Source of the DNA: an uncultured Bacteroidota bacterium
GTDB lineage: Bacteria; Bacteroidota; Bacteroidia; Chitinophagales; Chitinophagaceae
DNA length: 64,000 nucleotides
Assembly: GCA_903877645.1 (NCBI GenBank)
Contig: CAIRES010000073.1
Span: forward strand, 124,001-188,000
Direction of reading: 5' to 3'
Both the position numbers and the translations under genes were made by a program. Under the pieces are notes generated by a model that saw only the letters and a list, made by a program, of their open reading frames with translations, made no database searches and had not been told where the DNA came from. Shown here one piece after another: positions 1 to 64,000 of this stretch; position 1 is the stretch's first letter, and the number at the start of each line of letters is the position of its first letter.

Positions 1-1871
1 AGGTATTTGCCTGTAAGGCTATCTTTATTATCTATCAGTTCCTGGTAGGTGCCTACAGCTACTACCTCGCCACCCAGGTGACTGGCCAGCGGCCCCATAT
101 CTATGATATGGTCGGCTTCGCGCATCATCAGTTCATCATGCTCCACTACTACTACGGTATTGCCCAGGTCACGTAGCGATTTAAGAACGCCTATAAGGCG
201 CTCTGTATCCCGGCTGTGGAGGCCTATGCTGGGTTCATCCAGTATATATAGAGAATCAGTAAGGTTGCTGCCCAGGAATTTAGTGAGCTGTATACGCTGG
301 CTTTCGCCACCTGATAAGGTGTTAGCCAGCCTGCTGAGTGAAAGGTAGCTTAATCCCACGTCGAGCAATGTGCGCATGCGCTGGTTCACTTCTATGAGTA
401 TGCGCTTGCCTATGCTTTGTTCATTTACTGTGAGCTTTATGTTTTGCAGCCAGTCATACAGTTCATCTGCAGGACGGAACATAAGATCGGCTATAGTTGC
501 GCCATTGATCTTTACATACAGGGCTTCTTTGCGCAGGCGGGTGCCGTTGCAGGTGGGGCATGTGGTGCGCCCGCGATAACGGGCCTGCATAACCCTATAC
601 TGTACCTTGTACAGGTTTTGCTCCACCATTTCAAAGAAATCCTTGATGCCATTTACTTTGCTGTTACCTTCCCACAGCAGCTTGAATTCAGTATTTGTGA
701 GGTCGGCTATGGCTTTGTGTATGGGGAAATCAAATTTTGAGGATGACCTGATAAAGGCCTGCTGCCATTCACTCATTTTCTCGCCGCGCCAGCATACTAC
801 TGCACCTTCGTATACACTTAATCGTTTATCGGGGATCACTAATCCCTCATCAATACCCAACACCTGCCCGAAGCCTTCGCACACCGGGCATGCGCCATAC
901 GGATTGTTGAACGAAAAAAGGTTAGGGGCGGGTTCATCAAATATGATCCCATCTGCCTCAAAGCGGTTATTGAAGGTATGTATCTTGCCATCTACTTCCA
1001 CAAGGCATTCACCCTCGCTTTCATAAAATGCAGTTTGTATGCTATCTGCGAGGCGGTGCAGGTCGTCCTCATCAAATTCTGCTTTTACCACTATTCGGTC
1101 TATGAGCAGGTTGGCTTTTGCTTTGCCTATTTTTACGGAGCCTTCCAGCACATCTTCTATTCTTATCGGTTTTTCGTCGACAGAAGGGACATAGATGCGG
1201 CTAAAGCCCTTTTGCATCAGTATGTTCAGTTCTTCCTCAACAGTGCGTTTGTAGCGTAGTATCAACGGTACAATGAATTGCACTTTAGCTCCTGCGGCTA
1301 GCCCCTTTACAAATTCCACTACATCGCTTACGGTATCCTTCTTCACTTCCTTGCCGCTGACAGGCGAGTACGTTTTGCCAACGCGGGCAAAGAGCAGGCG
1401 CAGGTAATCATATATTTCCGTCATGCTGCCCACGGTGCTGCGGGGCGTGCGGGTAGTTACTTTTTGTTCTATGGCTATGGCCGGGCAAATGCCGCGTATG
1501 TAATCCACGTCAGGTTTGTCCATCCGCATCAGGAACTGGCGGGCATAGGCGCTCAGGCTCTCGGCATAGCGGCGCTGGCCTTCTGCGAAGAGAGTATCCA
1601 TGGTGAGGGACGATTTGCCGCTGCCGCTTACTCCTGTTACCACCACCAATTTATTTCGGGGTATGGCTACGTCCACATTCTTCAGGTTGTGCATACGCGC
1701 ACCCTTTATGAATATAGCATCTGTATTGCTGTCTATGGGGTCGTCTTCGGGGGCGTTGTGCTCTACCTCGGGTGCGGAAATACCTTGTATATGCTTTGCT
1801 GCCTTTTTTGGGGCAACAGCAGTATCTTCCTGCCCTGTTTTTTTAGTAATTGTTTTTTTCTTTTCAGCCAT
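1..1871 (-). CDS. uvrA: UvrA, excinuclease ABC subunit A (C-terminal part off window)
   Basis: UvrA is the DNA-damage recognition ATPase of nucleotide excision repair. Read from ATG at 1871, about 623 codons lie in the window. The second ATPase half of a roughly 940-residue protein is missing because the gene runs off the left edge. Seen in order: a Lys/Glu-rich N-terminal tail of about 45 residues, Walker A GVSGSGKSS at residues 80-88, the FSFNNP-GACPVC module, the CPTCNGTRL module, the ABC signature LSGGESQR and Walker B YILDEPSIGLH. The first CxxC pair of the classical first zinc module is absent; the equivalent stretch reads RFEADG. It is divergent from metK. The family call is certain; the zinc-ligand loss is seen directly. 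Confidence 0.97.
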   Translation of the reverse strand, partial: MAEKKKTITKKTGQEDTAVAPKKAAKHIQGISAPEVEHNAPEDDPIDSNTDAIFIKGARMHNLKNVDVAIPRNKLVVVTGVSGSGKSSLTMDTLFAEGQRRYAESLSAYARQFLMRMDKPDVDYIRGICPAIAIEQKVTTRTPRSTVGSMTEIYDYLRLLFARVGKTYSPVSGKEVKKDTVSDVVEFVKGLAAGAKVQFIVPLILRYKRTVEEELNILMQKGFSRIYVPSVDEKPIRIEDVLEGSVKIGKAKANLLIDRIVVKAEFDEDDLHRLADSIQTAFYESEGECLVEVDGKIHTFNNRFEADGIIFDEPAPNLFSFNNPYGACPVCEGFGQVLGIDEGLVIPDKRLSVYEGAVVCWRGEKMSEWQQAFIRSSSKFDFPIHKAIADLTNTEFKLLWEGNSKVNGIKDFFEMVEQNLYKVQYRVMQARYRGRTTCPTCNGTRLRKEALYVKINGATIADLMFRPADELYDWLQNIKLTVNEQSIGKRILIEVNQRMRTLLDVGLSYLSLSRLANTLSGGESQRIQLTKFLGSNLTDSLYILDEPSIGLHSRDTERLIGVLKSLRDLGNTVVVVEHDELMMREADHIIDMGPLASHLGGEVVAVGTYQELIDNKDSLTGKY

Positions 1872-1885
1872 AAATGCTCCTGCTA

Positions 1886-1893
1886 CAAATTTA
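1886..1893 (-). promoter_or_regulatory. Candidate Bacteroidota -7 box for uvrA
   Basis: TAAATTTG on the minus strand matches the Bacteroidota -7 consensus TAnnTTTG, 14 nt before the uvrA ATG. No well-spaced TTG -33 element was found, so this rests on one box and its position. Confidence 0.4.
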
Positions 1894-2022
1894 GGGGTAA
1901 AGGGGCAAAACTGAGGGATATAATTCAGTAAAAATAGTTAAGGAATAAGCACGACGAAAAGCAGGTTTAGCTATCAAAAGCCTTGTTTTGGGGATAACAA
2001 TGTTAATATATAAAACCAAAAG

Positions 2023-2052
2023 TTGTAATGCACCCAAACAATTCATAAATTG
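2023..2052 (+). promoter_or_regulatory. Candidate metK promoter (TTG-N20-TAAATTG)
   Basis: A TTG at 2023-2025 and TAAATTG at 2046-2052 are separated by 20 nt, close to the Bacteroidota -33/-7 arrangement; the -7 box is one T short of TAnnTTTG. The implied leader of about 30 nt is too short to hold a SAM riboswitch. Confidence 0.45.
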
Positions 2053-2090
2053 CGCCCCTATTCATTCATCAAAAACCGCTTATTTTAAAA

Positions 2091-3344
2091 ATGTCTTATC
2101 TATTTACATCAGAATCAGTTTCTGAAGGGCATCCTGATAAAGTTGCTGACCAGATATCAGATGCGCTTGTTGATAACTTCCTTGCGTGGGACCCAAACTC
2201 TAAGATCGCGTGCGAAACGCTTGTGACCACCGGCCAGGTAGTATTGGCAGGCGAGGTGAAATGCAATACCTATATAGATGTGCAAACCATAGCACGCGAA
2301 GTGATCGCCAAGATAGGCTACACGAAGAGCGAGTATATGTTTGAAGCGCATTCCTGCGGTGTCCTTTCTGCTATACATGAGCAGAGCGCAGACATCAACC
2401 AGGGTGTGGAAAGGAAAAAGAAAGAAGACCAGGGTGCCGGTGACCAGGGTATGATGTTTGGTTACGCTACAAACGAAACCGATAACTACATGCCATTAGC
2501 GCTTGACCTCGCTCATAACCTGCTGCTGCAATTGTCTGCTATCCGCAAGGAGGGCAAGCAAATGAAGTACCTGCGCCCGGATGCTAAAAGCCAGGTGACA
2601 CTGGAGTACAGCGACGACAACAAACCGGTGCGCATAGATGCTATCGTGATCTCTACACAGCATGATGACTTTGCTGAAGAGAAGAAAATGCAGGAACGCA
2701 TCATGAAGGACGTAAAGACCATCCTGATACCACGTGTACTGAAAAGCTATCCGCAGCACAAGCACCTGTTCAACGATAAGATCAAGTATCACATCAATCC
2801 TACCGGTAAGTTTGTTATCGGCGGCCCGCATGGCGATACCGGCCTCACCGGCCGCAAGATCATCGTAGATACATATGGTGGTAAGGGTGCGCATGGTGGT
2901 GGCGCTTTCTCAGGCAAAGACCCGAGCAAGGTAGATCGCTCAGCTGCATATGCAACACGCCACATCGCGAAGAACCTGGTAGCTGCCGGTGTATGCGATG
3001 AAGTGCTGGTGCAGGTGTCTTACGCAATTGGCGTGGCACAGCCGATGGGTATTTATGTACAGACCTATGGTACTGCCAAGGTGAACATGACCGACGGACA
3101 TATTGCTAAGATCGTGAGCGAGGTATTTGATATGCGCCCTTACTTTATTGAAGAGCGCCTGAAACTACGCCAGCCTATGTATAGCGAAGCGGCTGCTTAT
3201 GGCCACATGGGCCGTGTGCCGGTAACTGTGAATAAAGTGTTCAAAAGCGCAGACGGCAAAACCAAGAAAATGCAGGTTGAGCTCTTTACATGGGAGAAGC
3301 TGGATTATGTAGCTAAGGTGAAGAAAGCGTTTAAGTTGAAATAA
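2091..3344 (+). CDS. metK: S-adenosylmethionine synthetase
   Basis: MetK makes S-adenosylmethionine from methionine and ATP in the cytoplasm. The 417-residue protein starts [17 protein letters not shown] and carries the expected motifs: GHPDK near residue 14 (ATP/methionine site), [12 protein letters not shown] in the middle, and the glycine-rich [15 protein letters not shown] phosphate loop. Length is slightly above the usual 385-400 because of internal charged insertions (for example around the KKKEDQ stretch). The start is preceded by an A-rich leader without a Shine-Dalgarno, usual for this phylum. It is a single-gene unit with its own promoter-like element and a strong terminator downstream. 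Confidence 0.98.
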
Positions 3345-3367
3345 TCAATTACTGATCAATAGTGAAT

Positions 3368-3395
3368 ACAAAAGCCACCTTTCGGTGGCTTTTGT
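3368..3395 (+). terminator. Intrinsic terminator after metK
   Basis: A perfect 12-bp stem (3368-3379 with 3384-3395) and a TTTC loop, with a T-rich descending arm, 24 nt after the metK stop. Confidence 0.85.
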
Positions 3396-3491
3396 GCGTT
3401 TATCTATCGACAAATATGATTATTTTCAGATCAACCCAAGATTTGGCATCATTTATACGTCTATAATTATAGGCCACTCAATGTATCGCTT

Positions 3492-4778
3492 ATGAGGCAT
3501 CGATACTTACTGTTCGTTATACTGTTGCTTGCCTGCAAGGTGTCTTATGCCCAGCAGGATAAAGTAGTGATCCGTTTTGTGGATGCGCAAAGCAATGCTG
3601 TATTGAATAAGGTATCGGTGATAGACAAGTCGGGTAGTCGTATATCGGGCACTGATACAGCAGGCTATGCTGTGTTTTCGTTAGCACAACTGCGGCAATC
3701 GGGCTACTTGCTAGCGCTTTGTCCCGGCTATAAACCGGATACCGTACGCAATACAAATGCGGTGGTATATATGCAGCCGTTGCAAATTACATTGAAGGAT
3801 GCAATAGTGCGCAGCAGCAAGGTAAGCAGGCTGTTGCATGAGCCCAATGAGTGCCTCGTGGATTATGATTTTGTGGGCGACAATATACTTGCTGCCACCT
3901 ATAGTGGAAGTAATGACCACCATGCCAAGCTGTTTATGATCAATAAAGAAGGAGAAGAGTTGGCGAAATGTAATTTGCCTGCCGAGCCATTGGGTTTATA
4001 CCGAAGTTGTGTAGGTATCCCCTACTGTATATGCGGAGAGCGATTCTACCCGCTGATCATTGATAGTAATAAGATCACGTTGCGGGCACCTTATAATAAA
4101 CAACTGCTCGCCGGCCTGCAGCAATGTGAATTATCTGTAAAAGGAAACCTTTATTATAGACTTGCTGACAGGGCAAATTTTGCAGTAAAGTATGGCATGA
4201 TAGCAAAAGGAGACTCTGCTTTTAAACCTATAAAATCATTTGAAGAAGATGATGTGGCACAGGCCAGTTGGGACGAATGGCAGGAGATACTGGATTTGCT
4301 TTCGGTTGTTACTCCTGCTAACCGAAGTGCGGCTGCCCGCAAGCAACTGGCCAGACTGAAGTGGGATAGAGGCTCATTTGCACACATCAATATGCTACTC
4401 ATTGTTACAAATGATACGCTGGCTATTTTTGATTTCTTTAAAAAGAAGATATTGTTATATGATCTTGAGGGAATACCGGCAGGTAGTGTGCCTATAAGAT
4501 TTGAGTGGCGGCAGTCGCAGCAATTTGCAGTGGTTACAGATGAAGCAATCGGCAAGGTGTACATCCATCGTTATGGGGGCCAGGGTGTACAGACAATTGA
4601 AGAACTCGATGTTAGGACAGGGACTACTTCATCGGTGAAAACGCTCATAGAGAGGCCGTTTGCTGAAGACGTTAAAGTACACAACGGGGACATCTACTTT
4701 CTTTGGCAGGATAAAACGGCAACCGCCACGAGGCAATTATTCATTCAAAGGGCAGGGGATGATATAGCCATCAAATAG
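3492..4778 (+). CDS. Secreted protein of unknown function with N-terminal CarboxypepD_reg-like domain
   Basis: I do not recognise a specific family for this 428-residue protein. It begins with a clear signal peptide (MRHRYLLFVILLLACKVSYA, then QQDK), so it is exported. Residues about 24-100 look like the carboxypeptidase-regulatory beta-sandwich common in Bacteroidota surface proteins (VVIRFVDAQSNAVLNKVSV, then DTAGYAVFSL). The rest is beta-rich, with repeated short strands such as DNILAATYSG and DTLAIFDFFKKKILLYD, which may be a beta-propeller-like sensor or cargo domain; this fold is inferred only. It stands alone between metK and a convergent mdh and shares a bidirectional terminator with mdh. 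Confidence 0.75.
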   Translation: MRHRYLLFVILLLACKVSYAQQDKVVIRFVDAQSNAVLNKVSVIDKSGSRISGTDTAGYAVFSLAQLRQSGYLLALCPGYKPDTVRNTNAVVYMQPLQITLKDAIVRSSKVSRLLHEPNECLVDYDFVGDNILAATYSGSNDHHAKLFMINKEGEELAKCNLPAEPLGLYRSCVGIPYCICGERFYPLIIDSNKITLRAPYNKQLLAGLQQCELSVKGNLYYRLADRANFAVKYGMIAKGDSAFKPIKSFEEDDVAQASWDEWQEILDLLSVVTPANRSAAARKQLARLKWDRGSFAHINMLLIVTNDTLAIFDFFKKKILLYDLEGIPAGSVPIRFEWRQSQQFAVVTDEAIGKVYIHRYGGQGVQTIEELDVRTGTTSSVKTLIERPFAEDVKVHNGDIYFLWQDKTATATRQLFIQRAGDDIAIK

Positions 4779-4807
4779 AAACGCTCCGCATGAAGCAGAG
4801 CGTTTCT
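4777..4807. terminator. Bidirectional terminator between convergent genes
   Basis: 10-bp perfect inverted repeat AGAAACGCTC (4777-4786) with GAGCGTTTCT (4798-4807), between the 3' ends of the secreted-protein gene (+) and mdh (-). It overlaps the last two bases of the TAG stop. Confidence 0.8.
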
Positions 4808-4829
4808 ATAATTGAGTTGTTGTACAGTA

Positions 4830-5765
4830 TTAAGCAACCAGTGTTTCCAGCACTTTGTTCATGCTGCGTACTGCTTCTGCTGATTTGTTGAAGGCTTCCT
4901 GCTCTTCTGCATTGAGCTTGTAGTCGATGATCTTTTCTACACCGTTTTTGCCGATAACCACAGGGACACCGAGGCAGATATCAGACTGTCCGTATTCACC
5001 TTCCAGCGCTACGCAGCAAGGGAACACTTTCTTTTCGTTGCGGATGATAGACTCAACGAGTGCAGCTCCTGCCGCACCGGGTGCATACCAGGCTGATGTG
5101 CCGAGGAGTTTGGTAAGAGTAGCGCCGCCTACCATAGTATCGGCAGCTATTTGTTTCAGCTTATCAGCGTCTATCATATTAGATACCGGTGTGCCGTTCA
5201 CAGTAGCGAGGCGGGTAAGTGGTATCATAGTAGTATCGCCGTGGCCACCGATCACTACTGCGTGCAGATCATTAGGTGAGCAATTCAGTTCTTTCTGGAT
5301 ATAACATTTGAAACGTGCGCTGTCCAGTATGCCGCCCATACCTATGATGCGGTTCTTTGGCAGACCTGTAGATTTCAGTGCGAGATAGGTCATAGTATCC
5401 ATAGGGTTGGATATAACTACGATGATGGCATTAGGAGAGTACTGGAGCAGGCTTTTGCATACATCTTCCACGATGCGTGCATTAGTGCCTATCAGTTCTT
5501 CGCGGGTCATGCCCGGCTTACGCGGGATTCCTGAAGTGATCACACAAACGTCTGAATTAGCCGTCTTTGAGTAATCATTGGTGACACCGATAACGCGGGT
5601 ATCAAAACCAAGCAACGACGAGGTCTGCATAATATCGAGGGCCTTGCCTTCAGCGAAACCTTCTTTAATGTCCACCAATACCAGTTCTTCAACCAGTTCC
5701 CTACGGGCGATATTGTCGGCACATGTAGCGCCAACTGCACCGGCACCCACTACGGTTACTTTCAT
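4830..5765 (-). CDS. mdh: Malate dehydrogenase (NAD, LDH-like type)
   Basis: Mdh interconverts malate and oxaloacetate with NAD in the TCA cycle. The 311-residue protein has the Rossmann GAGAVG motif at residues 7-12, acidic D32 for NAD specificity, the substrate loop RKPGMTR at 82-88 (R82 and R88 bind the carboxylates), DSAR at 148-151, and the catalytic GGHGD with H175. The R82-K-P-G-M loop favours malate over lactate dehydrogenase. Length is normal for the LDH-like MDH class. A -7-like box TATCTTTG lies 40 nt upstream. It is monocistronic and convergent with the upstream-numbered secreted-protein gene. Confidence 0.97.
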   Translation of the reverse strand: MKVTVVGAGAVGATCADNIARRELVEELVLVDIKEGFAEGKALDIMQTSSLLGFDTRVIGVTNDYSKTANSDVCVITSGIPRKPGMTREELIGTNARIVEDVCKSLLQYSPNAIIVVISNPMDTMTYLALKSTGLPKNRIIGMGGILDSARFKCYIQKELNCSPNDLHAVVIGGHGDTTMIPLTRLATVNGTPVSNMIDADKLKQIAADTMVGGATLTKLLGTSAWYAPGAAGAALVESIIRNEKKVFPCCVALEGEYGQSDICLGVPVVIGKNGVEKIIDYKLNAEEQEAFNKSAEAVRSMNKVLETLVA

Positions 5766-5805
5766 TTAATTTATGTTTTTTGAGTTAAATAATTAAAAGA
5801 CGCGG

Positions 5806-5813
5806 CAAAGATA
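5806..5813 (-). promoter_or_regulatory. Candidate -7 box for mdh
   Basis: TATCTTTG followed by CCGCG on the minus strand matches TAnnTTTG; a 40-nt A/T-rich leader follows. No clear TTG at -33. Confidence 0.45.
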
Positions 5814-6004
5814 AGCGAAGTTGAAAAGTAAAACTCATCATTTGTAGTAAAAAGAGGTAGTAAATGCCTATTTTAACTATAAGTAATAACGGGATTTTGT
5901 TAATCAAAAGAAAGTATAAGATGTTTCTGAATATACACGGCTGAATAAATTTTTAAAAGCGGGGGCAACAGCCAAAGGGTGTATTGAAAATTATGCCAAT
6001 TTAT

Positions 6005-6035
6005 TTGCCACGGAAAGCGGGAAAATCTATATTTT
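6005..6035 (+). promoter_or_regulatory. Candidate promoter of the TMTC-like gene
   Basis: TTG (6005-6007), 20 nt, then TATATTTT (6028-6035), one base off TAnnTTTG, 24 nt before the ATG. The rest of the 294-nt gap from mdh is A/T-rich with no gene seen. Confidence 0.45.
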
Positions 6036-6059
6036 AGTTGCCAGAGAATATCATAAGGC

Positions 6060-8102
6060 ATGTCAAAGAAAAAAAACACTCCGAATACCCCTTCCGGAAA
6101 TGCTCCTGTGCGCCCCCCGGTGCAGGCACAGAAAACACCTACGACCGGGAAAAGCCCTAGGGCTGTTCCTGTCGACACTGATTTCTTCAATAGGAAGAAT
6201 ACGCAGCTGTTAGTGCTTTTGGGCATAGCTGTTGTTACATTTTTGTCTTACAGCGCTTGCCTAGATAACCAATTCACCAACTGGGATGACCTTGGCTACA
6301 TTATTTCTGACCAGTACATTAAGAACAGCACATTAGACGGCTACCTGAAGATATTCGATTTCGGCACCAATGTGATGGGCAATTACCACCCGCTTACCAT
6401 TCTTATCTATGCCATAGAGTACAGCTACAAGGGATTACAACCGTTCATCTACCACTTCGATAGTGTGATAGCGCAAGTGCTGACCACACTCGCTGTTTAC
6501 TTCTTTGTAAAGAAATTTACAGGCAGGCCTGTAGCTGCTATAGTCGCGGCCTTGCTGTTTGGTGTGCATCCTATGCATGTGGAGTCTGTGGCGTGGGCTG
6601 CCGGCAGGAAGGATATTTTATATAGCTTGTTTTATGTGATGGCGCTTACCACCTATGTAAACTACAGCAGGGCAGAAAAGAGTGGGAAATTAAAATGGTA
6701 TGTGGCTACACTTCTCCTTTTCACATTGTCTTTGTTGTGCAAGTCAGTGGCGGTAACGCTCCCCGTGGTATTATGTGTGATCGACTACTTTGAAAAGAGG
6801 AAGATCGACATTTGGTTGATCGTTGATAAAATACCTTATTTTTTATTGTCGCTTGCTTTCGGTCTTGGGTCTATAAGGGCACAAAAGGTAGTAGGGGCTT
6901 ACGGCTCACTGGATGCGCACTTCAATGCCCTGGAGCGTTTTTCACTTGGCTGCTATGCACTATTCACCTATTTGTGGAAGGCAGTGGTACCTACAGGCCT
7001 TACCAATTTCTATCCCTACCCGCTAAAGCTGGGCGATGCATTGCCCGGTCAGTTCTATGTTTACCCGGTCATCATCCTCGCATTAATATTTGTGGTGGTG
7101 CGGTACGCACGCACCAATAGGCTGGTCATTTTTGGATTGGGCTTTTTCCTGATCAATATTGTATTGCTGCTGCAATTCATACCTGTTGGTGGGGCGATTG
7201 TATCGGACCGCTATGGTTATCTGCCGTACCTGGGTTTCTTTTTGATCGCAGGCTGGTTTGTATCCAATTATTTTGAGGACAGGGCAAAAATTCCGACGGG
7301 TAAAGCAATGCTGGGTGCTGTAGTGGCTTACAGCCTGGTACTTGGTTTTATGAGTAATGAGCGTTGCAAAGACTGGTACGACTCTTCCACCCTGTGGAGA
7401 GATAATATACAAAAGCACCCCGATGCACCGGTGGGGTACTTCTATCTGGGGCAAGAATATTTTACGAGGTATGAGATCGAGGGCAACCCATCTGAAAAGA
7501 AGAATTTGGGGGACTCCAGCCTTAAGTATTTCAATTTGTCGGTAGAGCATAAGCCGGATTATATCAACCCGATCATTTGCATCGCAGAACTGCAAAGGAA
7601 TTATGGCCAAACGGATGCTGCGATCAAAACATACCAAAGAGCATTGCAGATCAATCCTAAGAATGAGAGTGTATTCCTTGGATTGGGTGTAGCGTACAGC
7701 ATCAAGCAACAATATGATACTGCGGCAACTTTTTTCAGAACGGCACTGAGCTTAAAGCCGTTCTTTCCGGAGGCATACAGCAACTATGCCAATTACCTGG
7801 ATATTGTGGGCAAGCTCGATTCATCCTTACTGGTATATGCAGTCGCTATCTCACAAAACCCCGATGCCTATATTCCATATATGAACCGGGCGCGGATCTA
7901 CATCCGCAAAGGGATGTATGATGATGCGCTCAAAGACTGCAACAGGGGCATTGATGTAAAACCCGAAGTGGGCGAACTGTATATACTGCGGGCAAGGTGC
8001 TACGCGCAAAAAGGCAATAAAGCACAGGCGATGCAGGATATACAAAAAGGACAATCCTTGGGCGCAAAGGTGGATGCAGCTTTAGTGCAGCTAATCAAAT
8101 AA
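6060..8102 (+). CDS. TMTC-like GT-C membrane glycosyltransferase with C-terminal TPRs
   Basis: A 680-residue protein: a cytoplasmic Pro/Lys-rich N-tail (about 1-45), a multi-spanning membrane region (about 48-430), and TPR units to the end (about 440-680, for example YQRALQINPKNESVFLGLGVAY). The first extracytoplasmic loop carries NWDDLGY with D76-D77, the position of the GT-C catalytic acid. The loop HPMHVESVAWAAGRKD matches the HPxHxExVxxxxGRxD signature of the TMTC O-mannosyltransferase family (GT105). The inference is transfer of a sugar, perhaps mannose, from a polyprenyl donor to exported proteins or surface glycans, with the TPRs binding the acceptor. Donor and acceptor are unknown. 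It is monocistronic, followed by an intergenic repeat and a convergent MFS gene. Confidence 0.85.
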   Translation: MSKKKNTPNTPSGNAPVRPPVQAQKTPTTGKSPRAVPVDTDFFNRKNTQLLVLLGIAVVTFLSYSACLDNQFTNWDDLGYIISDQYIKNSTLDGYLKIFDFGTNVMGNYHPLTILIYAIEYSYKGLQPFIYHFDSVIAQVLTTLAVYFFVKKFTGRPVAAIVAALLFGVHPMHVESVAWAAGRKDILYSLFYVMALTTYVNYSRAEKSGKLKWYVATLLLFTLSLLCKSVAVTLPVVLCVIDYFEKRKIDIWLIVDKIPYFLLSLAFGLGSIRAQKVVGAYGSLDAHFNALERFSLGCYALFTYLWKAVVPTGLTNFYPYPLKLGDALPGQFYVYPVIILALIFVVVRYARTNRLVIFGLGFFLINIVLLLQFIPVGGAIVSDRYGYLPYLGFFLIAGWFVSNYFEDRAKIPTGKAMLGAVVAYSLVLGFMSNERCKDWYDSSTLWRDNIQKHPDAPVGYFYLGQEYFTRYEIEGNPSEKKNLGDSSLKYFNLSVEHKPDYINPIICIAELQRNYGQTDAAIKTYQRALQINPKNESVFLGLGVAYSIKQQYDTAATFFRTALSLKPFFPEAYSNYANYLDIVGKLDSSLLVYAVAISQNPDAYIPYMNRARIYIRKGMYDDALKDCNRGIDVKPEVGELYILRARCYAQKGNKAQAMQDIQKGQSLGAKVDAALVQLIK

Positions 8103-8132
8103 CAAATTCCAGTTTCCAGATTCCAAGACCCA

Positions 8133-8151
8133 TCCCGATAACTTATCGGGA
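8133..8151. repeat. Short palindrome TCCCGATA-ACT-TATCGGGA
   Basis: A perfect 8-bp-arm palindrome just after the TMTC-like gene, preceded by TTCCA-rich sequence. It may act as a terminator for either flanking gene, but there is no clear T tract. Confidence 0.6.
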
Positions 8152-8164
8152 CCAAATTCCATTC

Positions 8165-8225
8165 GCGAGTACTTAGGCTAAAGCCGGCCTCTTTTTTACT
8201 TGACCACGGTTTAAAAGCCGTGGCT
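8165..8225 (+). repeat. Two-hairpin intergenic repeat, copy 1
   Basis: Arrangement: GCGAGTACTTA, a GGCT/AGCC hairpin, a spacer with a T6 tract, then a CCACGG...CCGTGG hairpin followed by CTAT. The same arrangement recurs at 43862-43924 and 47144-47206, and part of it at 44705-44722. It lies between convergent genes. It looks like a REP-type palindromic element; no recombinase is nearby. Confidence 0.65.
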
Positions 8226-8253
8226 ATTGCCGCTGCTGTTGTAAGACGGAAAG

Positions 8254-9597
8254 CTAGACCTCCTTCGGTTTCTCGGCGTTCAATGAATTGAGCTTGCGGA
8301 GCATGGGTGCGGCAAAGTAAGTGATACCTACGACTACTATCGTCATGCAGCCACCGAAGACCACGGCGGGTACTGTACCCATGAATTTGGCGGTGATACC
8401 GCTTTCCATGCCACCCAGTTCATTAGACGAGCTGATGAACATAGTATTGACTGCTGCTACACGGCCACGCATACTATCGGGTGTATTCACCTGTAGTACA
8501 GTGCCTCTGATCACCACGCTCACCGCATCAAACATACCGCCTGCCAGCAACATTGCAAATGCAACAAGGAAGCCCCACGACATACGCACACCCAGGAAGG
8601 TACCCCAGGAGGTAACACCAAAGTAACCGCAGTAACCAAAGATGATAGTGGATATGCCAAAGCCTATGATGCACAACATGAGCTTTATACCCGGCTTTTT
8701 CTTCAGTGGCACAAAGGAGAGTATGCCCAATGTGATGATAGACCCTATGCCGGGTGCGGCTCGCATCCAGCCATAGCCTATCTCGCCTACATGCAGTATG
8801 TCTATAGCATAAACAGGAAGCAGGGCTACTGCACCGCCAAAGAGGACAGCAAACATATCAAGTGAAAGCGCAGCAAGTACCAATTGTGTACGGAATACGA
8901 ACCTAAGTCCCTCACCCAGGCTTTTGGAGATGGGCTCTTTGTCTTTTTTCATTATGGCCTGCCGGGGTATGCGCATGATGGATGCCAGCGCAACAAGCTC
9001 AATAACACCAACCGTAATAAGTGCGGTTTTATAACCCAGCGCTAACATGAAACCGCCAAGCAGGGGACCAATAACGGCCCCTATCTGCCAGGAGGTGCTG
9101 CTCCATGTTGTGGCGTTGGGGTACAATTCTCGGGGTATCAATAGCCCTTGCAACGCGAAGGATGCCGGGCCAAGGAATGCCCGTAATGCGCCACCTACAA
9201 AGATGCCTGCGTAAATGAGCCATAATAATTTTTGTGATGAAAACGAGTGCCCCAATCCCGGCCACACCAGGAAAACAAAAAACGCAGAGAGCAGTATGTA
9301 GCCTGCGATGCACTGAACGATAAGCATTTTCTTTTCTTTAAGGTCCACAAAATGCCCGGAGAATAAAGAAAAACCAATGGCGGGGATCACCTCCCACAGG
9401 CCAAGCATACCTAAAGCAAGTTTGTCGTGGGTGAGTTGGTATACATAGTAGCCAATAATGGCGCTTTGCATATTTAAGGCGAGGATGATCCCAAAGCGCT
9501 GCATCAGGTAATTTCTGAACAGCGGGTAGCGGAGGGCCTCGTTTTTAGTAAGAAAAGAGGTGGCAGATGGCAAATAGGATGATTTTGGTTGGGGCAA
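8254..9597 (-). CDS. MFS transporter, DHA3/EntS-like exporter
   Basis: A 12-span major facilitator of about 440 residues, probably a proton-coupled exporter in the inner membrane. The order of segments (RNYLMQRFGIILALNMQSA as span 1, the loop-2/3 motif SGHFVDLKEKKM, central loop PRQAIMKKDKEP, later MRGRVAAVNTMF) is typical of the MFS_3/DHA3 group with EntS-like proteins. The substrate is unknown. There is no ATG near the start. The longest frame begins at TTG 9597, but that TTG is the 3' part of a TATTTTTG -7 box, so the TTG at 9573 (reading PSATSFLTKNEALRYP) is the likelier start. It is divergent from the FtsX permease gene with a very short gap. Confidence 0.9.
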   Translation of the reverse strand: MPQPKSSYLPSATSFLTKNEALRYPLFRNYLMQRFGIILALNMQSAIIGYYVYQLTHDKLALGMLGLWEVIPAIGFSLFSGHFVDLKEKKMLIVQCIAGYILLSAFFVFLVWPGLGHSFSSQKLLWLIYAGIFVGGALRAFLGPASFALQGLLIPRELYPNATTWSSTSWQIGAVIGPLLGGFMLALGYKTALITVGVIELVALASIMRIPRQAIMKKDKEPISKSLGEGLRFVFRTQLVLAALSLDMFAVLFGGAVALLPVYAIDILHVGEIGYGWMRAAPGIGSIITLGILSFVPLKKKPGIKLMLCIIGFGISTIIFGYCGYFGVTSWGTFLGVRMSWGFLVAFAMLLAGGMFDAVSVVIRGTVLQVNTPDSMRGRVAAVNTMFISSSNELGGMESGITAKFMGTVPAVVFGGCMTIVVVGITYFAAPMLRKLNSLNAEKPKEV

Positions 9598-9602
9598 AAA
9601 TA
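9595..9602 (-). promoter_or_regulatory. Candidate -7 box for the MFS gene
   Basis: TATTTTTG on the minus strand fits TAnnTTTG exactly. It overlaps the TTG that begins the longest reading frame, which argues for a start further downstream at 9573. Confidence 0.4.
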
Positions 9603-9626
9603 TTGCATTGACAACATATTTACCGT

Positions 9627-9634
9627 TAAATTTG
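9627..9634 (+). promoter_or_regulatory. Candidate -7 box for the FtsX permease gene (leaderless)
   Basis: TAAATTTG, 7 nt before the ATG at 9642. Initiation at the usual distance would place the transcript start at or next to the ATG. Confidence 0.45.
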
Positions 9635-9641
9635 CTAACAG

Positions 9642-10895
9642 ATGAAGAACATCGCGCAGATAATCAGTACGGGCACAGTTCAGGCTATATTAGAGCTGCG
9701 CTCCAATAAGTTGCGCACGGTACTCTCTTTACTTGGTATTACTATCGGCATTTTTTGTATCATAGCCGTACTTACCGTATTAGACAGTCTCAAGAATAAT
9801 ATACGCAAGGATATGGCCTCCCTCGGCAGCGATATACTGTATGTAGGCCGTTGGCCGTGGATGGATGATGGCGGGGAGTATAAGTGGTGGGAATACTGGC
9901 GCAGGCCCGGCATGACGCCACAGGATGTGAAAGCAATTCAGCAAATACCGGATGTGGGTACGGCCACTTTATGCCTGCGCAATGATGCCCTCACGCTGAA
10001 GCATGACAATAATGATGTGGGCAGTGTAACAGGTTATGCTGTGCTCAATGATTTCGATAAGGTACAGAATATTGAGATCGCCCAGGGGCGCTACCTCTCG
10101 GCATCAGAGTTGGATGGGAGCAGCAATGCGGCCGTACTTGGTGAGCAGGTGACACAAAGCCTGTTTCCGGGCAGTATATCCCCGCTGGGCAAGAGTGTTA
10201 CATTCATGGGGACTAAGTTTATCGTGGTGGGGGTGCTGAAACAAGTGGGGCAAAACATGACCGGCTTTGATTTTGATAACTGCGTGATCTTTCCATATTA
10301 TATGGCTGCCTCGCTGGTCAATGTACGATCGCTGGACTACGACCCGATGCTGGCGGTAAAAGCCGGGAATGATAAAAACCTGGAGGAGGTAAGGTATGAG
10401 GTGGAAGGGGTATTGCGGCGAATGCGCAAAGTGAGGCCAGGCCAACCGGATGATTTCTCCATCAACCAGCTCAGCCAGGTATCGCAAAAGGTAGAATCGT
10501 TCTTCGGGACAGTAGATGTGGTGGCCTGGGTCATTGGCGGGTTCTCGCTTATTGTGGGCGCTTTCGGTATTGCCAATATCATGTTTGTGACTGTGAAGGA
10601 GCGCACCCGTATCATTGGGTTGAAAAAAGCCATCGGGGCTAGGCGTATTTCTATCATGTGGGAATTTTTAATGGAGGCCATTGCATTGTGCCTTATAGGT
10701 GGCCTTATGGGTATCGTCATTGTTTTATTACTCGGGCTCGTTCTTACGTATGCGGTAGATTTTCATGTTACCCTATCCTTCGGCAACTTCTTTATTGGCA
10801 TTTTTGTTTCTATATTCGTAGGGGTTTTATCAGGCTTCATACCTGCCAGAACCGCATCACGGCTCGACCCCGTAGTAGCTATAAGAACTCATTGA
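9642..10895 (+). CDS. MacB/FtsX-type ABC transporter permease
   Basis: A 417-residue permease of the MacB family. It has one N-terminal membrane span (about 22-45, LRTVLSLLGITIGIFCIIAV), a large periplasmic MacB_PCD domain (about 50-275), and three C-terminal FtsX spans (VVAWVIGGFSLIVGAFGIANI, ALCLIGGLMGIVIVLLLGLV and FFIGIFVSIFVGVLSG). The coupling-helix region KERTRIIGLKKAIGARR between the first two C-terminal spans and the ending FIPARTASRLDPVVAIR are characteristic. Such permeases power export or lipoprotein/peptide extrusion with a separate ATPase, which is not in this window. It overlaps functionally with the next gene: the PRTase begins 1 nt after its stop, so the two are co-transcribed. 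Confidence 0.92.
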   Translation: MKNIAQIISTGTVQAILELRSNKLRTVLSLLGITIGIFCIIAVLTVLDSLKNNIRKDMASLGSDILYVGRWPWMDDGGEYKWWEYWRRPGMTPQDVKAIQQIPDVGTATLCLRNDALTLKHDNNDVGSVTGYAVLNDFDKVQNIEIAQGRYLSASELDGSSNAAVLGEQVTQSLFPGSISPLGKSVTFMGTKFIVVGVLKQVGQNMTGFDFDNCVIFPYYMAASLVNVRSLDYDPMLAVKAGNDKNLEEVRYEVEGVLRRMRKVRPGQPDDFSINQLSQVSQKVESFFGTVDVVAWVIGGFSLIVGAFGIANIMFVTVKERTRIIGLKKAIGARRISIMWEFLMEAIALCLIGGLMGIVIVLLLGLVLTYAVDFHVTLSFGNFFIGIFVSIFVGVLSGFIPARTASRLDPVVAIRTH

Positions 10896-10896
10896 T

Positions 10897-11403
10897 ATGA
10901 CAGCTAAAAAAAAGCGTGTACTTCTTCTTGACAAAGAGCGCATCTCTTATAAACTGCAGCGTATGGCCTACGAAGTGTGGGAGCACAACAGTGGTGAAAA
11001 GGAAATAGTGCTGATAGGTATAGCCAAAGGAGGCAAAATACTTGCGGATAATCTATCCGCCATCCTCAAAAAGATCAGCCCGCTGAAAGTGGTATCCATA
11101 TCCATAGACATCAATAAGAAAAAGCCACTGAATAACGCCATAGAATTCAATGAAGACCTTACCGGGCGGGCAGTGATACTGGTGGATGATGTGGTGAACT
11201 CCGGCAAGACAATGATCTACTCGCTGCATAGCATACTCTCTTACGATATTAAAAAATTGATGGTGGCTGTGTTGGTAGACCGCAAGCACAAATCCTTTCC
11301 TATAGCGTCTGATATAGTGGGGCATACTGTGGCTACCACGCTACAGGAGCATATAGAAGTGGAAACCGAAGGCAATGAAATAATAGCAGTGTACCTTGAG
11401 TAG
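10897..11403 (+). CDS. Phosphoribosyltransferase (PyrR/Hpt-like)
   Basis: A 168-residue type I PRTase fold protein. The PRPP loop VILVDDVVNSGKTM sits at residues 93-106 and is complete, so PRPP binding is likely. The N-terminal LIGIAKGGKILADNL matches the first PRTase loop. Overall it resembles PyrR (uracil PRTase or pyrimidine regulator) and hypoxanthine PRTases; the substrate cannot be decided from the sequence. The ATG follows the permease stop by 1 nt, giving translational coupling. The asparaginase gene follows 47 nt later. Confidence 0.88.
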   Translation: MTAKKKRVLLLDKERISYKLQRMAYEVWEHNSGEKEIVLIGIAKGGKILADNLSAILKKISPLKVVSISIDINKKKPLNNAIEFNEDLTGRAVILVDDVVNSGKTMIYSLHSILSYDIKKLMVAVLVDRKHKSFPIASDIVGHTVATTLQEHIEVETEGNEIIAVYLE

Positions 11404-11450
11404 AAAGGGGAGCTACATCCAAATGATCAATTTTCAATTCAAATTATAAG

Positions 11451-12407
11451 ATGTCTTTTACATTACTGATACATGGTGGGGCCGGCAATATCACGCCTGC
11501 AATAATGAATGCGCAGCAGGAAGCTGAATATACAGAGGGGCTGAAGGAAGCGCTGGATAAAGGGTATGAAGTGCTGGCCGGTGGTGGCTCAGCTTTGGAT
11601 GCAGTGGTAGCTGCAATATCCACTATGGAAGATAATCCATTGTTTAACGCGGGGCGTGGTTCCGTATTTACTAAGAAAGGGCTCAACGAAATGGATGCCT
11701 CTCTGATGAATGGAAAGGACCTGGCAGCAGGCGCTGTTGCCGGTGTGCGCAACATAAAGAACCCGATAGTGCTCACACGCGAGGTGATGCTGCATTCCGG
11801 CCATGTAATGCTGAGCGGCAGCGGTGCTACTGAGTTTGCGCTCAGTCATGGTTTTGAGTTGGCGCCCGACGAGTACTTCTTCAACAGGAGCCGATACGAC
11901 CAGTGGCTGGAGATACGGGACACTAATTTCACACAACTGGACCATAAGGGTGATAATCTTAAAGGTGCGCCCCTGCCTAACCCCGGTAATAAATTCGGAA
12001 CAGTAGGTGCTGTGGCTTGTGATGCTGAAGGCAACCTGGCAGCAGGCACATCTACGGGCGGTATGACCAACAAACGCTTTGGCCGGATAGGGGACAGCCC
12101 GGTAATAGGTGCCGGCACCTATGCCAATAATGCTACCTGTGCTATTTCGTGCACAGGACACGGCGAGTTTTTTCTGCGCGCGGTAGTAGCACATGACATA
12201 TCCTGTCTTATGGAGTATAAGAATCTATCCTTGCAGGAAGCCTGCAATGTGGTAGTAAAAGACAAGCTGGTGAAGATGGGCGGTGAAGGCGGCCTCATTG
12301 CGGTAGACGCGCATAACAATTATGACTTCTGCTTCAACTCGGCTGGTATGTACCGGGGGATGAGGAATAGCGAGGGGAAAGAAGTGGTGGCGTATTACGG
12401 GAAATAG
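11451..12407 (+). CDS. Isoaspartyl peptidase / plant-type L-asparaginase
   Basis: An Ntn-hydrolase of 318 residues that hydrolyses isoaspartyl dipeptides and L-asparagine. The proenzyme self-cleaves before the catalytic Thr, seen here as T184 in KFGTVGAVA. Other family marks are the N-terminal LLIHGGAGN, the sodium-loop region NPLFNAGRGSVFT, and STGGMTNKRFGRIGDSPVIGAGTYA in the beta subunit (substrate R and D residues). No signal peptide, so it is cytoplasmic. It is the last gene of a possible three-gene run after the permease and PRTase and ends at a strong hairpin shared with glmS. Confidence 0.95.
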   Translation: MSFTLLIHGGAGNITPAIMNAQQEAEYTEGLKEALDKGYEVLAGGGSALDAVVAAISTMEDNPLFNAGRGSVFTKKGLNEMDASLMNGKDLAAGAVAGVRNIKNPIVLTREVMLHSGHVMLSGSGATEFALSHGFELAPDEYFFNRSRYDQWLEIRDTNFTQLDHKGDNLKGAPLPNPGNKFGTVGAVACDAEGNLAAGTSTGGMTNKRFGRIGDSPVIGAGTYANNATCAISCTGHGEFFLRAVVAHDISCLMEYKNLSLQEACNVVVKDKLVKMGGEGGLIAVDAHNNYDFCFNSAGMYRGMRNSEGKEVVAYYGK

Positions 12408-12427
12408 AAATAACAAAGTATAAGTGT

Positions 12428-12456
12428 AAAGCCCGGACTTTGATGGTCCGGGCTTT
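12428..12456. terminator. Bidirectional terminator between asparaginase and glmS
   Basis: 11-bp perfect stem AAAGCCCGGAC (12428-12438) and its complement (12446-12456), 7-nt loop, between convergent stops; A-rich on one side and T-rich on the other. Confidence 0.85.
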
Positions 12457-12476
12457 AATATTTTGGTAGTTATTAT

Positions 12477-14315
12477 TTACTCCACCGTCACACTCTTGGC
12501 CAGATTACGCGGCTGGTCCACATTGCAGCCACGCATGATGGCGATGTGGTAGGCCAGCAATTGTAGTGGCACTATGGTGATGAGCGGGGAGAGTATCTCT
12601 TCGGTTTCCGGTACTTCAATGATGTGGTCTGCGAGGGCGCGTATCTGTGTATCGCCTTTATGCACCACCGCTATGATCTTGCCTTTGCGGGCTTTTACTT
12701 CCTGCACGTTTGATACGATCTTTTCGTAAGCGCTCTTATTGGTAGCGAGGAATACCACCGGCATGTTCTCATCTATCAATGCGATAGGGCCATGCTTCAT
12801 TTCCGCGGCAGGGTAACCTTCGGCATGTATGTAGGATATTTCTTTCAGCTTCAATGCGCCTTCCAGGGCAACGGGGAAGTTATAGCCACGGCCCAGGTAC
12901 AGGAAGTTGGTAGCGTCTTTATAAATGGCTGCTATTTCTTTTATCTGCGCATCCAGCAGCAGGGTCTCTTCTATTTTCTTAGGTATGTTCTCCAGCTCAT
13001 ACAGTATCTCGCGCAGCTTTGAGGTAGGTATAGTGCCCTTCACCATAGCTATTTGCAAGGCTATAAGGGTGATAAGGGAGATCTGTGTAGAGAATGCCTT
13101 AGTGGATGCCACACCTATCTCAGGCCCCGCGTGGGTATATGAGCCGGCATGTGATGCACGGGCTATTGATGAGCCAATAACATTGCAGATGCCATATATC
13201 AGTGCACGGTTGTCTTTTGCAAGGGTTATGGCAGCAAGCGTGTCTGCAGTCTCCCCTGATTGTGATATGGCGATCACTACATCGCTTTCGCCGATGATGG
13301 GATTGCGGTACCGGAACTCAGATGCATATTCTACCTCTACCGGCACACGCGCCAGGTCTTCGATCAGGTATTCGCCGATGAGGCCGGAATGCCATGAAGT
13401 ACCACAGGCCGTGATGATGAAACGCTCTGCTTTATTGATGCGGTTGATATATTCGTTGAGGCCACCCAGCTTTATCCAACCTTGAGCCGCATTCATGCGG
13501 CCACGCAGCGAGTCTTCTATGGCTTTTGGCTGCTCATAGATCTCCTTCAGCATAAAGTGTTCAAACCCGCCCTTCTCGATCCGTTCAAGTGAAAATTCCA
13601 GCTTCTTGATCTCGTGCGATTTCTCTACGTTGCCCAGCGTACGGATCATATAAGTGCCATCGCGGTTGATGACTGCATATTCCTGCTCTTCAAGGTACAC
13701 TACGTTTTGTGTATACTCTATAATAGGAGAGGCATCGGAGGCTATATAAAATTCATCGTCACTAATCCCTATTACCAAAGGGCTGCCTTTACGGGCGGCT
13801 ATCAGTTGGTCCGGATTGTTTCGGTTAAGCACTACTATGGCATATGCGCCCACCACCTCATTGAGGGCTATGCGCACAGCATTGTCGAGTGTGGTGTTTT
13901 CTTTTTTCTGTACTTCCTCTATGAGGTTCACCAGCACTTCGGTATCAGTATCTGAGTGGAAGGTATACCCGCGCTTGGTCAACTCTTCTTTGATGGAAGA
14001 ATAATTCTCGATGATACCATTATGAATAATGGCCAGGTCGCCGGACTGTGATAGATGTGGGTGCGCATTGCGGTCGTTCGGCTCGCCATGCGTTGCCCAG
14101 CGGGTATGCCCTATGCCTATGTTGGCCATCGTATGGGCAGGGTCTACGATCTTTTCAAGATCGCTCACCTTGCCGGCCTTTTTAAAGACAGTCATAGCTC
14201 CGTTGAGTAGCGCAACACCTGCGCTGTCGTAGCCACGGTATTCAAGGCGCTTGAGGCCCTTGATGAGGATGGGAAACGCCTCTTTTTTACCTATGTAACC
14301 TACAATTCCACACAT
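12477..14315 (-). CDS. glmS: Glutamine-fructose-6-phosphate aminotransferase
   Basis: GlmS makes glucosamine-6-phosphate, the first committed step to UDP-GlcNAc, peptidoglycan and LPS. The 612-residue protein has the N-terminal glutaminase domain (MCGIVGYIG with nucleophile C2, GHTRWATHGEPN), two SIS isomerase domains (ITACGTSWHSG, ISQSGETADT, AEGYPAAEMKHGPIALID) and the canonical C-terminus DQPRNLAKSVTVE. It is the last gene of a minus-strand operon after the GT5-like and DUF4270 genes, 11 nt from DUF4270. No glmS ribozyme is visible in front of it. Confidence 0.98.
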   Translation of the reverse strand: MCGIVGYIGKKEAFPILIKGLKRLEYRGYDSAGVALLNGAMTVFKKAGKVSDLEKIVDPAHTMANIGIGHTRWATHGEPNDRNAHPHLSQSGDLAIIHNGIIENYSSIKEELTKRGYTFHSDTDTEVLVNLIEEVQKKENTTLDNAVRIALNEVVGAYAIVVLNRNNPDQLIAARKGSPLVIGISDDEFYIASDASPIIEYTQNVVYLEEQEYAVINRDGTYMIRTLGNVEKSHEIKKLEFSLERIEKGGFEHFMLKEIYEQPKAIEDSLRGRMNAAQGWIKLGGLNEYINRINKAERFIITACGTSWHSGLIGEYLIEDLARVPVEVEYASEFRYRNPIIGESDVVIAISQSGETADTLAAITLAKDNRALIYGICNVIGSSIARASHAGSYTHAGPEIGVASTKAFSTQISLITLIALQIAMVKGTIPTSKLREILYELENIPKKIEETLLLDAQIKEIAAIYKDATNFLYLGRGYNFPVALEGALKLKEISYIHAEGYPAAEMKHGPIALIDENMPVVFLATNKSAYEKIVSNVQEVKARKGKIIAVVHKGDTQIRALADHIIEVPETEEILSPLITIVPLQLLAYHIAIMRGCNVDQPRNLAKSVTVE

Positions 14316-14326
14316 AGATGAATTGG

Positions 14327-15796
14327 CTATAGTTTAGAATATACTACAAATAGTTTCGGACGGTATAATGTATCGTTGGTATTGCTGTTGCCGTAGCTAC
14401 CCCCTGCTGCTACCAGGTGGAAGGCGCCGTAGAAATCTTCAGTGCCGTTGATGTGCAGGTGCAGCACATCATTGCCTGCGGCAATGGAGTTGATCACCTC
14501 GCGTGGCAAGTCCATCGTGAAGGTCTGTATCGTGGTGGTGGTATGCGTTATGCTATCTGTGTAAGAGACAGGATGTAAATAACCATCCATCACTATAAGC
14601 GGGGTGACACTGGTAAGCGGATACCTGTCTGATAATGTATAAGCAAGTCCTTCAGAGATGCCAGTGGGGTAAATACCATTACCTATCCCCAGTGGATACA
14701 GCCGTTCCGGCAGCAGCGCCCCATTAGGATTAGAGTAGGATAATACGCTGAATCTCAGCTCTGCCTTATTGATAACGCCTTTAGGCAGGCTTTTGATACC
14801 GGGTACTACTACATCAAAGCTGGCGCCGGGCTGGTTTTGCAATGCAATAATAGAATCGTTGGCAGCAGTAGAGTGCAGTAAAGCATTGACCGGTGAGTGG
14901 TTGAAGGATTTGGTAATGTTATTAAAATGCGCGCAAAAGCCGGTATTGAAATAGTAAGGCTCGATCAGCCCGGTATCGCCAACTACATTGCTGACATGAT
15001 AATAGACCAATATGCCCGCCTGTGAATAAATGCTTGAGCCATCAAGCTGAAAATAAGGAATGGCAGTAGCGCTATGCCTGGAGTCTGCAACCCTTACACA
15101 AATGCCATTGAAATTATTCAGGAAATCCTGTGAAGGGTTCGTGCTGGTTGTTGCTGCCTGTGCATTCAAAAGGAGTTTTGTGATCGCAGGTAGTTTCAGC
15201 TTTATACGCAGACCCGGATAATTCTGGGGCAGCACATTAGGATGCAGTCCTACAGAGTCCCTGAGATGATAAACATTGATCGTGGTAGGGTCGCTGAGCG
15301 GATGGTTGATGTCTATAGGCTTTGTGCTGTAATTATAATAGATGGAATTGAGGCCCATAGTATCCAGCATATAAAAAGCCTGGTAAGTTTGGGTGGTACT
15401 CTCGTTTACTGTATCGCCGTAGGTGAAACCACTGTAGGGCAGTATCAGCACTGCGGAGTCGATCACATTACTGTCGGCAGCGGCCAGTATTGCAGGGCCG
15501 AAGTCGGTAGGGATCACCTGGAAATAAGTAGATCCGGTCATTGTTCCGAAGAAAGGATCGTTATATACCCCCACGCCCTGGTATACTGCCAGCCCACCAA
15601 TGTTGGTGCTGGTGATGGTGCTGTCGTCGTAATAAGTATGTGTGATACAAGGCAATGATACAGAATATACACCTACCTGGTTGCCGGCAGGGGATATTTT
15701 TGAATTAAGGATAGTATTTTCCTTACAGCCCTGCACGATGGCTGCCATAAGTAAGCATATAATGATGGCCCTGAGGCTGCGAAAGCGGATATTCAA
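14327..15796 (-). CDS. DUF4270 family outer-surface lipoprotein
   Basis: A 489-residue lipoprotein: a short signal sequence with lipobox ending AAIVQGC (C24), then a long beta-rich region. The N-terminal YSVSLPCITHTYYDDSTITS and NDPFFGTMTGSTYFQ patterns and its place between a GT5-like gene and glmS identify the Bacteroidota DUF4270 family, whose biochemical role is unknown. The start is TTG at 15796; the first ATG in frame (residue 17) would destroy the signal peptide. It sits in one operon with the GT5-like gene (41 nt upstream) and glmS (11 nt downstream), which suggests a link to cell-envelope sugar supply. Confidence 0.85.
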   Translation of the reverse strand: MNIRFRSLRAIIICLLMAAIVQGCKENTILNSKISPAGNQVGVYSVSLPCITHTYYDDSTITSTNIGGLAVYQGVGVYNDPFFGTMTGSTYFQVIPTDFGPAILAAADSNVIDSAVLILPYSGFTYGDTVNESTTQTYQAFYMLDTMGLNSIYYNYSTKPIDINHPLSDPTTINVYHLRDSVGLHPNVLPQNYPGLRIKLKLPAITKLLLNAQAATTSTNPSQDFLNNFNGICVRVADSRHSATAIPYFQLDGSSIYSQAGILVYYHVSNVVGDTGLIEPYYFNTGFCAHFNNITKSFNHSPVNALLHSTAANDSIIALQNQPGASFDVVVPGIKSLPKGVINKAELRFSVLSYSNPNGALLPERLYPLGIGNGIYPTGISEGLAYTLSDRYPLTSVTPLIVMDGYLHPVSYTDSITHTTTTIQTFTMDLPREVINSIAAGNDVLHLHINGTEDFYGAFHLVAAGGSYGNSNTNDTLYRPKLFVVYSKL

Positions 15797-15837
15797 AATG
15801 TAATTTTTTTTGCGCGATAAAGATGACGAAATAAATA

Positions 15838-16665
15838 CTAAGAGTCTGTTAAGCTTTTATAGAGGTCTAACAGGGGTGTTACGTCGTCTTTCCAGGCTTC
15901 TTCATACTTCAGCACTTTCTTATAGCGGCTTGGTTTCAGTTCATCAACTACCTTTTTTTCCATCTTCTCCGATCCGTATACCACTACATCAGCGCTTTTA
16001 CCGGCACCTATAGTAAGGGCGGTATTAGTGCCATCTTTAAAAGGCTCCAGGTCTTTTTCCTTGATCTCGTTGCTGATGAGCGCCTTCTTCATAAAGTTAG
16101 GGTTCAGCTTTTCCTTGAATTGGTTGGACTGAGCTGTGTATATAACCTTAGAATAACCGAAAACAGGCTCTTTTTTATAAGTTGTCTTTAGGTAAAGCGG
16201 TATGAGCGAGGTCATCCAGCCATGACAATGGATGACATGGGGAGGCCAGCCGAATTTCTTAACTGTTTCCAGTGCGCTTTTGCAGAAGAAGATCATGCGC
16301 TCGCCGTTATCGTCAAAGAAATTGTCCTGGTCATCGCGGAAAACTGATTTGCGCTTGAAATAATCCTCATTATCCATGAAATAAACCTGCAGGCGGGCAT
16401 TAGGCAGTGATGCTACCTTGATGATCAATGGATAATCGTCTTTGTCTATGATCACATTGATACCGGAAAGCCTCACTACTTCATGCAGCCGGTGCCTGCG
16501 CTCATTGATAACGCCAAATCTTGGCATGATCACACGTACTTCGAGGCCGGCATCGAAAGTCTTGATTGCCAGCTTATTAAGTATCTGTGCAAAATCAGTA
16601 AACTCTGTATAAGGAGAAAGTTCGTTGGCAATAATTAAAACACGTTTCTTTGTGTCTACAGACAT
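15838..16665 (-). CDS. GT5 glycogen/starch synthase-like protein, N-terminal domain only
   Basis: A 275-residue protein resembling only the N-terminal Rossmann domain of bacterial glycogen synthase (about 480 residues): RVLIIANELSPYT, EVRVIMPRFGVINER, the YFMDNEDYFKRKSVF loop and VIHCHGWMTSLIPLYLK. The ADP-glucose-binding KTGGL motif expected after residue 20 is replaced by TEFTD. The whole C-terminal catalytic domain is missing, and the frame ends naturally at TAA with a charged tail. Glycogen synthesis is therefore doubtful, and a regulatory or different transferase role is possible. This short form is the usual state in this Bacteroidota gene neighbourhood. It is divergent from panC and first of the operon with DUF4270 and glmS. 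Confidence 0.85.
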   Translation of the reverse strand: MSVDTKKRVLIIANELSPYTEFTDFAQILNKLAIKTFDAGLEVRVIMPRFGVINERRHRLHEVVRLSGINVIIDKDDYPLIIKVASLPNARLQVYFMDNEDYFKRKSVFRDDQDNFFDDNGERMIFFCKSALETVKKFGWPPHVIHCHGWMTSLIPLYLKTTYKKEPVFGYSKVIYTAQSNQFKEKLNPNFMKKALISNEIKEKDLEPFKDGTNTALTIGAGKSADVVVYGSEKMEKKVVDELKPSRYKKVLKYEEAWKDDVTPLLDLYKSLTDS

Positions 16666-16773
16666 GCGCTAAAAATTAATTATTAGGGGAAATTATGTGA
16701 AACAGTCTGCAAAATTACGAAAATATTGAATTCCAACCGTACTTTGCAGCACGGAAGGCTAAATAAGTATCGG

Positions 16774-17619
16774 ATGGTCATTTTCAAAAAAACACAGGAT
16801 ATAAAGGAATATATATCTTCGGTGCAGGCTGGGGGCACAAAATATGGCTTTGTGCCTACCATGGGTGCATTACATAACGGGCACTTGTCGCTGATACAGG
16901 AGGCGCGTAAAGGAGGACAGGCAGTAATATGCAGTATTTTTGTCAATCCCACGCAGTTCAATGATAAGAAAGATCTCGAAAAATATCCTATAACCACAGA
17001 TGCTGATATTGAGCTGCTCACAAGGGCCGGATGTGATGTGTTATTTCTGCCTTCGGTTGATGAAATATATCCCGGCGGAACGGAGGAAACACCCACTTTC
17101 GACTTCGGATACCTCGATACCATACTCGAAGGGGCCAAAAGGCCGGGCCATTTTAAAGGGGTAGGACAGGTGGTAAGCAGGCTGTTAGATATAGTAAATC
17201 CCGATAAATTGTATTTGGGTCAAAAGGATTACCAGCAATGTATGGTACTCACTAAGCTAATGGAACTGACCCGCAGAACTAAAATGAAGGTAGTGATATG
17301 CCCTACCACCCGTGAGGCTGATGGCCTTGCGATGAGCTCGCGTAATCGCAGGCTCACAGATCCGCAGCGAATAGTGGCAGGGGTGATATATCAATGTCTG
17401 GTGTCGATACAAACAAAGAAGGAATCGGGCAGTTTTGCCATAGTAAGAAAGGAATGTGAAGACTTGCTGACTGCAAAAGGGTTTGCTACAGAATATGTAG
17501 CGCTTGCCGATGCACGCGACCTTACCCTGCTTGATGAATACAATAAGGATATCCCGATGGTAGCCCTGATAGCAGCTAAGATAGGGGAGATAAGGCTGAT
17601 AGATAATATTTTACTGTAA
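16774..17619 (+). CDS. panC: Pantothenate synthetase
   Basis: PanC joins pantoate and beta-alanine with ATP to form pantothenate for CoA. I use the ATG at 16774 (MVIFKKTQDIKEYI), giving 281 residues; the frame stays open to an upstream ATG at 16726, but those 16 residues have no family counterpart. Motifs: FVPTMGALHNGHLSL with the HxGH nucleotidyl-transfer signature at 34-37, FVNPTQFN, KRPGHFKGVGQVVSRL, YLGQKDYQQ, and the KMSKS-like MSSRN. No panD follows in this window; the next gene, 11 nt on, is a ROK kinase. Confidence 0.96.
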   Translation: MVIFKKTQDIKEYISSVQAGGTKYGFVPTMGALHNGHLSLIQEARKGGQAVICSIFVNPTQFNDKKDLEKYPITTDADIELLTRAGCDVLFLPSVDEIYPGGTEETPTFDFGYLDTILEGAKRPGHFKGVGQVVSRLLDIVNPDKLYLGQKDYQQCMVLTKLMELTRRTKMKVVICPTTREADGLAMSSRNRRLTDPQRIVAGVIYQCLVSIQTKKESGSFAIVRKECEDLLTAKGFATEYVALADARDLTLLDEYNKDIPMVALIAAKIGEIRLIDNILL

Positions 17620-17630
17620 TCGTAGTATCG

Positions 17631-18572
17631 ATGAACGAACAACTGGCGCTGGGTATAGATATGGGTGGTACCAATACCGCTTACGGCTTTGTGAATAAAC
17701 GCGGTGAGATCGTACGTAAAGGTAGTGTGCCTACCAAAGGACATGATAGCGTAGAAGCGTTTATAGACGAGCTGAAAAATACACTTGTACCTATTGTTGC
17801 AGAGCTGGGCAAGGATAATCTAATAGGTGCGGGTATAGGTGCGCCGAATGGCAATATATATACCGGCGAGATCGTTTTTGCGCCCAACATGCCGTGGAAG
17901 GGGATCATACCTATGGCGAAACTGGTGGGCGAAGCGCTGGGTGTAAAAGCTATTCTCACCAACGATGCCAATGCTGCCGGCATCGGCGAAATGATGTACG
18001 GCGCCGCCAAGGGAATGAAAGACTTCATACTGGTGACACTGGGCACCGGTCTGGGCAGTGGCTTTGTGGCAAATGGCCAGATGATCTACGGACATGATGG
18101 CCTGGCCGGAGAATTAGGGCATGTGATAGCCGTTAGGGATGGCCGTAAATGCAATTGTGGCCGGCTGGGCTGCCTGGAAAGATATGCGTCTGCTACAGGC
18201 ATAGTGATCACGGCCGAGGAATGGCTGGCGCAGCGTGATGACCGTTCGATACTTAGACTGCATCCCGGCAAACTGACAGCAAAAGCAATACAGGATGCTG
18301 CACGCAAAGGAGATACACTGGCACTGGAACTCTATGAATACACAGGTAAAATTTTGGGACAAACCCTTGCAGATATGGTGGCTGTAACATCGCCACAAGC
18401 CATCATCTTCTTCGGTGGCCTCGCAAATGCGGGGGATATGCTGCTGCAGCCAATAAAGAAATACCTGGAAGATAACCTACTCAATATCTACAAGGATAAA
18501 GTGCAGGTATTGCAATCAGCACTGCCTGATGCAGATGCCGCGATATTGGGCGCTAGTGCGCTTGTGTGGTAA
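17631..18572 (+). CDS. ROK family sugar kinase (glucokinase-like)
   Basis: A 313-residue cytoplasmic kinase that phosphorylates a hexose with ATP. Visible: the ATP loop DMGGTN at 10-15, catalytic Asp in NDANAA (D112), the sugar-binding ELGH at 161-164, and the ROK zinc motif CNCGRLGCLE (C174, C176, C181). It looks most like Bacteroidota glucokinases, but ROK enzymes also use mannose, GlcNAc or ManNAc. Because the next genes encode mannosidases and a hexosaminidase, a salvage role for mannose or GlcNAc is possible; this is inference. It follows panC by 11 nt and ends 6 nt from the convergent GH125 gene. Confidence 0.93.
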   Translation: MNEQLALGIDMGGTNTAYGFVNKRGEIVRKGSVPTKGHDSVEAFIDELKNTLVPIVAELGKDNLIGAGIGAPNGNIYTGEIVFAPNMPWKGIIPMAKLVGEALGVKAILTNDANAAGIGEMMYGAAKGMKDFILVTLGTGLGSGFVANGQMIYGHDGLAGELGHVIAVRDGRKCNCGRLGCLERYASATGIVITAEEWLAQRDDRSILRLHPGKLTAKAIQDAARKGDTLALELYEYTGKILGQTLADMVAVTSPQAIIFFGGLANAGDMLLQPIKKYLEDNLLNIYKDKVQVLQSALPDADAAILGASALVW

Positions 18573-18578
18573 CCCTAA

Positions 18579-19997
18579 TTAACTCAGCAACGCAGGCCTT
18601 TCTCTATAAACCTTCCACACAAACTCTCCGAACAGGGTATTCGCCCAGGCAAACCACGGCCGGGTATATTTGGAGGCATCATCTTTATTGAATGACTCGT
18701 GCATGAAGCCCGTGCCTGCATGGCTGCGTTGCAGCGTATCGAGGCACATCTTTATTTCGGCATCGTCGGTGCTGGTGAGTCCCCGCATAGCTATGCTAAT
18801 GTGCCATATATAATCCATACCCACGTGCGGGCCGCCTATGCCTTCGCCTGCTTTGCCTTTGAAGAAGAATGGATTTTCGGTGGAAAGCACAAATTTGCGG
18901 GTGTTTTTATATACCGGGTCTTTTTCTATCTCCGGCATCAGGTAGCTGAGCGATAGTAAAGAGGGAACATTGGCATCATCCATCAGGTTATGGCTGCCAT
19001 AGCCATTTACTTCGTAAGCAAATATCTTCCCGAATTTATCAATCTTTATTTTTGCGTCATTATCTATTCCGGTCACTATTTGCGTCATCATTGTATTGAT
19101 GGCGCCGGTATCAAAAGGTGTTTTTGTTGCTTCAATAAGCGTCACCAGGTGTCCCAGGCTCGCAAAAGCGAACAGGTTGCTGGGCACTAGGTACGGAAAT
19201 ATTGTAGCATCGTCACTCGGGCGGAACATGGAGCAGATCATACCGTTGGGGCGAACCGGGTAGCCATAGCCATTCAGTGGCACGCTATCTGTGGCAAATT
19301 CTGTTTTGCGCATAAAGCTGTATGGGCCCTTATCGTTCATCCGTTGCTGCTCTGTAAATGTTTTCATCACCAGCTTCATGGCTTCAGCCCATTGCGCATC
19401 AAAGGGTGATATGTCGCCGGTGGCCTTATAATACCCGTGTGCCAGGCGGATAGGGTAGCAAAGGCTGTCTATCTCCCACTTACGCTCATGTATGCCCCTG
19501 TGCATTTTTGTGCGGTCGTTTTTCCAACTGCTTTGTTTGTGTTCATTCTTATAAAATGCATTGGCATAAGGATCTCGCAATATGCATTTCACCTGCCTGT
19601 TGATCACCCCTTTTATCAGTTGTTTCAGGTCTTCATCTTCCTTGCACAGTGGCAGGTAGGGCCACACTTGTGCCGATGAATCTCTCAGCCACATAGCATC
19701 TATATCCCCGGTGATCACATAGGTGTCCGGCTTGCCGTCTATTATATCAAAATCTACAGTGGTATCGAGTGTATTGGGAAAACAATTCTCAAACATCCAT
19801 GCTATCTCCTTATTGCCAATATTCGCTTTTATTTCGGCGATCACTTTTTCTACAGCCTTGCTGGTAAAGTTCCTGTCGCTGGCGGCCACGCGCACTGTAG
19901 GGAAGGATGATGATGCGCCCAATACCCTCGAATAACGCGAAAGCAGTAAGGCTGAGGTAGCCAGCGAAGTTTGTGTAACAAATCGGCGTCTGTTCAT
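18579..19997 (-). CDS. GH125 exo-alpha-1,6-mannosidase, exported
   Basis: A 472-residue GH125 glycosidase (metal-independent, inverting) that removes alpha-1,6-linked mannose from N-glycan cores. The N-terminus MNRRRFVTQTSLATSALLL is a twin-arginine signal peptide. Family marks: FENCFPNTLDTTVDF, DIDAMWLRDSSAQVWPYLP, the central RPSDDATIFPYLVPSN and late HVGMDYIWHISIAMRGLTS and HAGTGFMHESFNKDD. Length is normal for GH125. It is divergent from the GH92-GH2-GH20 operon across a 134-nt gap, forming one degradation locus. Export by Tat before glycan hydrolysis is inferred from the signal only. Confidence 0.93.
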   Translation of the reverse strand: MNRRRFVTQTSLATSALLLSRYSRVLGASSSFPTVRVAASDRNFTSKAVEKVIAEIKANIGNKEIAWMFENCFPNTLDTTVDFDIIDGKPDTYVITGDIDAMWLRDSSAQVWPYLPLCKEDEDLKQLIKGVINRQVKCILRDPYANAFYKNEHKQSSWKNDRTKMHRGIHERKWEIDSLCYPIRLAHGYYKATGDISPFDAQWAEAMKLVMKTFTEQQRMNDKGPYSFMRKTEFATDSVPLNGYGYPVRPNGMICSMFRPSDDATIFPYLVPSNLFAFASLGHLVTLIEATKTPFDTGAINTMMTQIVTGIDNDAKIKIDKFGKIFAYEVNGYGSHNLMDDANVPSLLSLSYLMPEIEKDPVYKNTRKFVLSTENPFFFKGKAGEGIGGPHVGMDYIWHISIAMRGLTSTDDAEIKMCLDTLQRSHAGTGFMHESFNKDDASKYTRPWFAWANTLFGEFVWKVYRERPALLS

Positions 19998-20081
19998 AGT
20001 GGTAAGGGTACAGTTTAAGACTTTAAATGTAATAAAGTAAATCTATAAATGGCTATCCATTGTACCTGTTTAGATTCAGGA

Positions 20082-20111
20082 TTGGTAGAACAAAGAAATG
20101 ACTTACTTTTA
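20082..20111 (+). promoter_or_regulatory. Candidate promoter of the GH92-GH2-GH20 operon
   Basis: TTG (20082-20084), 19 nt, TACTTTTA (20104-20111), one base off the TAnnTTTG consensus, 20 nt before the GH92 ATG. The remainder of this divergent gap is A/T-rich and shows no obvious operator. Confidence 0.5.
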
Positions 20112-20131
20112 TTGCTTCCACAAATACATCA

Positions 20132-22372
20132 ATGATGGCTGTTTCTTTCAAGGAATGTTCTTTTGTGCTTATTGCCCTGGTAGGTTCGTATGGCCTGGCA
20201 TTCGCACAAAACAATAATAAATATATTGATCCCTTTATAGGCACAGGTGGCCACGGGCATACCTATCCGGGCGCTACGGTACCCTTTGGCATGGTGCAGT
20301 TGAGCCCTGATAACGGTACACAGGGATGGGATTGGTGCAGCGGCTATAATTATAGCAGTAATACTATTGCCGGCTTCAGTCACATGCACCTCAGCGGCAC
20401 CGGCTGCGGAGACTGGTGCGATATTTCTGTGATGCCCAATAACGGGCTGATACCCGATACCGCACAGGATTTTAGGGTGGGCTTCAGTCATAATAATGAG
20501 CGTGCAAGGCCGGGGTTTTATTCGGTAATGCTGGATAATGGTATACGTGTGATGCTTACTGCTACTGAGCATTGCGGCCTGCATGCCTATTTATTTCCCA
20601 AGGGCAGCAAACCGGTGATACGCTTCAATACTGCTTTTTGTATCAATTACGACAGCACTACGGTGTCATTTATTAAAAAAGTTAACGATTCTACAGTAAT
20701 AGGCTATCGCTACTCTTCGGGATGGGCCAACGTACAGAAGGTATATTTTGCTGCACGTACCTCTGTGCCGTTTGAGGAATTGCGTACCAATGTGGTAGCG
20801 CATTTTAAAGGCCCGGACGGCAAGCCGGGTCCCGTCACTAACGGGCAATTGATATTTAAGGCCGCGACTGCTCTGCCTAAGATGATCAATATGAAGGTGG
20901 GGCTTTCATCGGTAAGTACGGAAAAGGCATTGCAGGCATTGAATGAAGCGCCGGGCTGGCATTTTGAATCAAAGGCGAATGTTGCTGCCAACAAGTGGGC
21001 CAATGAAATAGACAAGATACAGGTAAGTACAAAAAGCGACAAACTGAAACACATATTCTATACTGCGCTGTACCATACCTGCATGGCCCCCGTATTATAT
21101 TCTGATGCCGATGGTGAATATAAGAACGCAAAAGGCAATATACTTAAAATGAAGCAGGGGCAGCGCTATACAGTGTTCTCGTTGTGGGATACTTTCCGTG
21201 CGCTTAATCCATTATTTACCATTACCCAGCCCGAGCGTAATGTAGATATGCTCAACAGTATGCTGGCCTTTTATGATGAGAATGGCTTGCTGCCTGTGTG
21301 GGATCTCAGTACATGGGAAACCGGCTGTATGAGCGGATACCACGCCGTGCCTGTACTGGCCGATGCTATACTGAAAAACACCAAAGGGTTGGACGCAAAA
21401 CGTGCCTACGAGGCAATGAAGAAAAGCGCATTCCAGGATATTCGCGGCACACAGGATTATATAAAGTACGGCTACCTGCCACAAGATAAGGGCAGCTATA
21501 GTGTAACAATAACTCTTGAATATGCCTACGACGACTGGTGTATTGCACAGGTGGCGAAGAAGCTCGACAAGATGGATGACTATAAGGAATTCATGAAAAG
21601 GTCAGAAGCCTACAAGCTGCTGTTCGATAAGAACAGTGGCTTCATTAGAGGGAAAAACTCAGATGGCAAATGGGTAGAGCCTTTTGATCCGTACATGACA
21701 TCTACCGAGGGCAAATCTATGTATGAAGAAGGAAACGCATGGCAATACACCTTCTTTGTGCCGCATGATGTGCGGGGTCTTGCTAAGGAGATGGGTGGTA
21801 ACGAACAGCTTTCAAAAAAGCTCGACTCACTGTTTACCGTGTCATCGGCAGTGAAAGGCGAAAGTGCACCACCCGATGTAAGCGGCCTGATAGGGCAGTA
21901 TGCACATGGCAACGAACCCAGCCACCACATAGCCTATATGTATAGTTTCATAGGACAACCATGGAAAACACAGGAGCGTGTGCGCTTCATTATAGACTCC
22001 ATGTACCACGATCAGCCTGATGGTTATGCGGGTAATGAAGACTGTGGCCAGATGAGTGCCTGGGAAGTATGGAGCATGATGGGCCTATACCCCGCCAACC
22101 CCGCCAGTGGTGAGTATGTATTTGGCAGCCCGGTATTCGATGAGGTGAGTATACAGTTGCCGGATAACAAGAAAATGATCATTAAAACAGTGAACAATGC
22201 CAAAGACCATCCCTACATACAAAGCGTGACGCTGAATGGTAAACCTTATAGCAAAACCTACATCACACATGCGCTGCTGATGGAAGGAGGTACACTGGAG
22301 TTTGTGATGAGCGCGCAGCCGAATAAAGAATATGGTGCAGACCCGTCAACGTGGCCGGCATCAATGAATTAG
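20132..22372 (+). CDS. GH92 alpha-mannosidase, exported
   Basis: A 746-residue calcium-dependent exo-alpha-mannosidase. A signal peptide ends at about LAFA-QNN. The mature protein begins with the GH92 hallmark YIDPFIGTGGHGHTYPGA, then FSHMHLSGTGCGDWCDI. The late catalytic segment GNEDCGQMSAWEVWSMMGLYP has D637, the position of the general base. GH92 enzymes cut alpha-1,2, 1,3, 1,4 or 1,6 mannose; linkage cannot be read here. The CGDW variant after HLSGTG (rather than the alpha-1,2-type residues) may bear on linkage. It is first gene of the operon, 21 nt before GH2, with the downstream frame continuing unbroken after its TAG. Confidence 0.95.
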   Translation: MMAVSFKECSFVLIALVGSYGLAFAQNNNKYIDPFIGTGGHGHTYPGATVPFGMVQLSPDNGTQGWDWCSGYNYSSNTIAGFSHMHLSGTGCGDWCDISVMPNNGLIPDTAQDFRVGFSHNNERARPGFYSVMLDNGIRVMLTATEHCGLHAYLFPKGSKPVIRFNTAFCINYDSTTVSFIKKVNDSTVIGYRYSSGWANVQKVYFAARTSVPFEELRTNVVAHFKGPDGKPGPVTNGQLIFKAATALPKMINMKVGLSSVSTEKALQALNEAPGWHFESKANVAANKWANEIDKIQVSTKSDKLKHIFYTALYHTCMAPVLYSDADGEYKNAKGNILKMKQGQRYTVFSLWDTFRALNPLFTITQPERNVDMLNSMLAFYDENGLLPVWDLSTWETGCMSGYHAVPVLADAILKNTKGLDAKRAYEAMKKSAFQDIRGTQDYIKYGYLPQDKGSYSVTITLEYAYDDWCIAQVAKKLDKMDDYKEFMKRSEAYKLLFDKNSGFIRGKNSDGKWVEPFDPYMTSTEGKSMYEEGNAWQYTFFVPHDVRGLAKEMGGNEQLSKKLDSLFTVSSAVKGESAPPDVSGLIGQYAHGNEPSHHIAYMYSFIGQPWKTQERVRFIIDSMYHDQPDGYAGNEDCGQMSAWEVWSMMGLYPANPASGEYVFGSPVFDEVSIQLPDNKKMIIKTVNNAKDHPYIQSVTLNGKPYSKTYITHALLMEGGTLEFVMSAQPNKEYGADPSTWPASMN

Positions 22373-22393
22373 ACTGTAAAATTCTTCTCATCT

Positions 22394-25030
22394 GTGCGTA
22401 CCATCGCAAAGGCTATATGGCTTCTATTCCTGTTGTGCAGGATCACCGTGCTCTTCGCACAGCAGCAATATGAGCTGAATGACGGATGGAAGTGCGTGCG
22501 CGCAAAGGATATAAAAAGCAATGGTGCACAAATATCTAGCCCATCATTTATACTCTATGGCTGGCTACCTGCCGTAGTGCCGGGGACCATCCTTACTTCT
22601 CTGCTCGCCAACAAACTAATTCCTGATCCCTTTTATGGGATGAACAATAAGCAGGTACCTGATATTTATGAAACAGGTAGCAGCTACTACACTTACTGGT
22701 TTGTAAAGGATTTTGCAGGACAAGCAGTAAAGGGGGGGAAGGTCTGGTTACTGCTGCGGGGAGTAAACTATAGCTATACCGCATACCTTAATGGCCATCA
22801 GCTCAGTGAGCAGCCGGATAAAGGTATGTACCTGCGTCATAGCTTCGACATTACTCCCTATCTCAGTAAGGATGGGCACAACAGGCTTGCCATCATTGTC
22901 TATCCGCCCGACCCTGTGGGCAATCCAAACGGCGGCCAGGGTGGCGATGGCATGATAGCCCACAGCATCACCAATCAGTATACCGCAGGGTGGGACTGGA
23001 TACAACCCGTACACGATCGCAATACCGGGATATGGGATAAGGTGGTCGTCAAAAAAACGAAGCAGGTATTTGTGGAGCATACGCATGTAGTTACACTCGT
23101 GCCGGGCAGGCGTATGCCTGAAGGTCCACAAAAACCCGCTATCATAAAAGTAACAGCAGAGGTAGAAAATACTAACGACACAGGCATCGTTGATGGTATC
23201 GTACAATGCGAACTGGAAGGAAAGAAAGTAAATATTAAAGTAAGCCTGGAGCCGCAATCCATGCAGCTTATAGAGTTTCCGCCAATGACACTGGATAGCC
23301 CTAAATTATGGTGGCCAAATGGTTATGGTGAGCAAGACCTGTACAACCTCAAAGTCCGTTTTCTGGTAAAAGGAAAAACGGTGTCCGATGAAGAGCAGGT
23401 ACAGTTTGGTGTGCGACAGTTGACGACAGTATGGAACAAAAAAACACAAAGCCGGGAGATCAGGTGCAACGGGCAAAAGATATTCATAAAAGGGGGCAAC
23501 TGGATCGCATCAGATGAGATGTTGCGCTGCTCCAAAGATCGCTATGATGCAGAAGTTCGCTATCACAGGGACATGAACCTGAACCTCATCCGGGTATGGG
23601 GCGGAGGCCTAACTGAGCGTCCCGAATTTTATGATGCTTGTGATAAGTACGGGCTGCTGGTGATGCAGGATTTCTGGGTGTCCGGAGATTGTAATGGTCG
23701 GTGGTATGACCCATTGAAGAAGGAAGACACTATTGCACGTAGGAAATATCCTGATGATCACGCGTTACTGCTGGAGTCGCTGGAGGATCAGATAAAAATG
23801 CTGCGCAACCATGCATCCTTGGCTATATGGTGCGGCGGCAATGAGATTCGCCCCCCGGCAGATGTGTTGGTTCCATTGCGTGATTCGCTGTTGCCACAAC
23901 TCGATGGTACACGTTGCTTTTTTGAGTTTTCTAACGACGACAGTATGTCGCTGAACGGTGGCGATGGGCCTTACACCATTCAACCCGATACCTTCTTCTG
24001 GTCACACAGGTCATTTCCTTTTAATTCAGAGATCGGCTCGGTGGGCATCGGCGATACCGAATCGCTAGCGCGGTTCATACCTAAGAAAGATATGGTACCG
24101 CCGCACTATGACCCGGCAGCACATAAGTGGATAGTGGACAGTGTATGGCAATACCACAAATACAGCGGCTACGACTCGGTAATAGAAGCCTATGGCCACC
24201 CTAAGGATATAGAAGACTTCACCCGAAAGGCCCAACTGGTAAACTACAACCAATACCGCGCCCTGATGGAAGGCGCTACTGCGCATATGTGGGACTGGTA
24301 CACCGGCATCATTGAGTGGAAAACACAAAACCCATGGACGGCAATGGTGGGGCAGATGTACGACTACTATCTTGATCCTAATGCAGGCCTGTATGGGACA
24401 CAGGAAGGAGCCCTGCCATTGCATGTGATGTATGATCCCGTGCGCAAAAAACTGCTGGTGGCAAATGGTACACCTTACCAGCGCAAGTTGAGTGTAGGGG
24501 TTGGATTGTTTAATGGCACTACTACCTTTATTATGCAATCTCCCGGCGTTACAGAGGTTACTACACAACCTAATAGTGTTACAGGGGCAAAGGTAACGAT
24601 CCCTGATTTTTACAGTAAGTACAATAATAAAGACCAACATTTTCTTATTGCTTCCATGTCTGATTCTACGGGCATGATCGACGAAAATACCTATTGGCTG
24701 CCCGATTCCGCAGGTAGCTATACCTGGCTCGATAAAATGAAGAAAGCCCCTGTTACTGCGCTTGCTTCATCCACCGGGGAGGGTAAGGTGTCGGTCACAA
24801 TTACTAATGACAACAGTGTATACATGGCTTTTTTCATCAGGGTTTCTGTGGTCGATAAGCACACAAAAAAAAGAATATTACCGGCTTTCTGCAATAATAA
24901 TTATATTTCCGTCTTGCCGCGAGACCATAAGACAGTGCAAGTGGAGTACTCACCATCAAAGGATATAGAGCCACTGATCTGCATAGAAGGGTATAATGTG
25001 GCTAAACAATACATCGAAATAAAACATTGA
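22394..25030 (+). CDS. GH2 beta-mannosidase / exo-beta-glucosaminidase-like enzyme, exported
   Basis: An 878-residue GH2 enzyme starting at GTG 22394; no in-frame ATG exists between the GH92 stop and the signal peptide, which reads AIWLLFLLCRITVLFAQ. Domains in order: N-terminal sugar-binding jelly roll (about 25-200), Ig-like sandwich (about 220-330), TIM barrel (about 350-660) with FIKGGNWIASDEM, WGGGLTERPEFYDACDKYG and the acid/base WCGGNEIRPP, the nucleophile region FNSEIGSVG, and C-terminal beta domains. It resembles the subgroup containing exo-beta-glucosaminidase CsxA and mannosylglycoprotein endo-beta-mannosidase. Among mannosidases the likely target is the Man-beta-1,4-GlcNAc core bond. 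It is 3 nt from GH20. Confidence 0.88.
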   Translation: MRTIAKAIWLLFLLCRITVLFAQQQYELNDGWKCVRAKDIKSNGAQISSPSFILYGWLPAVVPGTILTSLLANKLIPDPFYGMNNKQVPDIYETGSSYYTYWFVKDFAGQAVKGGKVWLLLRGVNYSYTAYLNGHQLSEQPDKGMYLRHSFDITPYLSKDGHNRLAIIVYPPDPVGNPNGGQGGDGMIAHSITNQYTAGWDWIQPVHDRNTGIWDKVVVKKTKQVFVEHTHVVTLVPGRRMPEGPQKPAIIKVTAEVENTNDTGIVDGIVQCELEGKKVNIKVSLEPQSMQLIEFPPMTLDSPKLWWPNGYGEQDLYNLKVRFLVKGKTVSDEEQVQFGVRQLTTVWNKKTQSREIRCNGQKIFIKGGNWIASDEMLRCSKDRYDAEVRYHRDMNLNLIRVWGGGLTERPEFYDACDKYGLLVMQDFWVSGDCNGRWYDPLKKEDTIARRKYPDDHALLLESLEDQIKMLRNHASLAIWCGGNEIRPPADVLVPLRDSLLPQLDGTRCFFEFSNDDSMSLNGGDGPYTIQPDTFFWSHRSFPFNSEIGSVGIGDTESLARFIPKKDMVPPHYDPAAHKWIVDSVWQYHKYSGYDSVIEAYGHPKDIEDFTRKAQLVNYNQYRALMEGATAHMWDWYTGIIEWKTQNPWTAMVGQMYDYYLDPNAGLYGTQEGALPLHVMYDPVRKKLLVANGTPYQRKLSVGVGLFNGTTTFIMQSPGVTEVTTQPNSVTGAKVTIPDFYSKYNNKDQHFLIASMSDSTGMIDENTYWLPDSAGSYTWLDKMKKAPVTALASSTGEGKVSVTITNDNSVYMAFFIRVSVVDKHTKKRILPAFCNNNYISVLPRDHKTVQVEYSPSKDIEPLICIEGYNVAKQYIEIKH

Positions 25031-25033
25031 GTT

Positions 25034-26890
25034 ATGAAAAGAATATTCTTGCTGTTATTTGTTGTCGCATCGGTGCCGGTATTTGCGCAGCACGATCCCT
25101 ATATGTGCATCATCCCTGCACCCGTATCTGTAAAGAAAGCTAAAGGCGATTTTAAGCTCACCTCGGAGACGATTGTGCTGGCCGATTCGCCATCCAACAG
25201 GGCGGTAAAATTCTTTGCCGCCTACCTCAAAAAAGCAGGGCTCGGCAACAGTATCACCGACCTCACGATCCTCGATAAAGACCACAGGGATATGAAGAAC
25301 GCCATCACCCTCTCTGTAAATTTCAAAGGCGACCAGCCCGAAGAAGGCTATGAACTGAACATAACACCCGACCACATAACGATCAATGGCCGCAACGCAG
25401 GCCTGTTCTATGGTGTGCAGACTCTTATGCAACTGATACAGAAAGACGGTAATGGCAATGCCACAATCCCTTGCGGCTATATAAAAGACTACCCGCGCTT
25501 TAAGTACAGGGGTATGCACCTCGATGTGTCCCGCCATTTTTTTGATGTGGATTTTGTGAAGCAATACATAGACCTCATGGCCTCATACAAACTCAATAAC
25601 TTTCATTGGCACCTCACTGATGACCAGGGCTGGCGCATAGAAATAAAGAAGTACCCTAAGCTTACTACTGTTGGCAGTCTGAGGGCGCAAACCAAGATAG
25701 GCCGTGCCGCCGGTGTTGATTCTGAGCTGTATGATAATACACCTTATGGAGGCTTCTACACGCAGGATCAGGTAAAGGACATTGTGGACTATGCCACACA
25801 GCGCTATGTAAACGTAATTCCCGAGATAGAAATGCCCGGCCATTCGGTAGCAGCTATGGCAGCCTATCCCGAGTTGAGCTGCGACCCGAAGAAAACCTAC
25901 AAAGTGCGCGAAACATGGGGCGTATCCGAAGATGATGTGTATTGCCCTACTGAGGAGAACTTTAAATTTAGTACCGATGTGCTGAACGAGGTAATGGATA
26001 TGTTCCCCGGCCAGTACATACACATAGGCGGCGATGAGGTTCCCAAGGACGCCTGGAAGACATCTGACTTCTGCAAGCAGCTGATAGATGACCGCGGACT
26101 GAAAGACGTGAACGGTCTGCAGAGTTACTTCATAGCCCGTATAGAAAAGTATGTGAACTCGCAGGGGCGTAGCATTATTGGCTGGGATGAGATACTGGAC
26201 GGCGGCCTGGCACCGAATGCCACGGTGATGAGCTGGCGCGGCGAAACAGGCGGTATCAGTGCCGCCCAGCAAGGCCATGACGTGATCATGACACCCGGCA
26301 GCGGCGGCATGTATTTCGATCATACACAGCAAAAATCGCCACAGGAGCCGTTTTCTATAGGTGGCAACGCGCCCTTGTCTAAGACCTATGCGTACGATCC
26401 CCTGCCTGCCGCATTAGACAAAGAGCAGCAAAAACACATCCTCGGGGTGCAGGCCAACTTATGGACAGAGTACATCGCCACACCCGAAAAAGCAGAATAC
26501 ATGCTGCTGCCCCGTATGCTGGCACTCGCCGAGGTGGCCTGGACACCACTTGCCAATAAAGATTTTCGGAACTTCTCGCAAGACCGCATACCGCATCACC
26601 TGGGCCGCTTCGATAAAGAAGGTATCAATTACCGGGTACCCACAGCTATTGGTGCCATGGATACTTCTGTAATTGGCGCGCGATTCAAAGTAGAACTCAG
26701 CAGTCCGGTAGAAGGCGCAAAGGTCTATTATACGCTCGACGGCTATACCCCCCGGGAAACAGATGTGTACTACACTACACCACTGGACATTATAGTGCCT
26801 CCCAAAAATACTATGCACCTCAAGACTATTGTCATCAACCCCTCCGGCAAAAGAAGTATTGTGACGGATATGAAGATGGAGAATAAGTAG
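25034..26890 (+). CDS. GH20 beta-N-acetylhexosaminidase, exported
   Basis: A 618-residue exo-hexosaminidase that removes terminal GlcNAc/GalNAc by substrate-assisted catalysis. Signal peptide at 1-18 (ending VFAQ). GH20b N-terminal domain about 25-150, then a TIM barrel with YRGMHLDVSRHFF, NNFHWHLTDDQGWRIEIKKYP and the catalytic pair D334-E335 in HIGGDEVP. W residues of the GlcNAc pocket are present (SWRGE, LWTEY). A C-terminal CHB_HEX_C-like domain (about 550-610) ends with KVYYTLDGYTPRET and a short tail. It is third gene of the GH92 operon, 3 nt after GH2, fitting removal of GlcNAc exposed by upstream mannose trimming. Confidence 0.96.
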   Translation: MKRIFLLLFVVASVPVFAQHDPYMCIIPAPVSVKKAKGDFKLTSETIVLADSPSNRAVKFFAAYLKKAGLGNSITDLTILDKDHRDMKNAITLSVNFKGDQPEEGYELNITPDHITINGRNAGLFYGVQTLMQLIQKDGNGNATIPCGYIKDYPRFKYRGMHLDVSRHFFDVDFVKQYIDLMASYKLNNFHWHLTDDQGWRIEIKKYPKLTTVGSLRAQTKIGRAAGVDSELYDNTPYGGFYTQDQVKDIVDYATQRYVNVIPEIEMPGHSVAAMAAYPELSCDPKKTYKVRETWGVSEDDVYCPTEENFKFSTDVLNEVMDMFPGQYIHIGGDEVPKDAWKTSDFCKQLIDDRGLKDVNGLQSYFIARIEKYVNSQGRSIIGWDEILDGGLAPNATVMSWRGETGGISAAQQGHDVIMTPGSGGMYFDHTQQKSPQEPFSIGGNAPLSKTYAYDPLPAALDKEQQKHILGVQANLWTEYIATPEKAEYMLLPRMLALAEVAWTPLANKDFRNFSQDRIPHHLGRFDKEGINYRVPTAIGAMDTSVIGARFKVELSSPVEGAKVYYTLDGYTPRETDVYYTTPLDIIVPPKNTMHLKTIVINPSGKRSIVTDMKMENK

Positions 26891-26950
26891 TAAAATTTAA
26901 AAGAGAGCAATAATTATTTTTCATTACTCATCATAAAATCAACCTTACAA

Positions 26951-28015
26951 ATGCCGAAAGAACCAGTAGACCAAAGCATAGGTAAATTAGGAAAGCACAA
27001 AGTCAAAAGAGATAAGCGGACACTGGTATATTCAAACTATGTGCGTCGCGAACATATGCCAGGCATACCGGATGCTAAAAGCTGGACCAAAAAACAGAAG
27101 GGCACTTGGGGTATGATGGACAACTGGACATTGTGCGACTGCACCTGTGCGGGTGCGGCTCATATGGTACAGTGTTGGACACTGAACACTGGTAATGAAA
27201 TAACAATTCCTACAAAAGACATAATAAAGGCTTATTCTGACGTGAGTGGCTATGATCCTAAAACGAAAAAGCATGATGATGGCGCTAATATGCTGGACCT
27301 GCTCAATCATTGGCGCAAAGTCGGGGTAGGCGGGCATAAGATATTGGCTTATGCAACAGTTGATCACCGGAATACGCAATTGGTAATAGATGCTATATAT
27401 TTATTCGGCGGCATCTATGTAGGTATACAATTGCCCAAAAGCATTGCGGGGCAGCACATTTGGGATGTGCCTGCTACTGGCCTTAAAGGTGCAGGTAGAG
27501 TGAACTCGCTGGGAGGCCATGCGGTTGCCGTGCTTGACTACGATAATGAAGGGGTTACCTGTATTACGTGGGGAAAGCAAAAAAAAATGACCTGGGCATT
27601 TTGGAAAGCCTATGTTGAAGAATCATATGCGGTATTGTCTCCTGAATTTCTGAAGAAGAAAAAAACACCGGCCGGCTTTGATCTGGTTCAGCTTGAACAA
27701 GATCTTATGAACATCACTCATAAAAGGATACAATTGTCGAAAGAGTTAAAGCCTGAGACGAGCAAGACTGCAGTAGGCCCTAATGGCGGTCGCGGTGGCA
27801 TAAAAGAAAAAAAATTGACAACTAAGATTCCTGAAGAGAATTTGTTGGGGCAATCAGGTAAGCGGGGTGGTGTAAAAGGAGGCGAATTGAAAAAAGAGCA
27901 ACCTCAAAAGAAGGTGTTAGGGCATGCTGGTACCAAGGGTGGCGTAAAAGGCAGTGAATTGAAAAAGAATGCTCCTAAAAAGAAGGTAATGGGTAATGGA
28001 GGTAAGAAATCATAA
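26951..28015 (+). CDS. Papain-like-fold protein with repetitive Lys/Gly tail, function unknown
   Basis: A 354-residue cytoplasmic-looking protein (no signal peptide). Residues about 50-235 match a scattered family with a papain-like architecture that I recall from phage and bacterial genomes: GTWGMMDNWTLCDCTCAGAAHM (C62, C64, C66), a central AYSDVSGYDPKTKKHDDGA and MLDLLNHWRKVGVGG, LFGGIYVGIQLP, then SLGGHAVAV (H190) and CITWGKQKKMTWAFWKAY. A Cys plus His190 could form a cysteine-peptidase site; activity is unproven. Residues 276-347 are three tandem 24-residue units (GxxGxRGGxKxxELKK... form) followed by GNGGKKS. The tail is strongly basic and could bind nucleic acid or be a substrate-like region. 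A terminator separates it from the next gene. Confidence 0.75.
   Translation: MPKEPVDQSIGKLGKHKVKRDKRTLVYSNYVRREHMPGIPDAKSWTKKQKGTWGMMDNWTLCDCTCAGAAHMVQCWTLNTGNEITIPTKDIIKAYSDVSGYDPKTKKHDDGANMLDLLNHWRKVGVGGHKILAYATVDHRNTQLVIDAIYLFGGIYVGIQLPKSIAGQHIWDVPATGLKGAGRVNSLGGHAVAVLDYDNEGVTCITWGKQKKMTWAFWKAYVEESYAVLSPEFLKKKKTPAGFDLVQLEQDLMNITHKRIQLSKELKPETSKTAVGPNGGRGGIKEKKLTTKIPEENLLGQSGKRGGVKGGELKKEQPQKKVLGHAGTKGGVKGSELKKNAPKKKVMGNGGKKS
27776..27991 (+). repeat. Three tandem 72-bp coding repeats (24 residues each)
   Basis: Units at residues 276-299, 300-323 and 324-347 of the papain-like protein each start with a Gly-rich GxxGxxGGxK segment and end in a Lys/Pro segment plus two hydrophobics. Length is exactly 72 bp per unit; units 2 and 3 are most alike, unit 1 is diverged. 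Confidence 0.85.
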
Positions 28016-28047
28016 AACTGATCTTCATTATTGTGCATGTAAATTTT

Positions 28048-28072
28048 AAGCAGGATAATTTCCTGCTTTTTT
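28048..28072 (+). terminator. Intrinsic terminator after the papain-like gene
   Basis: Stem AGCAGGA (28049-28055) with TCCTGCT (28061-28067), 5-nt loop, followed by a run of T. Confidence 0.8.
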
Positions 28073-28097
28073 CATGATGGATTGCCTTAGAGAACAT

Positions 28098-28105
28098 TAT
28101 TTTTG
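28098..28105 (+). promoter_or_regulatory. Candidate -7 box for the NdpA gene
   Basis: TATTTTTG fits TAnnTTTG exactly, 17 nt before the ATG; no good -33 TTG at the usual spacing. Confidence 0.4.
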
Positions 28106-28122
28106 TTCATTAATTACAACAC

Positions 28123-29166
28123 ATGGATCTCATAGAAGCAAGACTGCAAAAAGTATCTGTACACTATATAGGCAATAAAGGCAATGGGCAGGAGTTGGTG
28201 ATCTCAAAGAAGCCACTGGCACTTACGGAGGAAGACAAGAAGAAGATAAAAGACCCGTTCCTGTCTAAGTTTAGTATGGAGTCGGATAAATATGCCTTTC
28301 ATCATTTATCTTCTTTAGATTATAATGAGGTGTATAACTATTGTTTAGAGTCGCTTGCTGAGGGTGCAACCTTTCATAAGAACTCGGTGAACATAGCCAA
28401 GCACTTATTTGAAAACACCACACACCCTAAAATTAAAGCCGGTGAGTTGTATGTATGCTACTACGAAAATTGCTTTGTAGATGGCGCTTTTATCGATGCT
28501 ATAGGCATTTACAAAACAGAAACGAAGAGCGACTTTATAGATCTCAGCAACGAAGGCCAGGATTTCTCGCTGGTGATGCGGCAGGGTGTAGAGGTAACGA
28601 AATTTGATAAAGGTTGTCTTGTATTTCCTACTAATGCCGAGGGAGGATTTGATGTACTCATTTACGATAGCAATAACAGGGGCGAAGAAGCGGTCTTCTG
28701 GCGCGAAGCCTTCCTGGGTGTGGTTCCGCAGGCCAATGAGTATTTTCAGACCAACCAATTCCTTGACCTCGCCAAACAGTTCATCGCCAAACAACTGCCG
28801 CAGGAATACGACATCGCTAAGACCGATCAGATAGACCTGCTCAATAAATCGGTGGAATACTTCAGGGCCAATGAATCATTTGATAAAAGGAAATTTGAGA
28901 AAGAGGTCTTTGACGATTCGGGCATGATCAAGGCATTCCGCAAATTTGAAAACAGCTATGCCGAGATGAATGATGTAGAATTATCTGATAGTTTCGATAT
29001 TTCCACACAGGCAGTAAAAAAGCAGGCGCGTGTTTTTAAAAGCGTCCTCAAACTCGATAAGAATTTCCACGTCTACATCCACGGCGACAAAAGTCTCATC
29101 GAGAAAGGCTACGACAATGCAGTAGGCAAAAGTTACTACAAGATATATTTTGATGAAGAAACGTAG
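28123..29166 (+). CDS. NdpA-family 37-kDa nucleoid-associated protein
   Basis: A 347-residue protein resembling the NdpA/YejK family: opening with an IEARLQKVSVHYIGNKGNG segment, FLSKF and FENTTHPKIKAGELYVCYYENC, later VFDDSGMIKAFRKFENSY and a C-terminal ISTQAVKKQARVFKSVLKLDKNFHVYIHG. NdpA proteins associate with the nucleoid in gamma-proteobacteria; related genes also appear in variable and defence-associated regions. It is cytoplasmic, with no signal peptide or span. It lies downstream of the papain-like gene on the same strand but has its own -7 box behind a terminator, so it is not clearly co-transcribed. It ends at a repeat-filled gap before the adhesin. Confidence 0.82.
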   Translation: MDLIEARLQKVSVHYIGNKGNGQELVISKKPLALTEEDKKKIKDPFLSKFSMESDKYAFHHLSSLDYNEVYNYCLESLAEGATFHKNSVNIAKHLFENTTHPKIKAGELYVCYYENCFVDGAFIDAIGIYKTETKSDFIDLSNEGQDFSLVMRQGVEVTKFDKGCLVFPTNAEGGFDVLIYDSNNRGEEAVFWREAFLGVVPQANEYFQTNQFLDLAKQFIAKQLPQEYDIAKTDQIDLLNKSVEYFRANESFDKRKFEKEVFDDSGMIKAFRKFENSYAEMNDVELSDSFDISTQAVKKQARVFKSVLKLDKNFHVYIHGDKSLIEKGYDNAVGKSYYKIYFDEET

Positions 29167-29211
29167 TAAGCTGATAAGTTGATAGGATGAGAAGTCGGAA
29201 AGAGCGGATAA

Positions 29212-29330
29212 CATCTTCCTTTAGAGCCGGGCTAGTCTCGCGAACAGCAGGTAGCATCTCCCTTTAGGGCCGGGGTAGTCTCGCCGCACATAACACCTCC
29301 CTCTCCTTTGGAGAGGGCCGGGGAGAGGTC
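29212..29330 (+). repeat. Tandem degenerate intergenic units in the gap before the adhesin
   Basis: The 305-nt gap 29167-29471 holds no gene. Two similar 43-nt units begin at 29212 and 29255 (CATCT..CCTTTAG.GCCGGG.TAGTCTCGC), followed by a third, more palindromic block at 29297-29330 (CTCTCC...GGAGAGGGCCGGGGAGAGG). The third block resembles a common Bacteroidota intergenic palindrome, and the first two look like decayed copies of it. Confidence 0.6.
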
Positions 29331-29383
29331 AAACACCACAAAAAATATCCCTATACGATCCCCTATCTATGAATAAAAATCAT

Positions 29384-29391
29384 TAGATTTG
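29384..29391 (+). promoter_or_regulatory. Candidate -7 box for the adhesin gene
   Basis: TAGATTTG fits TAnnTTTG, about 80 nt before the preferred ATG at 29472; no clear -33 element. Confidence 0.35.
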
Positions 29392-29471
29392 TTGCAGACA
29401 AGTATTATATATACGCAATCCCTGTTTTTTCAGATGAAAACAGCATGGGTGTGGTGTATCTAAATATATTT

Positions 29472-32400
29472 ATGAAGCAACTCATTACGTTACTCACTTT
29501 CCTGTATTTCTTCACCCCTCTTCATAGCACCGGGCTATATGCGCAGCAATCGGTGCAAGCCAAAAACGCTATGAATGCAGGCCCGGCGAATTATACATCC
29601 ATTACACAGCCATTTATTGATCATACCGCCGAAGTGTTGCAAAGCAATGCGGGCTATGAGCAGCATCCCGAAATTGGGCAGCTCTATCCCGAAACCCCCT
29701 GCGACAATTGTTACGAGCTCATCGGCAATCGTACTGAATTTTCTAAGACGTTTGTAAAAGAAGGCACGAATGGTGGGAAGATCATGCAGCAGACATCTAC
29801 CATGCCCATGCACTACCGCGATGCGCAAGGCAGGTGGATGACCATACATGCACAACTGGCTTCGCAAGGCAAAGGCACTTATAGCGCTACAGATCAGGAA
29901 GTACCGGTACGCATCAGCACTACCGATAAAATGACCACTCTTGGTAAGGCTGGTCAGTCCATCAGTTTCAATCACAACCTCGAATTGGTGTACGCAAAGC
30001 CTGATGGCTCTGAGGAAAATATTGGCGCTGCCGACTATTCGCACTACACTGCCGGCGACGACGGCATGTACATCACCGACGCATGGCCCGGTATAGATAT
30101 TGAAATGCACACTTTGCGTGGCGCAGTTAAAACGAACTTCCTCATCAATCATGCTTTACCTGCCTATGCCGCCGGTAAGTTACTGGTGCGCGATCACGTG
30201 GCAATGACCGATGGCCTTCACCTTGATGCGCAGGGGCAAACAAAGTTTACAGGCAATATAGAATTTAAGAACAAAAACGGCGAACGCATTTATGCCATGT
30301 CTGCTGCTACTGCTTTTGAAAAGGCCAGCCCCCGCACTACATTGCAGATGCTGGAGTATATGCTTAATGGTAACACGCTCGATATAGCTTTGCCTGGAAG
30401 TTTCCTCAACAGAAGTGCCAGCGCATACCCGGTAATTATTGATCCGTTGGTTTCTATAGCTACCACAGTTGCAGCAACCGGTTCGTCTTACAGCTCCGGT
30501 TGGACAGTTGGTTGTGTATACAATAACCCCGCTACAGTACCTGCACGGGTTACGGTTACAGATGTTCAGTTCTCTTTTCAGTATGTCACCAGCGGTGGCG
30601 CATTACTCAATAACGGCGCGTTCGATTTTAAACTCGGCACCTGCCGCAGTCCTGCACCTACTTCTCTTTACTGGAATTGCAACAGCGCGCTTACGGGTAC
30701 ATGTACAGGTACTGCTGCCTCTATATTTCCGTCTTTATCGGGTTGTATGCCAGCCCCCGAGTGTGCCTCGTACGACATGAACGTAACAATGGACTTCTAC
30801 CAAAACTACCTGTCCGATCCGCCATGCAGCAATCTTTATATCACCGCAGGCACACCGCTTACCGTCACCGTGTTTGGCAACACTATAGAAGCAAGTTCTG
30901 TTACTGCCAGCGCCACTAGCATCTGCCAGGGACAATCGTCTACATTAACCGCAACATCGCAATATGGCGTTGCTCCTTACTCGTACACATGGACTCCCGG
31001 TTCACTCTCCGGGGCTTCAGTTGCCGTAACCCCTTCGGCAACTACTACTTACACACTTACATCCACTGATGCGTGTGGCGGAGTAGCAACTGCGTTCAAA
31101 ACGATCAATGTAAACCCGGTATCGCCCATCACAGGCAGTACTACTATATGTGCAGGTGCATCAACTGTATTGTCAGATGCCACAAGTGGCACCTGGACAA
31201 GTGGCAATACTGCTGTTGCCACAATCGGGGCTACCACTGGTTCGGTCAATGCCATCGCTGTTGGTACTGCACCTGTTACTTTCACCAGCGGCACTGGCTG
31301 CACCACCACCACTACAGTTACGGTGCTTCCTTCGGTCGCGCCCATTACCGGTAGCAGGGGATTGTGCATAGGGGGCAGTAGTACACTTGCTGATACTACT
31401 GCGGGTGGTACATGGAGCAGCAGCGCAATTACAATAGCTACTGTTGGTGCGTCAACAGGCATAGTGAATGGCCTGGCTGCGGGTACTGCGGTGATCACCT
31501 ATGGTATGACAGGTGTAGGCTGCGCAGTTACGACTACAGTAACTGTTAATACGCTCGCACCAATATCAGGCTCGGGTGTTGTATGTGTCGGCGGCAATAC
31601 TACACTCACTGATCCTTCAGCGGGAACGGGTGGCGTGTGGACAAGCGGGAGCACAGGTGTGGCAGCAGTCGGTAGTACATCGGGTATAGTTACAGGTGCC
31701 TCTGCGGGCACAGCAGCCATTACTTATGCTACATCATCCGGCTGCACTGCAAGTACCACAGTAACGGTAAGTGCGCCAACGCCCATTACCGGCAGTTCCA
31801 CAGTTTGCCAGGGCAGTTCTACAACATTAAGTAATAGTACACCGGGAGGCATATGGTCAAGCGGAAGCACTGCGTTGGCTACTATCGGGGCTTCATCAGG
31901 CCTGTTGGCTGGTGTGGCTGCAGGCACAGTAACAATCTCTTACGCTGCGCCCACCGGTTGCACAATGACCTCCTCAATGGTAGTGAATCCAATATTTGCC
32001 ATTGCGGGCTCATCGAATATTTGTGTCGGTGGGTCTTCCGTTTTGAGTGATGCTGCCACCGGCGGTAGCTGGAGCAGCAGCGCGCCGGCCGTAGCTGCTA
32101 TAGGTTCATTCTCAGGCATGATTTCCGGTATGTCTCCCGGCGCATCTTTGATCACCTATACCACATTCGGCGGTGGCTGCACTGCTACTATTACGGTGAG
32201 CGTAAATACACCAACCCCTATACTTGGTGCTTCCGGCGTATGCCAGGGAAACACAACGACATTAAGTAATGCAACATCCGGCGGATCATGGACGACCAGC
32301 GATGCCACTATTGCCACAGTAGCCGGTAGCTCAGGTATTATGAGCGGCGTAGCCGGGGGCACTGCCACCATAAGTTATACTACAGCAGGTGCATGTGTTG

Positions 32401-35400
32401 CTACAACATCGGTGACCGTTAACCCCATCACCGCTATAGCAGGTGTAGCTGCGCTTTGCTCTGGCAATACTACTACGCTCACAGATGCTACGCCCGGTGG
32501 TGCCTGGAGCAGTACCGCAACAACAACTGCCACTGTCGATGGCACTACAGGTATACTTACCGCTATAGCAGGTGGTACTTCGTTAATAGATTATACAACT
32601 GCCGCGGGTTGTGTGGCTAATGTTACTGTAACAGTAAACGCATCCCCCGCGCTCATAGCAGGCAGTACATTAGTATGTGGTACTACCACACTCACTAATT
32701 CAGTATCCGGTGGTAGTTGGGCCAGCAGTAATACATCCATTGCTACGGTGGGCGCATCCTCAGGGCTGGTTGCTGCAGTCGCTGCAGGTGTGGTTACGAT
32801 CAGTTATACTATGCCGGGAGGCTGTAGTGTTAATACTGTTGTAACTATTGATCCGCTTTCAGGCATCACCGGCACTCCAAATGCCTGCATGGGCAGCGCA
32901 TCTGCGCTGGGTTATCCGGCCACAGGTGGTGCATGGAGCAGCCTTAGTACAGCAATAGCAACAGTTAATCCGTCTACCGGCCTCGTGACAGGTGTATCAG
33001 CAGGCACGGCTACTATAAAATACACCACAGTGTCGGGCTGCTTTGCCACGACTGCTTTCACGGTATATCCTTCTGCTCCTGTCGCAGGTACACCTGTCGT
33101 TTGTCAGGGTAGCAGCACTACATTGACAAATGTCGTAACCGGTGGCTCATGGTCCAGTAGCGATGCCGCTATTGCACCGGTAAGCGCGGCAGGTGTTGTT
33201 TCGGGTACTTTGCCTGGCACAGCTACGATCACCTATCTCACAGGCCTCGGCTGTTCTGCATCAACTATAGTAACTGTAAATCCATTACAACCAATAACAG
33301 GTATTGCCGCAATGTGCGAAGGCAATAACACAACATTAAGTGATGCTACTATCGGCGGTACGTGGAGTAGCGGTGCAACGACTATTGCCACTGTCGGCAC
33401 AACTGGCATTGTCAATGGCATTACAGCAGGTCATAGCATTATCAGTTATACAACTATTGAAGGTTGTTTTGCAACAACTATATCCACAGTGAACGCCATG
33501 CCTGCTGCAATAGCAGGTTCCGGCACGGTTTGCCAGGCAAGCAACATCACACTCACCAACTCATTGGCCGGCGGATCATGGAACAGTAGTGATCCATCAA
33601 CCGCACCGATTACAGGTGCAGGTATAGTATCCGGCATTTTACCAGGTACAGCCACCATTACTTATGCTACTCCCGCAGGGTGTTCAGTAAATACGGTTGT
33701 AACTGTAAATCCGTCCACCGTTACTGCTGGTGTTCCTTCTATTTGTCAGGGCTCGGCCACTACTTTAAGCAATGCTACCACCGGTGGCACATGGAGCAGT
33801 TTGGGTACGGGTGTTGCTACTGTTGGTTCAGCAACGGGCCTGGTGGCCGGCATCTCAGCCGGGACTGCTATAATAAGGTATCTTACTGCTGATGGCTGCG
33901 CGACAGATTTCAGTGAAACCATCACCCCCCTTCCTTCGGCGATAGGGGGCATCGCTAAAGTGTGTGAGGGAAGCTCCACCACGCTCACAAACACATTACC
34001 AGGCGGCACGTGGACAAGCAACAATACTGCTATAGCTACTATTGTAGCTACGTCGGGCAGTGCATCAGGCATCTCCGCTGGTTTGGATACGGTTATTTAT
34101 ACTTCTGCATATGGCTGCGTCGCCGGTATCGTTGTAACAGTGAGCCCACTGCCAGCGGCCATAACTGGTATCACCTCTGTTTGCTCAGGGAACACAACTA
34201 CGTTAAGCGATGCGACTACAGGCGGTACATGGAGCAGCAGTGCTACTGCTACAGCCCCGGTTGGCGCTACAACAGGTGTCGTGAGCGGTTTGCTTGCCGG
34301 ATCAGCTATTATATCATTTATCACAGCAGATGGCTGTATTGCCAATGCCGTAGTGACTGTCAATCCATTGCCATCAGCTATTGGCGGAACGACCGTATTA
34401 TGCCAGGGCACTACCACTACACTTTCGAATACATTTACAGGTGGATCTTGGAGTAGCTCCGATGTAACTATCGGTTCTATAGATGCTTCCTCAGGCTTAT
34501 CAACGGGTGTGGCAGCGGGTGTTACTACTATCAGCTATATCACTTCATCCGGCTGCTATGCGGTAACGGATGTTACCGTAAATCCAACTCCCGTTATCAG
34601 TAGCTACCATGCCGATAATTCGACTACCTGCACAACCAACGACGGCGCGATCACACTGGAAGGACTCACCGCAGGCGCAGCTTATACGGTAAATTATTAT
34701 TATCGTACTACTTTAGTTTCGCTTTTTAGTTTCGCAAATAGTTCCGGCGAAGTAGTGATAACAGGTCTTTCGGTTGGGTCTTACAGTAATATCAGTGTGG
34801 TTTCAGCGCTTGGTTGTACTTCTGCAATCATCGCCGGGCCGATTTTAATTGGATTGCCTGTTTCTCCCGACGCACCCATTGTTACCAATAATTCACCACT
34901 TTGCAACGGCAGCACTTTGAACCTGTTTGCTATGGACGCCACAGCAGGGGTTACTTACTCCTGGAGTGGGCCGGCGGGCTTTACCTCTACGCTTCAAAAT
35001 CCGGTGCTTAATCCATCTGTACTCTCCGAAGCAGGCACCTATTCGGTCACTGCTACTAAGCTGGGTTGTGAATCTGCTACTGCTACTACCAATGTGGTCA
35101 TCCATCCTATACCACAGATAGGGGGTATTTCTTTTACCAACCCTACTACCTGCCAGGGCACAGATGGTACGATCACACTCAGTGGTCTGTTGCCGGGTGT
35201 ATCTTATTCTGTAGAGTATACTTTTAATGCCTCACCTGTATCAGTGGTTGTTATTGCTGATGCATCTGGCGATGTGGTTATTGGTGGCATCGCTTCCGGC
35301 GATTATGGCTCGTTCAGCGTTAGCTCATTTACCTGCCTGTCGAATACGGTAGGTCCTGTTGCACTGAATGATCCTGCATTGCCTTCCGTACCAGTGGTAG

Positions 35401-36137
35401 GCAGCAATCACCCGGTATGCCTGGGCCAGGCGTTGAAGTTAAATGCATCGGATGCAACGAATGGCCTCATCTACCAGTGGGTAGGCCCTAATGGTTTTAC
35501 CTCTGATGCGCAGGATCCTGTAATAGATAACATCACTTATGCAGATTCTGGTGTGTATACATTAACGGTAAGGCATCTCAACTGTCCGGCTACCGCTTCT
35601 GAATCTATTGTTGTTGATCCCGCAGTTATATTGAAGAATGTAACCGCTGATCAGAAGATACCTGTTGGCAGCAGCATTCAACTCAATGCCGATGGCGCTG
35701 AATTCTATCTCTGGTCGCCAAGCGACGGCACATTAAGCGACGATAACATCAATAACCCTGTTGCCACTCCGCCTCAAACAGAAACATACATCCTGAGAGG
35801 TACTAACCAATGGGGTTGTGCTGATTCTGCAACGGTAGTGATCACTGTCGATGATGATATTACAGAGATCGTACCTAGTGCTTTCTCTCCTGATGGAGAT
35901 GGGCATAATGATATATTCAGGATAGGTAATGTGAAGTATGATAAGCTCGTTGAGTTCAATGTATACAATCGTTGGGGGCAGCTCATTTACCACAACACTA
36001 CTGACGTGACCAAGGGATGGGATGGTACTTTCAATGGTGTGCCCCAGGATATAGGCGTATATTCGTATGGCATCATCCTCGCCGATCCTTCCGGCAAAAA
36101 TAAAGTGATCAAAGGTACTGTAACGCTGATCAGGTAA
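29472..36137 (+). CDS. Giant Ig-repeat adhesin with type IX secretion (type B) sorting domain
   Basis: A 2221-residue surface protein. I start at ATG 29472 because MKQLITLLTFLYFF begins a signal peptide ending near LYAQ; an ATG at 29445 would add 9 residues in front. Layout: N-terminal globular region (about 30-330), beta-sandwich regions to about 548, sixteen Ig-like units at residues 550-1705 with the pattern ITGSxxxCxGxxTTL...GGxWSSxxxxxATV...GLVxGxxAGTATIxYxTxxGCxxxTxVTVNP, then SprB-like and PKD/Ig-like units (about 1706-2120). The C-terminal CHU_C-type domain reads PSAFSPDGDGHNDIF and FNVYNRWGQLIY, as in gliding-motility-associated T9SS substrates. It is probably anchored on or released from the outer surface for adhesion. 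No operon partner; it is convergent with pgk. Confidence 0.93.
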   Translation: MKQLITLLTFLYFFTPLHSTGLYAQQSVQAKNAMNAGPANYTSITQPFIDHTAEVLQSNAGYEQHPEIGQLYPETPCDNCYELIGNRTEFSKTFVKEGTNGGKIMQQTSTMPMHYRDAQGRWMTIHAQLASQGKGTYSATDQEVPVRISTTDKMTTLGKAGQSISFNHNLELVYAKPDGSEENIGAADYSHYTAGDDGMYITDAWPGIDIEMHTLRGAVKTNFLINHALPAYAAGKLLVRDHVAMTDGLHLDAQGQTKFTGNIEFKNKNGERIYAMSAATAFEKASPRTTLQMLEYMLNGNTLDIALPGSFLNRSASAYPVIIDPLVSIATTVAATGSSYSSGWTVGCVYNNPATVPARVTVTDVQFSFQYVTSGGALLNNGAFDFKLGTCRSPAPTSLYWNCNSALTGTCTGTAASIFPSLSGCMPAPECASYDMNVTMDFYQNYLSDPPCSNLYITAGTPLTVTVFGNTIEASSVTASATSICQGQSSTLTATSQYGVAPYSYTWTPGSLSGASVAVTPSATTTYTLTSTDACGGVATAFKTINVNPVSPITGSTTICAGASTVLSDATSGTWTSGNTAVATIGATTGSVNAIAVGTAPVTFTSGTGCTTTTTVTVLPSVAPITGSRGLCIGGSSTLADTTAGGTWSSSAITIATVGASTGIVNGLAAGTAVITYGMTGVGCAVTTTVTVNTLAPISGSGVVCVGGNTTLTDPSAGTGGVWTSGSTGVAAVGSTSGIVTGASAGTAAITYATSSGCTASTTVTVSAPTPITGSSTVCQGSSTTLSNSTPGGIWSSGSTALATIGASSGLLAGVAAGTVTISYAAPTGCTMTSSMVVNPIFAIAGSSNICVGGSSVLSDAATGGSWSSSAPAVAAIGSFSGMISGMSPGASLITYTTFGGGCTATITVSVNTPTPILGASGVCQGNTTTLSNATSGGSWTTSDATIATVAGSSGIMSGVAGGTATISYTTAGACVATTSVTVNPITAIAGVAALCSGNTTTLTDATPGGAWSSTATTTATVDGTTGILTAIAGGTSLIDYTTAAGCVANVTVTVNASPALIAGSTLVCGTTTLTNSVSGGSWASSNTSIATVGASSGLVAAVAAGVVTISYTMPGGCSVNTVVTIDPLSGITGTPNACMGSASALGYPATGGAWSSLSTAIATVNPSTGLVTGVSAGTATIKYTTVSGCFATTAFTVYPSAPVAGTPVVCQGSSTTLTNVVTGGSWSSSDAAIAPVSAAGVVSGTLPGTATITYLTGLGCSASTIVTVNPLQPITGIAAMCEGNNTTLSDATIGGTWSSGATTIATVGTTGIVNGITAGHSIISYTTIEGCFATTISTVNAMPAAIAGSGTVCQASNITLTNSLAGGSWNSSDPSTAPITGAGIVSGILPGTATITYATPAGCSVNTVVTVNPSTVTAGVPSICQGSATTLSNATTGGTWSSLGTGVATVGSATGLVAGISAGTAIIRYLTADGCATDFSETITPLPSAIGGIAKVCEGSSTTLTNTLPGGTWTSNNTAIATIVATSGSASGISAGLDTVIYTSAYGCVAGIVVTVSPLPAAITGITSVCSGNTTTLSDATTGGTWSSSATATAPVGATTGVVSGLLAGSAIISFITADGCIANAVVTVNPLPSAIGGTTVLCQGTTTTLSNTFTGGSWSSSDVTIGSIDASSGLSTGVAAGVTTISYITSSGCYAVTDVTVNPTPVISSYHADNSTTCTTNDGAITLEGLTAGAAYTVNYYYRTTLVSLFSFANSSGEVVITGLSVGSYSNISVVSALGCTSAIIAGPILIGLPVSPDAPIVTNNSPLCNGSTLNLFAMDATAGVTYSWSGPAGFTSTLQNPVLNPSVLSEAGTYSVTATKLGCESATATTNVVIHPIPQIGGISFTNPTTCQGTDGTITLSGLLPGVSYSVEYTFNASPVSVVVIADASGDVVIGGIASGDYGSFSVSSFTCLSNTVGPVALNDPALPSVPVVGSNHPVCLGQALKLNASDATNGLIYQWVGPNGFTSDAQDPVIDNITYADSGVYTLTVRHLNCPATASESIVVDPAVILKNVTADQKIPVGSSIQLNADGAEFYLWSPSDGTLSDDNINNPVATPPQTETYILRGTNQWGCADSATVVITVDDDITEIVPSAFSPDGDGHNDIFRIGNVKYDKLVEFNVYNRWGQLIYHNTTDVTKGWDGTFNGVPQDIGVYSYGIILADPSGKNKVIKGTVTLIR
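31119..34586 (+). repeat. Array of sixteen ~217-bp coding repeats in the adhesin
   Basis: 3468 bp divided by sixteen units gives about 72 codons each. Every unit keeps one Cys near its start (CxG) and all keep a second near its end (GC), a spacing that would allow one disulfide per unit. Neighbouring units differ at many codons, so the array is old rather than freshly duplicated. Confidence 0.9.
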
Positions 36138-36157
36138 CTTGCTTAGACTGGAACTAT

Positions 36158-36194
36158 AAAAGTAAAACGCCCCATATCGGGGCGTTTTACTTTT
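36158..36194. terminator. Bidirectional terminator between the adhesin and pgk
   Basis: A perfect 16-bp stem (36158-36173 with 36179-36194), 5-nt loop, A-rich and T-rich arms, between two convergent genes; it touches the pgk stop. Confidence 0.9.
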
Positions 36195-37405
36195 TAATCT
36201 TTTATAGCCGCTATCCCGGGCAATTCCTTACCCTCAAAATACTCCAGCATTGCCCCGCCCCCGGTCGATACATAACTTACCTTATCTGCCAGGTGAAATT
36301 TATTCACGGCAGCAACACTATCGCCGCCACCTACAAGGGAGTAAGCACCATTCTTAGTTGCCTCGGCTACTGCCAGCGCTATGGCCTTTGTGCCATGCTG
36401 AAATTTATCCATTTCAAACACCCCCATAGGGCCATTCCAAAGTATGGTCTTGGACGTACTGATGATCTTTTTGAATTGTTCGATGGCCATATTGCTGATG
36501 TCCAGTCCCATCCAGCCTGCGGGTATCTCGTTGCTCAGCGCCGAAGAAGTATCTGCATCAGCCGCGAAACGGTCAGCTATGATGCTGTCGGATGGCAGGT
36601 GTATACAGACACCTTTCTCGGCAGCTTTCTTCATTAGGTCCAGCGCCATATCCATGCGGTCGTCTTCACACAGGGAATTGCCTATTTGGCCGCCCTCTGC
36701 TTTGAAGAAAGTATAAGCCATGCCGCCACCTATGATGATGTCGGTAGCCCTGTCCAGCAGGTTTTCAATGATCATTATTTTATCATACACCTTAGCGCCG
36801 CCAATGATCGCGGTAAAAGGTTTTTTGCTGTTGTGGAGTACATTCTCTGCCGCGTTCACTTCGCTTTCCATCAACAGGCCAAACATCCTTTTATCTTTAG
36901 CAAAGAATTGGGCGATCACAGCTGTAGAGGCATGTGCCCTGTGCGCTGTGCCAAAAGCATCATTTACATAAATATCTCCGAGCTTAGATAGCTTTTCTGC
37001 AAAAGCCTTGTCACCCTTTTCTTCTTCTTTATAATAGCGGAGGTTCTCCAGCAGCAACACCTGACCCGCTTGTAGCTTGGCAGCCTTATCTGCGGCATCT
37101 GCGCTAATACAATCGTCAGAAAAAATGACATTCTTGCCCAGGAGTTTAGACAGGTGTGCAACAACAGGCTTTAGGGAGAAGTCAGCTAACGTCAGGTTGG
37201 GATTTTTCTCTATATCCTTTAGCGGGCGGCCCCAATGGCTCATTAGCACTACGCTGCCACCATCAGCCAATACCTTATTGATAGTTGGCAACGCTGCCCT
37301 TATACGGGTATCATCAGTGATCTCGCCGTTCTTAATAGGCACATTAAAGTCAACGCGTATCAATGCGCGCTCATTTGCAAAATTGTGGGATGAAAATGTA
37401 GACAT
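36194..37405 (-). CDS. pgk: Phosphoglycerate kinase
   Basis: Pgk transfers phosphate from 1,3-bisphosphoglycerate to ADP in glycolysis. I use ATG 37405 ([23 protein letters not shown]), giving 403 residues; the six extra N-terminal residues available upstream lie outside the family's usual start. Seen: RVDFNVP, SHWGRP, the [11 protein letters not shown] loop, [14 protein letters not shown] and GGGDSVAAV. It lies 86 nt downstream of gapA on the same strand with a hairpin between, so partial read-through or separate transcription is possible. Confidence 0.97.
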
Positions 37406-37439
37406 AATTATCGCTAGTTTCAATATTTGTGTAAAAATA

Positions 37440-37472
37440 ATAAAACCTGCATCGAAACAACGCAGGTTTTAT
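37440..37472 (-). terminator. Hairpin between gapA and pgk
   Basis: An 11-bp stem ATAAAACCTGC (37440-37450) with its complement (37462-37472), 11-nt loop; T-rich on the descending side in the minus-strand direction. Confidence 0.65.
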
Positions 37473-37491
37473 CAAATAGATATTAATAAGC

Positions 37492-38505
37492 TTATTTGCT
37501 GATCAATCCTGCAAAATACTTCACAGTACGCACCAGTTGGCTTACATAGCTCATTTCGTTGTCGTACCAGCTTACGGTTTTCACCAGTTGGCTGTCGCCT
37601 ACGGTCATTACCTTGGTTTGGGTGGCATCAAACAATGAGCCGAAAGAAGTGCCGATGATGTCGCTGCTTACTATTTCGTCAGTATTATAGCCGAAGCTTT
37701 CATTTGATGCTGCCTTCATAGCTGCATTGATCTCTTCAGCGGTAGTTTTCTTATTCAGGATCACAGTAAGCTCGGTGAGAGAGCCGGTAACTGTTGGTAC
37801 GCGCTGTGCAGAACCATCCAGTTTACCCTTCAGCTCAGGGAGCACCAGGCCAATAGCCTTTGCAGCGCCTGTAGAGTTAGGTACGATGTTCTCAGCAGCG
37901 GCACGTGCGCGGCGAAGATCACCCTTAGGATGCGGAGCATCCAGTGTATTCTGGTCGTTAGTGTAAGCATGCACTGTCAACATAAGGCCGGTAGCAATGC
38001 CAAAAGAATCATTCAGTACCTTGGCCATAGGAGCCAGGCAGTTGGTAGTGCAAGAAGCACAACTGATCACAGTTTCGCTGCCATCAAGGATGTCGTGGTT
38101 CACATTGAACACCACGGTCTTCATTTCGCCGGTAGCAGGTGCAGAAATAACTACACGCTTAGCGCCTGCCTTTATATGGCCTTCAGCCTTTTCTTTATCG
38201 GTAAAGAAGCCGGTACACTCCAGTACTACGTCTACATCATGCGCACCCCATGGTATCTGTGATGGGTCTTTCTGTGCGTAAATAGCAATGCTGTGGCCAT
38301 TGACAACGATCGAATTATCTGTATGTGTAACTTCCTGGCCGAAACGGCCCTGTGCGGTATCATACTTCAGCAGGTGTGCCAGTACGTTTGGCTTTGTCAG
38401 GTCATTGATAGCTACTACGTCAATTCCTTCCATGTTGTATATCTGGCGGAAAGCGAGACGGCCTATGCGGCCAAAGCCATTGATGGCTACTTTTACTTTA
38501 CTCAT
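37492..38505 (-). CDS. gapA: Glyceraldehyde-3-phosphate dehydrogenase, type I
   Basis: GAPDH oxidises glyceraldehyde-3-phosphate with NAD and phosphate. The 337-residue protein has NGFGRIGRL at 9-17, the Asp of NDLTKP (D35) favouring NAD, the catalytic SCTTNC with C152, [19 protein letters not shown], and the C-terminal [14 protein letters not shown]. Length and motifs are normal. A -7 box TACCTTTG lies 39 nt upstream of the ATG. It precedes pgk. Confidence 0.98.
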
Positions 38506-38544
38506 TTTATGAATTAATTAAAGAATGTTTTTTGAAATGTGGCG

Positions 38545-38552
38545 CAAAGGTA
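38545..38552 (-). promoter_or_regulatory. Candidate -7 box for gapA
   Basis: TACCTTTG followed by CGCC on the minus strand, an exact TAnnTTTG match; upstream sequence is TTTG-rich but not at ideal spacing. Confidence 0.5.
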
Positions 38553-38650
38553 AGCAAATTCAAAATTCAAACATAGAATTTACAATAAACATAATGAGTA
38601 AAGGTGTGTTAAAGCACGGCACAAAGAATAAATAATAAAATACAAAGTGA

Positions 38651-39685
38651 TCAATGTATGCCACGTGCATTCAGCGCCTGCTGGTAGATATGGGCATTTT
38701 TGATCTGCTCATCATAAGTAGATGCGAAATTTGAATAACCACTGAAATCTTCTTTTGCACAGAAGTACAGATAAGTAGTCTCGGGCGCTTGTAATACAGC
38801 ATCGAGAGAGCCGGGCGATGGCGTACATATCGGTCCGGGCGGCAGCCCCTCATACATATAAGTGTTGTATGGGGAAGGGGTTTCCAGCATCGGCCCTGTA
38901 ATGCGCCGTATAGTGAAGTCGCCGATGGCAAATTTCACCGTAGGGTCTGCCTGTAGTTTCATGCCTTTGTGTACCCTATTGATGTATACACTCGCGATCT
39001 TGGGCTTGTCGGCAGTCATATTGGTTTCTTCATCTACAATTGAGGCTATGATGGTCGCCTTTACAGGTGTAAGCCCATGATCTTTAGCTTGTTGCCTCCG
39101 TTCATCGCTCCAGAATTTTGTGTAGTTCTTTTCTATTTTCCTGAAAGCCTTGTCGGCAGTAGTGTTCCAGAAGAAATCGTACGTATCAGGGAGCACGGCA
39201 CACATAACTGTATTGCTGTCAAACCCGAATTGTGAAAGGTATTCGGGGTCGTGCAGCATCTGCTTCAAGGTAGCTGAATCAGCTTCAAGGTTGGTGCAGA
39301 GCAAGTGCACGAAGTCTTGCTGTGTGCGCAACTTACTGATGACGAGTTTCACAGGTGTTTGCCGGCCTGCGTGCAGCATACGGATGATGTGGTAGGTGCT
39401 CATTCCGTTGCTGATCTTGTATTTGCCGGCATGGATATGCTCCGGCAGCTTGGCCATGCGAGCCAGCAGCCCGAAGGTACTCATATCAGATACGAAGCCC
39501 CCTTGCTCCAGCGATGCGCTTACTTGTTCGTAGCTTGCCCCGGTATGTATATACAAGTAGTCGCCCTGTGTATGCGAAATTATATTTGGCCCAAATACTT
39601 TATACGCAATGAATAACAAAAGCAAAATAAAAACGATGCTCACGTAAAATAATCCACGCGACTTTTTCTTTTTGGGTGCAGCCAT
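38651..39685 (-). CDS. mltG: Endolytic murein transglycosylase MltG
   Basis: MltG cleaves nascent peptidoglycan strands and sets glycan length. The 344-residue protein has a short basic N-terminus, one membrane span (about 12-30), a LysM-like region, LPDTYDFFW, and the catalytic TIIASIVDEET. The second acidic residue of this block (E220) aligns with the catalytic Glu of E. coli MltG. RVHKGMKLQADPTV, ETPSPYNTYMYEGLPPGPI and TTYLYFCAKEDFSGYSNFA complete the YceG signature. It is inner-membrane anchored with the catalytic domain in the periplasm. Upstream of gapA on the same strand, 145 nt apart, not clearly co-transcribed. Confidence 0.95.
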   Translation of the reverse strand: MAAPKKKKSRGLFYVSIVFILLLLFIAYKVFGPNIISHTQGDYLYIHTGASYEQVSASLEQGGFVSDMSTFGLLARMAKLPEHIHAGKYKISNGMSTYHIIRMLHAGRQTPVKLVISKLRTQQDFVHLLCTNLEADSATLKQMLHDPEYLSQFGFDSNTVMCAVLPDTYDFFWNTTADKAFRKIEKNYTKFWSDERRQQAKDHGLTPVKATIIASIVDEETNMTADKPKIASVYINRVHKGMKLQADPTVKFAIGDFTIRRITGPMLETPSPYNTYMYEGLPPGPICTPSPGSLDAVLQAPETTYLYFCAKEDFSGYSNFASTYDEQIKNAHIYQQALNARGIH

Positions 39686-39813
39686 GCCGCTAATTTAGGA
39701 AAGAACAAAAGAATTCCAATACAAGAGTTGTTAAAAGCAGTTTTGCCTGCAATGTGCATTAAACTTTGGCATGATTCTTTAGATCTATAAGCTATAATCA
39801 AAAGCACTAAACC

Positions 39814-40113
39814 ATGAAAAAGTTGAGAAGCGCATTAGTCATGCTGGGGTTATTCCTTTTTATAGGGTATAGCAGCAACGCCCAGGAACTGATCATCAAG
39901 GCACGGCCGCCCATGCCACGTATAGAGCGCCCTGCACCTCCTAGCCCACGCCATGTATGGGTGGGCGAAGAATGGGAGCCACGCGGCGGTACTTACGTAT
40001 TTGCCGGTGGGCACTGGGTGGAGCCTCCACGCCCCGGTGTGGTATGGATACCCGATCATTGGAAGCGCAGGCCACATGGCGAAGTATGGATACGCGGCCA
40101 TTGGCGCAGATAG
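39814..40113 (+). CDS. Small secreted WXXGXW-repeat protein
   Basis: A 99-residue protein with a signal peptide (MKKLRSALVMLGLFLFIGYSSNAQ) and about 75 mature residues rich in Pro, Arg and Trp. Three motifs of the form W-x(2)-GHW occur: VFAGGHWVEP, VWIPDHWKRR (a variant) and VWIRGHWRR. This is the YXWGXW/WXXGXW repeat family, common in the periplasm or outer surface of Bacteroidota and Proteobacteria, with no known activity. It is a single gene ending at an intrinsic terminator. Confidence 0.85.
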   Translation: MKKLRSALVMLGLFLFIGYSSNAQELIIKARPPMPRIERPAPPSPRHVWVGEEWEPRGGTYVFAGGHWVEPPRPGVVWIPDHWKRRPHGEVWIRGHWRR

Positions 40114-40133
40114 TCATTATGATACTTAATTAA

Positions 40134-40161
40134 GATCCTCACAGATGTGGGGATTTTTTTT
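40134..40161 (+). terminator. Intrinsic terminator after the WXXGXW gene
   Basis: Stem ATCCTCAC (40135-40142) with GTGGGGAT (40147-40154), one G-T pair, 4-nt loop, then eight T. Confidence 0.8.
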
Positions 40162-40213
40162 GTTATCTATTATTCACTACTTTTATATCAATACAGGCCC
40201 TCCATATAAATAA

Positions 40214-40933
40214 ATGAAGAAAATTGTAAAGAAACATCCGTTAGCCATCAGGTGGTTTCATTGGGTCAATTTCCCGGTGCTCACGGTTATGATCTGGAGC
40301 GGACTGCTTATTTATTGGGCCAACGATATTTATCGCCTGGGGTGGGGTGATAAGACATTGCTTAAATTTTTTCCGCAGTCGGTATATGATGCCCTGCATG
40401 TGCCGTTCCATTTATCAACCGGTATGGCGTTCCACTTTTTCTTTATGTGGTTCTTCTTCATCAATGGTATACTCTATGTGCTATACACCATCTTCTCAGG
40501 TGAGTGGCGATACCTGTTGCCTGAGAAGAGTTCCTTCAAAGAAGCGTGGCAGGTGGTGCTGCACGACCTGCACCTGCGTAAGACAGCTCCACCACAGGTG
40601 AAGTATAATGCAGCGCAGCGTGTGGCTTATTCTGCTATCATAGTGATGGGTGCCGGGTCTATCATCACCGGCCTTGCTATTTACAAACCTGTTCAGCTCC
40701 ACTGGCTGTGCGCGCTTTGTGGTGGTTACGAATTTGCACGCATCATACACTTTGCCCTCACTATTGGTTATGTACTGTTCTTTATCCTTCATATAGTGCA
40801 GGTGATACTGGCCGGGTGGAACAACTTCCAGGCGATGGTGACGGGCTTTGAAGTGGAGCAAATAGTGGAGGTAGAAGAACCTGTACCAGTGCAACCCGAA
40901 CCAATTGCGCCCATCGAAACTACCGAACCATGA
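40214..40933 (+). CDS. Cytochrome b561-type membrane subunit, partner of the Mo oxidoreductase
   Basis: A 239-residue integral membrane cytochrome b. About four spans carry pairs of heme-ligand candidate His: WFHWVNFPVL near the start, ALHVPFHLSTGMAFHFFFMWF, and the late IIHFALTIGYVLFFILHIVQV. The C-terminal tail is Glu/Pro-rich and cytoplasmic-looking. It resembles the b-type subunits of thiosulfate reductase/formate dehydrogenase gamma. The stop overlaps the next ATG by 4 nt (ATGA at 40930), so it is translationally coupled to the molybdopterin enzyme and is the likely electron donor or acceptor for it. Confidence 0.88.
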   Translation: MKKIVKKHPLAIRWFHWVNFPVLTVMIWSGLLIYWANDIYRLGWGDKTLLKFFPQSVYDALHVPFHLSTGMAFHFFFMWFFFINGILYVLYTIFSGEWRYLLPEKSSFKEAWQVVLHDLHLRKTAPPQVKYNAAQRVAYSAIIVMGAGSIITGLAIYKPVQLHWLCALCGGYEFARIIHFALTIGYVLFFILHIVQVILAGWNNFQAMVTGFEVEQIVEVEEPVPVQPEPIAPIETTEP

Positions 40934-41697
40934 GCAGATACCTACCGAATCCGGAAGAAAAGATAGTGCCGGATGGTGCTGTGAGAAAGCGTAGCATCAT
41001 TGCCTTCTCTATGTTCATTCTCCTGCTGGTGGGTGGTGCGCTGTTGTTTGCAAGGCTCTATAACGAACCACAATCTGCGAACAATGTGCAGCCTACGCTC
41101 CGCAAAGGGCTTAAGGCCAACGAACGATTATTCAGTCTCTTTTACAGCAAGCACCGCGAAGCAAAGTCATTCACAAAAGATGATGCCGTTAAGAAGGTGC
41201 GCGTAAACGGCGATGTAGGCATGGATGGCACCCTGGATACCACATGGCGCCTCAAGGTAGCCCGCAACCCCGGCGATACGCTCATGCTTACAATGGACGA
41301 CCTGAAGAAACTGCCCAAAACAGAGGTCGTATTTGACTTCAAATGTGTGGAGGGCTGGAGCCAGGTGACCTGGTGGGGCGGCGTTCGCTTCAGCGACTTC
41401 CTCAAAGCCTACAACCTTGCGCCGCAAACAGGCCTCAAATATGTGGGCATGATCACCCCGGATGAAACCTATTATGTAGGCAACGATATGCCCAGTATGC
41501 TGCAGCCTCAAACCCTGCTTGCCTACGAAATGAACGGCCAGCCATTACCTCAAAACCAAGGCTATCCGTTACGCCTCATCATCCCTGTAAAGTATGGTAT
41601 CAAGCACCTGAAACGAATTGGCGTTATGTACTTCAGTAACGACAAACCCAAAGATTACTGGGCAGAGCAGGGGTATGACTATTACGCAGGCTTATAG
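40930..41697 (+). CDS. Membrane-anchored sulfite-oxidase-fold molybdopterin oxidoreductase
   Basis: A 255-residue protein with one N-terminal span (about 22-42, SIIAFSMFILLLVGGALLF) and an extracytoplasmic domain of the sulfite oxidase/YedY fold. The Mo-ligating Cys is C139 in FDFKCVEGWSQVTWWGGVRFSDFL; LLAYEMNGQPLPQNQGYPLRLIIP and KHLKRIGVMYFSNDKPKDYW follow as in the family. It is shorter than MsrP and lacks a twin-arginine motif (the basic stretch before the span is VRKRS), so how the cofactor-loaded protein is placed is unclear. With the overlapping cytochrome b it resembles an MsrPQ-like quinol-linked reductase; substrate unknown. Confidence 0.85.
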   Translation: MSRYLPNPEEKIVPDGAVRKRSIIAFSMFILLLVGGALLFARLYNEPQSANNVQPTLRKGLKANERLFSLFYSKHREAKSFTKDDAVKKVRVNGDVGMDGTLDTTWRLKVARNPGDTLMLTMDDLKKLPKTEVVFDFKCVEGWSQVTWWGGVRFSDFLKAYNLAPQTGLKYVGMITPDETYYVGNDMPSMLQPQTLLAYEMNGQPLPQNQGYPLRLIIPVKYGIKHLKRIGVMYFSNDKPKDYWAEQGYDYYAGL

Positions 41698-41719
41698 TGT
41701 TTTCAGTAATATTATTTCG

Positions 41720-41727
41720 TAATTTTG
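41720..41727 (+). promoter_or_regulatory. Candidate -7 box for the HicB-like/hicA module (leaderless)
   Basis: TAATTTTG, an exact TAnnTTTG match, 7 nt before the ATG at 41735. Confidence 0.4.
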
Positions 41728-41734
41728 TGTGCTT

Positions 41735-41941
41735 ATGAAAGAGGTCATTTTTTTAGTAGAAGAAAGTCTTGAAGGTGGATATACTGCTAAAGGTGTTGGC
41801 GTGTCTATCTTTACCCAGGCAGAAACTATTCTTGAATTAAGAGACGTTGTAAAGGATGCAGTAAACTGCCATTACGACGATGCAGATAAGCCCGGACTTA
41901 TTCGGTTACATTTTGTAAAGGACGAAGTATTTGCTGCATGA
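41735..41941 (+). CDS. HicB-like antitoxin (partner of a HicA-type toxin)
   Basis: A 68-residue protein, MKEVIFLVEESLEGGYTAKG then SIFTQAETILELRDVVKDAVNCHYDD, belonging to the small HicB-like partners often mislabelled as 2-oxoisovalerate dehydrogenase. ATG 41735 is chosen over the GTG 6 nt upstream because it fits the family start. The frame is intact. Its stop overlaps the ATG of the toxin gene (ATGA at 41938), the normal arrangement for such modules. If the toxin is dead, this gene may persist as a free antitoxin or repressor. Confidence 0.82.
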   Translation: MKEVIFLVEESLEGGYTAKGVGVSIFTQAETILELRDVVKDAVNCHYDDADKPGLIRLHFVKDEVFAA

Positions 41942-42178
41942 AATTACCAAGAGACATTAGTGGGCTAGAATTGGTTCACAAGTTGAAAGCGTTGGGTTAT
42001 GTGAAAACAAGAGTCAGGCAGTCATATCAGGGCAACGACTCAAGAAAACGGAGAACATCATATAACTATCCCTTCGCATGATCCACTGAAGATTGGTACT
42101 TTGTCATCAGTATTATCAGACGTAGCTGCCCACTTTGATAAAAGCAAAGAAGAAATACTTAAGTTGATCTTCGATTGA
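41938..42178 (+). pseudogene. hicA toxin gene broken by a frameshift
   Basis: HicA toxins are small mRNA interferases with a dsRBD-like fold. Starting at ATG 41938 the frame reads MKLPRDISGLELVHKLKALG then YVKTR, then leaves the family and stops at TGA 42079-42081. From 42011 the third frame resumes the family exactly: ESGSHIR, HHITIPSHDPLKIGTLSSVL and DKSKEEILKLIFD, to TGA at 42176-42178. Restoring two bases in the AAGAGTC stretch at 42009-42015 (a lost GA in GAGA) would give one intact protein of about 80 residues with the conserved GSH. It is either a real 2-bp deletion or a sequencing error; all large genes nearby are intact. Confidence 0.85.
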
Positions 42179-42189
42179 TTCCTCCTCCA

Positions 42190-43032
42190 CTAATCCCCTT
42201 CCTCCACCAGCTTAGTACCCGTCTGTGTGAATTCGATCTTACGTTTCTTGTACAACGCACCGAGTGTCATTTTAAAGGTCTTCTTGCTCATGCCAAAGAA
42301 CGCATGTATATCCTCCGGGCCGGACTTATCATTGTAAGGCAGGTAGCCTTCATTCTCCACCAGCAGGTTGAGTATTTTGGCTTCTTCCTCCGGTACGCGG
42401 GTGTAACCTTTTATGCCGTGCGAAATATCTATCTTGTTATCCGGGCGTATATGCTTTACAAATCCCTTTAGCTTATCTCCTATCTCGTAAGGCTTGAACA
42501 CTTCGTTGTAGTGCATCAGCCCCATGTGCCTGCTATTGATGATCATCTTGTAGCCTATGTCTGTTTTCTGAAACACTACAAGATCCACCGGGTCATGCTC
42601 TTTTACCGTGAGCTCATAATTGCTGAGGTACTTATCGATCTTCTCTGTGCCGGTGACGCGGCCTGTCTGCTCGTCTATGAACAGCCGTATCAGCCTGCGG
42701 TCGCCGGCCTTCATTTTCTGCTCCTGGTGCGATATGGGTACGAACACATCCTTCATAATGCCCCACTTCACAAATGCGCCCGATGGGTTCACATCGGCCA
42801 CTTCCATCATCGCTATTTCTCCTACCGTGGCTATGGGTTCCTGCGTGGTGGCGATCACCCGGCCTTCGTTATCGTGGTATATAAATACCCTGATCTCATC
42901 ATCCACTTTGAGGCCTGCGGGTACAAACCGTTTGGGCAGCAATATCTCTTCACCTTCACCCCCATCGAGGTACATCCCGAAATCCACTTCCTTTGCTACC
43001 TTCAGCGTATTATATTGTCCTACCTGTACCAT
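42190..43032 (-). CDS. CvfB-like S1 RNA-binding protein
   Basis: A 280-residue RNA-binding protein from ATG 43032 (MVQVGQYNTLKVAKEVDFGMYL); the longer frame upstream adds 24 residues with no family match. It shows several OB/S1-like folds (DFGMYLDGGEGEEILLPKRFVP; MEVADVNPSGAFVKWGIMKDVFVP; KGFVKHIRPDNKIDISHGIKGYTR) and a C-terminal winged helix (FGMSKKTFKMTLGALYKKRKIEF). This matches CvfB/YitL, which binds RNA and modulates gene expression. Cytoplasmic. It is convergent with the toxin remnant, 11 nt apart. Confidence 0.92.
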   Translation of the reverse strand: MVQVGQYNTLKVAKEVDFGMYLDGGEGEEILLPKRFVPAGLKVDDEIRVFIYHDNEGRVIATTQEPIATVGEIAMMEVADVNPSGAFVKWGIMKDVFVPISHQEQKMKAGDRRLIRLFIDEQTGRVTGTEKIDKYLSNYELTVKEHDPVDLVVFQKTDIGYKMIINSRHMGLMHYNEVFKPYEIGDKLKGFVKHIRPDNKIDISHGIKGYTRVPEEEAKILNLLVENEGYLPYNDKSGPEDIHAFFGMSKKTFKMTLGALYKKRKIEFTQTGTKLVEEGD

Positions 43033-43490
43033 ACGCTTGCAAGATACGGTTAATTCGTTAATTGGGTAAATTGGTCTGTGCTTTCTTGCCGAAGTATGGT
43101 GCATTCACAATCGTGCTATTTTTCTTTGTATTATTCTTAGGCTGTATTCTGTTTTGCTGTGTGATACGTGAGTGCAGATGCCTCGTACCTCGGCATGACA
43201 AATTAGTATGTGTTTCAGGCGAAGAAAACTTCGCTCATTTTACGATTTCCGGTTTTAATGTAAGGTGAAATTTACTTCCAGAAAACCTCCTTCGCTATGG
43301 CAGCGGCAGTTGAAAAAGGTTAATTTTTCTTCCATTTCGGGTGAGTTGCCGATTCTTTCCGATCCTTTCCGGTTTTTTCCGGTGATTGAAGGGATACGGA
43401 AATTGTTGTATCGCTTTGTGGTAAAGGGTTTCGTTGGTTTTTAGTATTTATTTTTCCGGTGTTGTTGTTTTTGTGTTTCTATCTGTGCGA

Positions 43491-43518
43491 GTGGAGACGC
43501 AAGATTTTGCGTCTCCAC
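43491..43518. repeat. Palindrome GTGGAGACGCAA-GATT-TTGCGTCTCCAC
   Basis: A perfect 12-bp stem with a 4-nt loop in the long gap. The GGAGACGCAA type of palindrome is a widespread intergenic element in Bacteroidota and cyanobacteria (recalled, not searched). No T tract follows. Confidence 0.7.
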
Positions 43519-43804
43519 ATTGGTGGTGCTTTTTTGGGTATTATAATGTAAAGGTGTGGTGAGTTGCTGGATTATGGAAATCGGGTTTTTATGATAGCGC
43601 GCTTTCCGCGCTGTCATAGACGTATATGTGTCTGTCATAGAAATTATTTTGGAGCTAAGGTATTGCTGGATAGGGTGGTATACGTTATTGATAGGCCGGG
43701 AAAATGGACAGTATACGGGAGGGGCAAAATGTGGTAAATGAGGAGTGATATGCGGGATATTTGTTGTGCGTATTTCTTGCAAGAGTGTGAACACAAAGCA
43801 AATA

Positions 43805-43832
43805 AAATAGCCCCGCGATTGCAGGGCTATTT
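43805..43832 (-). terminator. Possible terminator hairpin downstream of the redoxin gene
   Basis: Stem AAATAGCCC (43805-43813) with GGGCTATTT (43824-43832), 10-nt loop, 145 nt past the redoxin stop in its direction of transcription; the descending arm ends in TTTTATTT. Confidence 0.45.
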
Positions 43833-43861
43833 GCCGGTCAATTGGATTTAAAATTACACTC

Positions 43862-43924
43862 ACGAGTATTTTGGCTAAAGCCGCTCTTATTTTTTATCAC
43901 ACCACGGCCTAAAGGCCATGGCAA
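43862..43924 (+). repeat. Two-hairpin intergenic repeat, copy 2
   Basis: ACGAGTATTTT, hairpin GGCTAAAGCC, T-rich spacer, hairpin CCACGGCC-TAAA-GGCCATGG, then CAA. The first hairpin is identical to that of copy 1 at 8165. Confidence 0.65.
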
Positions 43925-43977
43925 CTGGTGTTATATTAATGTGTAACCGGTATATAGTGCACTGTAGTTTACCGCAA

Positions 43978-44589
43978 TTATGCTTTCCTCTTGATGCTGC
44001 AACCAACAGATCTTGTGGTGTTAGGATTCACTTCTTTGCCGGCCACCATGGCATTGATGGCATCTTCGATGTACATTTTCTTATAACCGGTAGGATCAGA
44101 CGGGTTGTCATTCATAGCGCCTTTGTATACCAGCTTGCCTTGTTTGTTGAACAGGAATATCTCCGGAGTATGATTGGCTCCGAACACATCGGCCAGCTTT
44201 GAGTTCTCGTCCACAAGGTAGGGTACAGTATAGCCCTGCTCGTTGGCGTATTTCGCCATTGCGTTATAAGAATCGGCATCACCACGCTGAGCCTCGTTGG
44301 AGTTGATGATGACCATGCCTATGTGGTGTGCTGCGGCATAGTCCATTGTCTTCCTGGTCATGGGCTGGTTCTTGATCACGAAGGGGCAGGTGTTGCAGGA
44401 GAACATGACCAGCAGGCCGTTCTCTTTTACTGCGCCTTTCAGATCAGTTGGCTTGCCGTTAGCGTTCTTCATGGTGGCAGATGAGGGAAGGGCATCGCCG
44501 GGGTTCATTTTGTCCTGCGCGTAGGTGTTGGTGGGCGCAATAGCTATGGCCACGATAAAAGTGGCGATAGCGAGCATGGTTGTTTTCAT
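43978..44589 (-). CDS. Periplasmic thioredoxin-fold redoxin (AhpC/TSA-like)
   Basis: A 203-residue exported redoxin from ATG 44589 (MKTTMLAIATFIVAIAIAP, cleavage near TYA-QDK); the longer frame upstream reads through an intergenic repeat and is rejected. The redox site is FSCNTCPFV (C65, C68). Other family pieces: PFVIKNQPMTRKTMDYAAAHH, INSNEAQRGDADSY and ANHTPEIFLFNKQGKLVYKGA with the cis-Pro after HT. Likely a disulfide reductase or peroxide-handling protein of the periplasm. It is 182 nt downstream of the PHM-like copper protein, a frequent pairing of redoxin with such oxygenases, but has its own -7-like box. Confidence 0.88.
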   Translation of the reverse strand: MKTTMLAIATFIVAIAIAPTNTYAQDKMNPGDALPSSATMKNANGKPTDLKGAVKENGLLVMFSCNTCPFVIKNQPMTRKTMDYAAAHHIGMVIINSNEAQRGDADSYNAMAKYANEQGYTVPYLVDENSKLADVFGANHTPEIFLFNKQGKLVYKGAMNDNPSDPTGYKKMYIEDAINAMVAGKEVNPNTTRSVGCSIKRKA

Positions 44590-44605
44590 GGCTGTTGTTT
44601 TTTTG

Positions 44606-44613
44606 TAAAAGTA
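44606..44613 (-). promoter_or_regulatory. Candidate -7 box for the redoxin gene
   Basis: TACTTTTA, one base off consensus, 16 nt before the ATG; the same octamer precedes the GH92 and YihY genes. Confidence 0.3.
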
Positions 44614-44645
44614 GGAAAAAAGAGTGTTGTGTATGTGATTAAACA

Positions 44646-44722
44646 TCCCCCTAACCCCCTTCGCCGACGCACAGATGGCTAGCGCTAAAGGGGGAATTTC
44701 CATTGCGAGTGCCTCAGCCGGC
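44646..44722. repeat. Intergenic palindromic element between redoxin and PHM-like genes
   Basis: CCCCCTTCGCCGACGC...GCGCTAAAGGGGG forms a long interrupted stem at about 44654-44694. It is followed at 44705-44722 by GCGAGTGCCTCAGCCGGC, which resembles the left end of the two-hairpin repeat copy 1 (GCGAGTACTTAGGCTAAAGCCGGC). Confidence 0.5.
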
Positions 44723-44771
44723 ATCTTCAAATAGAGATTTTACATGGAGTGAAAGGTTGGTGTCTTGTGTG

Positions 44772-46151
44772 TTATTTCGTTTCCAGGCTGATGTTTTCAT
44801 CGCCCTGTTCATAGGGCAGGTAGGTGATGATGAACTGGAACATTTCGTCGGTGGCCTTCATACTGCCATTGCGGTCGCGAACCAGTTGGGGTGGGCTGAA
44901 GGGATTGTTAAGGTTTTGACGGGTATTGTCGTATATGCCTTCCGCCACGATGGTGCTGCCCTTCGGTATCTTCACCATCTTTTTGAAGGTGTAGAAGTAT
45001 TGCCAGCTAAAGTCCCAGCGAGGTATGGATATGAGGCGTATGGTATCTCCGTTGGGTTGCAGGGCATAAGCTTTAAATGTTTTGCCCAGCAGGTGCATGT
45101 GGGGATTTATAGTGAGTACGGAGATGTCGAAAGGAACAGTGAAGTGGCTGCTGACGTGCTTGATACTGTCCGGCTGAATGATGAGGTCGGGCTCTACAGG
45201 GGCAACGCCTAATGTACCTAACTGAAATTCCTGCACCGGCCTTTTGGGCGGCGATTTAGCAAAGAAGATATTGATGTAGGAACTGTCCATCACTTCATCT
45301 TTATTGGTAAAGCCATAGTGCAGGTCATTGAGCAGGAAAGCGCCCTTACGGGGCAAGAAGTAGCCTCCTATGCCTTCGGGATATTTCTGGCCTACGGCGC
45401 CGGGGAGATAATTGACCACCGATTTTTGCAGCACGGGGTAGGTGCCATCATCATTGGGCAGGCCCAACTTTTGAAACGCCTGTAGTAGTGAGGCAGTGTC
45501 TTCTACCATGTTCACAATACGCTCACCTGCAAATACATCGGCCTTTTTATCGAATTGGTACTTGACCATGTCGCCGTTTACGTGATGCACAACATTTTTG
45601 TGACCAGGTATAAATTCGATGAGACTGGCGAACGTATCGGCGGGTAGCAGGAAGGGAACTTTTACGAGCAGGAATTTATCAATGCTGTTGGCGGGCAGCA
45701 GGTAGGGCTGCACGGGTATGCGCAAATCGGGAGTGCCAATCTCGGAGCCTACGGGATAAGCAGGCAGGGCAATAAGCTTGTCCTTTGGCCCCTCAGGTGC
45801 GCCCTCGCTGGCCCATAGTTGCAGTATCCTGATGTCGTGATCAGAAAGTATCCGCTGTCCTACGAATTGCGTATAATGCGGGTCGGCGGGCCATGGGGGC
45901 ATTATCCGTTCTTTGGCCACATAGGCACACGCCCCGGCATTTTTGCGGCATTCATCATATGTGACCAATGAGAAATGTGCGCTGCCGCCGGGCCTGTGGC
46001 AGAGGGTGCAATTATTATATAGTATGGGCGCTACATGCTCGGTGAAAGTGACGGTAGCAGGGATGCCATCACTATTGTTGCACGCAGAGTAGGACAGTGC
46101 AGTGCAAAGCAGCGTGAGTAATATGATCAGTTTATTCTTCTTCATCTTCAT
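44772..46151 (-). CDS. Lipoprotein with c-type cytochrome motif fused to a PHM-like copper monooxygenase
   Basis: A 459-residue exported protein. Start at ATG 46151 (or 46145, two residues later), overlapping the yihY end; the longer frame has no signal. A lipobox-like TALSYSAC is followed by a heme c site NNCTLCH with the RIMPPWPADP segment usual in such cytochromes. The remainder has the copper ligands of ascorbate-dependent type II monooxygenases in order: VVHHVNG (CuH pair), DLHYGF (third CuH His), NPHMHLLG (CuM HxH) and DEMFQF (CuM Met). Function is inferred: an O2-using hydroxylase with an on-board electron carrier. Substrate unknown. In operon with yihY. Confidence 0.85.
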   Translation of the reverse strand: MKMKKNKLIILLTLLCTALSYSACNNSDGIPATVTFTEHVAPILYNNCTLCHRPGGSAHFSLVTYDECRKNAGACAYVAKERIMPPWPADPHYTQFVGQRILSDHDIRILQLWASEGAPEGPKDKLIALPAYPVGSEIGTPDLRIPVQPYLLPANSIDKFLLVKVPFLLPADTFASLIEFIPGHKNVVHHVNGDMVKYQFDKKADVFAGERIVNMVEDTASLLQAFQKLGLPNDDGTYPVLQKSVVNYLPGAVGQKYPEGIGGYFLPRKGAFLLNDLHYGFTNKDEVMDSSYINIFFAKSPPKRPVQEFQLGTLGVAPVEPDLIIQPDSIKHVSSHFTVPFDISVLTINPHMHLLGKTFKAYALQPNGDTIRLISIPRWDFSWQYFYTFKKMVKIPKGSTIVAEGIYDNTRQNLNNPFSPPQLVRDRNGSMKATDEMFQFIITYLPYEQGDENISLETK

Positions 46152-47070
46152 CAAAGCCGCCCCTCGCCAGCTTGCCCAGCAATATGCTGACATTGAGCTC
46201 ATAGCCCAGCAAAATTATGTTAGTATTGAGCCAAATCAAAACCATGAAGGCGATCAATGTGCCCACAGAACCGTAGATCTTGTTGTAATACAGGAAGTGG
46301 TTCACAAGAAAGAAGAACACCGATGTGGCAATGACGGAGGCTATGGTGGCAATAACAGACCCTGCGGATACAAAAGTGAACTTGTGGGTAAGCGATGGGC
46401 CGTAGGTGTAGATGATGGATATGGTGATGAAGATCAGCAAAATAAGAACGAGTATACTCAGCACCTTTACAGCAACAATGCTGTGGAAAGTATGCAGGAT
46501 AAAGGGGTTGAGTTTTTTGCTCTGCATGATGAGGGCAGAAAGGGCTACAATGCTCACTCCTATGAGCATAATAGTGAGCTTTACTGCCGTCCAGCGGCGC
46601 TGTATGCCGGTGCGCTCCACATATAGCGACAGGCTTTTGTCGAAGCTGCGCATGAGGCCCATGATGCCATTGGAGGAGAAGTACATCACCAGTATGATAC
46701 CGTAAGAGAGGGCGCCGCTGTGCTGCTTGGTCATGAAGTCGCTCACCACATTGCGTACAGTTACATATATGGTGTGGTTGGGGGAGAGCAGTTGTATGGT
46801 ATTGAGGATGGTTGACTCTACGTTTTTGAGTGGCAGATAAGGCACCAGCGAGAAGAGGATCAGGAACGTGGGTGGCAGCGCCATAAAGAAGTTGTAGGTA
46901 ACGGCTGCTGCGCGCTCCTGCAATTTCAGCGTCCGTACCTCGCTTACAAAGAACTTGCCTACCTCGTACAACGATGCACCATGCACGCCAGGCAAAATGA
47001 CCTTATGTGCTTTTTTGAAGACATAACGTACGGGGGGCAGCTTTAAAACGTTCAGGCGCGGATTGCTCAT
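46132..47070 (-). CDS. YihY/BrkB family inner-membrane protein
   Basis: A 312-residue polytopic protein with about six spans (for example NFFMALPPTFLILFSLVPYL, YGIILVMYFSSNGIMGLMRSF, FVSAGSVIATIASVIATSVFF, LIAFMVLIWLNTNIILLGYEL). The LKLQERAAAVTYNFFMALPP opening and SFDKSLSLYVERTGIQRRW are typical of the YihY family, whose biochemical role is not established. ATG 47070 is preferred; the ATG at 47079 lies within a -7-like box. The acidic tail GGFDEDEEE overlaps the start of the PHM-like gene, so the two are translationally linked. Confidence 0.9.
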   Translation of the reverse strand: MSNPRLNVLKLPPVRYVFKKAHKVILPGVHGASLYEVGKFFVSEVRTLKLQERAAAVTYNFFMALPPTFLILFSLVPYLPLKNVESTILNTIQLLSPNHTIYVTVRNVVSDFMTKQHSGALSYGIILVMYFSSNGIMGLMRSFDKSLSLYVERTGIQRRWTAVKLTIMLIGVSIVALSALIMQSKKLNPFILHTFHSIVAVKVLSILVLILLIFITISIIYTYGPSLTHKFTFVSAGSVIATIASVIATSVFFFLVNHFLYYNKIYGSVGTLIAFMVLIWLNTNIILLGYELNVSILLGKLARGGFDEDEEE

Positions 47071-47078
47071 TAATTGCA

Positions 47079-47086
47079 TAAAAGTA
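47079..47086 (-). promoter_or_regulatory. Candidate -7 box for yihY (leaderless)
   Basis: TACTTTTA on the minus strand, 8 nt before ATG 47070; it covers the first base of the alternative ATG at 47079. Confidence 0.35.
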
Positions 47087-47143
47087 ATGCCTTGGCGGCA
47101 GGCAACAAAATATAGGGTGTGTTATGGTCGTGTAGTGTGTTGT

Positions 47144-47206
47144 AAACGGTTAAAACCGTTCTGATACTGTTGTTTTTTGACACCCACGGTTGAAACCGTG
47201 GGCTAT
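47144..47206 (+). repeat. Two-hairpin intergenic repeat, copy 3
   Basis: Hairpin AACGGTT-AA-AACCGTT (47145-47160), spacer with a T6 tract, hairpin CCCACGGTT-GA-AACCGTGGG (47183-47202), then CTATGG. Both stems are perfect, although the first differs in sequence from copies 1 and 2. Confidence 0.65.
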
Positions 47207-47226
47207 GGTAATAGGTGGCCTTTGTC

Positions 47227-49008
47227 CTACAGCACTTCTTTTTCCTTCATTTGCTCTACGGCGGTATAGAGCTCGTAGTAGGCGCCCTTATCAGCTATTA
47301 GGGAGCTGTGGGTGCCCCGCTCGGTGATGAGGCCGTGATCCATAACAATGATCTCGTTGGCCTTACGGATAGTAGAGAGGCGGTGGGCAATGACTATAGA
47401 GGTGCGGCCTTTGATGAGGGTATCTATGGCGTGCTGGATAAGCTGCTCGCTTTCGCTGTCTACAGATGAGGTAGCCTCATCGAGTATGAGGATGGACGGG
47501 TTGTACAGCAGTGCGCGGGCGAAGGACAGGAGCTGCCGCTGGCCCTGTGAGAGGCTGTTGCCACGTTCCATAACGTCAAACTGGTAGCCGCCGGGGAGCT
47601 GCATAATGAAGTCGTGAATACCGAGCATTTTGGCTACTTCCTCCACTTTGCCCAGCGGTATATCGGGGTTGCGCAGGGTGATGTTGTCGGCAATGGTGCC
47701 GGAGAACAGGAATACATCTTGCAGTACGATGCCGATATGGCTGCGAAGGCTGTAGATGTCGTACTTTTTAATGTCCTGGCCGTCGACGAGTATTTGCCCG
47801 CTTTCAGTTTCGTAGAGGCGGTTGAGTATGCTGATAATGGATGTTTTGCCGGCGCCGGTATGGCCTACGATAGCCATTGTTTTGCCGGCAGGCAGTGAAA
47901 AGGAGATGCCGCGCAGCACAGGCACACCCGGCTTGTAGCTGAAATGTACATCACGGAATTCTACATTGCCCTTTATAGTTGGGGCTTTCAGGGTGCCGTT
48001 ATTGGCGAGGTTTTCAGTGCTGTCGAGGACTGAAAATACTCGTTCGCCGGAGATGATACCCATTTGCAGCACATTGAACTTATCGGCCATCATGCGCAGG
48101 GGGCGGAAGAGCAGGTTGAGATACATTACAAACGATATGATGACACCGGGAGTAGCGCCAATATGCAGCATACGCGACGCTCCATACCACACCAGCAAAC
48201 CAAGGGAGCTGGCCAATATGATCTCGACAATAGGGAAGAATACCGAGTATGCAAAGATGCCCTTGATATTTGCATTGCGGTGCTCTTTGTTGATCGCTTT
48301 AAACTTGCCCATTTCGCGCGATTCAGCAGCAAAGGCCTGCACGATGTACATACCGGTAAGGTGCTCCTGTGCGAACGCATTGAGTGCGGCAATGGCATTG
48401 CGCACCCGCTGAAACGATTTGTTCACAGCCTCCTTGAACCACCAGGTGGCGAGGATAAGCAATGGGAATGGAGCCAGGCATACCAACGTAAGCCGCCAGT
48501 CGGTAACCAGCATGACTATGATAATGGAAACGATGGTGAGGATATCAGCAACTATGGAGATAATGCCTTCTGAAAATACGTCGTTGATCGATTCAATGTC
48601 ATTGATAGTGCGGGTAGTGAGTGTGCCGATGGGCATGGTGTCGTAGAAGGAGATATTCTGAAACAGGATCTTCCGGAATACTGTATTGCGCAGGTCGTTG
48701 ACCACTGTTTGTCCGAGCCAGTTGGCACTGTAAGCAAACCAGAAGCGCAGGCCGCTCTCTAAAACGAGTATAGCTGCATACACCACACAAAGCCAAATAA
48801 GTCCACTCATCAGGCTGTGCGAGATATACTTGTCAACGGATAGCTGGATGAGGTATGGCCTTACCGGAGAGAGCAGTGCCAGGGTAATAGCCAGCGCCAT
48901 AGCGCGATACAAGGTAGCACTATGTGGTTTGGTGAAAGAGAACAGGCGGCCCAGTAACCGCAGGTCGAAAGCTTTTTTCTTTATCTTCTTGTTGTTGTCT
49001 TGTGTCAT
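47227..49008 (-). CDS. MsbA/MDR-type ABC exporter (fused permease and ATPase)
   Basis: A 593-residue half-transporter. Six membrane spans (about 30-300) are followed by the nucleotide-binding domain (about 345-590): Walker A GHTGAGKTS at 382-390, Q-loop VLQDVFLFSGTI, signature LSQGQ at 486-490, Walker B ILILDE at 506-511 and the H-loop IAHRLS. It would work as a homodimer or with a partner to export lipids, drugs or peptides; the substrate is not readable. The N-terminus is Lys-rich and cytoplasmic. It follows prfB by 56 nt on the same strand. Confidence 0.95.
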   Translation of the reverse strand: MTQDNNKKIKKKAFDLRLLGRLFSFTKPHSATLYRAMALAITLALLSPVRPYLIQLSVDKYISHSLMSGLIWLCVVYAAILVLESGLRFWFAYSANWLGQTVVNDLRNTVFRKILFQNISFYDTMPIGTLTTRTINDIESINDVFSEGIISIVADILTIVSIIIVMLVTDWRLTLVCLAPFPLLILATWWFKEAVNKSFQRVRNAIAALNAFAQEHLTGMYIVQAFAAESREMGKFKAINKEHRNANIKGIFAYSVFFPIVEIILASSLGLLVWYGASRMLHIGATPGVIISFVMYLNLLFRPLRMMADKFNVLQMGIISGERVFSVLDSTENLANNGTLKAPTIKGNVEFRDVHFSYKPGVPVLRGISFSLPAGKTMAIVGHTGAGKTSIISILNRLYETESGQILVDGQDIKKYDIYSLRSHIGIVLQDVFLFSGTIADNITLRNPDIPLGKVEEVAKMLGIHDFIMQLPGGYQFDVMERGNSLSQGQRQLLSFARALLYNPSILILDEATSSVDSESEQLIQHAIDTLIKGRTSIVIAHRLSTIRKANEIIVMDHGLITERGTHSSLIADKGAYYELYTAVEQMKEKEVL

Positions 49009-49064
49009 CCGGTTGCCCGAGTTCTCTGTGGTGATGGTTGGTGTTGGTGAGGGGTATTGTGCTA

Positions 49065-50156
49065 CTAAGGTGCCGGTGTATTTACGGTCATCAGGTACGC
49101 TTTGATGAATTCATCGAGCTCACCATCCATTACGGGCTGCACATTGCCTACTTCGTAGTCGGTGCGGTGGTCTTTGATCATCTTGTAGGGGTGGAAGACA
49201 TAGCTGCGTATCTGCGAGCCCCATTCGATCTTCTTCTTCGATGAGTTGGTGGCATTGAGTATCTCCTGGCGTTTGCGCATTTCCTCCTCATAGAGGCGGC
49301 TTTTGAGCATGGTCATGGCCTTTTCGCGGTTTTCGCCCTGTGTGCGGGCCTGCTGACACTCTACTATGATGCCGCTGGGTATGTGTTTCAGGCGCACTGC
49401 AGTTTCTACCTTATTCACGTTCTGGCCACCTGAGCCGCCGGAACGGAAGAACGACCATTCGAGATCGGCCGGGCTTACCTGTATATCTATGGTGTCGTCT
49501 ATAAGCGGGTACACGAATACGGATGCGAATGAGGTGTGCCTGCGGGCATTAGAATCGAAGGGGGAGATGCGTACGAGGCGGTGCACTCCGCTCTCGGCTT
49601 TCAGGAGGCCATAAGAGAATGCGCCTTCAAACTCCAGCGTGGCCTGCTTGATGCCGGCGCCATCGCCATATTGCACATCTACTTCGCTCACCTTCCAGCC
49701 CTGCTTTTCGCCATACATACGGTACATGCGCATGAGCATTTCGGCCCAGTCCTGGCTTTCTGTGCCACCTGCGCCGCTGTTGATGACCACGATAGCAGGC
49801 ATCTCGTCTTCAGGCTCATTGAGTGTGGATTTGAACTCGAGTTCATCTACTTCTTTCCGGGCTTTGTCGTATGCGGTATCTACTTCTTCTTCGGTGGCTT
49901 CGCCTTCTTTCCAGAAGTCGAACAGCACAGCTGCATCCTCCACCAATGAGTTGGTGCGGTCGAAGAAATCAGCCCAGTATTTATCTATTTTTATTTCTTT
50001 AAGTATAGCTGTTGCGCGCACATTATCGTCCCAGAAACCGGGCGATAAGGTAAGCTGCCGGTCATTCTCCATTTTGGCGAGCCGGTCATCCACGCGAAGA
50101 AAGCGATGCAGGTGCTGTACCCGGTCCCGCAATTCCTTCAGGTTTTCAATTGTCAT
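49065..50156 (-). CDS. prfB: Peptide chain release factor 2
   Basis: RF2 recognises UGA and UAA stops and triggers peptide release. From ATG 50156 it has 363 residues; a TTG 9 nt upstream lies in the -7 box. Seen: the tripeptide SPF (198-200) that reads UGA/UAA, the catalytic GGQ in [19 protein letters not shown], and the RF2-type ending [34 protein letters not shown]. The in-frame UGA and slippery CUU that autoregulate many prfB genes near codon 26 are absent; HRFLRVDDR reads straight through. Confidence 0.97.
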
Positions 50157-50162
50157 AGCGTG

Positions 50163-50170
50163 CAAAGGTA
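50163..50170 (-). promoter_or_regulatory. Candidate -7 box for prfB (leaderless)
   Basis: TACCTTTG, an exact TAnnTTTG match, 6 nt before the ATG; transcription would begin at or almost at the start codon. Confidence 0.45.
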
Positions 50171-50219
50171 GGTCAAATGGCTCAATTGCTTAACGGCCTG
50201 ATAGGTCAAATGGCTCAAT
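50169..50219 (+). repeat. Two direct 18-nt repeats upstream of prfB
   Basis: TAGGTCAAATGGCTCAAT occurs at 50169-50186 and again at 50202-50219, a 33-nt period; a short tandem duplication of no evident function. The rest of the gap to 50306 shows nothing else. Confidence 0.75.
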
Positions 50220-50306
50220 GAATGTGCTAATTATTGAATGTGAAGATGTGGGGGATTAGATTCGCAGGATAATAATAGGAGATGAAGCCGGATTGCGATA
50301 AAATCC

Positions 50307-50565
50307 TCAATCATAGATATCCCGTCGGTTGCCGATTGAGATAACGTCTACAATCAACACTTTATCATAAATGTCATAGATGATCCTGTAATCACCCTTT
50401 CTTATACGGTAACCTGGTCTGTTTGTGAGTTTTTTGCTTCCATGTGGGCGTGGCTCGTATGCAAGGCCTTCAAGGATATTGATGATCTTTGTTGCGACAT
50501 TATCGGACAATTTATCCAGTTGCTTTTTCCGCTGATCTTGATAATGTAACCGTATACTTACTCAT
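50307..50565 (-). pseudogene. RelE/ParE-family toxin gene broken by a frameshift
   Basis: The toxin of a type II module, an mRNA interferase or gyrase poison by family. From ATG 50565 the frame reads MSKYTVTLSRSAEK, then stops at TAA 50512-50514. In the next frame the protein continues correctly: QLDKLSDNVATKIINI, RPHGSKKL, GYRIRKGDYRIIYDI and SIGNRRDIYD to TGA at 50307-50309. One base too many in the A5 run (T5 on the plus strand, 50524-50528) explains the shift; with A4 the two halves join as SAEKQLDKL. The downstream half alone could only start at TTG. It is overlapped by the antitoxin stop (ATGA). Confidence 0.85.
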
Positions 50566-50756
50566 GCTTTTTTGTTGCGTTTTTTTATATAATCCGCTAA
50601 CAAAATGCTTTTTTCATTCTTCGCTTTTCCTTCATCATACATGCGAATGTCTTCCAATTCTTCAATTTTATCTAACATGGTTTTATAATCTTTCACAGGT
50701 AATACCACGGACACCCGTTTCCCACTTCCATCAACTATATATTGGGCATGAAGCAT
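50562..50756 (-). CDS. RelB/Phd-like antitoxin
   Basis: A 64-residue protein, MLHAQYIVDGSGKRVSVVLP then DYKTMLDKIEELEDIRMYDE and a Lys-rich end (DYIKKRNKKA). The N-terminal half has the short beta-strand/helix pattern of Phd/RelB antitoxins that bind DNA and repress the operon; the C-terminal half would mask the toxin. The frame is intact. The stop overlaps the toxin ATG (50562-50565). TAATTTTA, a weak -7-like box, lies 17-24 nt before the start. Confidence 0.8.
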   Translation of the reverse strand: MLHAQYIVDGSGKRVSVVLPVKDYKTMLDKIEELEDIRMYDEGKAKNEKSILLADYIKKRNKKA

Positions 50757-50911
50757 ATAAAAAATGTTTTTGTAAAATTACTAATTATCAAATTTATTTA
50801 CAAATAGAATTGTCTGTCGAGTTTTGGAGGCCCAATTTTAAATTCAACTGAAACTAATATTGATTTGACATTAATATCCTAAATTGTAGCGTTAATACCT
50901 TTTGAAACAAT

Positions 50912-51868
50912 ATGCGCGAGGGGCAGTTTATTAAGCAAAACCTGGAGCGGTGGGAAGAATACCAGCAGCCTACCGAAGACCCTGATGAGGTGGCCAAGCG
51001 ATTCACTTACCTAGTGGATGACCTGTCGTATGCCAAGACGTTTTATACCAACGGGAATACCGCTAGGTATATTAATGGGATCGCGGCAAATATTTACCTC
51101 TCTATTTACCGAAACAAAAAAGAAAAAAGACATCGCTTTATCACCTTCTGGACAACAGAACTGCCACTAGTGATCAGGAAGCACCACAAACTGCTGCTGT
51201 TTACCTTTATTTTTTTTGTAGCCTTTGCTTTGCTGGGCGTATTTTCGGCCTATAATGATCAGACCTTTGTAAGGGCAGTGCTGGGCGATGGATATGTAGA
51301 TATGACCGAGCGGAATATAGCTAATGGCGATCCGTTTGGTGTGTATAAGAATGAGAACGATCTGAGCATGTTTGTTCAGATCGCGTTCAATAATATCAAG
51401 GTTGCTTTCCTGTGTTATACTATGGGCCTTACGGCGGGAGTGGGCACTTTGTATTTTCTTTTTCAGAACGGGCTGATGGTAGGGGTGTTTGAATTTATGT
51501 TCTTTCATCACGGGTTAGGTTTTCAGTCGGTATTGGTCATATTCATTCATGGTACGCTTGAATTGTCCGCGATAGTGATAGCAGGTTGTTCAGGGCTTGT
51601 GTTAGGCACTTCGTTACTTTTTCCGGGTACGTATACCCGTATGCAGTCGCTGGGCAATGCTGCGAAAGACAGCATCAAGATCATCATCAGCCTTGTGCCA
51701 ATATTTATCGTGGCTGCATTCTTTGAAGGTTTTGTGACGCGGCATACGGGTATGCCCTTGTGGCTGAGCCTTACTATTTTGCTGTCATCGGCTGGTTTTA
51801 TTGTTTGGTATTTCATCATTTTTCCTATCCGTGTAAGTAAGAGAGCAATAGATGAGGCTACACTTTAA
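50912..51868 (+). CDS. SpoIIM (stage II sporulation M) family membrane protein
   Basis: A 318-residue membrane protein, first gene of a five-gene operon. An acidic cytoplasmic N-terminus (MREGQFIKQNLERWEEY) precedes spans such as LLLFTFIFFVAFALLGVFSAY, VAFLCYTMGLTAGVGTLYFLF, FIHGTLELSAIVIAGCSGLVLG and the last two near the C-terminus. FIHGTLELSAI is typical of the SpoIIM family. In non-sporulating Bacteroidota it accompanies DUF4129, DUF4350, MoxR and DUF58 genes; an RDD-family gene usually sits in front but is not seen here, where the toxin-antitoxin remnant lies instead. Its stop overlaps the next start by 17 nt. Confidence 0.9.
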   Translation: MREGQFIKQNLERWEEYQQPTEDPDEVAKRFTYLVDDLSYAKTFYTNGNTARYINGIAANIYLSIYRNKKEKRHRFITFWTTELPLVIRKHHKLLLFTFIFFVAFALLGVFSAYNDQTFVRAVLGDGYVDMTERNIANGDPFGVYKNENDLSMFVQIAFNNIKVAFLCYTMGLTAGVGTLYFLFQNGLMVGVFEFMFFHHGLGFQSVLVIFIHGTLELSAIVIAGCSGLVLGTSLLFPGTYTRMQSLGNAAKDSIKIIISLVPIFIVAAFFEGFVTRHTGMPLWLSLTILLSSAGFIVWYFIIFPIRVSKRAIDEATL

Positions 51869-52538
51869 AAGGATCGTTTTTGTGATAGTGAGTTTCGGGT
51901 GCGTGTACCTGTGGCCGGCCTGTGCGTATGCTGAATACAAGATAGCCCCGGCGCAATGGGAGCAGCTTAAAAGGGATAAGGCATTCACTTATAAAAATGA
52001 CATAGAAAAGGCACCACAACAAACCGCAGAAAATAATAGCGCTATCATTAAATTTCTGAGGGCTATTGCTCATTTTTTTAGCGATGGTGGCGGGTACTAC
52101 CTTTTATGGATATTAGCCGCAGGACTTTTGATATGGATGCTGTATAGCTTACTGATCAGTAAAGATATTTTTTTGTTTAGCCGGAAAGCGAAGACGTTTA
52201 CTCCAGCCGGGCAGCCGGCGGAGGAGGAAGACATCAACAGTGACTGGGCATCGCTGGCCCTACGGGCATCGGCAAATAATGACCTGCGACTGGCAGTAAG
52301 GTATAATTATATGCTGTTGCTGCAACTGCTGCAAAAAGGGGAACTGATACAATACCGCAGCGATAAGACCAACTTTGAATATGCCGCCGAACTTGCTGAT
52401 ACTGCCTACAAACAGCCTTTTAAACAGCTATCGCGCCAATATGAATATACCTGGTACGGGAATTATGTGCCAACAACAGCTGCTTATGATGATTATGCGG
52501 CAATGCTTCATGAACTTAAAACAAAATTAGGGGCATGA
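51852..52538 (+). CDS. DUF4129 domain membrane protein
   Basis: A 228-residue protein. N-terminal signal/anchor (about 1-25, VFVIVSFGCVYLWPACAYA), an extracytoplasmic stretch, one span (about 82-105, GYYLLWILAAGLLIWMLYSLL), and a cytoplasmic DUF4129 domain (about 130-228): SLALRASANNDLRLAVRYNY, LLQLLQKGELIQYRSDKTN, YEYTWYGNYVPTTAAYDDY. DUF4129 is found next to MoxR/DUF58 systems and often with transglutaminase domains; role not known. It starts inside the SpoIIM gene and its stop overlaps the DUF4350 start (ATGA). Confidence 0.88.
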   Translation: MRLHFKRIVFVIVSFGCVYLWPACAYAEYKIAPAQWEQLKRDKAFTYKNDIEKAPQQTAENNSAIIKFLRAIAHFFSDGGGYYLLWILAAGLLIWMLYSLLISKDIFLFSRKAKTFTPAGQPAEEEDINSDWASLALRASANNDLRLAVRYNYMLLLQLLQKGELIQYRSDKTNFEYAAELADTAYKQPFKQLSRQYEYTWYGNYVPTTAAYDDYAAMLHELKTKLGA

Positions 52539-53806
52539 GCAGGCGTATGTACATATTGATACTGGTGTTGCTGCTCTTCTCCGGCTGTGAGGATAAGGAG
52601 TCGCAGGAGCGTGCCAAATGGCGGCAAACGCTGGGGCAGGATGATAAACGGCCTTACGGTACATGGCTGGCTCATGAGTCATTGAAATACTATTTTTCAG
52701 GAGCGAAGGTGGAAACATTGTCGGGCAAGGCCAGATTCAACAATATGGATGATGTGATGAAATATGCCAATGCCGGAGGCCATGGGTTATTGATATTGGA
52801 GGGTTTTGATTTTTATTTGTCTGATGAGGAGTGGAAACAATTGAAGGGTTTTATTAAAGCCGGCAATGAAGTGTTTATATTCAGTAATGTACTGGATAAT
52901 AAGATAGAGCAGGACCTGCAATGCTATATGAAGAACAACGAAACCGGAAAATTTAGGTTTCTCACTTCTGACAGAGACCTGGATAATAAGTTTGTATTAA
53001 GCCTGCAAAATAATAGAGCTACCGATTACGGCTATACGGGGCGCAATCTTAAGGGTTATTTTCACGTACCTGTGGATGCGCCGGATACTGTACAGAGAAA
53101 TACGGATGATACTGATAGTGCTATAAAATACAGCGAATGGCCTTACCCGGATACATTGGGGTATGCACAAACTGAGCCTGACTTTATTCGGTACCGCCTG
53201 GGCGAAGGGCATCTGACGTTGCATGCCGCGCCACTGGTATTAAGCAACTATTTTTTGCTGCAGGATGGCAATGAACAGTATCTTACCGGTATCTGGCAAA
53301 CGCTGCCTGAGAACGTCACTCATGTATACTGGGTCACTTATGGCAACCGCACTCAGAGGTCTTCCGGTATGAGTGTATTGTGGAAATACCCGGCTACGAA
53401 GTACGCAATACTGTTGGCGTTGCTGGCTTTACTGGTTTATGTATTGTTTGAAGGGAAGAGAAAGCAGCGGATCATACCGGTGATAGCGCCATTGCGGAAT
53501 GACTCAGTGTCTTTTGTGGAAACTGTGGGCAGGCTGTATTACAATAAAGGTAATCATGCCAACCTGGCAGCAAAAATGACCCTGCAGTTCCTGGAGTGGG
53601 TGCGTACACACTATTACCTGAACACTAACTTGCTCAATGAGGAATTTATCATGCAACTGGCAATGAAGTCGGGGCATACAGAAGCTACGGTGCGAGGGCT
53701 AATGGACATAATACATGAAGTGCGCATGGGTACTGCGCTTGTAGATGACGCTTATCTTTACCAATTATACAGTACGATTCAGCAATTTTATAAAAACGAA
53801 GTGTAA
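52535..53806 (+). CDS. DUF4350 family lipoprotein
   Basis: A 423-residue lipoprotein with lipobox LLLFSGC (C18). Residues about 60-120 show a Rossmann/GATase-like DUF4350 region (GHGLLILEGFDFYLSDEEWKQL, then LKGFIKAGNEVFIFSN). A span at about 288-305 (ATKYAILLALLALLVYVLF) precedes a cytoplasmic helical region ending LYQLYSTIQQFYKNEV. Function unknown; it belongs to the MoxR/DUF58 neighbourhood. A lipobox with a second span is odd; N-terminal lipid anchoring is plausible but unproven. Its last base is the A of the MoxR ATG (TAATG). Confidence 0.87.
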   Translation: MSRRMYILILVLLLFSGCEDKESQERAKWRQTLGQDDKRPYGTWLAHESLKYYFSGAKVETLSGKARFNNMDDVMKYANAGGHGLLILEGFDFYLSDEEWKQLKGFIKAGNEVFIFSNVLDNKIEQDLQCYMKNNETGKFRFLTSDRDLDNKFVLSLQNNRATDYGYTGRNLKGYFHVPVDAPDTVQRNTDDTDSAIKYSEWPYPDTLGYAQTEPDFIRYRLGEGHLTLHAAPLVLSNYFLLQDGNEQYLTGIWQTLPENVTHVYWVTYGNRTQRSSGMSVLWKYPATKYAILLALLALLVYVLFEGKRKQRIIPVIAPLRNDSVSFVETVGRLYYNKGNHANLAAKMTLQFLEWVRTHYYLNTNLLNEEFIMQLAMKSGHTEATVRGLMDIIHEVRMGTALVDDAYLYQLYSTIQQFYKNEV

Positions 53807-54789
53807 TGGAAACACCGGAACAGGAAAATGTAGCACAGGCGGGCAATAGCCCACTGGCAGATCTTGTAACACAGATACAGGAGCGCATAGGCGAAGTAAT
53901 CGTAGGGCAACATGCCATGATCGAACAGTTGCTGGCCGGCCTGCTGGCCGATGGCCATATACTGATAGAGGGTGTGCCCGGTGTGGCTAAAACCCTTACC
54001 GCAAAGCTGCTGTCGAAACTCATAGATACCAGCTTCTCGCGGTTGCAGTTCACGCCCGACCTGATGCCCAGTGATGTGCTGGGGTCAACGATATTTAATC
54101 CGCAAACTTCAACGTTTCAGTTCAGGGCAGGGCCTATATTCAGCAACATAGTGCTGATAGATGAGATCAACCGTGCGCCTGCCAAGACGCAGGCAGCCCT
54201 CTTTGAGGTAATGGAAGAGCGGCAGGTGACGGTAGATGGCCAGACACATAAAATGAGGTCGCCCTTTATGGTGGTAGCTACACAGAACCCGGTGGAGCAT
54301 GAAGGTACGTACCGATTGCCGGAGGCTCAGTTGGACCGCTTCCTGATGAAGATAACTGTGGGTTACCCAACGCTGGAAGAAGAGATAAAAATATTGGAAA
54401 AGCACAATGGCCATGTAATGGCAGAACTGCTGAATAGTATACAACCTATGGTAACCCCAGAAGTGCTGGCGCAGGCAAGGGCCAGTGTGGCGAAGGTGCA
54501 TATAGAACCCAAACTGCTGGAATTCATTGCCAAAATTACCTGGGAGACCCGGAACGACAGGTCGTTGTACCTTGGGGCATCGCCGAGGGCATCTATAGCA
54601 TTGTTGCAGATTGCCAAGGCTTTTAGTGTATTGCGTGGCCGGGACTTCGTGATACCTGAAGACATACTACAGGCTGCGCCACCTGTGCTGCGCCACCGTG
54701 TGGGACTCACACCTGACCGTGAGATGGAAGGCGCTACCACCGATGATGTAGTGAAGGAGATACTGGCGAGGATGGAGATACCAAGGTGA
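53806..54789 (+). CDS. MoxR-type AAA+ ATPase
   Basis: A 327-residue chaperone-like ATPase. Walker A GVPGVAKT at 56-63, Walker B VLIDEINR at 116-123, sensor-1 region VVATQNPVEHEGTYRLPEAQLDRFLM, the insert typical of MoxR (QFTPDLMPSDVLGST), and the lid DRSLYLGASPRASIALLQIAKAF ending RHRVGLTPDREMEG. MoxR ATPases are thought to help assemble or activate partner complexes, often with VWA or DUF58 proteins; here the DUF58 gene follows. It begins on the last base of the DUF4350 stop. Confidence 0.95.
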   Translation: METPEQENVAQAGNSPLADLVTQIQERIGEVIVGQHAMIEQLLAGLLADGHILIEGVPGVAKTLTAKLLSKLIDTSFSRLQFTPDLMPSDVLGSTIFNPQTSTFQFRAGPIFSNIVLIDEINRAPAKTQAALFEVMEERQVTVDGQTHKMRSPFMVVATQNPVEHEGTYRLPEAQLDRFLMKITVGYPTLEEEIKILEKHNGHVMAELLNSIQPMVTPEVLAQARASVAKVHIEPKLLEFIAKITWETRNDRSLYLGASPRASIALLQIAKAFSVLRGRDFVIPEDILQAAPPVLRHRVGLTPDREMEGATTDDVVKEILARMEIPR

Positions 54790-54803
54790 TTTGGTTAATT
54801 GTT

Positions 54804-54860
54804 GGTAAGTTGACAGGTTAATCCTCCTTCGCTAAAGCTATGGCGGACTAGGTAAGTTGA
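54804..54860 (+). repeat. Intergenic element flanked by 10-nt direct repeats
   Basis: The core CCTCCTTCGCTAAAGCTATGGCGGAC-like sequence (54823-54848) resembles a widespread Bacteroidota intergenic palindrome. It is bracketed by GGTAAGTTGA at 54804-54813 and 54851-54860, which could be a target duplication or chance similarity. It splits the MoxR and DUF58 genes. Confidence 0.5.
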
Positions 54861-54876
54861 TGGAAAAATAATTGAA

Positions 54877-56217
54877 TTGAAATTTATTAGGAAATATATC
54901 GGTGATCTGTTCGTTTGCAGGAGATGGTTCCTGCTGATGGGCGGCTTTGTGCTGTTGTTGTTCACTGCTTTTTTTGTTCATTTTCTGCTGGCGTTTGTGT
55001 TGTTTGGTTTGGTTATGGCATTGTTGTTCACAGCGATCGATTATTGTTTGTTGTTTTTTGTGAAGGGGGCAGTTAAGGCTAATCGTATCATTGCCCCAAG
55101 GTTGAGCCTGGGCGATGAGAATGTAGTGGGTATTTCTTTGTTTAACACGTTTCCTTTCAGGGTGGGTGCCACATTTATAGATGAACTGCCGGTCCAGTTT
55201 CAGCAGCGAAATTTTAGCGTACAAGCCACAATAAAATATAATGGCCGGGAAACGATCGCTTACTCATTGCGGCCGCTATCGCGCGGTGAGTATGGCTTTG
55301 GGTATCTGCTGGCGTATGTATCGAGCCCATTAGGGTTATTGAAAAGAAGAATGAGGGTTGCGGATCCGGTAGTAGTGAAAGTGTACCCATCGTACCAGCA
55401 GTTGAGGAAGTATCAATTGCTCGCTATCAGTAATAATGTGCTTGCCGGTATGAAAAAGATACGCAGGCTGGGACATAGTATGGAGTTTGAAAAAATAAAG
55501 GACTATGTGCAGGGGGATGATATGCGTACCATCAACTGGAAGGCCACGGCCCGCAGCGCCAGCCTGATGGTGAATACTTACACCGATACCAGGCAGCAGC
55601 AGATATACTGCCTGATAGACAAAGGGCGCAATATGAAAATGCCTTTTGAAGGAATGACGCTGCTGGACCACTCGGTCAACGCCAGCCTGGCACTGCTTAA
55701 TGTAGCTTTGCTAAAGCAAGACAGGGCCGGGCTGATCACGTTCTCTAATAAAGTGAATGATATCATTGTTGCCGACCGGAGGAATGATCAGTTGCACCGG
55801 ATCGTGGAGACATTGTACAAGCAGCAAACACAATTTAAGGAGAGCGATCACGAAGCATTGTGGGGTGCTGTACATAAGAACATTACGCAGCGCAGCCTTG
55901 TACTGTTGTTTACCAACTTTGAAACCTTTTCGTCGCTTGAACGACAATTGCCCTTCCTGAAGAAAACGGCACAGCGGCATCTTACCTGTGTTATCTTTTT
56001 TCAGAACACATTGCTGAAAGAATTGCATGAAGCCAACCCCGACAATATAGAAGGCATCTATATCAAAACCATTGCCGACCAGTTTGACCTGGAGAAGCGG
56101 CAGATAGTGAAGGAATTGCGCCGCCATGGTATCCTTTCTATATTGACCACACCGCAAAATCTATCGGTAGATGTGATCAACAAATACCTGGAATTGAAGG
56201 CGAGGCAAATGGTATAG
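54877..56217 (+). CDS. DUF58 (vWA-like) membrane protein
   Basis: A 446-residue protein of the DUF58 family, partner of MoxR. Two N-terminal spans (about 16-62, RWFLLMGGFVLLLFTAFFVH and the following VLFGLVMALLFTAIDYCLLFF) are followed by a beta-rich segment and a cytoplasmic DUF58 core with the hallmark MEFEKIKDYVQGDDMRTINWKA, then a vWA-like region (IYCLIDKGRNMKMPFEG) with a partial MIDAS pattern. The start is TTG 54877; no ATG precedes the first span. It is last gene of the SpoIIM operon, 87 nt after MoxR. Confidence 0.9.
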   Translation: MKFIRKYIGDLFVCRRWFLLMGGFVLLLFTAFFVHFLLAFVLFGLVMALLFTAIDYCLLFFVKGAVKANRIIAPRLSLGDENVVGISLFNTFPFRVGATFIDELPVQFQQRNFSVQATIKYNGRETIAYSLRPLSRGEYGFGYLLAYVSSPLGLLKRRMRVADPVVVKVYPSYQQLRKYQLLAISNNVLAGMKKIRRLGHSMEFEKIKDYVQGDDMRTINWKATARSASLMVNTYTDTRQQQIYCLIDKGRNMKMPFEGMTLLDHSVNASLALLNVALLKQDRAGLITFSNKVNDIIVADRRNDQLHRIVETLYKQQTQFKESDHEALWGAVHKNITQRSLVLLFTNFETFSSLERQLPFLKKTAQRHLTCVIFFQNTLLKELHEANPDNIEGIYIKTIADQFDLEKRQIVKELRRHGILSILTTPQNLSVDVINKYLELKARQMV

Positions 56218-56353
56218 CCGTTTTAATGTGTACTCTGGTTTTTCAGGAATAGATACATGCGATATTATTTTATTCATTTCTCACCCAAGATATCCCCCTT
56301 TTTTTACGTCTATATTATTGTAACCATGTTCTAAATAGCCCAAAACTAACCTC

Positions 56354-57112
56354 ATGATCAAGAAAAGTATCCACTTTATTATTGCTTGCGTTATCCTGTT
56401 TTCCTCAGCCTGCAAAAAAGGCGACCAAGGTGCCACCGGTGCTACCGGGCCTGCAGGGCCTACCTTTACAGGGGCCATTGCCGGGCATGTGAGCTTATAT
56501 GACAGCTATGGAGTAAGGCAACTGGACGGACTGAATACGGTGCAACTTACATTGAAGGGTGGTGCTACCGCTACCGCGGATGTGAATGGCTTTTTTGTCT
56601 TTAATAAAGTAACGACCGGAACCTATAGCATCAGTGCTGCGGGCAATGGCCTTGGCGCTACAACGGTGAATAATGTTAATTTTCTCAACGATACTACTTA
56701 CCAGGATATCAGGCTCTCCGAGCTGCCCAATTTTGATATCTCCACGTTCTCTTCGATGTACAATACGGGGTCTTCAAATGATTCATTGATCATGACCTTT
56801 CCGGCAGATCCGAAGGCAAGGAACCTGATCATTTTTGTCAATGATAAATTGCCAGTGAATAACTCCCCGGAAAACTACCGTTTGGCGTATATCAAACCTA
56901 TACCGACTACCTGGGGCGCTAATACGACAATGATATTTCGTGTGCCCGAGGCGGATCTGAGTGGCGTGAATATATTCTACGGGGAAAAGGTGTATTATGC
57001 AGTGTACAGTTATGTGGTGAATGACGCGTCGGTGTATACGGATGAGGCTACCGGTAAAAGTGTGTATACAGCAGTTGGTGCCGGTCTTCTAGATTCAACT
57101 ATTGCTCCTTAG
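56354..57112 (+). CDS. Lipoprotein with short collagen-like segment and CarboxypepD_reg-like domain
   Basis: A 252-residue lipoprotein: signal peptide with lipobox FSSAC (C20), then a collagen-like stretch of five G-x-x triplets ending PAGP, then a regulatory-type beta-sandwich (about 42-120, GAIAGHVSLYDSYGVRQLDG and TADVNGFFVFNKVTTGTYSI) and a second beta domain. The mature start CKKGDQG fits a surface-exposed or periplasmic Bacteroidota lipoprotein. The family is otherwise unrecognised. It precedes the T9SS substrate by 24 nt and is probably co-transcribed. Confidence 0.8.
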   Translation: MIKKSIHFIIACVILFSSACKKGDQGATGATGPAGPTFTGAIAGHVSLYDSYGVRQLDGLNTVQLTLKGGATATADVNGFFVFNKVTTGTYSISAAGNGLGATTVNNVNFLNDTTYQDIRLSELPNFDISTFSSMYNTGSSNDSLIMTFPADPKARNLIIFVNDKLPVNNSPENYRLAYIKPIPTTWGANTTMIFRVPEADLSGVNIFYGEKVYYAVYSYVVNDASVYTDEATGKSVYTAVGAGLLDSTIAP

Positions 57113-57136
57113 CGTTTAACCATTAATCTGATTTTT

Positions 57137-58801
57137 ATGAAAAGGAAATTTATGCTTTCTGTTGTCGGTTTGAGTATGTATGTATTGCAAGGGTATGGGC
57201 AAGCGACATTCAATACGCACGATTCTGTGGATATCAATAACATTACTGCCAGGATATTGGTGCACGGTGATATGTTCTGGGATCCTTTGGGAGAGGTAGC
57301 CAGCACGCAATATCCGGCGCATTCGGGTAAAAGCGTGAATTTTACCAGCGCACTATGGATGAGTGGTTATGATGCAGGCGGCGCCCTGCATGTGGCGGCG
57401 CAAACCTACAGGCAGGATGGTAATGACTACTGGCCGGGCCCGCTGGATGGCAGCGATACGCTCACCTATGCTACATCGCACGACTGGGCTAAGATATGGA
57501 AGGTGAACCAGACAGATATTGCCTACTTTCTCTCTTTATCATCCCATACTACAACGAATACACCGGGTGCAATTCTTACCTGGCCCGGGAAAGGAAATAC
57601 TTATGCACAAGGGAATGCTGCCGCTGCCCTTACTGTGTCTACAGATATGGCGCCATTTGTGGACCTGAATGGCAATGGTATCTATGAGCCATTACTCGGT
57701 GAGTACCCGGCTATAAAGGGCGATCAAGCGCTGTGGTGGGTATTCAGTGATAACGGGCCGGTACATACACAAAGCAAGGGCAAGCCTTTGGGTGTAGAAG
57801 TACATGCTATGGCGTATGGCATTCACCGTGGCACACTGATAGATAATGTGGTTTACTTCGACTATACTGTAATTAATAAGTCGGCAAACGATTATCACGA
57901 TTTTCGGCTGGCGTTATTTGATGATGCCGACCTGGGCTGGTATCTTGATGATTTTATAGGGTTTGATTCGTTGCACAGGATGGGGATCGTATATAATGGT
58001 ACAGATGATGATGGCTTGGGTGGTGGCCACCCGCATAACTCATATGGCGTTGATCCTCCGCAAATGGGTATGACCTTCGTAGTATTGCCGGAAGATGAAC
58101 CCGGTGCAAAAGTGCCATTGGGTAATTTTGACTATTATAATAATGATATGTCAACGGCCGGGAATCCGAGCACAGACACCCAGATCAATAACTATATGCG
58201 CGGAATGATCAGGAATGGGGTACATTTTTCGGATGACTTCCAGGGTGCGGGTGTACCAAGTGGCGGTTATGATTCGGGTAGGGATGTCAATTATGTTTTT
58301 CCCGGAGATCCTTCAATAACAACACAGTGGTCGGAATGTGTAAGTAATAATAATCCGGGAGACAGACGATTCATTTTGTCGAGTAATGACTTTGCGCTCA
58401 CAGCGGGTAGCTCGCAGCATATAGTGCTGGCTATGGTGGTGGCAGATTCGGCAGGTGGCTGTCCTGATTCCAGCTTTACGAAGATCAAGATAGTGGCTGA
58501 TACTGCATGGGCAGAATATCACAGTGAAGTGGCGGCGGGTGTTGGTAAAACAGTAAAGCCGGAGGTGTTGAAGATATACCCTAACCCCGCACATGACAGG
58601 TTAATAATAGAAAGCGGATATTATGCGCAAGGTGGTGAAAGTATTACGATTTACAACTCCATAGGGCAGGTTATGAATGTGCCTGTGAGCAAGAATAACA
58701 AAGGATACGAAGCCGATGTTAGTCAACTGCCACCGGGGTTGTACAATGTTTTATGTATGCAGAATGGGGTTGTGCGGTCAAGTAAGTTTATTAAACAATG
58801 A
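57137..58801 (+). CDS. T9SS type A sorting-domain protein, function unknown
   Basis: A 554-residue secreted protein. Signal peptide at 1-21 (ending YG-QATF). The mid-region is a beta-rich domain with several acidic Asp/Asn loops (FVDLNGNGIYEPLLGEYPAI, DADLGWYLDDFIGFDS, GTDDDGLGGGHPHNSYG) suggesting calcium binding. It ends with a type A sorting domain: LKIYPNPAHDRLIIE, ESITIYNSIGQVM, LPPGLYNVLCMQNGVVRSSKFIKQ. Such cargo is moved by the type IX system and attached to, or released from, the cell surface. It follows the collagen-like lipoprotein by 24 nt and ends before a strong terminator. Confidence 0.9.
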   Translation: MKRKFMLSVVGLSMYVLQGYGQATFNTHDSVDINNITARILVHGDMFWDPLGEVASTQYPAHSGKSVNFTSALWMSGYDAGGALHVAAQTYRQDGNDYWPGPLDGSDTLTYATSHDWAKIWKVNQTDIAYFLSLSSHTTTNTPGAILTWPGKGNTYAQGNAAAALTVSTDMAPFVDLNGNGIYEPLLGEYPAIKGDQALWWVFSDNGPVHTQSKGKPLGVEVHAMAYGIHRGTLIDNVVYFDYTVINKSANDYHDFRLALFDDADLGWYLDDFIGFDSLHRMGIVYNGTDDDGLGGGHPHNSYGVDPPQMGMTFVVLPEDEPGAKVPLGNFDYYNNDMSTAGNPSTDTQINNYMRGMIRNGVHFSDDFQGAGVPSGGYDSGRDVNYVFPGDPSITTQWSECVSNNNPGDRRFILSSNDFALTAGSSQHIVLAMVVADSAGGCPDSSFTKIKIVADTAWAEYHSEVAAGVGKTVKPEVLKIYPNPAHDRLIIESGYYAQGGESITIYNSIGQVMNVPVSKNNKGYEADVSQLPPGLYNVLCMQNGVVRSSKFIKQ

Positions 58802-58864
58802 TAGTGCCCCTCGTGGAGAATATACCTTTTTTCTAAAGAGTGCTTTCTGCGTTTGTTTTTGGTT

Positions 58865-58895
58865 AGCCCGTATTTTTTGAAATACGGGCTTTTTT
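58865..58895 (+). terminator. Intrinsic terminator after the T9SS substrate gene
   Basis: Stem AGCCCGTATT (58865-58874) with AATACGGGCT (58881-58890), 6-nt loop, then a T run. Confidence 0.85.
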
Positions 58896-58923
58896 CATTT
58901 ATCTTTCAGCATAAAATGCATCA

Positions 58924-60372
58924 ATGGAGGTCATCAAAAAACTTTACAGGCTTATACTGTATTCGATCCCGGTTATCAGCTTTTTGCTGCACTTCCATGT
59001 TTTTAACATGGACCTCGTTGGTATTCATGTGTGGCGGCAAACAGAGACTCAGACGACCATTAATAATTTTTATCATGAAGATATGAACATTCTAAATCCC
59101 CGTTTCAATGAACACCCTGATACGAGCAGGCTGCACCGGATGGAGTTTCCGGTAATGCAATGGTTATTTGCTTTGTTTTATAAACTATTTGGGTCTCATA
59201 TTATCATCAGCAGGCTACTGACATTCATTATAGGCCTCTTCTCTGTATATGGAATGTATAAATTATGCTATAGTATTTCACACAATAAGGTTGTGGCAAC
59301 GCTATGTGGCTGGTGTTTTAATTTTTCTCCTGTGTTTTATTATTACACTGTAAATCCTATGCCGGATAACATGGCCTTGTGTTGTGGAATATGGAGCATT
59401 GGCCATTTTTATAATTATATCAATTCAGGTAAAATCAAGTATGTAGTATGGAGCGCGATGTTTTTATGCCTGGCTACAATGTCAAAGCTTCCGTTTGTTA
59501 TTTATGCGTCTTTTATTGCTACATTTTTGTTGATGGAATTGATAAAGAAAAACCTTTCATTTAGAAGCGCACTAAAAATAGGTTCAATTTATTTGGTTTG
59601 TATTCTTCCTGCGGCTGCATGGTACGTATGGGTTATTCCTGGTTGGGTAATTGGAGCGGTACATGGTGTTTTTGATCAATCGCTAAACCACCCGGTGATA
59701 TCAAATGTTATTTTTGGAACGTTAGTATCTGTATTGCCTGAATTGGTAGTGAATTATGCATCAGTTCTTTTTTTTCTTACCGGATTTTATGTGATCTATT
59801 ATTGCAGGCTCTATAAGAGAAGATACTTTTTACCGTTTGCTGTTTGGGGGATAATAATCGGCCTGTATTTTTTGTTCGAAATGAATATTATAGACCTTGT
59901 GCATGACTATTACTTGTTCCCGTTTTTGCCGCCGGTTTTTATTTTAGTGGGCTATGGAGGGAATTATTTAATGAGAAGGGCTAATTTTTTGAAGTATGTC
60001 GCGCTCCTTTGTCTTATTTTATTACCATTGACGGCCTATCTCAGGGCGGACAGCAGATGGGATACAGGAAAACCCGGTTTTAATGCAGCATATTACAAGT
60101 ATAAGGATGAATTGCGTAACCTTACTCCAAAAGATGCTTTATGTGTGGTTGGGTATGATGAATCGCACTACATACTTTTGTATTATATCGATCGTAAGGG
60201 CTGGGCTTTTGATAAAAGTTGGTTTGATTTAAAGGTTTTGGAATATTATATCAGCAAAGGAGCTACCTATATTTTCCTGGATGACGACGTTGAAAACATA
60301 AAAGGGGTAAGAAATCATCTCGGAGAGAAAGTATTTGATAAAGAGACGTTGAGGGTTTATAAACTAAAATAG
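58924..60372 (+). CDS. GT39/PMT-like GT-C membrane glycosyltransferase
   Basis: A 482-residue integral membrane protein with about 10-12 spans. The first loop carries IHVWRQTETQTTINNFY, close to the WRQxDT pattern of PMT_2/GT39-type and ArnT-like polyprenyl-linked sugar transferases, followed by NEHPDTSRLHRMEFPVMQW. The C-terminal part (from about 385) is an extracytoplasmic domain (PKDALCVVGYDESHYILLYY) ending at a short Lys-rich tail. Acceptor and sugar are unknown. The gene is visibly more A/T-rich than its neighbours, with many TTT, TAT and ATT codons, which may reflect transfer or the usual bias of surface-polysaccharide genes. The next gene starts 14 nt later. Confidence 0.82.
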   Translation: MEVIKKLYRLILYSIPVISFLLHFHVFNMDLVGIHVWRQTETQTTINNFYHEDMNILNPRFNEHPDTSRLHRMEFPVMQWLFALFYKLFGSHIIISRLLTFIIGLFSVYGMYKLCYSISHNKVVATLCGWCFNFSPVFYYYTVNPMPDNMALCCGIWSIGHFYNYINSGKIKYVVWSAMFLCLATMSKLPFVIYASFIATFLLMELIKKNLSFRSALKIGSIYLVCILPAAAWYVWVIPGWVIGAVHGVFDQSLNHPVISNVIFGTLVSVLPELVVNYASVLFFLTGFYVIYYCRLYKRRYFLPFAVWGIIIGLYFLFEMNIIDLVHDYYLFPFLPPVFILVGYGGNYLMRRANFLKYVALLCLILLPLTAYLRADSRWDTGKPGFNAAYYKYKDELRNLTPKDALCVVGYDESHYILLYYIDRKGWAFDKSWFDLKVLEYYISKGATYIFLDDDVENIKGVRNHLGEKVFDKETLRVYKLK

Positions 60373-60386
60373 CGAAATTCGCATTC

Positions 60387-61352
60387 ATGTTGAAGTGGGG
60401 ACCATTTTTTTTAAGTTTTTGTTTTTTCCTGTGCGCGGGCTCTTGTAAGAAAGATCTCCTGCATTTGCAAAAGGTACAGCAGCTAACCAGCAATACGACG
60501 ACACCGATAAACAACATCAGGTTTATTGGCGCGGATATTTGCATTGCCGCTGCAGGTGTGAAATACCAACAATCTGTAGTTCTGAGGTCGGCTGATGGAG
60601 GTTATACCTGGAATTCAACTTCATACCCGGCTGCCCCTAAAGCCATGTATGGAATGTGCATTTCGCCTTCAAGTACTATGTACTTGTGTGGTATAGATGG
60701 AGATGTACTGTATTCAAAGGATTCAGGAAAGTCGTGGCAGTTCAGCCGCGTGAATGATTGGTTGTATTACATAAGTATGTCCTTCCCGACAAAGGATACG
60801 GGAATTCTGGTCAACACTATCTTGCAGCGACAAAGCACAATAACAAGGATCGATTCTGGCTTTAATATCATTGACGAACAGACATTTTTATTTGGGTTAA
60901 ATAATATTTACATGGTGAATGCCACAACCGGCTATGTGATAGGTTATGGTACCGTGATGAAAACCATAGACAGGGGCACTACCTGGCTGGTGCAGGATGT
61001 AGCTAATGATAACTTTATGTCTATGGATATTCATGGTAATGAGATATGGATGTGTGGGTATGCAGGTAGTGTGTATCATACTACTGATGGTGGTGTGCAC
61101 TGGCAAAGACAAAGGAATGGCAATGACCTTACATTGCCCAGGTATGACCTGCTTGATATTAAATTTAAAGATGAGCAAAATGGCTGGGCTGTATGCGATG
61201 ATGGCAAAATGCTGCACTCTGATGATGGCGGTAATCACTGGGAAGAATATGACCGGTTTACTACCAGTGCCCTAAGAAGCATTGCTATATGCCCTAATAA
61301 TGACTTGCTGGTGGCAGGAGACAATGGCTCGATCTTTAGGATAACGCCGTAA
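60387..61352 (+). CDS. YCF48-like beta-propeller lipoprotein
   Basis: A 321-residue lipoprotein with lipobox FLCAGSC (C20). It shows repeated propeller units of the YCF48/BNR type: VLRSADGGYTWNS, VLYSKDSGKSWQFS, VMKTIDRGTTWLVQD, VYHTTDGGVHWQRQ, MLHSDDGGNHWEEY, at about 40-residue spacing, each with an Asp-x-Gly-x-(S/T/H)-W turn. Such propellers bind partner proteins or act in surface assemblies; no specific role is known here. It follows the GT-C gene by 14 nt (likely one operon) and ends 4 nt from the convergent PagL-like gene, with no room for a separate terminator. Confidence 0.88.
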   Translation: MLKWGPFFLSFCFFLCAGSCKKDLLHLQKVQQLTSNTTTPINNIRFIGADICIAAAGVKYQQSVVLRSADGGYTWNSTSYPAAPKAMYGMCISPSSTMYLCGIDGDVLYSKDSGKSWQFSRVNDWLYYISMSFPTKDTGILVNTILQRQSTITRIDSGFNIIDEQTFLFGLNNIYMVNATTGYVIGYGTVMKTIDRGTTWLVQDVANDNFMSMDIHGNEIWMCGYAGSVYHTTDGGVHWQRQRNGNDLTLPRYDLLDIKFKDEQNGWAVCDDGKMLHSDDGGNHWEEYDRFTTSALRSIAICPNNDLLVAGDNGSIFRITP

Positions 61353-61356
61353 TGAT

Positions 61357-62487
61357 CTAGAAGCCCATACCCATTCCGAATTCAGCAAACTCAGCGACAG
61401 ACAAATGTGTCTTTAAAAAGCCACACAGGAATAATTCTTTGATGGGGCCGTGTTCTTTTTGCACGAGGTAGAGATTACCTCCCAGCTTTTCATAGTAGAT
61501 ACCTTCTGTCTGGAAAGCCTGGTGCAGGTAGTAGCCCACCTGCAATACTACACCCACACGTCCGAGTAAAAATTCATTCCCGACGAAAACAGCGCTTTTA
61601 TAGGAGTGCTGTGCTTCTGTGCCCGGCTGAATGAAGCCTATGTTATTGCGCAGGTAATCATAGATGTTGGTGTGGTACGAATAATCTAAACCCGCAAATG
61701 CTTTGTTTTTGCTGATCCATCTTTTGCTTACATAGCCGGTGGCGATGTAGATAGGATATACAGGCCCCAGTGGAGCATTTGATTCATCAAAAGCCATTGA
61801 AAGACGGAACTGGAAGAGCCACCTGTTCTTCAATGGCTTCAAATCACGTACTATATGCATTGGGTGCGATGTGGTGGGGAAATACTTTACGCCTACATGA
61901 AAGCCGGCAAGGTTGATGCCGAGGTTCGGTTGGTGATAGGAGGCGTCTGATATATGAGAGAAGTTCGCACCCAGCTGCACATCCCAGTGTTGGTTGATAT
62001 GGTAGCGAATATCTGTCATGAAGGAGGCGTAATCATTGACATTGCTGCCGATGGCATTATTCATGGTGTCAAAGGGGTGTAAGCGCGAATAGGCCCTTGT
62101 AACATAACCGACGCCGTCGCCAATGCGGATGGTCCATTCCAGCTTTTTGCCGGTGATGAGCGGTATGGTGATATTTGGGAAGATGCTGAAACAACGGCCA
62201 TAAACGGAGTCTATGCCATAATTGGTGTATGCGAAGCCTATGCCTACAATTGGGTATTTACGCCGCTGCTGCCAGTCTTTTTTGCCGTAGGTCTTCCATT
62301 GCAGATTGATGTCGGTACCGGTAGTGAGATCAGGGATAGGGAGGTGGAATTTTGCAGTATGTTTGATCACTTTACCTTCAAAGGCATTGACCTCTACGCC
62401 AAAGCCTGCAAGTGCACTCGCCTCCTGTGCTGAGCCGGAAGCGTGCATCACCAACAAAAAAATAAAGAGAAATAATATCCTGGGCAT
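61357..62487 (-). CDS. PagL-like acyloxyacyl hydrolase / lipid A 3-O-deacylase
   Basis: A 376-residue outer-membrane-type protein from ATG 62487 (MPRILFLFIFLLVMHASGSAQ, a signal peptide); a TTG 18 nt upstream is less likely. The C-terminal half forms a beta-barrel-like pattern, with the PagL signature segment NFSHISDASYHQPNLGIN containing the HxS pair (catalytic His and Ser in PagL); a partner acid is not obvious. It would trim lipid A acyl chains at the outer membrane and so alter surface properties. The N-terminal extension beyond PagL is typical of the larger Bacteroidota members. It is convergent with the propeller lipoprotein and divergent from the last gene. Confidence 0.8.
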   Translation of the reverse strand: MPRILFLFIFLLVMHASGSAQEASALAGFGVEVNAFEGKVIKHTAKFHLPIPDLTTGTDINLQWKTYGKKDWQQRRKYPIVGIGFAYTNYGIDSVYGRCFSIFPNITIPLITGKKLEWTIRIGDGVGYVTRAYSRLHPFDTMNNAIGSNVNDYASFMTDIRYHINQHWDVQLGANFSHISDASYHQPNLGINLAGFHVGVKYFPTTSHPMHIVRDLKPLKNRWLFQFRLSMAFDESNAPLGPVYPIYIATGYVSKRWISKNKAFAGLDYSYHTNIYDYLRNNIGFIQPGTEAQHSYKSAVFVGNEFLLGRVGVVLQVGYYLHQAFQTEGIYYEKLGGNLYLVQKEHGPIKELFLCGFLKTHLSVAEFAEFGMGMGF

Positions 62488-62572
62488 TTCTGAAAGAGCA
62501 AGCAAATATAACTACTTTTATATACCAAAAAAGACGCTAAAGTAAGGCGGCAATATCAATAAACATCCTTTA

Positions 62573-64000
62573 ATGAACAAAAATATCTTCTCATTAGTTT
62601 CCTGTTTCCTGATATGCGTAGTGATGCTGCAATACCGGGTGTCTTACTCGGATATGAAACAGGGCAACCCACCCTTGAAGATAACGGAATGGGATGCCCT
62701 GGGGTACTACCTTTATTTGCCGTCTATTCTTATGTACCATGATTACAAGCAGCTGAAATGGCTGCCTGCTATTGATCAGAAGTATGGAATGAGCGGAGGA
62801 ACAGGCTACCCGGCCATAAAGCAGGATAACGGAGACTACACCTTTAAATACCTGGGCGGGGTAGCCTTGCTGGAAAGCCCTTTTTTCTTCATCGGCGACC
62901 GGGTGGCGAAGCATTATCACTATCCACCGGATGGATTTTCGCCGCCCTACCAGTATGCGATTACGTTTGGGGTGTTGCTTTATTGCATCCTGGGAATATT
63001 CCTGCTACGAAAGATATTACTGATGTTCTTCTCGGATGCTACCACGGCATTAACACTGCTGGCGGTGTGCCTCGCTACTAACTTTATTGAGTATGCCGCT
63101 ATCGAGAACGGGCAGAGCCATGCGTTTATTTTTCCGCTTTATATAGTGGTGCTGTATGCAACCATAAGATGGCACAGGAAGCCAACCATTGGCGTTGCTG
63201 CCCTTGCCGGGTATATTATAGGGCTGGCGATGATGTGCCGGCCTACGGAGGCTATTATGCTGTTCATTCCGCTGCTGTGGGATACGCAAACCAAAGAAAG
63301 CGCAACGCAAAAATGGCAGATGGTAAAAGCGCATAAGAGCCATGTAGCAGTGGCTATTGTGTGTGGATTGATAGGAATTTTGCCCCAACTGATCTATTGG
63401 AAGCTGAGCACAGGATCATTCATTTTTGACGTAGGCAGCAGTTGGGATTTTCTGTCGCCGCATTTCAGGGTGTTGTTCGGGTGGGAGAAAGGATGGTTTA
63501 TTTATACGCCGATCACTGTCTTCTTTATTGTGGGTATGTTCTTTATCCGGAAATATCCGTTCCGCAAGGCGGTACTGTGGTTCTGCATCCTTAATATCTA
63601 CATCATCATAGGCTGGCGCGACTGGCATTATGGTGGCAGCTATTCCACACGGGCGTTGATGCAGAGCTATCCTGTGTTTGCACTGCCGTTTGCTGCTTTT
63701 GTAGAGCAGATGCAAAGAAAATGGAAGTGGCTTTTTTATGTGGTGTGCCTTTATCTTATCGGTGTTAATCTTTTCCAGATCACACAGTACAGGAGCGAGG
63801 TAATACGCTATGATGAAAATAGCAGGGCTTACTATGGAAGGATATATTTAAACCCGAACCCTACACCGCTGGATATGAGCCTGCTCGATGATAAAGAGAT
63901 GATCAACGAGCATAAATATTCGCTGAAGAAAACCATTTTGGTAGATACACCCACAAAGGTTTCCTTTCAGTACGGTGGGTTGGGCTTGCTCTATACTACG
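62573..64000 (+). CDS. Polytopic membrane protein, GT-C-like (cut by right edge)
   Basis: 476 codons from ATG 62573 run off the window. Many spans: IFSLVSCFLICVVMLQYRV, YAITFGVLLYCILGIFLL, ALTLLAVCLATNF, FIFPLYIVVLYATI and others. The first loop reads ITEWDALGYYLYLPS, an acidic site like those of GT-C transferases; MMCRPTEAIML recalls RgtA/B-type mannosyl or galacturonosyl transferases. I cannot fix a family without the rest. Together with the GT39-like gene and the PagL-like gene it suggests a surface-glycan or lipid A modification region. It is divergent from the PagL-like gene. Confidence 0.7.
   Translation, partial: MNKNIFSLVSCFLICVVMLQYRVSYSDMKQGNPPLKITEWDALGYYLYLPSILMYHDYKQLKWLPAIDQKYGMSGGTGYPAIKQDNGDYTFKYLGGVALLESPFFFIGDRVAKHYHYPPDGFSPPYQYAITFGVLLYCILGIFLLRKILLMFFSDATTALTLLAVCLATNFIEYAAIENGQSHAFIFPLYIVVLYATIRWHRKPTIGVAALAGYIIGLAMMCRPTEAIMLFIPLLWDTQTKESATQKWQMVKAHKSHVAVAIVCGLIGILPQLIYWKLSTGSFIFDVGSSWDFLSPHFRVLFGWEKGWFIYTPITVFFIVGMFFIRKYPFRKAVLWFCILNIYIIIGWRDWHYGGSYSTRALMQSYPVFALPFAAFVEQMQRKWKWLFYVVCLYLIGVNLFQITQYRSEVIRYDENSRAYYGRIYLNPNPTPLDMSLLDDKEMINEHKYSLKKTILVDTPTKVSFQYGGLGLLYTT

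Follow-up and report, generated by a model that had tools for sequence, protein, structure and literature searches.

A broken hicA toxin gene beside an intact hicB antitoxin gene, and a toxin-only bias among damaged hicBA loci of related bacteria

A toxin gene that can no longer be read in one frame, next to an antitoxin gene that can, raises the question of whether such a pair still works as a toxin-antitoxin module and, if it does not, in which order its genes decay. We address this question for a hicB-hicA pair in the window, i.e., the whole stretch of 64,000 nucleotides analyzed here from an uncultured Chitinophagaceae bacterium. The two genes are adjacent and in the same orientation. The first, hicB (positions 41735 to 41941, plus strand), codes for a short antitoxin of 68 aa that is intact and can be aligned over its full length with 16 relatives (53 to 76% identity); it overlaps hicA in the tetranucleotide ATGA (41938 to 41941), an overlap found in 10/10 intact pairs from the genus. 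We found that hicA is spread over two frames rather than the one continuous frame of ~80 codons that a HicA gene should have. Its 5′ part (41938 to 42081, plus strand) opens with the ATG at 41938, matches the family over codons 1 to 25 (to 42012), which read MKLPRDISGLELVHKLKALGYVKTR, and then runs on in the wrong frame until this shuts after 47 codons (47 aa in total). Its 3′ part (42014 to 42178, plus strand), in a different frame, reads SGSHIRATTQENGEHH...LKLIFD* and supplies the remainder of HicA from SGSHIR onward, including the GSH motif. The break between them is at position 42013 (plus strand), where a single base stands opposite the whole Gln codon that precedes the GSHIR motif in the relatives.

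For 10/10 HicA proteins from intact relatives, tblastn against the window returned two adjoining pieces, one in frame 1 and the other in frame 2; across 59 other genomes, tblastn matches to HicA were recovered from 15, with E values of 1e-22 to 3e-16 for 14 of them and 9.7e-4 for the last. By itself, the 3′ piece matches the Pfam HicA_toxin family (PF07927; E = 4.3e-5; 24 bits, under the curated cutoff of 27), and Pfam searches at E ≤ 0.1 gave no match for either the 47-aa first hicA frame or HicB. In the HicA alignment (A3; 15 rows, including the window's piece), G28, S29, and H30 are invariant, and this motif sits 3′ of the break. The His of the motif is an active-site residue required for HicA activity, according to the portion of the HicAB review consulted (PMC11594946). 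Because the GSH motif lies beyond the break and is absent from the 47-residue product, the latter, which would be missing most of the fold as well as the segment with the active site, should be inactive. When the window gene is aligned at the DNA level with 11 hicA copies from the genus that read in one frame (A4), it is two bases short, the gap being drawn a few columns away from the Gln codon. The earlier note on this DNA, made from the letters alone, had read the locus as a HicA toxin inactivated by a 2-bp loss next to an intact HicB-like antitoxin; the frame reading, the tblastn pieces, and the alignment with relatives all bear out the first part, and the hicB frame, clean along its entire length, bears out the second.

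In its general organization, the pair resembles the HicAB/HicBA type II modules (PF07927), with which it shares a HicA-like toxin of ~80 codons bearing the GSH motif and an adjacent antitoxin with an RNase H-like core domain. It differs from them in its broken toxin frame, in the hicB-hicA gene order, and in an antitoxin that has no C-terminal helix-turn-helix (HTH) or ribbon-helix-helix (RHH) domain, although the consulted portion of the HicAB review gives both the hicBA order and HicB proteins without HTH/RHH as existing variants (PMC11594946). The structural model of HicB (pLDDT 94) has one small domain with three strands, a helix, and a further strand, as in a partial RNase H-like fold. 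Structure comparisons of the model with PDB entries ranked TTHA1013 (Z = 8.0), TTHA1756 (6.6), and the SWOL_0700 antitoxin (6.0) highest, with E. coli HicB at 5.2 (HicB3) and 4.9. Support for this fold assignment is moderate, because HIV-1 reverse transcriptase chains score 5.6 against the same model and the best Foldseek E value is 0.023. Sequence profiles place the protein less readily: window HicB retrieved no family from NCBIfam and Pfam at E ≤ 1, 3 of 17 members of its family match PF15919 (HicB_lk_antitox; best E = 0.033), and the profile built from that family has a weak match to TTHA1756 (E = 0.014). TTHA1013 (PDB 1wv8), which we take to be a UPF0150/HicB-like protein, and TTHA1756 (PDB 2yzt) are stand-alone Thermus proteins that are similar to window HicB in length (67 to 71 aa) and fold but only ~20% identical to it. 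For TTHA1756, a UPF0150/HicB-like assignment is given in the part of PMC4848639 consulted. As modeled, window HicB consists of a single 68-residue core domain lacking the C-terminal DNA-binding domain, a condition that the consulted part of the review describes as common (PMC11594946). An antitoxin of this kind would make doubtful the promoter-repression test that the earlier note had proposed.

Upstream of hicB we observed TAATTTTG (41720 to 41727, plus strand), a match to the motif TAnnTTTG. We take this motif to be the Bacteroidota -7 element; it occurs within 40 bases 5′ of hicB in 14 of 20 loci from the genus, including the window, against a mean of 0.53 and a maximum of 4 in mononucleotide shuffles. 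The motif-to-ATG spacing is 7 bases in the window versus 13 to 17 in 13 relatives, and the hicB leader in the window may be nearly absent. Elsewhere in the same genome, four other HicA loci score above the Pfam cutoff with frames open across the match; the broken copy in the window is not among the matches listed. A separate locus of this genome (L207; G000:C53:21073-21237) matches HicB_lk_antitox and is interrupted by a TAA, and no HicA match is listed on that contig; it is possibly another decaying module.

The module is flanked on its 5′ side by a gene for a molybdopterin-binding oxidoreductase (40930 to 41697, plus strand; PF00174) and on its 3′ side by a convergent gene for a CvfB-like protein with S1 and winged-helix domains (42190 to 43104, minus strand; PF13509 and PF17783). 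Seven genomes, including the one under study, have both flanking genes no more than 3 kb apart on one contig, and in 6/6 of the others hicBA is absent from the site. Where the module is missing, the flanks abut (G025) or are separated by 1 base (G032) or 192 bases (G023, whose flanks are 83 to 85% identical to those in the window), and three further genomes (G030, G017, and G026) have different genes between them. Since six genomes have no module at this site, we infer that hicBA was probably gained here in the lineage of the window rather than lost from the others. The contents of this gap (41697 to 42190 in the window; L124, L125, L126, L127, and L128 elsewhere) differ among species: G030 has a HEPN and nucleotidyltransferase pair (PF05168 and PF01909), G017 a 102-aa gene together with a DUF6036 nucleotidyltransferase, and G026 a 573-aa protein that is possibly secreted, whereas G025 and G032 have nothing. 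This gap may be a preferred place for the insertion of toxin-antitoxin modules.

Which of the two genes breaks first was counted across the family with searches seeded by HicB in 35 genomes of the genus (one protein, E ≤ 1e-3), 396 of the order (profile, 1e-4), and 395 of the phylum (profile, 1e-6), the sets overlapping. HicB of the window's family is present in 18/35 genus genomes, its own included. The output of one script, with the classes read off by eye, yielded 73 distinct hicBA loci, of which three are cut by contig ends (two in G023 and one in G383), leaving 70 assessable. Both genes are intact at 43, HicB is intact and HicA broken or absent at 15, and both are damaged at 12 (6 of the 20 from the genus); a broken HicB with an intact HicA occurs at 0/70. 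HicA remnants are present at 11 of the 15 toxin-only loci, and at the other four (G312, G073, G557, and G602) the HicA profile finds nothing. HicB may be paired with a different protein in G557 and G602, and omission of all four gives a bias of 11 to 0. The one-sided sign probability is 3e-5 for 15 to 0 (0.5^15; 9e-5 when weighted by gene length) and 5e-4 for 11 to 0; these values treat the loci as independent, and the 15 toxin-only loci come from 15 different genomes. The earlier note had held out, as counting against its reading, the case in which every close relative has an intact toxin. This is not the state of the genus, where 22 HicB loci comprise 10 with both genes intact, 10 without, and 2 cut by contig ends.

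The class assignments involve several scoring decisions. Weak rows were dropped from the order set (G261, G271, G042, and G191:C8), as were partial second HicB copies from the phylum set (G447 and G539), which have no intact HicA listed alongside; two pieces in G015:C7 were merged into one locus, and G366, a few C-terminal residues short, was scored as intact. At several of the 12 both-damaged loci (e.g., G004, G007, G024:C34, and G046), no more than about ten C-terminal residues of HicB are missing; such HicBs might still work, in which case these loci would be toxin-only. Because HicB had seeded the count, searches seeded by HicA were run as a counter-check in 60, 396, and 395 genomes, including the window's. 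Each one-frame HicA of at least 75 bits has an intact HicB alongside, with the exception of G023:C737, where HicB is cut by a contig end. At 18 loci with weaker HicA matches (under 62 bits; up to 51 in any single frame), a check that left out seven weak places of the order and phylum searches, a faint HicB profile match lies near 11 and none near 7; these are probably remnants or members of other HicA subfamilies. Another set seeded by HicA, of nine loci outside the 70 (seven cyanobacterial and two from Dyadobacter), too distant for strain comparison with the window, contains two with a broken HicA and an intact HicB (L038 and L041), seven with an intact HicA, and none with antitoxin-only damage; in this set, the HicB of L037 is cut by a contig end, and L035 and L036 have identical scores.

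Two pairs of orthologous loci show one locus at different stages of decay: G014 is intact and G007 decayed, with flanks that are 93% and 91% identical, and G034 is intact and G002 has a stop codon in hicA, with flanks that are 74% identical. Other broken hicA copies carry lesions of various types, scattered from about model position 5 to position 56. Frame breaks could be located in eight copies (the window, L038, G015:C7, G090, G379, G606, G447, and L041), four of which break at model positions 23 to 30, near GSH. A frameshift hot spot at this point was considered and is not claimed, the simulated probability being 0.063 for 4 of 8 breaks within 6 codons, a span slightly narrower than that observed, for a question posed post hoc. 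Breaks at or just before GSH, like that in the window, are seen in L064 (G015:C7), L079 (G090), and L038. On the minus strand, L049 (G015:C78) has an insert of ~140 bases within hicA with ends that look like inverted repeats, reminiscent of a MITE.

The position and form of the break bear on whether it is a lesion at all or part of a regulated gene. The earlier note had derived it from the loss of one GA from an ancestral GAGA by slippage in a dinucleotide run, leaving a phase-variable site as one outcome, in which slippage would toggle HicA on and off. The arithmetic fits, since the site, now AGAG, is indeed short by a net two bases; yet the codon missing from the window, where a single base remains, is CAA or CAG in 11/11 aligned relatives from the genus, with no GA repeat, and slippage in a dinucleotide run therefore has no basis here. 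Two repeat units are, moreover, very few for a contingency locus, and the scatter of lesions along hicA elsewhere likewise speaks against a dedicated switch. We rejected GA slippage on this evidence and regard a phase-variable toxin as exceedingly improbable. Programmed frameshifting would instead join the two frames into a full-length HicA, and both halves of the gene are open and conserved in sequence. The shift required is +1 (or -2), however, which is beyond a common -1 heptamer, the break, inspected by eye, offers no evident site where a tRNA could plausibly slip, and all 43 intact pairs encode HicA in one frame; we find this mechanism scarcely credible.

An error of sequencing or assembly, with a true gene that is intact and a module that works, is improbable rather than absurd. 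The source genome is a draft (3.84 Mb, 88 contigs, 98.3% complete), the break is the sole lesion seen in window hicA, and the gene still encodes every residue that is invariant in the HicA alignment, a retention that points to a break that is young, or an error. Against an error, a control in which tblastn was used to match 448 open frames, taken from 16 stretches of seven relatives, to the window (E < 1e-10) found no other frameshift candidate across 26,096 conserved coding bases, the remaining 38 kb lying outside its reach. On this basis, hicA, with its 241 bases, would be expected to contain at most 0.028 spurious indels (95% upper bound), although detection of the two frames there, plain with 10/10 relatives, needed laxer BLAST settings than the control, the genes being short. 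Toxin-only damage also recurs at 14 more loci of the family, some of them drafts too. Between the fixed decay and the read error that the earlier note had left side by side, these results favor the former. Codon models gave an omega of 0.113 for hicA on the window branch versus 0.057 elsewhere (2dlnL = 0.68 against one ratio), with omega = 1 unrejected (2dlnL = 2.6), values that fit decay and constraint alike; the ratio of first- plus second-position to third-position branch lengths for window hicA is 0.52, the highest of 11 (0.18 for the tree), in line with decay but set aside as a noisy measure with third positions near saturation. For hicB on the same branch, omega is 0.024 and omega = 1 is rejected (2dlnL = 10.3). 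This constraint, together with the presence of the HicB family in about half of the genus genomes, could mean that the orphan HicB is kept because it is useful, e.g., as an antitoxin that counters addiction to hicBA modules entering the cell; this anti-addiction model is described in the consulted part of PMC2654758. The constraint may nevertheless predate the breakage of the toxin, and the both-damaged loci are as expected if a leftover antitoxin is not kept, so that we consider such retention unlikely. Equally speculative is the notion that the short orphan HicB outlives its toxin through selection for anti-addiction, with protection from related hicBA modules, many of which circulate in the genus; this would make toxin-first decay a route to immunity and not just a stage on the way to loss.

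Toxin-first decay is thus, with high probability, the history of this locus: gain of hicBA between convergent genes, followed by breakage of the toxin with the antitoxin left intact. A two-gene module would have inserted, probably in the lineage of the window, into the gap between its present neighbors; hicA would then have become two bases short immediately 5′ of the GSH motif, its translation stopping after 47 codons with an inactive product, and hicB, 5′ of the break, would have been left untouched with its promoter-like motif. The logic of fitness would favor this order, as loss of the toxin should be harmless and loss of the antitoxin first would poison the cell. Decay of chromosomal toxin-antitoxin modules, as in ccdO157 of E. 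coli, and abundant orphan antitoxins, as in Klebsiella, are described in the consulted parts of PMC2654758 and PMC7192599, as well as in PMC7167474; these systems share with the present one the loss of module function but belong to other families. A literature search in which most subscription journals lay outside coverage found no paper on decay of this hicBA family.

The locus in the window is real and ordinary: it is a pseudogene in a module of known type and a further case of the already known decay of toxin-antitoxin modules into orphan antitoxins; the frame break predicts an absence of toxicity. The part worth keeping is the toxin-only bias counted here for one hicBA family, in which a textbook expectation becomes countable: at each of these loci with damage to one gene only, that gene is the toxin (15 of 70 loci, versus 0 for the antitoxin). 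Annotation should accordingly not treat a clean HicB beside a HicA remnant as a functional toxin-antitoxin system, and toxin-first decay, which recurs in related bacteria, is an ordinary stage in the decay of these modules.
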